Shown here: piece by piece, positions 1 through 32,289 of the stretch
Numbering within the stretch: position 1 is the stretch's first letter
Layout of the letters: every line of letters starts with the position of its first letter
Origin: Planctomycetota bacterium
GTDB taxonomy: Bacteria; Planctomycetota; Phycisphaerae; WQYP01
Assembly (NCBI GenBank): GCA_021827645.1
Contig: JAKAVA010000067.1
Location: forward strand, 1 to 32,289
Length of the DNA: 32,289 nucleotides
Direction of reading: 5' to 3'
Position numbers and translations under genes: made by a program
Notes under the pieces: model-generated
Told to the model about the DNA's origin: nothing
Seen by the model: the letters and a program-made list of their open reading frames with translations, nothing else
The model's database searches: none

Positions 1-172
1 GATAATCATTGCGTCCCTTGTAGCGGCGAAGCCGCAGCGCGTGGAGAATCTTGGAATCCGGCAGCCACTCCAGGAACAACCGGAGGGTTTTCAAGTCCGG
101 GGAATCATCCAGAGATTCCCAGTTGAAGAGTCTACCGGTGGTGGGGATACGCATGGAAGCACTCCGTTGCAT
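1..172 (-). CDS. Transposase N-terminus, IS4/IS5-like DDE type, cut by window edge
   Basis: The minus strand reads open from an ATG at 172 to the window edge, giving 57 residues. An alternative ATG at 154 starts the protein at MRIPTTGRLF. The peptide contains DSPDLKTLR, LPDSKILHALR and YKGRNDY. These resemble the N-terminal (DUF772-like) part of DDE transposases in which a short entry segment is followed by a GRxDYPV motif. The catalytic part would lie outside the window, so intactness cannot be judged. I recognise the family by pattern only; the exact IS family is uncertain. Confidence 0.6.
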   Translation of the reverse strand, partial: MQRSASMRIPTTGRLFNWESLDDSPDLKTLRLFLEWLPDSKILHALRLRRYKGRNDY

Positions 173-522
173 GAAACACCGGGCGGGCCACCAACGGCCG
201 CCGTAAGGCCAGCTCCTATACACCGCAACCAATGCCCGCGTCAAGTGCGGTGGGGTGTAAAAATTCCGGACGGATTTGATTATGGGGCCTGAACCGCATC
301 GAAACCGCGAATCCAGACGACTCCAAAATCAAATTCTGGTGTAAAGCAATTCTCGCCAACCCCGCCTGGCCCGTCGCCATGCTGTAATAACAACATCGCA
401 ACCGGCTCGGCGTGCGGCGGGATACCGCGCATAATTTGCTTATAGCCGTTAAACTTTTCGCCTGCGCAGCTTTTGGTTTAAGGCCGGCGCATGATGAAAT
501 TTGGTTCAGGGGTTTCATATCA
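173..522. other. Intergenic region between transposase and carB
   Basis: About 350 bases without a convincing gene. The open frame running into carB from 412 starts with GTG and encodes 37 residues unlike any CarB N-terminus. A short inverted repeat (CACCGCA at 221-227, TGCGGTG at 246-252) lies near where the end of the left insertion sequence might be. The carB promoter must lie here, but I see no clear hexamer pair. Confidence 0.4.
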
Positions 523-3500
523 ATGCCCAAGCGGACGGACATCAAAAGTATTCTGATTATCGGTTCAGGCCCGATCGTCATCGGACAGGGATGCGAATTT
601 GATTATTCGGGTACTCAGGCGTGCAAGGCACTCAAGGAAGAGGGTTACCGGGTGATTCTGGTGAATTCCAATCCCGCCACCATCATGACCGACCCCGACA
701 TGGCTGACCGCACCTATATCGAACCACTCACCGTTGAAGCGATTACCAAGATTATCGAAAAAGAACGCCCCGATGCGCTGCTGCCGACGCTCGGCGGACA
801 GACCGGTTTGAACCTGTCGGTGGCGCTGGCCGACGCGGGCGTGCTGGAAAAATATGGCGTCCGTATGATCGGTGCCACCCGTGAAGCGATTCATCGTGGC
901 GAAGATCGGAAAATATTCAAGCGGATCATGGAAGATATCGGCCTCAAGGTGCCCAAAAGCGGGCTCGCCTATACGCTTGATGAAGCCCGACAGGTGGTGG
1001 CAACCACCGGACTGCCGTGCATCATCCGTGCCTCATTCACGCTCGGCGGCACCGGATCGGGCATCGCATGGAACATGGAGGAATTTGAAACGCTCGCCCA
1101 GCGTGGTCTCGATGCATCCATGATTAACGAAATTCAGATTGATCAATCGCTCATCGGCTGGAAGGAATATGAACTCGAGGTCATGCGCGACCGGGCCGAC
1201 AATGTGGTGATCGTCTGCAGTATTGAAAATTTTGACCCCATGGGTGTCCATACCGGCGACAGCATCACCGTGGCCCCGGCTCAGACGCTGACCGACCGGG
1301 AATACCAGCGCATGCGCGACGCTTCGGTCGCTATTATTCGAGCCATCGGAGTTGAGACGGGCGGATCGAATATTCAATTTGCAATTAATCCGCGTAATGG
1401 GGATATGGTGGTGGTGGAGATGAACCCGCGCGTGTCGCGGTCGTCGGCGCTCGCCAGCAAGGCGACGGGATTCCCCATCGCCCGTATCGCCGCCAAATTG
1501 GCCGTGGGTTATACACTCGACGAACTTCCCAACGACATCACGCGCAAGACGGTGGCGTGTTTTGAACCATCCATCGATTACGTGGTGGTGAAGATACCTC
1601 GCTGGACGTTTGAAAAATTTCCCGATGCGGATGAAACGCTCACCACGCAGATGAAAAGTGTCGGCGAGGCGATGAGCATCGGGCGCACCTTTAAGGAGGC
1701 GCTGCAGAAGGGAATCCGGTCGATGGAGGTCAAGCGGTTCGGCTTGGGCCTGGACCGTATTGACAAATGGTGGCGCCGGGAGCAGGCGGAATATGACGCC
1801 TCCCGCGCCCGGCAGGAACAGACGCTCGGCCACCGCGGCAGTTTTGTCACCCTCACTGCCGCCATGGAAGAGGCCGCACAGGTCTGGCCCGTGCCGGAGG
1901 AAAAACTCATCCGCAAGCTCTCCGTTCCGTCGCAAGGGCGGCTCTATTACATCCGCTACGCGATGAAACTGGGGTATTCGGTTGAGAAGATTTACCAGCT
2001 TACCAACATCGATCCGTGGTTCCTGTCGCAGATCAAGGAATTGGTGGATTTTGAAGCCGCACTGCTTTCCAACCGGCAGACGGCAATTTCAGCCGCCCAA
2101 GGCTCGCTGGCCCCGACCGGGCAGGCGGCGTTTGGCGAGTTACTGCGACGGGCAAAAGAGTACGGCTATTCCGATGTGCAGCTTGCCACGGTTTGGGGGC
2201 TGAAAGCGGCGCGTGTGCGTGAAATGCGGAAATCATTGTCCATTGAGCCGGTCTACAAACTGGTGGACACCTGCGCCGCCGAATTCGAAGCCGCCACGCC
2301 CTATTATTATTCCAGTTATGAAAAACCGCTGATGAAGATGGTTCGTGGTCGGGTTGAGACGACCGCGGATGATGAAGTGCGCATCTCCGACCGCCGGAAG
2401 GTGATCATTCTCGGCGGCGGGCCGAACCGGATCGGGCAGGGGATTGAGTTTGACTATTGCTGCGTGCAGGCGGCATTTGCCTGCAGGGATCTCGGTTTTG
2501 AAAGCGTGATGATCAATTCCAATCCGGAAACGGTCAGCACCGACTACGACACGTCCGATCTGCTGTTTTTCGAACCGCTCACCCATGAGGATGTCCTCAA
2601 CATCATTGAGCGGGTCAACGGGCGTCCGCTCTCCGAGCCGGGTGGCTTGGTGCACGGCGTGATTGTTCAGTTTGGCGGGCAGACGCCGCTGAATCTGGCC
2701 CGGGGCCTCAAAGACGCCGGCGTACCCATCATCGGCACGGCCGTGGAATCCATCGAGGCGGCTGAAGATCGTGAGAAATTTAATAATCTCATCCGGCAAC
2801 TGGGTCTGCGCCAGCCCGAAGGGGGCATCGCCTTCAGCGGCGAAGAGGCCCGCCGGGCGGCTGAAAAAATCGGCTACCCGGTGCTGGTACGTCCCAGTTT
2901 TGTGCTCGGCGGCCGGGCGATGGAAATCGTCTCCACCGAAGCCCAGCTGGATTATTACATCCGCCACGCCGTGGAGGTGGCCGATGATCACCCCGTCCTG
3001 ATTGACCGATTCCTCGGCGATGCGACGGAGGTGGATGTCGACGCTCTGGGGGACGGCGAATCCTTCATGGTGCTGGGTGTGATGGAGCATATTGAAGAGG
3101 CGGGCATCCACTCCGGCGATTCCGCCTGTTCGCTCCCGCCATTCAGCCTGGCTCCGGAGATCATCGATCAGATACGCCGCAATACTCTCGCGCTGGCGTC
3201 GGCGCTGAAAGTTCGCGGGTTGATGAATGTGCAGTTTGCCATCAAAGATGATCAGGTATACGTGCTGGAGGTCAATCCACGTGCGAGCCGGACGGTGCCG
3301 TTTGTCAGCAAAGCAACCGGCGTGCCGTGGGCCCGGATCGCCGCCAAACTCATGTGTGGAAAAACCCTCTCCGAGTTGGGCATCTCCCGTGAGGTGATCC
3401 CGCAGAAGCACGTGGCGGTGAAGGAAAGCGTGTTCCCATTTAATAAATTCCCCGGCGTGGATGTGATCCTTGGCCCCGAGATGCGCTCCACCGGTGAAGT

Positions 3501-3990
3501 CATGGGCATTGACCGTACGTTCCCGGTGGCGTACGCCAAATCCCAGATGGCGGCCGGCGGAAGCCTGCCAACCTCCGGAACGGTCTACATCAGTGTGCGC
3601 GATACGGATAAAGCCGCGATCGTGCCGATCGCCCGGAAAATCGCCTCCGCCGGTTTCAGCATCATCTGTACGGGCGGCACCTATAAAGTGCTTGAGGCGG
3701 CCGCGGTTCCGTGCAGCCGGATTAATAAAATTCAGGAAGGGCGTCCGAACATCATCGATGTGATTAAAAATCATCAGGTGCAGCTACTGATCAATACGCC
3801 CACGCACAAAGGCCCCACCACCGATGAGGGTCAGATTCGCGCCGCGGCCGTGCTGCACAAAATCCCGATCATCACCACCGTAACCGCTGCCGAGGCGGCC
3901 GCCGAGGCGATGGTGAGCCTCAAGGCGACGGATTGGACCGTTAAGCCCATTCAGGAATATTACGCCGAAATGGTTGAATCATCGAAATAG
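523..3990 (+). CDS. carB: Carbamoyl-phosphate synthase large subunit
   Basis: CarB makes carbamoyl phosphate from bicarbonate, ammonia supplied by the CarA glutaminase, and two ATP, for pyrimidine and arginine synthesis. The start at 523 gives [17 protein letters not shown], which matches family N-termini; an upstream GTG at 412 would add 37 unrelated residues. The two homologous halves are visible: [19 protein letters not shown] with [12 protein letters not shown] in the first, and [17 protein letters not shown] with [13 protein letters not shown] in the second. Each has an ATP-grasp domain ([18 protein letters not shown] and [18 protein letters not shown]). The C-terminal MGS-like allosteric domain holds [12 protein letters not shown] and EGRPNIID. 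At 1155 residues it is longer than the roughly 1070 of E. coli CarB; part of the extra length is in the central oligomerisation region and the linker before the second half. carA is not in the window. AGGGG upstream of the start is a weak ribosome site. Confidence 0.96.
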
Positions 3991-4205
3991 GCCGTTCCGA
4001 TCGATGCTCGACCGGCGTGTGAGTTCGAGCCTATCCGGCGGTGGAATCGACCGGCTATGCCGGGCAGAAATCGCTGCCCCGAGGCATGCAGCCGATAATG
4101 GCAAATCTCCGGTTTCCTCATCACCCGGGTGCCGGGGCCGCCCGATACTCTCTGTACATGTCAGCTCATCCTGAATGAAGCGGCGTACGTAATTTGGAGA
4201 GGGCC

Positions 4206-5615
4206 ATGATCGCAGAGACGGCTCAGTACAGTGATCCATCAAAGGTTCAAGATATACCGGGCAAAGTGTATCTTTCGGAGTTGATGGGGGCGCTGAGTTA
4301 TGCCTTGGATCTAACCGAGGGGCTACCGCCGGGGCACTGCCTGCGAGCCTGCTGGATCGGCACACAGATTGCGATTGAACTATGCCTGGACGACGAGGCA
4401 CTTTCCGATACTTTTTTCACCATTTTGCTTAAAGATGCCGGATGTTCCAGCAACGCCGCCCGCATTTATGAACTTTACGATAACGACGATTTATCGGTCA
4501 AGGCAGATTTTTACACCGTGAATAATCAAAGCCTGGTTCAGGTGACGAAATTTGTCTGGTCTCATCTGGCGCCGCATGCTCCCATCCGAGAAAAACTCTC
4601 GCGACTCGTGCACCTGGCCGTTAACGGAAATGAACTGCAGGATGAAGTGGTATCGGCCCGATGCCAGCGAGGAGCCGCCATCGCCAAACGGATGGGGTTT
4701 AATGATCGTGTGGCTGAGGCGATCAACGGCCTCAACGAGCATTGGAACGGAAACGGGCGCCCGAACCGCCTCAGCGGCAGCGTCATCCCGTTGCAGAGCC
4801 GCATTGCTCTGCTCGCGCAGGTGACGGAAATCTTTTATTCGGCGGGTGGTCCGGCCCAGGCACTCAAGGAAGTTTACCAGCGTAGCGGCACTTGGTTTGA
4901 TCCGCGGCTGGTGACGGCATTGAGCCGTGCGGCGGGCAAACCGGGTTTCTGGTCCACCCTCAAATCCACGAATTTGGAAAAGACCGTCATGAGCCTGGAG
5001 CCGGCATCTCATGCCATGGAGGTGGACGATCAGCAGATCGACATCATCGCCGAGGCGTTCGCGGAGGTGATTGACTCCAAGAGCCCCTTTACCTCCGGCC
5101 ATTCCGACCGCGTGGCGATCTTTGCCGATGCCATCGCCGCGGAACTCGGCTTTTCCCCGGCTCGGCGCCGGTGGCTGCGGCGTATTGCGCTGCTGCACGA
5201 TATCGGCAAGTTAGGCGTCAGCAATGCCATTCTGGATAAGCCCGGCAAACTTACCGATGAGGAATGGACGAGCATCCGTCGGCACCCGGTCTATTCACGC
5301 AGCATCTTGGAACGCATCTCGATATTTGCCTCTCTGGCTCCGGTTGCCGGGGCCCACCACGAGCGGCTTGATGGCCGGGGCTATCCCGACGGGATCAGCG
5401 CGGATCAGATTTCCATTGAAACCCGCGTCATCACCACCGCTGATGTTTTTGATGCCCTGACCGCCGACCGCCCGTATCGCAAAGCCATGTCACTGGAACA
5501 GGCCATGGAGATTCTGGAAAAGGATCGGGGTACGGCGATTGATGGTGATTGCCTTGATGCCCTGAAAAGGGCGATTGAAAACTCGGGCGGTGCTCTGCTG
5601 AACTCTGATCATTAA
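4206..5615 (+). CDS. HD-GYP domain phosphodiesterase with degenerate first HD domain
   Basis: Probable cytosolic cyclic-di-GMP phosphodiesterase or related metal-dependent phosphohydrolase, 469 residues. The C-terminal HD-GYP domain is complete in its signature residues: GHSDR, HDIGK at 331-335, the HHERLDGRGYP block at 384-394 with GYP at 392-394, and DVFDALTADRPYR. The N-terminal half (about residues 20-230) is a second, diverged HD-like domain. There the HD motif position reads LLKDAGCSSNAAR (74-86), with Lys in place of His, and a later block, EHWNGNGRPNRL, echoes the GYP loop. No membrane segments or receiver domain are seen, so the input signal is unknown. ATG at 4206 is chosen because GGAGAGGG lies just upstream; the in-frame TTG at 4194 is less likely. 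It lies 215 bases after carB, so an operon is doubtful. Confidence 0.9.
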   Translation: MIAETAQYSDPSKVQDIPGKVYLSELMGALSYALDLTEGLPPGHCLRACWIGTQIAIELCLDDEALSDTFFTILLKDAGCSSNAARIYELYDNDDLSVKADFYTVNNQSLVQVTKFVWSHLAPHAPIREKLSRLVHLAVNGNELQDEVVSARCQRGAAIAKRMGFNDRVAEAINGLNEHWNGNGRPNRLSGSVIPLQSRIALLAQVTEIFYSAGGPAQALKEVYQRSGTWFDPRLVTALSRAAGKPGFWSTLKSTNLEKTVMSLEPASHAMEVDDQQIDIIAEAFAEVIDSKSPFTSGHSDRVAIFADAIAAELGFSPARRRWLRRIALLHDIGKLGVSNAILDKPGKLTDEEWTSIRRHPVYSRSILERISIFASLAPVAGAHHERLDGRGYPDGISADQISIETRVITTADVFDALTADRPYRKAMSLEQAMEILEKDRGTAIDGDCLDALKRAIENSGGALLNSDH

Positions 5616-5679
5616 ACAGATTGGCAAATCGGTAAAGCCAGGACGTGGTCGCCCTTCGCCCCTGCCTGCCGCCCGGCGG

Positions 5680-6387
5680 TCAGAACATGCCGAGCTGCAG
5701 TTTGGCGGCTTCCGACATGCGATCTTTAGTCCATGCCGGCTCCCAGACCAGATTCACTTTGGCCGATTTGATTCCCTCCACCGATGCGACCGCCTGCTGA
5801 ACCTGCGGGGGCATGGTGCCGGCAACCGGGCAGCCGGGCGCGGTGAGGGTCATGTCCACCAGCACATCCTTTTCCGGCGAAATTTCAATACGGTAGATCA
5901 GGCCCAGATCATAAATATTGACGGGAATCTCGGGATCATAAATCGTGCGTAATTTTTCAATGATATCCGCCTCCATCGCACTGTTTTCAATCGCGGAGAT
6001 GATCTGGGTCGGCGTCGCCGGGCCATTGCCGTCGGCGGATGAATCGGGCGGGCGAATGCCCGGTGTGGGGGGCGTGGCGTTGACCGGCAGGGGAACGGAA
6101 TTCGGGTTTTTGAATACAAACCCCCGTCCCGCTGTATCATCCCGATAGGTGATTTCGGTTCCCTGCAGGCTTGGCAGGCTCACCGGGTCGCAGGCGATGG
6201 TGATTCCCAGCGATTCAAAAATCACATCGTCGTCATGCCTAACTTCAGTCAGGTCCAGACTGTAATTGAACCCCTGAACATTTCGTCCTTTGATGCCGAC
6301 GCGCAGCACGGCCTGATCGGACATGCCCTGTTCCGCGATGATTTTTTTAATTTCGGCCGCAGCCGCTTCGGTAACCGTTATGGCCAT
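5680..6387 (-). CDS. Fusion of cysteine-less IscA/HesB-like domain with SufT (MIP18/DUF59) domain
   Basis: Last gene of the SUF operon, 235 residues, starting 5 bases after sufU. Residues 1-97 follow the A-type Fe-S carrier fold: VTEAAAAEIKKII, GFNYSLDL at 39-46, IACDPVSLPSLQGTEI, and FVFKNPN at 90-96. All three cluster-binding cysteines of that family are absent. The first position, normally CSGF, reads VQGF (37-40), and the CGC after NPN is replaced by a Pro-rich stretch. The only Cys in this half is C66, at a different site. A Pro/Ser/Gly linker (about 98-128) leads to a MIP18/DUF59 domain (about 130-235) with DPEIPVNIYDLGLIY and TAPGCP containing the conserved Cys (C186). MIP18/SufT proteins act late in Fe-S protein maturation. 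I infer that the first domain is structural or a binding platform rather than a cluster carrier. Confidence 0.88.
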   Translation of the reverse strand: MAITVTEAAAAEIKKIIAEQGMSDQAVLRVGIKGRNVQGFNYSLDLTEVRHDDDVIFESLGITIACDPVSLPSLQGTEITYRDDTAGRGFVFKNPNSVPLPVNATPPTPGIRPPDSSADGNGPATPTQIISAIENSAMEADIIEKLRTIYDPEIPVNIYDLGLIYRIEISPEKDVLVDMTLTAPGCPVAGTMPPQVQQAVASVEGIKSAKVNLVWEPAWTKDRMSEAAKLQLGMF

Positions 6388-6392
6388 AGTTA

Positions 6393-6845
6393 TTACTCGG
6401 TTTTAGCCTCACTCCGGTCATCTTTAAGTGCCGCATCGAGGGTGTGCCATGCCAGTGTGGCGCACTTGATGCGAACCGGAAACTCGCGCACGCCGGAAAA
6501 AACCTCGAGTTTGTCGAGACCGTCGACATCGATCGGCTCATGCATCGGCGTGGTGAGGAGGGTGTGAAATTTGGTGAACAGCGATTTCGCCTCTTGAATC
6601 GTGCGCCCTTTGATCGCTTCGGTCATCATCGACGCCGACGCCGTGGAAATCGCGCACCCGGCGCCGGTAAAACTGGCGTCCTGAATCCGATCACCGTCCA
6701 TCTTCAGATAGAGTTCCAGCCGGTCGCCGCAGAGCGGATTGTGCCCCTTGGCATGATGATCGGCATCGGTCAGGGGATGAAAGTTCCGTGGTTTTCGATT
6801 GTGGTCGATGATGGTCTGCTGGTAAAGTTCGCGCAGGTCGGACAT
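6393..6845 (-). CDS. sufU: SufU-type Fe-S assembly protein / zinc-dependent sulfurtransferase
   Basis: SufU accepts persulfide sulfur from SufS in SUF systems lacking SufE. The 150-residue protein has the SufU set of cysteines: C39 in NPLCGD with D41, C64 in GAGCAIS, and C128 in RIKCATLAW. The N-terminal YQQTIIDHNRKPRNF is also typical. Spacing between the second and third cysteines is long, as in SufU rather than IscU. The ATG overlaps the sufS stop codon by one base (TGATG), which indicates translational coupling. No SufE was found in the window, which fits SufU as the SufS partner. Confidence 0.95.
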   Translation of the reverse strand: MSDLRELYQQTIIDHNRKPRNFHPLTDADHHAKGHNPLCGDRLELYLKMDGDRIQDASFTGAGCAISTASASMMTEAIKGRTIQEAKSLFTKFHTLLTTPMHEPIDVDGLDKLEVFSGVREFPVRIKCATLAWHTLDAALKDDRSEAKTE

Positions 6846-8098
6846 CAGCGAAATACCTCGATCACCCGGCGCAGGCCGGTGGCAAGAGCATCAATATCCT
6901 CCGGCGTGTTGTAAAACGCCAGCGATGCCCGGGCCGTGGCGGGAATGTGATAAAAATCCATCAGCGGCTGGCAGCAATGATGTCCGGTGCGGATGGCGAT
7001 ATGCTCCTGATCCAGAATGGTGCCGATATCGTGCGGGTGCGCTCCGTCAAGCAGAAACGAAATCACGGAGGCCTTGTGCCGGGCCTGGCCTACGATCCGC
7101 AGTCCCGGAATCGTACGAAGAACTTTTTCCGCATAGGAGAGCAGATTCGCCTCCACCTCCGCCACGCGCGACATATTCAGTCGGGTCAGGTAATCAATCG
7201 CCGCTCCCAAACCGATCGCGCCGGCAATATCCGGCGTACCGGCCTCAAATTTATGCGGAACGACATTCCACGTAGAGCCTTCAAAACTCACGGTGCTGAT
7301 CATATCGCCGCCGCCCTGATACGGCGGCATGGCATCGAGCAGTTCACCGCGTGCCCAGAGCGCCCCGATTCCGGTCGGCCCACACATCTTATGGCCCGAG
7401 AAGGTGAAGAAATCGCAATCCAGTGCCGCTACATCCACCGGCATATGGGCGACCGACTGGGCACCATCCACCAGCATCAGTGCCCCATGACGATGGGCGA
7501 TCTGCGTGAGTTCCGCAATCGGATTGATCGTTCCCAGCACGTTGGAAATGTGCGTCACAGCCACCAGAGCCGCACCTTGACCTACCAGACGCTCAAAAGC
7601 GGCGATATCCAGTTCGCCGTCGGCGGTAACGGGGGTCACTTCAATTTTCGCCCCGGTGCGGGCGGCCACCATCTGCCATGGCACGATATTGGAGTGATGT
7701 TCCATCTGGGTGAGCACGATGCGGCTGCCGGGCTTGAGATTCTGCAGACCCCAGGTCATGGCCACCAGATTAATCGCCTCGGTGCAGCCGCGGGTAAAGA
7801 CGACTTCCCGCGGGTTGCGTGCACCGATGAATGCCGCCGTCCGTGTACGGGCGGATTCATAGGCGTCGGTCGCCTCGACACTGAGTCGATACACGCCGCG
7901 ATGAATGTTGGCGTTCATGGATTTGTAATATCGTGTGGTGACGGCGATGACGGCGTCGGGCTTCTGGCTGGTGGCGGCATTATCCAGATAAACCACCGGC
8001 CGCTCGCCGCAGTACAGAATGGGAAAATCCGCCCGCACATCGAGGCTGGTCCACGGCGGAGACGGGGCTCGGGTCGTTTTGGGCGGGAGTGTCGGCAT
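6845..8098 (-). CDS. sufS: Cysteine desulfurase, SufS class
   Basis: PLP-dependent enzyme that releases sulfur from L-cysteine as an enzyme-bound persulfide for cluster assembly. The 417-residue protein contains YLDNAATSQKP at 37-47, HHSNIVPWQ at 134-142, DGAQSVAH at 211-218, the PLP lysine K237 in FSGHKMCGPTG, and the catalytic cysteine C375 in RTGHHCCQPLM. RTGHHC identifies a class II (SufS) desulfurase rather than IscS/NifS. It is followed by a second cysteine, C376, in place of the usual Ala. The start overlaps the sufD stop by one base (TAATG), so the two genes are probably translationally coupled. Confidence 0.97.
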   Translation of the reverse strand: MPTLPPKTTRAPSPPWTSLDVRADFPILYCGERPVVYLDNAATSQKPDAVIAVTTRYYKSMNANIHRGVYRLSVEATDAYESARTRTAAFIGARNPREVVFTRGCTEAINLVAMTWGLQNLKPGSRIVLTQMEHHSNIVPWQMVAARTGAKIEVTPVTADGELDIAAFERLVGQGAALVAVTHISNVLGTINPIAELTQIAHRHGALMLVDGAQSVAHMPVDVAALDCDFFTFSGHKMCGPTGIGALWARGELLDAMPPYQGGGDMISTVSFEGSTWNVVPHKFEAGTPDIAGAIGLGAAIDYLTRLNMSRVAEVEANLLSYAEKVLRTIPGLRIVGQARHKASVISFLLDGAHPHDIGTILDQEHIAIRTGHHCCQPLMDFYHIPATARASLAFYNTPEDIDALATGLRRVIEVFR

Positions 8099-9441
8099 TA
8101 TGATTCCACCGATTCAATATGCAGTTGATGCAGACATTCCGATGTCAGGGTCGAGAGAGTTTCCCGCACCTCCGGATGGATAATCCGATTGAGAACATCA
8201 CCGGCAAATGCGTAGGTGAGCAGCGACCGGGCACGCGCGGCACTTACCCCGCGGCTCTGCAGATAGAACAACTGCTCTTCATCAATGGGGCCGGTGGTCG
8301 ATCCGTGCGTACATTTGACATCGTTGGCGTAAATTTCAAGCTGCGGCTGGGAATTCATCACCGCATCGTCGGAGAGCAGCATCGTTTTGCTGGTCTGTTT
8401 GCTGTCGGTTTTCTGTGCGTCGGGCCGCACCAGAATTTTACCCCGGAAAACGCCTGTCGCATTCCCCGCGAGCAGACTTTTATACAGCTCGTGGCTGGGG
8501 CAGTTTTCGGCGGCATGATCCAGAGTCGTGTGGTTATCCACACGCTGATTGCCGGAACTGATCGTCAGACCGTTAAGCGTCGCTTCGCCGAACGGTTCGG
8601 CCAGGTGTACGGTCATATTATTACGGACGAGCAGTGCCCCGGCATTAAAGGTGAGGGATTGAAATTTTGCCCCGGCGTGGACATGAACCGCTTCATTGGC
8701 CACATGAAACGCGTGCGGGGCCTCCCGCTCCAGCTTGATGAGTTCAAGCCGAGAGTCGCGGCCGCAGATCACCTCGGTGGCGGCATTGGTAAGTGGAGGG
8801 TGATCCGATTCAAGACTTGCAAAGCTCTGAATGATGGTTGCCTGCGATCCGCTGCAGGCGCTGATCAGGCATCGCGGAAACACAACCGTCGGCCGGGCAT
8901 GTCGCGTCGTGAACCAGAGAATATGAATCGGCTTCTGCACCGCCACCCCGGCGGGGAGATAAAGGAAGATGCCGTCGGAAAACCCCGCGGTATTGAGCGC
9001 TGCAAAACCATTGCTCATGGCCGGAAGTTCATGGCCCAGATACCGGCGAATACGATCCGTTCGGTCACCGGAGGCATCGTGGAAGCATTGGAATTCAATC
9101 AGCCGCGCCAGATCGCCGATCTCGGAGAGCTCCGGCGAAAAATAACCATCAACAAATACCAGTTCATAAAACCCCCGCCCGGCCAGGCTGACACCGGCCA
9201 ACTCGCCGCGACCTGCGGAGCCGGGACCGGCAGCGGGGCGGAAGGATGTCTGCGTGATCGGGGTGATGTTGATGTAGCGCCACTGTTCATCGTCGGCGGA
9301 CGGCCAACCGATTTTTTCAAAGGCTGCAGCGCCGGCGTGGTGAAATTCCTCCAGCCATTTGTGGCCGTGATGCGGGCCGATATGCGGTGTATGTGCCGTC
9401 CGGCCTTTCAGGCGCTGGTCGGTCTGAACTGTCTGGGTCAT
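8098..9441 (-). CDS. sufD: SUF scaffold subunit SufD
   Basis: SufD pairs with SufB in the SufB-C2-D scaffold on which the Fe-S cluster is built. The 447-residue protein has the family's variable N-terminus with KIGWPSADDEQWRY, followed by a beta-helix core. The conserved C-terminal segment contains RGKILVRPDAQKTDSKQT, NDVKCTHGSTTG (C377, H379) and DEEQLFYLQSRG. The Cys and His of the CTHG motif correspond to the SufD residues known to matter for cluster formation at the SufB-SufD interface. GGGGAG lies about 8 bases before the ATG. It starts 44 bases downstream of the sufC stop codon. Confidence 0.94.
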   Translation of the reverse strand: MTQTVQTDQRLKGRTAHTPHIGPHHGHKWLEEFHHAGAAAFEKIGWPSADDEQWRYINITPITQTSFRPAAGPGSAGRGELAGVSLAGRGFYELVFVDGYFSPELSEIGDLARLIEFQCFHDASGDRTDRIRRYLGHELPAMSNGFAALNTAGFSDGIFLYLPAGVAVQKPIHILWFTTRHARPTVVFPRCLISACSGSQATIIQSFASLESDHPPLTNAATEVICGRDSRLELIKLEREAPHAFHVANEAVHVHAGAKFQSLTFNAGALLVRNNMTVHLAEPFGEATLNGLTISSGNQRVDNHTTLDHAAENCPSHELYKSLLAGNATGVFRGKILVRPDAQKTDSKQTSKTMLLSDDAVMNSQPQLEIYANDVKCTHGSTTGPIDEEQLFYLQSRGVSAARARSLLTYAFAGDVLNRIIHPEVRETLSTLTSECLHQLHIESVES

Positions 9442-9485
9442 GAGTAATACTCCCCGGAGTTTCCGTTATTCATCAGCCGCTGATT

Positions 9486-10238
9486 TCAGGCGGCGTTTTC
9501 CAGCCATCCGTACCCTTTGGCCTCGAGTTCCAGGGCGAGGGATTTGTCGCCGGATTTAATAATCCTGCCGTCCCGGAGCACGTGTACAAAATCCGGCACG
9601 ATGTAATTCAAAAGCCGTTGGTAATGCGTCACCACCAATATCCCGCGGGTTGGATTTCGCAGGGCGTTAACCCCCTGCGAGACGATCTTAAGCGCGTCGA
9701 TATCAAGGCCGGAATCGGTTTCATCGAGAATACAGAGCTTCGGGTCCAGCACGGTCATCTGGAAGATTTCGTTGCGTTTCTTTTCGCCGCCGGAAAACCC
9801 TTCGTTGATGGAACGATTCATGAAACTCTGATCCATTTCCAGCAGTTTCATCTTTTCCTTGATCAGTTTGAGGAAATCCATCGCATCGAGTTCCGGCTCA
9901 CCGCGGTATTTGCGAATGGCATTGACCGCCGCCTTGAGAAAATAGCTGGTGCTGACCCCCGGAATTTCGACGGGATATTGAAACGCCAGAAAAAGGCCCT
10001 CGCACGCACGTTCATCAGGCGACATCTCCAGAATGTCTTTGCCGTTGAACTGCACCGATCCGCCGGTGACTTCATAATTGTCACGCCCCGCGAGCACCGA
10101 TGCCAGCGTGCTCTTGCCCGATCCATTGGGCCCCATGATGGCGTGCACCTCGCCGGGATTAATGGTCAGATTGATCCCCTTGAGAATGTCGCGCCCCTGA
10201 ACCCGGGCGCTGAGATTGTCAACTTCCAATAATGCCAT
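9486..10238 (-). CDS. sufC: SUF system ATPase SufC
   Basis: ABC-type ATPase that drives conformational change in the SufBCD scaffold; it is cytosolic and not a transporter. The 250-residue protein has Walker A GPNGSGKST (36-44), Q-loop region FQYPVEIPGVS, signature FSGGEKKRNE (148-157), Walker B plus catalytic region CILDETDSGLD (169-179), and the H-loop in VVTHYQRLL. FSGGEKKRNE and ETDSGLDID are SufC-specific variants. AAGGGA lies about 10 bases before the ATG. The 90-base gap to sufB holds a GC-rich hairpin right after the sufB stop. Confidence 0.97.
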   Translation of the reverse strand: MALLEVDNLSARVQGRDILKGINLTINPGEVHAIMGPNGSGKSTLASVLAGRDNYEVTGGSVQFNGKDILEMSPDERACEGLFLAFQYPVEIPGVSTSYFLKAAVNAIRKYRGEPELDAMDFLKLIKEKMKLLEMDQSFMNRSINEGFSGGEKKRNEIFQMTVLDPKLCILDETDSGLDIDALKIVSQGVNALRNPTRGILVVTHYQRLLNYIVPDFVHVLRDGRIIKSGDKSLALELEAKGYGWLENAA

Positions 10239-10310
10239 GACCGAATGTCCCTTCTGAAATAGTCTTACCTTGTGTTGATGATATTCCGGCTGCAGATGAT
10301 CGTGCCGCCA

Positions 10311-10328
10311 GGGTCCGCAAGCGGGCCC
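10311..10328 (-). promoter_or_regulatory. GC-rich hairpin directly after the sufB stop codon
   Basis: Two 8-base arms (10311-10318 and 10321-10328) are complementary at seven of eight positions with a very short loop, directly next to the sufB stop codon. No T-run follows, so it is not a typical terminator. It could protect the upstream mRNA end or set the ratio of SufB to the downstream proteins. That role is inference. Confidence 0.35.
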
Positions 10329-11774
10329 TCATCCGACGCTTCCTTCAAGGCTCACGCCCAGAAGTTTCTGGGCTTCAACGGCAAATTCCATCGGCAGTTC
10401 CTTGAAGACCTCCTTGCAGAAACCGTTGATGATCATATTGACCGCATCTTCCAGCGAGATGCCCCGCTGTTTGCAGTAAAAGAGCTGATCTTCGCCGATT
10501 TTTGATGTGGACGCTTCGTGTTCCGCCCGGGCGCTGGTATTGCGCACTTCAATATACGGAAAGGTATGGGCGCCGCATTTATCGCCGATGAGCATGGAAT
10601 CACACTGTGTGTAGTTCCGCGCCCCGGTCGCATGTTTTAATATTTTCACCAGCCCGCGGTAGGTGTTCTGGCCGAAGCCCGCCGAGATGCCTTTTGAGAC
10701 GATCGTACTGCGGGTATTGCGGCCGATGTGGATCATTTTGGTGCCGGTATCCGCCTGCTGGCGGTGGTTGGTCAGCGCAACGGAGTAAAATTCTCCCACG
10801 CTGTTATCCCCCTGCAGGATCACGCTCGGATATTTCCAGGTGATGGCCGAGCCGGTCTCCACCTGCGTCCACGAGATGCGGCTGTTGTCGCCGAGACATT
10901 TACCGCGTTTGGTTACAAAGTTGTAGATGCCTCCCTTGCCGTCCTTGTCGCCCGGGTACCAGTTCTGCACGGTTGAATATTTGATGCGGGCGTCGCCAAG
11001 TGCGACGAGTTCCACCACGGCCGCATGCAACTGGTTTTCATCCCGCATCGGCGCGGTGCACCCCTCGAGATAGCTGACCGAGGCGCCTTCGTCGGCAATG
11101 ATCAGCGTGCGTTCAAACTGCCCGGTGTTGCGCTCATTAATGCGGAAATAGGTGGAAAGCTCCATCGGGCATTGCACCCCCTTGGGCACATAGCAGAACG
11201 ACCCGTCGGAAAATACGGCGGAATTCAGCGTGGCAAAGAAATTATCTGAATACGGCACCACCGAACCGAGATATTTTTTGATCAGTTCGGGATGTTTCTG
11301 TACCGCCTCGGAAAAGCTGCAGAAGATGATCCCCATCTCCGCCAGTTTTTCCTTGAAGGTGGTGGCTACCGAAACGCTGTCAAAGACCGCATCGACGGCC
11401 ACTCCGGCGAATATTTTCTGTTCATGGAGCGGCACGCCGAGTTTTTCATAAGTTTTCAGCAATTCCGGGTCTACTTCGTCCAGACTCGCCAGCGTCTTTT
11501 TCTTTTTCGGGGCCGAATAGTAACTTACCGCCTGGTAGTCGATGGGAGCAAATTTAACGTTCGGCCAGTGTGGCTCGGTCATGGTCTGCCAGTGCCGAAA
11601 TGCTTTAAGTCGCCATTCGGTCAGGAACGATGGCTCGTTTTTCAGGGCAGAAATCGCGCGGACGGTATCTTCGTTGAGGCCCGGCGGGAGGGTGTCGGAT
11701 TCCAAATCCGTCACAAAGCCCCACTTATATTCTTTATTCGCCATGGTTTCGATGGCGGATGTTTCGGTAGGCAT
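10329..11774 (-). CDS. sufB: SUF scaffold subunit SufB
   Basis: Core scaffold protein of the SufBCD complex, 481 residues, first gene of the SUF operon. Recognisable segments are [17 protein letters not shown] near the N-terminus, [57 protein letters not shown], and the C-terminal [18 protein letters not shown] with C400, which corresponds to the cluster-site Cys of E. coli SufB (C405). The late motif [12 protein letters not shown] is also typical. GAGGA lies about 10 bases before the ATG at 11774; an internal ATG 10 codons later is less well placed. The promoter region begins about 90 bases upstream. Confidence 0.97.
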
Positions 11775-11860
11775 GTGCCAATATCCTCATATTCCAGTCG
11801 TAGCGCCCGCAGTTAACCGAAGCACAACCTTCTGCTTTGGACGGCGAGCACCACTCATGA

Positions 11861-11888
11861 ACATGCTAGGGTCGAACCCACTGCATGT
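11861..11888. promoter_or_regulatory. 28-bp imperfect palindrome over the suf promoter (candidate operator)
   Basis: Outer arms ACATGC (11861-11866) and GCATGT (11883-11888) are perfect inverted repeats. Inner arms GGGT (11869-11872) and ACCC (11876-11879) are also perfect, and the two centres agree within half a base. The element covers the predicted -10 and spacer of the suf promoter and reaches into the -35, where a repressor would block RNA polymerase. It does not look like the cyanobacterial SufR site (CAAC-N6-GTTG). The regulator is unknown and no regulator gene is nearby. Confidence 0.55.
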
Positions 11889-11891
11889 CAA
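11863..11891 (-). promoter_or_regulatory. Predicted sigma-70 promoter of the suf operon
   Basis: On the minus strand a perfect TTGACA (11891-11886) is followed by a 17-base spacer and TAGCAT (11868-11863), which matches the -10 consensus at 4 of 6 positions. Transcription would start near 11855, leaving a leader of about 80 bases before sufB with its GAGGA ribosome site. The hexamers overlap the palindrome at 11861-11888. Confidence 0.5.
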
Positions 11892-12113
11892 TTGAGACTC
11901 AGTCGCAATATTCCGGGTCCACACACAGTTTGGGGCACCAGCGGGGGATTACGGGAGATCTTGGAGTTGATGACCGACGACGCTTGGCTTGTCACCCAAT
12001 ACCAGAAATAATCGTAAATGCGAATATAATGTGAAAAAACTCCTCCAAGGCGATCGGTGAGCAAGAATAATGCCAAATTTGCAATAATGTGTATCTTTTG
12101 ATAACATACTGTT
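11892..12113 (+). promoter_or_regulatory. Upstream region of folC with TATAAT candidate
   Basis: AT-richer than its surroundings. A perfect TATAAT lies at 12025-12030, but no good -35 is seen 16-18 bases upstream. A second candidate is TTGCAA (12079-12084) with a 17-base spacer and TAACAT (12102-12107). That would start transcription almost at the folC ATG, giving a leaderless message. AATAATG occurs twice (12067-12073 and 12084-12090, within one base). An open frame on the minus strand overlapping folC looks like noise. Confidence 0.3.
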
Positions 12114-13664
12114 ATGGTGATGGCAAAAAAGCTCCGACGTAGCAGGCCTGATCGAAAATCCACCGCGGCGCTAAAGACCCGACGCGGGAGGAAGTCCTCA
12201 AGTTTAGGCAATTCTTCATTGAGAAGCGCCTCACGTAGGGCAACTCAAGCGGCCGTCAAGCGCATTTTGGAAAGTCAGGACTTGCCCGTTAACAGGACCG
12301 ACAACACAAGCGAAGAACGTGCCTATCGAAAGGCACTGGATTTTCTCCTTTCCCAAACCGACTACGAACGCATGCGCGTGGTACGCTATAACACCACCAC
12401 GTTCAATCTTGATCGTATGCGATTGTTACTTAAGCATTTAGGTGATCCGCATACCAAATTTAAATCCGTGCATGTCGCTGGCACCAAAGGGAAGGGCAGT
12501 ACCTGCCATATGCTCGCCGCCATGCTTCGCGCCTGCGGCCTTAAAGTCGGTCTCTATACCAGTCCGCATCTGGTTGATATGCGGGAACGCATCACCATCA
12601 ACGGCAGCATGATTTCCCCGGCCGACATGACCCATTGGGTTAAACGCATCGAACACGCGATTGCCAAAATGGGGTCCGATAAGCCCACGTTTTTTGAAAT
12701 TATCACGGCGATTGGCTTTTGCCACTTTGCCCAGCAGGAAGTCGACATTGCCGTCGTTGAAGTCGGCCTCGGCGGACGACTGGATTCCACCAACGTGATC
12801 ACCCCCGAAGTGGCGGCCGTTACCAGCATCAGCTATGACCATACGGCGATACTGGGAAATACGCTTGAGAAAATTGGGGAAGAAAAAGCGGGTATTTTCA
12901 AGAAAGATATCCCCGCACTGACCGTTATCCAGCCCTCCAGCGTTGTGGCGGCGATGCGCCGCGTCGCGGAGCGAAATGGGACGCGGTTGGAAGTTGTCGG
13001 CGAGGATATCGAATTCAGCTATCGGTTTGAAATCGCCCGACCGCTTGGCCCGCATATCCGTGCCACACTCCACTCGCCCATCTCCCGCTTTGAACAGTTG
13101 GTTGTGCCGCTGGTTGGAGAGCATCAGGCGATCAACTTCGGCCTTGCCCTGGCGGTGTTGGATAAGTTAAAGCAGCGCGGTTTCAAGATTGAAGAAGCCC
13201 GGGCGCTGGAAGGCGTCAAGAATCTATCCATTGAGGGGCGGATGGAGTTGATCTGGCGCGATCCGCGCGTCATCCTCGATGGAGCCCATAACGCTGCCTC
13301 CATGCAGGCCTTGTTCCGCGGCATCAGCCAGTACATCCCATACGATTCAATGGTTGTCATCTTCGGTTGCAATTGCGATAAAGATATCGATGGCATGCTG
13401 GAACAGGTATCGCACGGCGCCGATAAAGTCATCTTTACTCAGACCGGTAACAACCCCAAGGCAGCCAGCCCTGAAGAACTTGCCGCCCACTTTACCGAAC
13501 GCTTCGGCCGCATGGCCCAGGTAGCGCCGGATTTCAAATCGGCTATGGCCATCGCAACCCGGGCCATCACCCGCGAAGACCTGATTACCGTGACCGGATC
13601 GTTTTATCTGGTCGGCGAGGCGAAGGTTCATTTTGCCTCCCGCGCCGATCGAATGGGGGAATAA
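12114..13664 (+). CDS. folC: Folylpolyglutamate synthase / dihydrofolate synthase with basic N-terminal extension
   Basis: FolC joins glutamate to dihydropteroate and/or extends the glutamate tail of folates, using ATP. The ATP-binding loop GTKGKGS is at 123-129, the omega loop TSPHLVDMRERI at 149-160, and the later FFEIITAIGF, VEVGLGGRLDSTN and ILDGAHNAASM blocks are all present. Homology begins near residue 68 (EERAYRKALDFL, with DYERMRVVRYNTTTFNLDRM just after). The first 65 residues are rich in Arg, Lys and Ser and match nothing I know in FolC. No Shine-Dalgarno precedes the ATG at 12114, so either the mRNA is leaderless or translation starts later (for example a TTG near residues 52-57). 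Total length is 516 residues; FolC is usually 420-450. Confidence 0.93.
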   Translation: MVMAKKLRRSRPDRKSTAALKTRRGRKSSSLGNSSLRSASRRATQAAVKRILESQDLPVNRTDNTSEERAYRKALDFLLSQTDYERMRVVRYNTTTFNLDRMRLLLKHLGDPHTKFKSVHVAGTKGKGSTCHMLAAMLRACGLKVGLYTSPHLVDMRERITINGSMISPADMTHWVKRIEHAIAKMGSDKPTFFEIITAIGFCHFAQQEVDIAVVEVGLGGRLDSTNVITPEVAAVTSISYDHTAILGNTLEKIGEEKAGIFKKDIPALTVIQPSSVVAAMRRVAERNGTRLEVVGEDIEFSYRFEIARPLGPHIRATLHSPISRFEQLVVPLVGEHQAINFGLALAVLDKLKQRGFKIEEARALEGVKNLSIEGRMELIWRDPRVILDGAHNAASMQALFRGISQYIPYDSMVVIFGCNCDKDIDGMLEQVSHGADKVIFTQTGNNPKAASPEELAAHFTERFGRMAQVAPDFKSAMAIATRAITREDLITVTGSFYLVGEAKVHFASRADRMGE

Positions 13665-14016
13665 CCCCGCCCTCAAAACCCCCGCCCCAATATCGACGTT
13701 CCGGTGCACGTTCGTCGTCCCATATTTTACGCCAAAAATTGCCGCCGATGGCCTTGGCGTGCAGCCAATGCCATATCCGGGGAATTTTCGCTCCTACAGC
13801 GGCCGGGAACCTCATCCAGCGCTGATAATTTGCCGATAACACCGCTTGTTGAGGCTTCAACCGCCCCCGTGTTGGTGAGCTTGCTCAGCGGTGCGGAAAG
13901 CTTTTGTATCAGGCTCAACGGACGAGACCTGGAAGTGTCATGATGTTAAGCCTTGTCGTGCCTGCCTAGAATGGATCAGGTGCAGCCGCCAAGCTAATGC
14001 CAGAGAGGCCGCTATT
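13665..14016. other. Intergenic region between folC and the Xer recombinase gene
   Basis: About 350 bases. Frames here are short or start with poor codons. The open frame entering the recombinase from 13891 adds 42 residues without family resemblance. TAGAAT at 13967-13972 could be a -10 element but has no clear -35. Nothing else recognisable was seen. Confidence 0.4.
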
Positions 14017-15030
14017 ATGGATCACCCTCCACTCCCCCAGAAGGTAAAAGACTTCCTCGACTATCTGCAGTTCGAGAGGCACTTTTCCACCTATACCAGT
14101 AAATGCTACGGAGCCGATCTGAGGCAATTTGGCAATTACCTTGCGGGTCTGCCCGATCTGCCGCCGTCGATTGTCAATTCTCAATCCGCGGCAGTCCACG
14201 CGCAGATGCAGGCGCAGGCCGCCCAGGCCGCCCAACAACCCGAGCCGACACTGGAACAGATCGAATCGCTGCTGATGGCGGCCAGTACCGATGATGTTCG
14301 CCGATATCTGCAGCACATGCGTGAACACAACTATTCCAAGGCGACGGTGGCACGGAAGTTGGCGACGCTGCGCAGCTTCTTCAAGTATCTCAACAAGCGC
14401 GGCCTGACCGGCAACAATCCCATGCAGGCCATTCGCACGCCGAAGCTCGACAAGCGGCTTCCCAAATTCATGACCGAAGAACAGGTCACCGCTCTGCTCA
14501 ATACGCCCAAGGACACCGATCTGCTTGGTTCGCGGGATAAAGCCATGCTGGAAGTCATCTATTCCACGGGTCTGCGGGTAAGCGAACTGGTCGGCCTGAA
14601 TCGCGAGGATGTCGATTTCAATACAGGCGTATTAAAAGTGCGGGGCAAGGGACGCAAGGAACGCATCAGTCCCATCAGCCCCACTGCCATGGCCGCGGTG
14701 AAAAAGTATCTGGAGATGCGTCAGCAGGTCGTCTCCGATGCGGAACCGCAGTTGCCGCTGTTCATCAATAAGCACGGCCAGCGGCTCAGCACCCGATCGG
14801 TCCGCCGCAAACTGGATAAATATCTGATTGAAGCCCATCTGGACCCGGACATCAGCCCGCATACGCTGCGGCACAGCTTTGCCACGCACATGCTGAATCA
14901 CGGCGCCGATCTGCGGGCCGTGCAGGAATTGCTGGGCCACCAGAGTCTGAGTACCACTCAGGTTTATACGCATCTGACCACCAAGCGCCTGCAGGATGCG
15001 TATGAAAAGGCCCATCCACGAAGCGTGTAA
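14017..15030 (+). CDS. xerC: Tyrosine recombinase XerC/XerD
   Basis: Site-specific recombinase that resolves chromosome dimers at dif. The 337-residue protein has all catalytic residues: R187 in STGLRVSEL, K211 in VRGKGRKER, H282 and R285 in HTLRHSFATHML, H308 in LLGHQSLSTTQ, and the nucleophile Y317 in VYTHL. The N-terminal core-binding domain starts at KVKDFLDYLQFERHFS. It carries an unusual insertion of roughly 40 residues (about 46-88) rich in Ala and Gln; XerC/D proteins are usually near 300 residues. The start at 14017 has GAGAGG about 8 bases upstream. A stand-alone housekeeping Xer is more likely than an element integrase, since no mobile-element genes adjoin it. XerC and XerD cannot be told apart from sequence alone here. 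Confidence 0.9.
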   Translation: MDHPPLPQKVKDFLDYLQFERHFSTYTSKCYGADLRQFGNYLAGLPDLPPSIVNSQSAAVHAQMQAQAAQAAQQPEPTLEQIESLLMAASTDDVRRYLQHMREHNYSKATVARKLATLRSFFKYLNKRGLTGNNPMQAIRTPKLDKRLPKFMTEEQVTALLNTPKDTDLLGSRDKAMLEVIYSTGLRVSELVGLNREDVDFNTGVLKVRGKGRKERISPISPTAMAAVKKYLEMRQQVVSDAEPQLPLFINKHGQRLSTRSVRRKLDKYLIEAHLDPDISPHTLRHSFATHMLNHGADLRAVQELLGHQSLSTTQVYTHLTTKRLQDAYEKAHPRSV

Positions 15031-15059
15031 AAAGCGATACGCAGGCTCCCGGTATTAAG

Positions 15060-15091
15060 TTTTCGCCGTGGCCATGCAGGGACGGCGAAAA
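15060..15091. terminator. Hairpin between convergent genes, terminator-like
   Basis: Perfect 10-bp stem, TTTTCGCCGT (15060-15069) with ACGGCGAAAA (15082-15091), and a 12-base loop. It lies between the Xer recombinase stop and the end of the convergent PIN gene. The T-runs are short on both strands, so termination may be partial or bidirectional. Confidence 0.5.
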
Positions 15092-15100
15092 ATTTTGGCC

Positions 15101-15529
15101 CTACGGCTGGGGTGCCACATGCAGTGATACCACCCTGAGCCCATCGATTTTCACCCTGCACAGCGGCTTGGATTGGGCTTCCGTCGTGAGGAACTCGGCC
15201 GCGCCGCCCCGGATTGCGGCGGCCAGATGAAGTGCGTCCATCGCAGAAAGCCCGTGACGCTCCGCGATCCGAATTGCCTCTTTCGCCGCCTGCTGATCTC
15301 CTATTTCGACCAGTTCGAAGCTGCCGAGAGCCGTTTTCATGAATTCCACCTCGTGGCTTTTTTTGTAATAGATCGGCTTTGGCAACAACTCGAGGTGGAG
15401 GAAAAGGCTGCACAGGCCATGCCGATTTCCATCGGTAAGTGCCCTGCGTGAGAGCGCGCCGATCGTGTCGTTATTTCGGAAGGCGTTAATATAGACGCAC
15501 GTATCGAAATAGGTACGGGTGGTCGCCAT
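15101..15529 (-). CDS. PIN-domain ribonuclease, VapC-like toxin
   Basis: PIN-domain proteins are metal-dependent RNases, often the toxins of VapBC-type modules. The 142-residue protein has the expected acidic residues: D9 in YFDTCVYINAF, E47 in LHLELLPKP, D98 in SAMDALHLAAA, and E117 in FLTTEAQ at the place where Asp is more common. Length fits the family. The start is the ATG at 15529, which overlaps the stop of the preceding gene by one base (TGATG) and has AGGGAG just upstream; a TTG one codon earlier is less likely. It is the third gene of a three-gene cassette. RNA target and toxicity are unknown. Confidence 0.82.
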   Translation of the reverse strand: MATTRTYFDTCVYINAFRNNDTIGALSRRALTDGNRHGLCSLFLHLELLPKPIYYKKSHEVEFMKTALGSFELVEIGDQQAAKEAIRIAERHGLSAMDALHLAAAIRGGAAEFLTTEAQSKPLCRVKIDGLRVVSLHVAPQP

Positions 15530-15957
15530 CAACTCCCTTGGTAGTCGCCGCGCCGGGCACGCACCTCGGCCTCGACTTCCTCCTGCGTAAGAAATGTCAT
15601 CCCGTTCTCAATAGCCCGCTTGCGAATCTCCATGAGTTTGCGCCCAAGCGGTGTCGTCGGTTCAGATTCCCAAGCCCGTGTTGCCCCGCCATTGCCGGTC
15701 GTTGCCGCACCGATCCGAGGCAGCGCATCGTCGGCTGAGAGGGCTGTGCACCCCCCCGCGCCGCCGAACGTCGGCACCAAGCCAGCGAGGACGGTGGGTG
15801 GCGTGGTCCGGGTCGTGTGTTCGCCGGTTGCGCGGGCAAGATTTTCAATGCCACGGTGCCCCTCTACCGTAAAGCTAATGCACAGTTCTCCCGTGACTTT
15901 GCTGCCGAGATATTCATACTCCAGGCAGCTTGCCTGCTGTAAGGTGAGTCCGACCAT
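15529..15957 (-). CDS. Antitoxin-like protein paired with the PIN protein
   Basis: I do not recognise a named family. The 142-residue product has a beta-rich-looking N-terminal part (about 1-60), a low-complexity Gly/Ala/Thr middle (about 60-103) and a charged C-terminal helix-like tail (PLGRKLMEIRKRAIENGM, then QEEVEAEVRARRG). Such a tail, encoded directly before and overlapping a PIN gene, is the usual arrangement of an antitoxin that wraps a PIN toxin. No DNA-binding domain of VapB type (AbrB, RHH or HTH) is obvious. GGAGG lies 7 bases before the ATG, which supports real translation. Function as antitoxin is inference from position and tail. Confidence 0.6.
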   Translation of the reverse strand: MVGLTLQQASCLEYEYLGSKVTGELCISFTVEGHRGIENLARATGEHTTRTTPPTVLAGLVPTFGGAGGCTALSADDALPRIGAATTGNGGATRAWESEPTTPLGRKLMEIRKRAIENGMTFLTQEEVEAEVRARRGDYQGS

Positions 15958-15960
15958 GGT

Positions 15961-16722
15961 TCAACCTCCGTATTCCGTGTCCAGCGACTCGATCATCTCC
16001 GGCCGCAGCAGGCTGAAGAACGCCCGATGGCATTCGGCTTTCGCAAGATCGAGGAGATTTTCGTGCTGCGTCCAAGGTGATTCCCCATCGTTCACCGAAA
16101 ACGCGATCTGTACATTCGTGAGCAATCCGTCCTCCCGGCCGGCCTCTTTTTTGTCCAGCCTGACCGGAAACATCACCTCAATGGCACCGGTAAAACTGCC
16201 GGTAACTGTTCCCATGTGAAGATGCAGTCCGGCACCAGAGGGTCGCTGCCCACCCACCGAGACATCCAGGACCAATTTGTCGAAAAGCTCCGTTCCACCA
16301 GCGAAGAAATCGGTATACCTGAGCGTGCACTGCAGCGGATGATCCACCAGTTCGGACGCAGCAAGCCACGAGGCGAGTCCCAGAATGCGACGCCTGAACT
16401 CGGCCCAGCCGGGATAAGGCGCCGCTGAACTCAGGGCAACCATCCGGTCGCCGACGAATGCTGTGTAGACGCCAAACCGCAGGGCATGAGTGGCAATATT
16501 TTGAAGTTCAGGTTGGGCACTCCGTACGGTCACCGGTACCCCGCTCGCGGGAAGCTGGAACAATTGAATATCTGGAAATTCCGTGCGGTATTTATCGTAT
16601 AAAATTCCCGGTAAAACGCTCCCTGCGGTGGTGTCACCGTTAAAATGAATCGCCCACTGAGCCTCCACCAACGGCTCCTCACGGAGTTTTTTCGGCAATC
16701 TGCCTGCGCTCAACGCGTCCAT
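15961..16722 (-). CDS. TIGR04255-family protein
   Basis: First gene of the cassette, 253 residues from the chosen start. The opening LPKKLREEPLVEAQWAIHF, followed by LPGILYDKY, resembles the sporadically distributed TIGR04255 family, whose function is not known to me. Later segments include TLRYTDFF and a C-terminal acidic region. The frame extends upstream to an ATG at 16848, but that adds 42 basic, unrelated residues with no good ribosome site. The ATG at 16722 has GGAGAG 7 bases upstream and gives the family-like N-terminus, so I chose it. The gap to the antitoxin-like gene is 3 bases. The link to a PIN toxin pair suggests a role in a toxin-antitoxin or defence module, which is inference. 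Confidence 0.7.
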   Translation of the reverse strand: MDALSAGRLPKKLREEPLVEAQWAIHFNGDTTAGSVLPGILYDKYRTEFPDIQLFQLPASGVPVTVRSAQPELQNIATHALRFGVYTAFVGDRMVALSSAAPYPGWAEFRRRILGLASWLAASELVDHPLQCTLRYTDFFAGGTELFDKLVLDVSVGGQRPSGAGLHLHMGTVTGSFTGAIEVMFPVRLDKKEAGREDGLLTNVQIAFSVNDGESPWTQHENLLDLAKAECHRAFFSLLRPEMIESLDTEYGG

Positions 16723-16978
16723 TTTCAGGCTCTCCAGAGACGCCGACGCCACTGCACCGGATTTACGAAGGCCGCCTGCCGACCCTGCTGGTTTTAGTTC
16801 AGCCGGACGGTAGTAAGCAATTCGGGCGCGCTTGCGGATGCGGCGCATTTCACGCGATTCACGTCAATCGCCCTTGGTATCATCCCATCTTCCGCTGCGG
16901 GCGCCAACTAATAACCGCTGTTATAGAGGCCCGACTCACCGCCCCCGAAATCCACACTATGATGCGTAATTGCCCGGC

Positions 16979-16995
16979 TGCATAAAAAATGTGCA
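16979..16995 (+). promoter_or_regulatory. NtrC-like enhancer site
   Basis: TGCATAAAAAATGTGCA has the 17-base layout of NtrC sites (GCAC-N7-GTGC), with one change in the left half-site (GCAT). It lies about 150 bases upstream of the sigma-54 promoter at 17146, a usual distance for an activator that loops to the polymerase. A single site is weak evidence alone; the spacing to a perfect sigma-54 promoter raises it. Confidence 0.4.
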
Positions 16996-17145
16996 TATCC
17001 CCCTTCCCTTGCTCACATGATGCTTTTTAAGGCGGCACGGATTTCGCGCAAAAAAGGCCGATAACGCGCCGTTCACGTCAAAGTTGCCTATTTATTATGG
17101 AGTTGCGCACTCCCGCACCAAACCCGGACGAACCCAATATCAGTG

Positions 17146-17161
17146 TGGCACACCGATTGCA
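17146..17161 (+). promoter_or_regulatory. Sigma-54 (-24/-12) promoter
   Basis: TGGCAC at 17146-17151, five bases, then TTGCA at 17157-17161. This matches the RpoN consensus exactly, with the required 10 bases between the GG and GC dinucleotides. Transcription would start near 17172 and run toward amt. Nitrogen-regulated ammonium transporter operons are classic sigma-54 targets. The distance to the amt ATG, about 840 bases, is unusually long. Confidence 0.65.
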
Positions 17162-17284
17162 ATTTACTCCTGTCGGGCCGATGTGTGCGTATCCCTCGGC
17201 TTGGCATTGAAGAGGTTGCGGATCGTGCGATCGCAGAAAACCAGATTCAGTTCGGCTCATAAAGCGGGTGACCATTCGCAAAAT

Positions 17285-17785
17285 GTGTCACCCCTTCCGT
17301 ATGGGGGCAGCGACCGAATCGTCTTTCTTCGATCGCTCCCGCTGAGCAGCCTCCATGCCCTGCTGGTGGTGGCATGTACCATGGCCTTCTTTGTTTCGCT
17401 GGCCAGCGGGCATAGTGATGAAGGTACATTTGGCAAGCGGAGCCTCTCCGGCCCGCTATCGATGGTACGGCCCGCTGGCGGGATGCAAGTCGCTGCCACC
17501 ATAACCCCACAAGCCCCGCCCGATTCTGGCGCAACTTTTCGGAGTGCCGTTTTGCAGGTGATGGCAGGGGAGTCGCATGCGGAGAATCACACATCACTTG
17601 CATGTCGCAGCGGGGCGAGAGTCGATGCCATCACCGGCCGCGATCCGCACGACCGTGTGGTCTCAGGGGAGATTGAAATCAATCGTTGTCTGGTCTTATT
17701 GCCCGGCCCATCGGCCCGGCATCTGACGCGTTTCACATCAGGTTCTGCTCAGATTCCGCCTGCGAATTTTCCCCGACTTTGCTGA
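17285..17785 (+). CDS. Doubtful small open frame in the amt leader
   Basis: A GTG at 17285 would give 166 residues beginning MSPLPYGGSDRIVF, with a hydrophobic stretch (LHALLVVACTMAFFVSLASG) that could be a signal anchor. The remainder has no family I recognise and a mixed composition. No clear ribosome-binding site precedes the GTG. Its place just downstream of a sigma-54 promoter is the main reason to keep it; it may be noncoding leader. Confidence 0.2.
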   Translation: MSPLPYGGSDRIVFLRSLPLSSLHALLVVACTMAFFVSLASGHSDEGTFGKRSLSGPLSMVRPAGGMQVAATITPQAPPDSGATFRSAVLQVMAGESHAENHTSLACRSGARVDAITGRDPHDRVVSGEIEINRCLVLLPGPSARHLTRFTSGSAQIPPANFPRLC

Positions 17786-18010
17786 ATCCTTATTGAATTT
17801 TCCGGTCCGTCCGGTCGTGGTCAGAGGCATGCAACCCGCACGCACTGACTTGGAGATATGCGGCTTTCCGGCCGCAGGATGTTGCTGAAGGAGGTGGTGG
17901 TTGTCCAAGGTGACATAAAGAAAAGATTCCTATGGAGAGGCCCGTGCGTTGCGGGAAATCTAAGTTCGTCCTTGTTTTGTCGTGATCGATTTTATTTCGG
18001 AGGATTGCTC

Positions 18011-19564
18011 ATGCGTCCAACCAAATGGTTTACCCACAGAAAAATGAAATGGATGGCGTACATCGGCCTGATGCTGATGTTCACCATGCTGGCGGCCCCG
18101 CTGTTGGCCCAGACCGTGGCGCCCACGCCGCCAACTTCAACTCCTGCTGCAGCTCCTGCTGCAACCGCAGCCCCCGCGGCCGCCGGTGCGGCAACTGCCG
18201 CCGCTGCAGCCACAACACCCGCGGCCAGTGCGCCAGCGACAACGGCTCCCAATTGGGCCACCCCCGCTTGGCTTTCGCACGGCGATACGGCGTGGCAGCT
18301 AACGGCCGCCACCATCGTCGGCATGCAAAGTATCCCCGGCCTGGCCATTCTTTATGGCGGCGTGGTGAAGAAAAAATGGGCCATCAACTCGGCCTTTATG
18401 GTCTTTTACGCCTTTTCCGCCGTGCTGATCGTCTGGCTGCTCTGGGCTTACAACATGGGCTTCGGACCGCAATGGTTCCCATTCCTCGGGCATCCAGCCC
18501 CCATAGCCAGTATGTCAGATGAGCTTGTGCAGGCGAGCATACCTGCGGCCGGTGCAACCGCAGGCTTTCCGATGTCGGCGATGGTTTACTTCCAATTTGT
18601 ATTTGCCGCCATCACCGTCATTCTATTTGCCGGTTCACTCTTCGGCCGCATGAATTTCCTCGCATGGATTATCTTCGTGCCGCTGTGGATGACCTTCTCC
18701 TACACCGTCGGTGCTTTCAGCCTGTGGGGTGGTGGGTTCCTCGGACAGATGGGAGTCATCGACTATTCAGGTGGATACGTCATTCACCTCGCTGCCGGTG
18801 TTACCGGATTTACCGCTGCGGCCATCATCGGCCCGCGCCTACCGCAGGACCGGGAAAACTTCCGCGCCAACAACATCCTGATGGTGCTCGCCGGTGCGGG
18901 TCTGGTATGGCTCGGTTGGAACGGCTTTAACGGTGGCGACCCGTATTCCGCCAACGCCGACGCCGGTGCTGCCGTGCTTAACACCAACGTTGCCACGGCT
19001 ATGGCCCTGCTCGTTTGGATGTTCCTGGACTACATCAAATACGGTAAGCCGTCTGTTCTCGGTGCCGTCAATGGCATGGTGACCGGTCTGGTGGGCATTA
19101 CCCCCGGCGCCGGTGTGGTCAATGGTTACGGCGCACTTGCCGTGGGCGTTGTGTGCGCGGCCGTGCCGTGGTTCACCATGAACATTTTGGGTAAGAAACT
19201 CGCCATCTTCAAAAAGGTGGACGATTGCCTGGGTGTCGTGCATACGCACGGATTTGCCGGCCTCTTCGGAGGCATTATGACCGGTATCTTCGCCACCAAG
19301 ATTGGCTGCGCCGCATTCGGCCTGACGAATCCGGGCGGTCTGCTGGCGGGGAATCCGAAGCAGGTGTGGCTGGAACTCGTCGGCGCCGCATTCATCATCG
19401 GCCTCAACGTGGTGGTGACGACGGTTCTACTGTACCTGATCAAACTGTTTATCCCGCTGCGTATGTCGGATGAAAAACTGCGCGTCGGTGATGCCGCCGT
19501 CCACGGTGAAGAGGCCTACGGCCTTGCCGAGGACGATATCAGCGAAGGTGCAGTTACTGCCTGA
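18011..19564 (+). CDS. amt: Ammonium transporter Amt with signal peptide
   Basis: Inner-membrane channel for ammonium uptake, 517 residues. The start at 18011 follows GGAGG by about 8 bases; upstream in-frame codons from 17858 are rejected. Residues 1-34 form a signal peptide (hydrophobic about 13-33, ending PLLAQ). A 45-residue Ala/Thr/Pro-rich stretch (about 36-80) precedes the first of about eleven membrane segments. The twin pore histidines are H259 in GGYVIHLAAG and H413 in VVHTHGFAGLFGG. GWNGFNGGDPYSAN (302-315) and the cytosolic tail with VGDAAVHGEEAYG are typical. Two P-II genes follow; P-II T-loops block Amt pores when nitrogen is plentiful. A strong terminator separates amt from them, so they may be made in different amounts. 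Confidence 0.96.
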   Translation: MRPTKWFTHRKMKWMAYIGLMLMFTMLAAPLLAQTVAPTPPTSTPAAAPAATAAPAAAGAATAAAAATTPAASAPATTAPNWATPAWLSHGDTAWQLTAATIVGMQSIPGLAILYGGVVKKKWAINSAFMVFYAFSAVLIVWLLWAYNMGFGPQWFPFLGHPAPIASMSDELVQASIPAAGATAGFPMSAMVYFQFVFAAITVILFAGSLFGRMNFLAWIIFVPLWMTFSYTVGAFSLWGGGFLGQMGVIDYSGGYVIHLAAGVTGFTAAAIIGPRLPQDRENFRANNILMVLAGAGLVWLGWNGFNGGDPYSANADAGAAVLNTNVATAMALLVWMFLDYIKYGKPSVLGAVNGMVTGLVGITPGAGVVNGYGALAVGVVCAAVPWFTMNILGKKLAIFKKVDDCLGVVHTHGFAGLFGGIMTGIFATKIGCAAFGLTNPGGLLAGNPKQVWLELVGAAFIIGLNVVVTTVLLYLIKLFIPLRMSDEKLRVGDAAVHGEEAYGLAEDDISEGAVTA

Positions 19565-19609
19565 CAAGGCGCTCTTTTCGGCGGCTCTCCGCCGCCTGAC
19601 GGAACATCT

Positions 19610-19647
19610 GCGGCCGGGGATTTAATACTCCCCGGCCGCTTTCATTT
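19610..19647 (+). terminator. Rho-independent terminator after amt
   Basis: Perfect 11-bp stem, GCGGCCGGGGA (19610-19620) with TCCCCGGCCGC (19629-19639), an 8-base AT-rich loop and a following TTTCATTT. A smaller hairpin (GGCGG/CCGCC, 19580-19593) lies just before it. It should stop or reduce read-through from amt into the P-II genes. Confidence 0.8.
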
Positions 19648-19731
19648 CCCGAATCGGCAAATGCCTGTAGAATCCAAAATTGCAGTGCCCCGCTCCAGGG
19701 CGGCGGGCGGCGTAGACGAGGTGCAGTATTC

Positions 19732-20085
19732 ATGAAATGGATCATCGCCATCATACAACCCCAACGACTGGAATCGGTGAAGCTGGCGCTCACCGAGGCG
19801 GATATTTTTCGCCTTACTGTTTCCGATATTCAGGGGTACGGGCGGCAGAAGGGACACACGGAATTTTTCCGCGGAGACCCATCTCAAACCAACCTGATCC
19901 GCAAGGTTCGGCTCGATATCGCCGTCGATGATAAACAGGTTCAGCCGACCATCGACGCCATCACCCGCGCCGCCCGCACTGGATCTGGGGGCCGGGGACA
20001 GGTGGGGGATGGCAAAATTTTTGTCCTGCCAATTGAAAACGCCATCCGCATCAGCGACGGTGTTTCAGGGGCGGAGGCGATCTGA
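19732..20085 (+). CDS. glnK: P-II nitrogen regulatory protein, first copy
   Basis: P-II proteins sense ATP/ADP and 2-oxoglutarate and control Amt and nitrogen enzymes. The 117-residue protein has the P-II core: GYGRQKGHTE in the T-loop with Q39, R47 and K58 (2-oxoglutarate and Amt contacts), AARTG, and GDGKIFVLP. Position 51, the uridylylated Tyr of enterobacterial P-II, is Ser. Position 49, the phosphorylated Ser of cyanobacteria, is Asp. Position 46 is Phe instead of Tyr. The B-loop between AARTG and GDGK is five residues longer than in E. coli GlnB. GAGGTG lies about 8 bases before the ATG. Confidence 0.95.
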   Translation: MKWIIAIIQPQRLESVKLALTEADIFRLTVSDIQGYGRQKGHTEFFRGDPSQTNLIRKVRLDIAVDDKQVQPTIDAITRAARTGSGGRGQVGDGKIFVLPIENAIRISDGVSGAEAI

Positions 20086-20171
20086 AACGAGGCGATATTT
20101 ATTCCGGCCGGGTATAACATCTGTTGGCCACGCAGCGCCGGTTTGCAGTTCTTGTTTTTGGGGGTATCAGC

Positions 20172-20525
20172 ATGAAGTGGATCATCGCGATTGTTCAGCC
20201 ATACCGTCTGGATGCCATCAAAATGGCCCTGAGCGAAGTTGAGGTGTTTCGCCTCAGCGTCAGCGACGTGCAGGGGTACGGGCGGCAGAAGGGGCACACC
20301 GAATACTTTCGCGGCCAGGCGATGCACGTCAATCTTATCCGTAAAGTGCGCCTCGATATTGCCGTTAATGACAATTTCGTGGAGCCGACCATCTCGGCTA
20401 TTCTCAAGGCGGCCCGCACCGGCGCCGACGGCAAGGGACAGGTGGGGGATGGGAAAATTTTCGTCCTGCCGCTGGAATCGGTTATCCGTATCAGCGATGG
20501 TACCACCGGCTCTGATGCGATTTAG
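20172..20525 (+). CDS. glnK: P-II nitrogen regulatory protein, second copy
   Basis: 117 residues, about 70% identical to the first copy by ungapped hand alignment, so a tandem duplicate. The start at 20172 is set by alignment and by GGGGG upstream; the longer frame from 20124 adds 16 unrelated residues. T-loop GYGRQKGHTEYFRG keeps Q39, R47 and K58. Position 51 is Met and position 49 is Gln, so the known modification sites are missing here too. The B-loop has the same five-residue insertion. Most differences between the copies lie in the T-loop (49-53) and the second alpha/beta repeat, which hints at different partners. Confidence 0.95.
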   Translation: MKWIIAIVQPYRLDAIKMALSEVEVFRLSVSDVQGYGRQKGHTEYFRGQAMHVNLIRKVRLDIAVNDNFVEPTISAILKAARTGADGKGQVGDGKIFVLPLESVIRISDGTTGSDAI

Positions 20526-20690
20526 GCAGGCACTTTTGACAGCAGACCGGGTGGTTCTGCCCGCCGTAATTTGCGGAGTTAAGCGGCCTTCGATGCATCG
20601 ATTTCTTCCGCGGGTGCATGGCATGACAGGCAGAGGTGGAGCCGAGTGCTCCGTGATGCTTGTCGGATAATTTGTCTGGCTTAATACAGT

Positions 20691-23180
20691 CTACTGCAAT
20701 TGCCACTTGCGGCGGAGGAGCCACTCGACCGAGATCACGGCGACAAACAGCAGGAAACAGAGCGGGTTGTTGTAAAGCGGGAACGATGTCCGCCGAATTT
20801 GATTTTGTTTCGGCAGCGAGGCATTGAGGCGCTGGCCCAATGCCCCGATGGAATCCAGCCGGCTGTAGGTTCCGCCGGTCAGCCGGGCGATCCGCTGCAA
20901 AATTTTCGGCTCGGCGGCGAGCCTGCTCATTTCGGTCTGCGGCGGGATAACAAAAATTTCAGTCTTGTCCGTTCCCAGCAGTTTGCCTCCCTTTTTGGCG
21001 GTAAACACAAGGGTATATTTGCCGGCCAAGGTGGGGCTGATATTGCGTTTATACATGCCGATGTTGTGCCGCTCCGCGCGCATGTAAAGCGTGCGGGTTT
21101 TGCCATCTGGCAGTGTTTCAAGCACGCGGGTATGGGCAAAACGTGTGGACTGGCCGTTCATATCCGTCACCTGGGCACGGAGGCGTACCACCTGGCCGGG
21201 GCGATAGCGCTGGCGGCGGATCATGGCGGTCACGGACGGGCCGGAGGCGGTCTTAATTTTGCTCTCTCCGGCAAGCCAGCGGATAAGCTGGCCCCAGAAA
21301 CGATGGTACGGAGATTCATTGCCGAGCGTGCGCAGCTCCAGTTGCCACCGGTACGTGGTATCAGCGGCAAACGCGGCGGATCGGCCTTTGCCGTAATGTC
21401 CGACGGCGAGAATGATGGCCGGGACGCCATGGACATTCTCCTTCGGGTCAACGAGCAGACTCTGGCCCGCAGGTGCGAGGCCGGCAAACGCCACGCCTCC
21501 ATCCAGATCGGGCAGTGCACGCTGCGGGTGTCCACCGCCGGGCGGGATGAACCAGGGGGTGATCCCCGCAAAAATAGGGCTCTGACGGCCGAATGGCGTA
21601 AGCTCCGGGACAAACGGGAGCGAAAGCTGACTGGGGTGGACGGTCGAGAGTTTAATGGGAAACACCGCGGCCATGGATGTATTGCCCCAGCCGCCCGAGG
21701 CAAAATTCTGCATGCCGCCGATCATTAAAAATCCAGCGCCGTCCTTAACGGCCTGCCGCATCTCCCGGCGCTGATCGGCCGAAAAGAAATTTGCCGCCGT
21801 ATCGCCGAGAATAATCACCTTGAACTGCCGCCACTGGGCGAGCGTCTGCGGCAGGGCGGTTAATTTTCCATGCATACCCCGAACCATGAAATAGCCCGGG
21901 CGGGTTTGAATCAGGCTCACCAGATTCACATTCGGATCGGTGGCGAGATCCTCCTCCAGCGGACCGACTTCCGGGCGGATTTGGGCTTCAATGTACAGGA
22001 CGCTGATCCGCGGATTGGTGATTAATATCGGAAACTGCTGGGTATTGCCGGCGGTGGACCGTTCCTGCGGGACGGCCGGAATATAGACGGTAAGCAGAAG
22101 TCGGCCGACTTTATGTGGCGTGATGTGCAGTTTGATGATCTGCGGGGCCGGCCCGGATTGAAGCACGAGTTGTTTGGACTTCAGCAGCGTCTTTTTGTGA
22201 AGAAGCTGCACCTGCACGGTGCGGTCATCCAGTGCGGTAGAGCGGATGTGCACCGAAAGGGTGATGCGGGTATTCACCGGTGCGGACTGGGGGCCGTTGA
22301 TGCGGACGATATTAATTTCCGGTACGCCTTTGGCATGGGTGGAGGTTGATCCGACGCGAACGGTGAAGACCTTCACGCCCAGATGGGCGAGTGTCCGCAG
22401 CGGCGTGGGGCCGTTCTGAATTCCATCGGAAAACAGCACAACCTCGCGTGCGCCGTTGTTGGCAGCGAGCTTGATTGCGGTGGGCAGATCGGTCTGATCG
22501 CCGTCGGGGGCAATCGTGCTGTACTCGCGCTCGTCGGTTAACGGCGCGTTGTGCTTGCCGTCGTACGCGAAATATTCAATCTGAAAATGATGCCGGATGA
22601 TGTGCGAAAGTTGGCGAACGGCCATCACGCTTTCGAGATAGCGGCTCGGGGCGTTGGCCTGATCGTTGACGCTCATGGAGCCGGAGGCATCAATGACCAT
22701 GCCGATCTTCGTCAGGCGATGGGGGGTGGTCACCCAGGCCAGTGCAGGCTCGAACATCATCAGCAGCAGAAATACGATCCCCGCGCTGCGGAGCAGCAGA
22801 AGCGACATCATCCGGCGGCGTCCCAGAAACCGGTACACGCGCTGATAGAAAATCCAGATTGCCGCGATCAGCAGGGCGGCGGTGATGAGCATCGCCGCAA
22901 GGTGCCCCGAGGTGGAAGGGAGCATCCAACCCGCAGCGGCATAAATGACGGCAACGATGCCGATGGACGCGGGTATCCATGGGGACGGCGGTTTATCAGC
23001 CGAGGCCGCAGGGGATGTGGGAGGAAGGTCGGGGCGGGACAATGCGGCCGAGCGCCATTGCCGCACCGCATACACAAGCAGGGCGATGCCGACAACGGCA
23101 TTAACCAATGCCCACCAGGCAAATCCATTCTGCCCGAGGAAGTTCAGTGAGACATCGGCCAATATTTCGTGTTGCATCAT
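20691..23180 (-). CDS. Large membrane protein with VWA domain and glutamine amidotransferase-like region
   Basis: 829 residues. Membrane segments are predicted at about 21-40, 70-90, 93-112 and 125-146, with one at the C-terminus (about 803-820) followed by RRKWQLQ. A von Willebrand factor A domain follows the fourth segment, with the MIDAS motif DASGS at 164-168, a Thr in DQTDLPTA, and SDGIQNG. The middle part (ISVLYIEAQIRPEVGPLEEDL to GYGKGRSAAFAAD-like GHYGKGRSAAFAADTTYRW) resembles the class I glutamine amidotransferase-like domain found in such proteins, with MIGGMQNFASGGW but no obvious catalytic Cys. Ig-like extracytoplasmic segments follow. Planctomycetes often carry such proteins beside MoxR and DUF58 genes; neither is here. 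Function is unknown. Two ATGs are adjacent (23180, 23177). Confidence 0.8.
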   Translation of the reverse strand: MMQHEILADVSLNFLGQNGFAWWALVNAVVGIALLVYAVRQWRSAALSRPDLPPTSPAASADKPPSPWIPASIGIVAVIYAAAGWMLPSTSGHLAAMLITAALLIAAIWIFYQRVYRFLGRRRMMSLLLLRSAGIVFLLLMMFEPALAWVTTPHRLTKIGMVIDASGSMSVNDQANAPSRYLESVMAVRQLSHIIRHHFQIEYFAYDGKHNAPLTDEREYSTIAPDGDQTDLPTAIKLAANNGAREVVLFSDGIQNGPTPLRTLAHLGVKVFTVRVGSTSTHAKGVPEINIVRINGPQSAPVNTRITLSVHIRSTALDDRTVQVQLLHKKTLLKSKQLVLQSGPAPQIIKLHITPHKVGRLLLTVYIPAVPQERSTAGNTQQFPILITNPRISVLYIEAQIRPEVGPLEEDLATDPNVNLVSLIQTRPGYFMVRGMHGKLTALPQTLAQWRQFKVIILGDTAANFFSADQRREMRQAVKDGAGFLMIGGMQNFASGGWGNTSMAAVFPIKLSTVHPSQLSLPFVPELTPFGRQSPIFAGITPWFIPPGGGHPQRALPDLDGGVAFAGLAPAGQSLLVDPKENVHGVPAIILAVGHYGKGRSAAFAADTTYRWQLELRTLGNESPYHRFWGQLIRWLAGESKIKTASGPSVTAMIRRQRYRPGQVVRLRAQVTDMNGQSTRFAHTRVLETLPDGKTRTLYMRAERHNIGMYKRNISPTLAGKYTLVFTAKKGGKLLGTDKTEIFVIPPQTEMSRLAAEPKILQRIARLTGGTYSRLDSIGALGQRLNASLPKQNQIRRTSFPLYNNPLCFLLFVAVISVEWLLRRKWQLQ

Positions 23181-23291
23181 CCACGCATACTCGCACAGGA
23201 TAAACGCATTGGACGGTCAAATGTTGTCCATGCCCGGCACCGAGCCCCGCCGCCATGTCCCCTCAAGCCGCGGAAGCCGGCTGCCTGAAAG

Positions 23292-24629
23292 CTAAAAAAG
23301 CGGGTTGATCAACATGCCCGTCGCCAGTTTTGGGTAAAAAAATGTGCTTTTCTGGGGCATCAGCTCGTTATGGTGGCACAAATCCCGCACAGCCTGCAAC
23401 GGCGTCGGCTGTAGGACAAAGCCCGCCTGGTGATGGGCATGGCGGCAAAGATGCAGCGCATCTTTCGCCTCATGCGGAAACGCCCATTGGAGTTCGCCCT
23501 CGGGCGCAAACTGCGGCTTGACGATCCGATCAAAAATCAGTTCCTGCAGGATGGCCACATCCAAAGCCCGCCACTCGGCGGAGTGAATCGCGATGGACGC
23601 TGAAGCGGCAAATTCCTTCAGCGGATCATCATTCGTGGGTTTGACGATGATGGCCTGGTCGGACTTTGGCTCGTAGACTGCCATCGCATGGTTGCCCCAC
23701 GACGCGAGGCGTTTTTCAAGCTCGGGGAGCTTGTCGCCGGGGAATTTTTCCGGTGCCGCCAAAATGAGTCGAGAGCCGGCGGCGGCGAGGAAGGCATCCA
23801 GCGAGAAGCCTTTGAGATTGGAAACCGTTCGATGCGTCGGCATGATGATCAGGCCCGGGTCCTGCATGGCTACCAGCACAAACATGACGAAATTGGCAGG
23901 ATGATCATGCGGCAACGGGCCCGATGTGTTTTCAAGTTCGCGCCGGTAATTGAGTGAAGTTCCATAGCGGTGGTGCCCGTCGGCAATATAGAGATGCTTT
24001 TCTGCAAGCAGTTTTCGCACCTGATGGATAGCCGCTGCGTCGGTAACCCGCCACAGAGACGACTTCACCTCGCTGCGGCCGTCCATTGAAGGGAGTGATG
24101 CATGCGCCACGGGCGCCCCAAGGCCGGTAAAGAGTGTGCCGGTGACGGTATTCTGCGGATCATCATAGAGCCCGAAGACGGGCGACAGATTGCACCGCGT
24201 GGCCCGCGTCAGCAGCAGCCGATCCTCCTTGGGACCGCTGAAAGTTTGCTCATGCGGATGGATGGTGCCGGTGGGCCCAAACTCCTCCAGTCGCACGCGG
24301 CAGAAAAGGCCACGCCGCTGATACACCCGCCCTTCATGCGTGTACGTTTGTTCATACGGATACAGGCCCGGAACATCATCACGCCGCAAAATACCGGATG
24401 AGAGCCATTGCGTAAGCTGATCGGCGGCCTGCTGATACGCGGTTGCCGGCCCGGCAACCTTGGGCGGAACGTGCGGCAGATCGACAGCCACGATGTTGTG
24501 TGCATTTCGGGTCAGCATCGCCTGCTTATCTTTTAGCTCCAGCACGTCGTACGGCGGAGAAACAAGTTCCGTCTGATCCAAAGCCGGATACCGAATTGCA
24601 CTCATCGGTTGTATGTCAGCCACACCCAT
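23292..24629 (-). CDS. DUF1015 family protein
   Basis: 445 residues, soluble. Conserved DUF1015 blocks are SPPYDVL (24-30), IHPHEQTFSGPKEDRL (123-138), RCNLSPVFGLY (145-155) and IADGHHRYGTSLNYR (215-229). The family is widespread and often lies near serine or phosphoserine metabolism genes in other bacteria, but here it sits between the VWA protein and gyrA. The biochemical role is not established to my knowledge. The start is uncertain: AGGAA directly abuts the ATG at 24629 and is better spaced for a GTG two codons later. Confidence 0.9.
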   Translation of the reverse strand: MGVADIQPMSAIRYPALDQTELVSPPYDVLELKDKQAMLTRNAHNIVAVDLPHVPPKVAGPATAYQQAADQLTQWLSSGILRRDDVPGLYPYEQTYTHEGRVYQRRGLFCRVRLEEFGPTGTIHPHEQTFSGPKEDRLLLTRATRCNLSPVFGLYDDPQNTVTGTLFTGLGAPVAHASLPSMDGRSEVKSSLWRVTDAAAIHQVRKLLAEKHLYIADGHHRYGTSLNYRRELENTSGPLPHDHPANFVMFVLVAMQDPGLIIMPTHRTVSNLKGFSLDAFLAAAGSRLILAAPEKFPGDKLPELEKRLASWGNHAMAVYEPKSDQAIIVKPTNDDPLKEFAASASIAIHSAEWRALDVAILQELIFDRIVKPQFAPEGELQWAFPHEAKDALHLCRHAHHQAGFVLQPTPLQAVRDLCHHNELMPQKSTFFYPKLATGMLINPLF

Positions 24630-24762
24630 TTCCTTTCGTCATATTCACTCCACAGAGTGGAGAAACGTTTGAATTGCAGGCATGCGTCCTCGGACCGGTC
24701 ATTTTTACCCGCCCGTCGATTCGATGCGGGCGATGATGGTTAGCGCACAGCCGCTCCCCTGC

Positions 24763-27408
24763 TTACTGCGGATCGAGCAGCGGGGTTCCATCGGCACCGT
24801 CAGAGTCTTCGGGTATCACCCGTGCCATGCCGACCAGAATATCCCCTTCTTCCAGTTTGATGAGGCGCACGCCCTGGGTTGCGCGGCCCATTTCTCGCAG
24901 TTCGCCGGTAACGCCGATGCGCACCACCTGTCCCTGCCGGGTGATCATCATGAGCTCATCGCTGTCGGTGATGGCCCGAACCGCCACCACCGGGCCGTTG
25001 CGCTCCGTGGTACGGATATTAATCACGCCCTTGCCGCCCCGGTGGGTAAGGCGATATTCCTCAATGCGTGTGCGCTTGCCGTAGCCGTTCTCACACGCGG
25101 TCAGCAGCGTCACCTGATTATCGCCATGATCCAGCCCGTGCGGGACGATCACCATGGCCACCACACGGTCATCCGCTTCAAGCTCCACGCCTTTGACGCC
25201 ACCGGCCTGTCGGCCCATATCGCGCACTTCCGTTTCTTCAAACCGCACGGCCATGCCGCCGCGGGTGGCCAGCACGATCTGATCATTCCCGTTGGTAACG
25301 CCGACGCCGATGACGCTGTCGCCCTTGTCCAGCCCGATGGCGATGATGCCGCGCTTCTGCGGATTACCGTACGCCTTCAGGAGCGTCTTTTTAATAATGC
25401 CCGCCGAGGTGGCCATCACCAGATGCTTACCTTCGTCATCGAAATCGCGCACCGGCAGAACGGCCGCCAGGTTTTCCCCGTCCTGAAAATCCACCAGATT
25501 GGCGATGGACCGCCCTTTGCTCTGCCGGCTCATCTGCGGGACATCGTAAACCTTCTGCCAGTAGCACCGCCCGAGATTGGTGAAGAACATGAGATAGTCG
25601 TGGGTGGACCCGATGAACAGGTGCTCGATGAAGTCCCCCTCTTTGCTATCGGCCCCCACAATGCCCCGTCCGCCGCGCCCCTGCCGGCGATAGGTGTCCA
25701 GCGGCATGCGCTTGATGTACCCCTCATGGCTGATGGTGACAACGGCCTGCTCATCGGCAATTAAATCTTCAATATTGATGTCCGTGGCATCGTTGGTGAT
25801 CTGCGTGCGGCGTTCGTCGCCGTATTTTTCCCGCAGTTCAATCGTGTCTTCGCGGATGATATCCAGCACGCGTTTATCATCGCTCAAAATCAATTCGTAG
25901 CCTTCGATTTCGGCAGTGAGTTTGTTGTATTCATCGGCAAGCTTGTCGATTTCCAGCCCGACCAGCCGCTGAAGCTGCATGATCAGGATGGCATCCGCCT
26001 GGGCTGCGGAAAGCGTCATGCCGCCGTCTTCCTTTTCCGCCTGATGGATCCGTTTGAGAAACGCGCCGGGAATGAGTTTTTTCCACGTGAGGGCTTCGTC
26101 AATGGTGAATTTTTTACGCATCAGGTTGACTTTGGCGGTGGGCACATCGGGGCTGATCTTGCGGTTACGCAGCATCTCGATGACGCCCATGACCTCAATC
26201 TTGCCCCCGGTGCTGCGCGGCGAAATCTCTTCGGTATGAATATCCGCCAATGCCAGAATCAAACCTTCCAGAATGTGAGCCCGCTGGCGGGCCTTCTTGA
26301 GGCGGAAGGCCGTCCGCCGACGAATCACTTCCTTGCGATGGGCGATGAATTGCTCCATCAATTCCTTGAGCCCCATCGTCCGCGGCTGGCGATTGACCAG
26401 TGCAATATTGATGATCGAGAAAGTGCTCTGCAGCGGTGTGTACTGATATAACTGATTGATCACCACATTGGCGTCGGCATCGCGCTTAAGCTCGATCACC
26501 ACCCGTACCATGTGCTCGCGATCGGATTCGTCGCGGACATCCGAAATGTCCTTGATCTGCTCTTCCTTCACCTTGGCGGCGATGGATTCAATAATAGTTT
26601 TCTTAAGCACCTGATAGGGGATTTCGGTGATGACAATCTGCTCCTTGCCCCCTTTGACCTGTTCCGTATGCACACGCCCGCGCAACACGATCTTTCCGCG
26701 GCCATGCTCATAGCCGTCCAATATCCCGCTGCGGCCGCAGATCACGCCGCCGGTCGGAAAGTCCGGCCCTTTGACAATCTTCATCAATTCCTTGAGCGTG
26801 CAGTGTGGTTCGTCAATCACCTTTACCAGACCGTCGCAGATTTCACGCAGATTGTGCGGCGGAAGACTCGTCGCCATGCCCACAGCGATTCCCTGCGAAC
26901 CATTCACCAGCAGATTGGGGAATTTGGACGGCAGGACCGTCGGCTCTTCCATTCGCTCGTCGTAGTTGGGAATGTAATCAACGGTATCTTCCCGCAGATC
27001 TTCCATCATTTCGGCGGCGGCTTCTGCCATTCGGGCTTCGGTGTATCGCATGGCCGCCGGTGGATCGCCGTCGATGGAGCCGAAATTTCCCTGCCCATCA
27101 ACCAATCGCGCACGCATGTTCCAACTCTGCGCCATGCGCACCAGCGTGGGGTAGATCACCGCTTCGCCGTGCGGGTGGTAATTACCGGAGGTATCGCCCG
27201 CTATTTTGGCACACTTGATATGCTTGCTGCGCGGCATGAGACGCAGATCATTCATGGCCACGAGAATGCGGCGCTGAGAAGGCTTGAGGCCGTCGCGCAC
27301 ATCCGGCAGGGCACGATCCATAATCGTGCTCATGGCGTAGGTGAGATAGCTTTCAGAAAGCTCGGTTTCAATTTGCAGGTCGGTTATCCGGGCGTCTTGA
27401 TCGAACAT
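24763..27408 (-). CDS. gyrA: DNA gyrase subunit A
   Basis: Breakage-reunion subunit that introduces negative supercoils together with GyrB. The 881-residue protein has the catalytic Y122 in [10 protein letters not shown], with numbering identical to E. coli up to that point. It has the GyrA-box QGRGGRG, which separates gyrase from topoisomerase IV, and a six-bladed C-terminal wrapping domain. In the quinolone-binding stretch [18 protein letters not shown], position 83 is Ala (Ser in E. coli) and position 87 is Pro (Asp in E. coli). AAGGAAG precedes the ATG. gyrB is not in the window. DUF1015 follows after 133 bases. Confidence 0.98.
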
Positions 27409-27593
27409 ATTCTTCCTTGAAGACCGTTTGAGTCCAAATTCGCGGCGGCGATCCGATTTCGGGTGCCGCTATCAGGTAGGAATTCTAACGGAAAATAGAC
27501 CGGGCGTCGCTGTTGCGCAGCCATCATGGTCGGCTTCCCCAACCCGCCGCATTGCTGGCGATCAGGGGTGATGGGATGACCGTACAGGCGGCA

Positions 27594-28517
27594 TCAGTGT
27601 GCGGCCATGACCAAAGCGACGCCTCCAAGGGCGATGCAGTAAATGGCAAAGGGCCACAGTTTTCGGGTTTCAAAATATTTCATCAAAAATGCCGTGCTCA
27701 GATACGCCGCCAATCCCGCTGCGATGGCCGCCGGAATTGTGAGGCCGAGGATCGCGTGCGCACTGTGCTTGAAGAGGGTCGGCACCTTGAGAAGGCCGGC
27801 GGCCGCAATCACCGGTGTCGCCAGCATAAAGGCAAAACGGCACGCCTCTTCGTAGGAAAGCCCGGCGAGAATGCCGCCGACAATCGCGGCACCGCTTCGC
27901 GATATGCCGGGGAACAGGGCAAAAGTCTGCGCTGCGCCCACCGCCGCGCCGGTGGGAAATGAAAGATCTTCCGCGGCTTTGTTTTCGGCTCCGCGCTGGG
28001 CGCTCTTTTTCTTCAGCCAGTCGCCCGCGAGCATCACCAATCCGTTGGCCATCAAAAATACGCACACCATCCAGTAATAGTGCGGATTATCAAAAAACAG
28101 CTTGAATTTTTTTTCAAAGACCAGCCCAACCAGCCCCACCACAATGGTGCCGGCCACGAGCAGCCAGGCAAATTTGCTCTCCCGATCATAAACCAGTTTT
28201 TTGTGTTTAATACTGCCGAGATAGGCCTTGATGACCTTGATCCACGCCTTCCAGAAGTAGATGAGCAGCGCGGCGGCCGTTGCCAGATGCAGAGCGACCA
28301 CGAAGGAGAGAAAATCCTTGTTCTGCGCGTTGAAGTGCCAATGCAGCAGATGTTTGATAATAATGATGTGCCCGAGAGAACTGATGGGAAAGAGTTCTGA
28401 GATTCCCTGCAGAAGACCCAGAATCACGGCCTGCACCAGCGTTAAATGGTGCACCGGCTCAAGAGCCGCGGTCGTAGCATGCAGATGTCCGGTGAGTAGA
28501 GCCGTTTTACCTGGCAT
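27594..28517 (-). CDS. uppP: Undecaprenyl-diphosphate phosphatase UppP/BacA
   Basis: Integral membrane phosphatase that recycles undecaprenyl diphosphate to the monophosphate lipid carrier for cell-wall synthesis. The 307-residue protein has motif 1, LGLLQGISELFPISSLGH (Q37, E41, H50; the first acidic residue of E. coli is Gln here, a known variant of the E/Q-x3-E motif), and motif 2, FPGISRSGA with R207. Multiple hydrophobic segments cover the rest. The start at 28517 has AGGAGG 6 bases upstream; the frame runs 12 codons further up but that would place the ribosome site inside the gene. About 30 residues precede the first membrane segment. It lies divergent to the TPR lipoprotein gene. Confidence 0.94.
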   Translation of the reverse strand: MPGKTALLTGHLHATTAALEPVHHLTLVQAVILGLLQGISELFPISSLGHIIIIKHLLHWHFNAQNKDFLSFVVALHLATAAALLIYFWKAWIKVIKAYLGSIKHKKLVYDRESKFAWLLVAGTIVVGLVGLVFEKKFKLFFDNPHYYWMVCVFLMANGLVMLAGDWLKKKSAQRGAENKAAEDLSFPTGAAVGAAQTFALFPGISRSGAAIVGGILAGLSYEEACRFAFMLATPVIAAAGLLKVPTLFKHSAHAILGLTIPAAIAAGLAAYLSTAFLMKYFETRKLWPFAIYCIALGGVALVMAAH

Positions 28518-28771
28518 CCATATCCTCCTCTTGGTCGAGCGAAAGAGTTTCAAACCACGTGCCCCGGCAGTCCACTGCGGGCATGAGCATCATGCGTACT
28601 TGTCGGCTTTTTTTCAACCCGAACGTGAACAACCGCGACTTGGCCCTTGCCGGTAAATGGTGGAACACGGAATTAAACGCCACTTTTAGCGGATATCAAG
28701 CTACAATTCTCGCGGTGCCCCGGTGCATGGCCTCTCAGGTGTGCAGTTGTGGCTTGGTCGAGGATGTTTTT

Positions 28772-31708
28772 ATGAAACCGGCCGTTTGGCTCTTGTTGCT
28801 CTCCGCTGCCTCGCTTTCGGGGTGTGCGAGCAATCCGTTTTCCGCGTCCGCTCCGATGCACGTTCCCGAGGCACTCTACCAGCCGGCGTTTTACTCGGTA
28901 GGCAAAGGTTTAAGCCCCACCCCCGTTGGAAAGGATGTATCGCGGCGAAATGTTCACCTGTCGCAACTGATGGCGAACACCTCGCTGCCCGTTGCCCCGG
29001 CCCGCAAAACGGTCGCTCCCGTTGATCAGAAAAAAGCACTGGTTTTTTACGGTTCAGGCCTTAATGCAGCATACCGGGGCCGCTACAGTGGTGCCCTTTA
29101 CCTGCTTCTGCAGAGTTATAAGTTCAATCCCAATTCAGCCAAAACGCTCTCGGCGCTTGCGCAAGTGTCGATGAAGCTGGGCGATACTGCCAATGCCGAT
29201 CGATATTTGAAGTCGGCCCTGCAGCTAAATCCGCTGGATCCGAAACTTCAATTGCAGGCGGCCTCGCTGGAGTTGTCGCATGGCCGCCGGAAAGCCGCGC
29301 TGCAGCGTCTACTAATTGCCCGCAAGTCGCCGCAACTCAAAGCAGATTCTCCGCTTTTGCCGCGGATTGATTTTTTATTGGGCACCGCCCTGCAGAGCGG
29401 GGGATATTATCGTGCTGCCGCCGAGGCGTACCAGCAGACGGCCTTACTCCTTAAGCAACCCTCGGTAACGTACCAGTTCGACCCGCACGACCACCGCCTG
29501 ATGCGAAGTCGCGGGTTGATCCACTTCTTGATCGGACGCAACAGTCTTCTGGCGGGACGCTATCGTACTGCGGCCGCATGTTTTGCCGCCGCCCGTCGGC
29601 AGGGGTTTACCAATCCCGTTATCCTTGGCCAACTGGCATTGGCGATGGAATTTACCGGCCATCCCCATGCTGCCGCCCGGGATGCGGTGGATTACTCTGT
29701 TCGCACACACGGTTCGCCACCGGCGACCATCATTCTCGCGGATATGATTCTGGATCAGCACGGTCCGGCGATGGTTCTCGCCGCCGCCAAGAAGTTAAAG
29801 GCCGGCTCCCCGGCTCAAATAGATGCCTTGGCGTGCGTGGCGCACGCAGCGTGGGTTACAGGCCATACGCGCACCGCCCGACGCACGCTGACCCGGCTCT
29901 GCATGTTGAAAAGAGCAAAAATTTCAACGGTGCAGAAATTCGTCGTGCTGGCTGTCTGTACCCGTCGGCGGCTCGATGCGATCAAGTTGGTCACCCGCGA
30001 ACTCGCCACCCACCGGCTGCCGCCGCATGCTCTTTCCGCCATCACAGCCGATTTCTTTGGCCTGCATCCCACCGAGGCCGATGTTCACCGATTGCTGCGG
30101 CGTGTGCTCAAGCGACAGGCCATCAGTGTCAGCCTGCCTCCACAACAACAGGTGGAGCAACTGCAGTGGCAATATGGATTAGTGGATGATCTGTCGCTGC
30201 TTACCGGCCGCCGCCAATTCGCACTGGCCGTTACGGGTGAGTTGCTGCAGCGGGCGCCTCAATTCTGGCCCACCATCAAGGGGCGCTGCCTTGCTTTGGC
30301 GTTGGGACACCGGTATTCGGAGGCGGATGAGCTTATTCGTCGGGCGATACGGGAACATCTCGGCGGGGCGGATGCCTCTGTGATCAAGGCGGAAGTTTAT
30401 GCCGCTGCCGATCGCATGGCGGCCGCCATGAGCACTGCGATCAACGCCACCTACTCGTATTCACATTACCGTCCATTGTGGCGTGAACTGGAGCGGCTGA
30501 CGCGCGATCGGCAGTATCCGCCGGATGAGATCAACGTTCTGCAGCATGAGGCAGAGCTATTTCCGCAGGATCGCAGGGTGGCATTCCGGCTTGTGCAGGT
30601 GGAATATGAATTCGGTGATATCGGTGCATTTCGCATCGAGGTTCAAGACTTTCTCACGCGCTTCGGGCATGGAAAGCGGGCACTGATTGCCGCCGCCATG
30701 GTCGACGCGGTGAACCACAATTGGCCCGCCATGAAGGAGCAAATCGCCGCCGTCCGGCGGCTGTATCCAACCAGCCGATTGGCTGCGGTCTGGCTGGCCC
30801 TGTTGTCGGAATCCATGGGGCATCCCGGCACAGGTATTAAAATTTTACGCCAGTCGCTGCATGTCTGGCCCGCCGACCCTGATCTGCTTCAGGAGTATAT
30901 TGATCTGTGCAACCACTCCAGTCAGCCCGGGGCTGCATTCACCGCTGCGCGGCGGCTTGCGAAACGTTTTCCCGATTCGCGGGCCCTGCGAGAGGAGTAC
31001 CTCGATGTGCTGATCCATAATCACTTATGGCTTCAGGCGCACCAGCTGGTTTCGCGCTGGCTGGCTGAAAAACCGGTCTCCCGCCATGCGCTGCTGGCCC
31101 TGTGGCGAGTGGATTTTCATTCCCGCCATTACACGGCAGCTCTGGCGGTCGCCCGGAAACTGGTAAACCGTCCCATCCCGCGATTCTCCGATCTATCCAA
31201 CCTTGCCAACACCCTCTGGCAGCTCGGAAAGCGCGCATCCGCTCTGAAGGTCTATCGCCGCATCCTCGCGATCGAACCGCAGAACGCGTACGCCAATAAC
31301 AATCTCGGCTTTGAAATGCTTCGGGAGAATCAGAATTTTAAGAAGGCCCTGGCGCACATCCAGTTAGCAATTCATAATTATCCCAATGTAGCCCAATATC
31401 TCGACAGCTACGGCTGGGGGCTTTATAAACTCGGCTTTGCCGCCCGCGCCGTCCCGTATCTCCAGCGGGCGGTGATTCTTGTCGGTACCCGCCATCCGAC
31501 GGTCTACCGCCATCTTGGCGATGCGCTCGCCGGCATCGGCGATTGGCACGGGGCATTGTTGGTTTGGCAGGCGGCGATTAAGGTGCTCGGCACCCATCAC
31601 CCGCTTAGCGCCCGGCAGCAGAAGCTTTTGAATCAGCTCAAGCGAAAAGTGGCCGCCGAAAAGGTGCGGGAATCTCTCAATCATCTGAAACATAGTCAGG
31701 CGATGTGA
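28772..31708 (+). CDS. Large TPR-repeat lipoprotein
   Basis: 978 residues from the ATG at 28772, which has GAGGA 7 bases upstream; the in-frame region back to 28559 is not family-like. The N-terminus is a lipoprotein signal peptide, MKPAVWLLLLSAASLSGC, with lipidated C18. Tetratricopeptide repeats follow along most of the length: AYRGRYSGALYLLLQSYKFNP and LGDTANADRYLKSALQLNP near the N-terminus, and ALKVYRRILAIEPQNA, NNNLGFEMLRE, YLDSYGWGLYKLG and YRHLGDALAGIGDW near the C-terminus. No enzyme domain is seen. It is probably exported and membrane-anchored and acts in protein-protein contacts, possibly in envelope assembly or polysaccharide export. That is inference from the repeats and anchor only. 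Confidence 0.82.
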   Translation: MKPAVWLLLLSAASLSGCASNPFSASAPMHVPEALYQPAFYSVGKGLSPTPVGKDVSRRNVHLSQLMANTSLPVAPARKTVAPVDQKKALVFYGSGLNAAYRGRYSGALYLLLQSYKFNPNSAKTLSALAQVSMKLGDTANADRYLKSALQLNPLDPKLQLQAASLELSHGRRKAALQRLLIARKSPQLKADSPLLPRIDFLLGTALQSGGYYRAAAEAYQQTALLLKQPSVTYQFDPHDHRLMRSRGLIHFLIGRNSLLAGRYRTAAACFAAARRQGFTNPVILGQLALAMEFTGHPHAAARDAVDYSVRTHGSPPATIILADMILDQHGPAMVLAAAKKLKAGSPAQIDALACVAHAAWVTGHTRTARRTLTRLCMLKRAKISTVQKFVVLAVCTRRRLDAIKLVTRELATHRLPPHALSAITADFFGLHPTEADVHRLLRRVLKRQAISVSLPPQQQVEQLQWQYGLVDDLSLLTGRRQFALAVTGELLQRAPQFWPTIKGRCLALALGHRYSEADELIRRAIREHLGGADASVIKAEVYAAADRMAAAMSTAINATYSYSHYRPLWRELERLTRDRQYPPDEINVLQHEAELFPQDRRVAFRLVQVEYEFGDIGAFRIEVQDFLTRFGHGKRALIAAAMVDAVNHNWPAMKEQIAAVRRLYPTSRLAAVWLALLSESMGHPGTGIKILRQSLHVWPADPDLLQEYIDLCNHSSQPGAAFTAARRLAKRFPDSRALREEYLDVLIHNHLWLQAHQLVSRWLAEKPVSRHALLALWRVDFHSRHYTAALAVARKLVNRPIPRFSDLSNLANTLWQLGKRASALKVYRRILAIEPQNAYANNNLGFEMLRENQNFKKALAHIQLAIHNYPNVAQYLDSYGWGLYKLGFAARAVPYLQRAVILVGTRHPTVYRHLGDALAGIGDWHGALLVWQAAIKVLGTHHPLSARQQKLLNQLKRKVAAEKVRESLNHLKHSQAM

Positions 31709-31915
31709 CCAGACCGGGCCGGGGCACGCAGAGGGCCGTCGGCCGTGCCGTGCATCCGATGAATCACGATCACGGCAAATGCGAGCCGGTGGATTTATTC
31801 CAACGGTGCCTGCGCCCACCGTCTGCTCGCGTCTGCCCGGCGCGCGGCGGCCGCATCGCCATCGATTTGCCGGGGCATGTTTTGCGCGGAGGCAGAGGGA
31901 ACCGGATCTCACACA

Positions 31916-31939
31916 AAGGCGCGAAGAGCGCAAAGACGA
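31916..31939. repeat. Degenerate purine-rich short repeat, copy 1
   Basis: A 24-base unit of the form GGCGCG-A-purines-CGC-purines-AGACG. It matches the copy at 32050-32073 at 17 of 24 positions. Similar intergenic sequences are common in planctomycete genomes in my experience; the function is unknown. Confidence 0.4.
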
Positions 31940-32049
31940 TTAAATAAATCGTACTGACTTAATGCAAAAATCGTAGCACCTTCTATTCATAGCGTGATAC
32001 AAAAAAGCAGACTACATCATGCCGCAGGCACGACGCCGAACCTCGCGCG

Positions 32050-32073
32050 GAGGCGCGGAAAACGCGGAGACGG
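32050..32073. repeat. Degenerate purine-rich short repeat, copy 2
   Basis: Second copy of the unit at 31916-31939, in the same orientation, 134 bases downstream. Differences are mainly A/G exchanges. Confidence 0.4.
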
Positions 32074-32092
32074 TTCAGTGGCGCGAGCAGCC

Positions 32093-32104
32093 TAGTGTAG
32101 TGAA
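32093..32104. mobile_element. Probable end of an IS630-type insertion sequence
   Basis: A TA dinucleotide at 32093-32094, the target that IS630-family elements duplicate, is followed by GTGTAGTGAA just outside the transposase stop codon. This fits an element boundary, but the other end lies outside the window so the terminal repeat cannot be confirmed. Confidence 0.35.
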
Positions 32105-32289
32105 TCAAATAGATTGAGCATTATTCAAGACAGCGCGGGCCTTGGCAACTTTTTCCAGAATACGTTCGAGTTTGGCGGTCCAGACGAAAGCCTTTGGGCT
32201 CTGATTGTGATGTTCAACGAACTCGTTGATGGCATCAATCAACTGCGGGACGCTTTTGAATACGCCACGGCGGATGCGTTTGTCGGTGA
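32105..32289 (-). CDS. IS630-family transposase, C-terminus only
   Basis: The minus strand is open from the window edge to the stop at 32105-32107, giving the last 60 residues. The peptide begins TDKRIRRGVFKSVPQLIDAI and contains NEFVEHHNQSPKAFVWTAK and ILEKVAKARAVLNNAQSI. Those are hallmark C-terminal segments of IS630-type DDE transposases (VHNxNPKPFVWTA and ILEKVxRAR). The catalytic DDE residues lie outside the window. It is too short to be in the usual gene list because the edge cuts it. Confidence 0.85.
   Translation of the reverse strand, partial: TDKRIRRGVFKSVPQLIDAINEFVEHHNQSPKAFVWTAKLERILEKVAKARAVLNNAQSI

Follow-up and report, generated by a model that had tools for sequence, protein, structure and literature searches.

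A conserved 17-bp inverted repeat at the suf promoter of a planctomycete family, a probable operator of an iron-responsive Fur-family repressor

The suf operon of this planctomycete is preceded by a 17-bp inverted repeat (minus strand, 11892-11908) that directly abuts the -35 hexamer of the suf promoter and recurs upstream of iron-transporter genes in related genomes. Comparison of promoter sequences across the family indicates that selection has kept this repeat, and not the 28-bp palindrome that a preliminary description had marked at 11861-11888. The repeat is probably the operator of an iron-responsive repressor, for which the single Fur-family protein of the genome is the most likely candidate. 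The window, that is, the whole stretch of DNA that was analysed, comprises 32,289 nucleotides of a 3.3 Mb genome. The features discussed below are as follows, with positions counted from the first letter of the window.

11892..11908, minus strand: putative operator (iron box) TTGCGACTGAGTCTCAA, with 7 of 8 pairs around a central G; family consensus WTGAGAYTNARTCTCAW
11886..11891, minus strand: -35 hexamer TTGACA of the suf promoter, abutting the putative operator
11863..11868, minus strand: -10 hexamer TAGCAT at 17-bp spacing, identical in all four genus members
11861..11888, minus strand: reported palindrome, chiefly -35 and -10 letters plus spacer; not an operator
10329..11774, minus strand: sufB, which opens the putatively controlled operon (NCBIfam NF008773, 921 bits, cut-off 717)
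9486..10238, minus strand: sufC (TIGR01978, 372 bits)
8098..9441, minus strand: sufD (TIGR01981, 258 bits)
6845..8098, minus strand: sufS-type cysteine desulfurase (TIGR01979, 571 bits)
6393..6845, minus strand: sufU (TIGR01994, 167 bits)
5680..6387, minus strand: A-type carrier/SufT-like fusion, last gene of the apparent operon (Pfam PF01521 at 1-96, PF01883 at 139-212)

The suf operon runs on the minus strand from 11774 down to 5680. Its last product is a 235 amino acid fusion protein, in which an A-type Fe-S carrier domain (residues 1-96) is followed by a FeS_assembly_P (SufT-like) domain (residues 139-212). The divergent gene folC begins at 12114, which leaves a gap of 339 nt between sufB and folC. 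The -35 and -10 columns of the suf promoter are 100% identical within the genus (n = 4), compared with an identity of 0.55 downstream, and other family members carry TAACAT, TAATAT, TAAGAT or TAGGAT as the -10 hexamer. The start of suf transcription is predicted near 11856 from the position of these hexamers. On the folC side of the gap, a block at 12059-12107 shares 85-92% identity with three congeners; there it adjoins folC on a contig different from that of suf, and the suf-folC neighbourhood was not seen together in them. A perfect inverted repeat, ATAACA-N3-TGTTAT, lies at 12101-12115 and extends into the folC start codon.

The preliminary description had placed a palindrome of 28 bp, with one perfect arm pair nested inside another, across this promoter. 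Its arm letters are correct, since ACATGC (11861-11866) and GCATGT (11883-11888) form a perfect inverted pair of 6-bp arms, separated by 16 nt. The coincidence with a TTGACA-17-TAGCAT promoter also holds, with the -35 at 11891-11886 and the -10 at 11868-11863, both on the minus strand. The nested architecture does not hold. The outer arms are centred at position 14.5 of the 28-mer with pairing at 8 of 14 positions, whereas for GGGT/ACCC, the inner pair, the centre is at 15 and 4 of 13 positions pair, so the two are not concentric. When the 339-nt gap was shuffled 300 times by mononucleotide, 34% of the shuffles contained one or more 6-bp arm pairs enclosing a 4-bp pair. The whole window has 274 arm pairs of 6 bp, and 78 of these enclose a 4-bp pair. 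The pattern ACATGC-N2..30-GCATGT occurs at 7 places genome-wide, this site included, compared with 1 for the reversed-pattern control.

Conservation of the arms in relatives had been named beforehand as the check on this palindrome, and the arms were not kept, although the flanking gene was. Among 23 family suf promoters, outer-arm complementarity is 6 of 6 here only; it is 3, 4 and 5 of 6 in three congeners and 1-3 of 6 in the other 19. For the inner arms, ACCC recurs within the genus and GGGT does not. The arm letters that do recur, ACAT and GCAT, belong to the TTGACAT and TAGCAT of the promoter. The palindrome is thus a chance pattern inside an ordinary promoter. That it serves as the operator of some unknown Fe-S regulator, as its presence across the promoter might suggest, is extremely improbable, given the non-concentric arms, their frequency in shuffled gaps and full pairing in a single family promoter. 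An alternative palindrome centred on CAATTG (11880-11903) overlaps both the box and the -35, and it was rejected because its register misfits the symmetry seen family-wide. The site does differ from that of SufR, as had been stated. The SufR operator of cyanobacteria likewise lies at the suf promoter and has the pattern CAAC-N6-GTTG, which is absent from the sufB-folC gap.

When the gap was used as a DNA query against 61 genomes, each of the three congeners showed a block in front of sufB that corresponds to about 11862-11910. This block reflects a fixed order of elements, namely a 17-bp inverted repeat, then TTGAC[ACT], then a -10 hexamer after 16-17 bp. The repeat here has the layout TTGCGACT-G-AGTCTCAA, with two 7-bp halves around one base, and in many relatives the pairing is perfect. 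The repeat upstream of sufB is TTGAGACTNAGTCTCAA in most family members and TTGCGACTGAGTCTCAA here; the left arm of the suf box is degenerate in the genus (TTGC), and the suf box of G003 deviates at 2 positions. In 21 of the 23 family suf promoters, the repeat directly abuts TTGAC[ACT] and the -10 follows 16-17 bp on. The exceptions, L106 and L108, carry the repeat with 2-3 mismatches and without an adjoining TTGACA. The set of 23 excludes L110 (G025; no upstream DNA), G017 and the second G018 contig, and the sufB upstreams at L093 and L094 are identical. In a hand-picked subset from which near-identical rows had been thinned (n = 15), mean column identity was 0.91 in the repeat and 0.93 in the -35, compared with 0.50 in the spacer and 0.44 and 0.50 in the flanks.

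The same box marks iron-transporter genes elsewhere. The consensus WTGAGAYTNARTCTCAW with at most one mismatch was found at 62 places in 28 family genomes, compared with 3 for a reversed-pattern control, and at 27 places in 33 class relatives, compared with 1. The family regulon would be small, with 0-5 boxes per genome at this threshold. In the genome studied here, the only further matches are a pair upstream of an Nramp gene. Among the matches listed, 20 of the 26 non-suf family loci have the box before FTR1, Nramp, FeoA or FeoB. L216 was counted as an iron locus on a partial FTR1 match, with an Nramp match starting about 500 bp further. The other 6 of these 26 (L209, L210, L254, L257, L259 and L266) are not before known iron transporters. 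At L254 and L266, both in genus g8, the box precedes a flavodoxin-like gene of the FMN reductase family (by Pfam for L266) that is apparently divergent from Nramp.

In class relatives, the box lies near FeoB (L206, L207, L269, L270), heme oxygenase (L208) and an extracellular solute-binding protein (L198), and the remaining class matches have no recognised iron gene nearby. In a phylum-wide draw of 294 genomes, the exact box was present in 44, compared with 1 genome for the control. From these exact matches, 29 new loci were read: FeoB is present at 2 (L290, L295), a BFD-type ferredoxin adjoins 5 (L296, L298-L301; three checked with Pfam), DUF2325 adjoins 3 (one checked with Pfam) and Porin_5 adjoins 1; the others are unexplained. 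The three DUF2325 loci, L275, L276 and L279 (the last by Pfam), belong to distant planctomycetes in which the exact box precedes a small protein of this type. To our knowledge, no iron role of DUF2325 has been described. The link to suf was found within the family; at 7 of 7 class-relative loci no suf box was detected (best score 12.5 bits). Some of these relatives have another gene upstream of sufB, and their promoter may therefore lie further upstream.

Within the window, a pattern search allowing at most two mismatches returned one match, 11892-11908, where 0.04 were expected. A held-out matrix, built from 28 non-suf sites before iron transporters and including no suf sequence, scored 11892-11908 at 22.2 bits, and the runner-up in the 32,289 bases reached 3.7 bits. 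Because the box precedes iron-transporter genes and the non-suf matrix singles out this site, 11892-11908 was assigned as an iron box. The earlier proposal of an iron or Fe-S regulator at the suf promoter is therefore right in that an iron-regulon box abuts the promoter, and wrong as to the operator, which would be the repeat at 11892-11908 that had gone unmarked.

The Fur superfamily is represented by exactly one copy per genome in all 10 genomes searched, and a close relative was found in 24 of 28 family genomes. Boxes without a Fur match occur in G017, G023, G026 and G027, which counts against Fur; these genomes are 67-79% complete. The family protein belongs to the FUR superfamily (Pfam PF01475, 73 bits, cut-off 23.1) and falls below every NCBIfam equivalog cut-off for Fur, PerR, Zur and Irr (best 44.8 versus 220 bits). 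Residues K15, Y56 and R57, which contact DNA in the Fur of M. gryphiswaldense according to the available part of PMC4506495, are unchanged in each of the 22 family proteins that cover these positions; the partial Fur of G011 lacks the first two residues checked. The closest solved structures to this Fur are those of M. gryphiswaldense Fur, the species being taken from PMC4506495 and the entry codes. The core of the native M. gryphiswaldense Fur footprint, on the other strand, matches the box at 13 of 17 positions, which makes it the best 17-mer in the window. The box is also the best 17-mer in the window for the pattern TGAGAATNATTCTCA and ranks 21 for the E. coli-type pattern TGATAATNATTATCA.

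A DtxR/MntR-like repressor (PF01325 plus PF02742) that responds to iron or manganese could read the same box instead of Fur. Of the 28 family genomes, 23 encode a DtxR-type protein, for which the best NCBIfam match is MntR (157 bits, cut-off 350). Nramp, a classic target of manganese regulators, is among the box targets, and this, together with the eroded metal sites of Fur described below, favours such a binder. However, the family genomes without a DtxR-type (PF02742) protein include the two of genus g6, at 89% and 91% completeness; these two have Fur and retain 5 and 3 boxes, among them boxes at suf, FTR1 and Nramp loci. FTR1 and Feo are, moreover, iron rather than manganese genes, and the box resembles at least the M. 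gryphiswaldense Fur site. The IdeR/DtxR core TTAGG...CCTAA is absent from the sufB-folC gap, and so is the IRO pattern. A DtxR/MntR-like binder is therefore considered unlikely, although it is the most serious competitor of Fur.

An IscR-like regulator of the Rrf2 family is a still weaker candidate and very improbable. Rrf2 proteins occur in 10 of 10 genomes, and IscR has been proposed as a controller of suf genes in Caulobacter (available part of PMC3751524). However, the cysteine-bearing Rrf2 protein of other genera was not found in the genus of this genome, the remaining Rrf2 protein of the genus has no evident cysteine cluster by eye, and the same box also marks FTR1, Feo and Nramp. Scans around fur, dtxR and Rrf2 genes, out to 1.5 kb and with at most 3 mismatches allowed, gave no box, so no autoregulation ties any of these proteins to the box. 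Fur was ranked first, ahead of both the DtxR-type and the Rrf2 proteins, because it is single-copy, its DNA contacts are kept, the box is like the M. gryphiswaldense Fur footprint and the g6 boxes persist without DtxR. The binder, which the preliminary description had called uncharacterised, would thus be of a known kind, but a diverged member of it.

This divergence lies in the metal sites. In the family Fur, H33 is replaced by P in 22 of 22 proteins and E81, a metal ligand in Fur, is replaced by Y. E108 is also replaced, by D in two proteins (G013, G018) and by a residue that is not an acid in the rest, while H125 is kept and H90 is mostly kept. Mutants of the pairs H33/H90 and E108/H125 served to test the two metal sites of Fur in vivo, as reported in the available part of PMC4506495. 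In G000 (Fur at L146:1459-1893) and in relatives L223-L252, the DNA-contact residues are kept together with the loss of H33, E81 and E108. H33 is retained in the class relatives G038, G029 and G055, in which cysteine pairs can also be seen by eye. Part of the metal-site change is therefore recent, since these relatives retain H33. The cysteine pairs of some class relatives are absent from the family Fur. The family Fur may sense iron by other means, or it may not be the binder.

The position of the box in the promoters bears on the sign of the regulation. At suf, the box, which abuts the -35, has its centre at 11900, about 44 bp ahead of the predicted start. The -35 of several FTR1 and Nramp promoters falls inside the box, and most of these promoters have a second box 36-46 bp further downstream. 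Three FTR1 promoters carry a pair of boxes downstream of the -10. Boxes over the -35 or downstream of the -10 fit a repressor. The footprint of M. gryphiswaldense Fur measured about 25 bp (available part of PMC4506495), and a dimer with such a footprint, bound to the suf box, would extend over the -35. The protein bound at suf might alternatively be an activator, as a box directly upstream of the -35 and about 44 bp from the predicted start occupies the position of a class II activator. This is improbable, because the same box overlaps the -35 or sits downstream of the -10 at other targets, and the suf -35 is near-consensus and should need no activator.

Repression by Fur can therefore be hypothesized as the mode of control, with the binder, the sign and iron as the signal all part of the proposal. 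When iron is sufficient, a Fur dimer would occupy the 17-bp box, the 3' end of which touches the suf -35. The bound dimer would hide the -35 from RNA polymerase, and less sufBCDSU and A-type/SufT fusion transcript would be made. When iron is short, the repressor would release the box, and suf would rise alongside the iron importers that carry the same box, which are Nramp in this genome and FTR1, FeoA/FeoB and Nramp in relatives.

That Fur represses suf is already established in E. coli, where the promoter of sufABCDSE contains a Fur box and Fur represses the operon directly when iron is plentiful (available part of PMC12683245). The present case differs from it in the sequence of the box and in the operon, which here is sufBCDSU plus the A-type/SufT fusion. 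In Caulobacter, iron limitation induces the suf operon in a Fur-independent manner, postulated to act via IscR (available part of PMC3751524); induction by iron limitation is likewise proposed here, but through Fur. The arrangement also resembles the feoAB1 Fur operator of M. gryphiswaldense, where a 25-bp footprint covers an iron-uptake promoter, and the Fur co-crystal sequence of that species has the same 17-bp inverted repeat layout. The half-sites differ, being TGAGAYT here and TGCAAAT or GATAAT there (available part of PMC4506495). Unlike M. gryphiswaldense Fur, the likely binder here is without H33 and E108. Titles and abstract openings in the literature searched contained no description of a planctomycete Fur box, a Fur regulon or GAGACTGAGTCTC. 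The presence of this box in the phylum, its association with suf within a single family and the changes in Fur appear to be new.

The box provides a defined, testable iron site for a group in which little iron regulation has been described, and with it iron genes can be located in planctomycetes that have not been cultured. The likely partner Fur, with its eroded metal site, raises the question of how a Fur senses iron when its usual ligands are missing. With H33, E81 and E108 gone, the signal of the family Fur may differ from mononuclear iron bound at the textbook sites. Tentatively, and with more doubt than for the operator itself, the family may have a small importer and suf regulon under a Fur-family repressor whose DNA-reading residues were kept while its sensor was rebuilt. 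Such a rebuilt sensor might respond to heme, to an Fe-S cluster or to a metal bound through new ligands.
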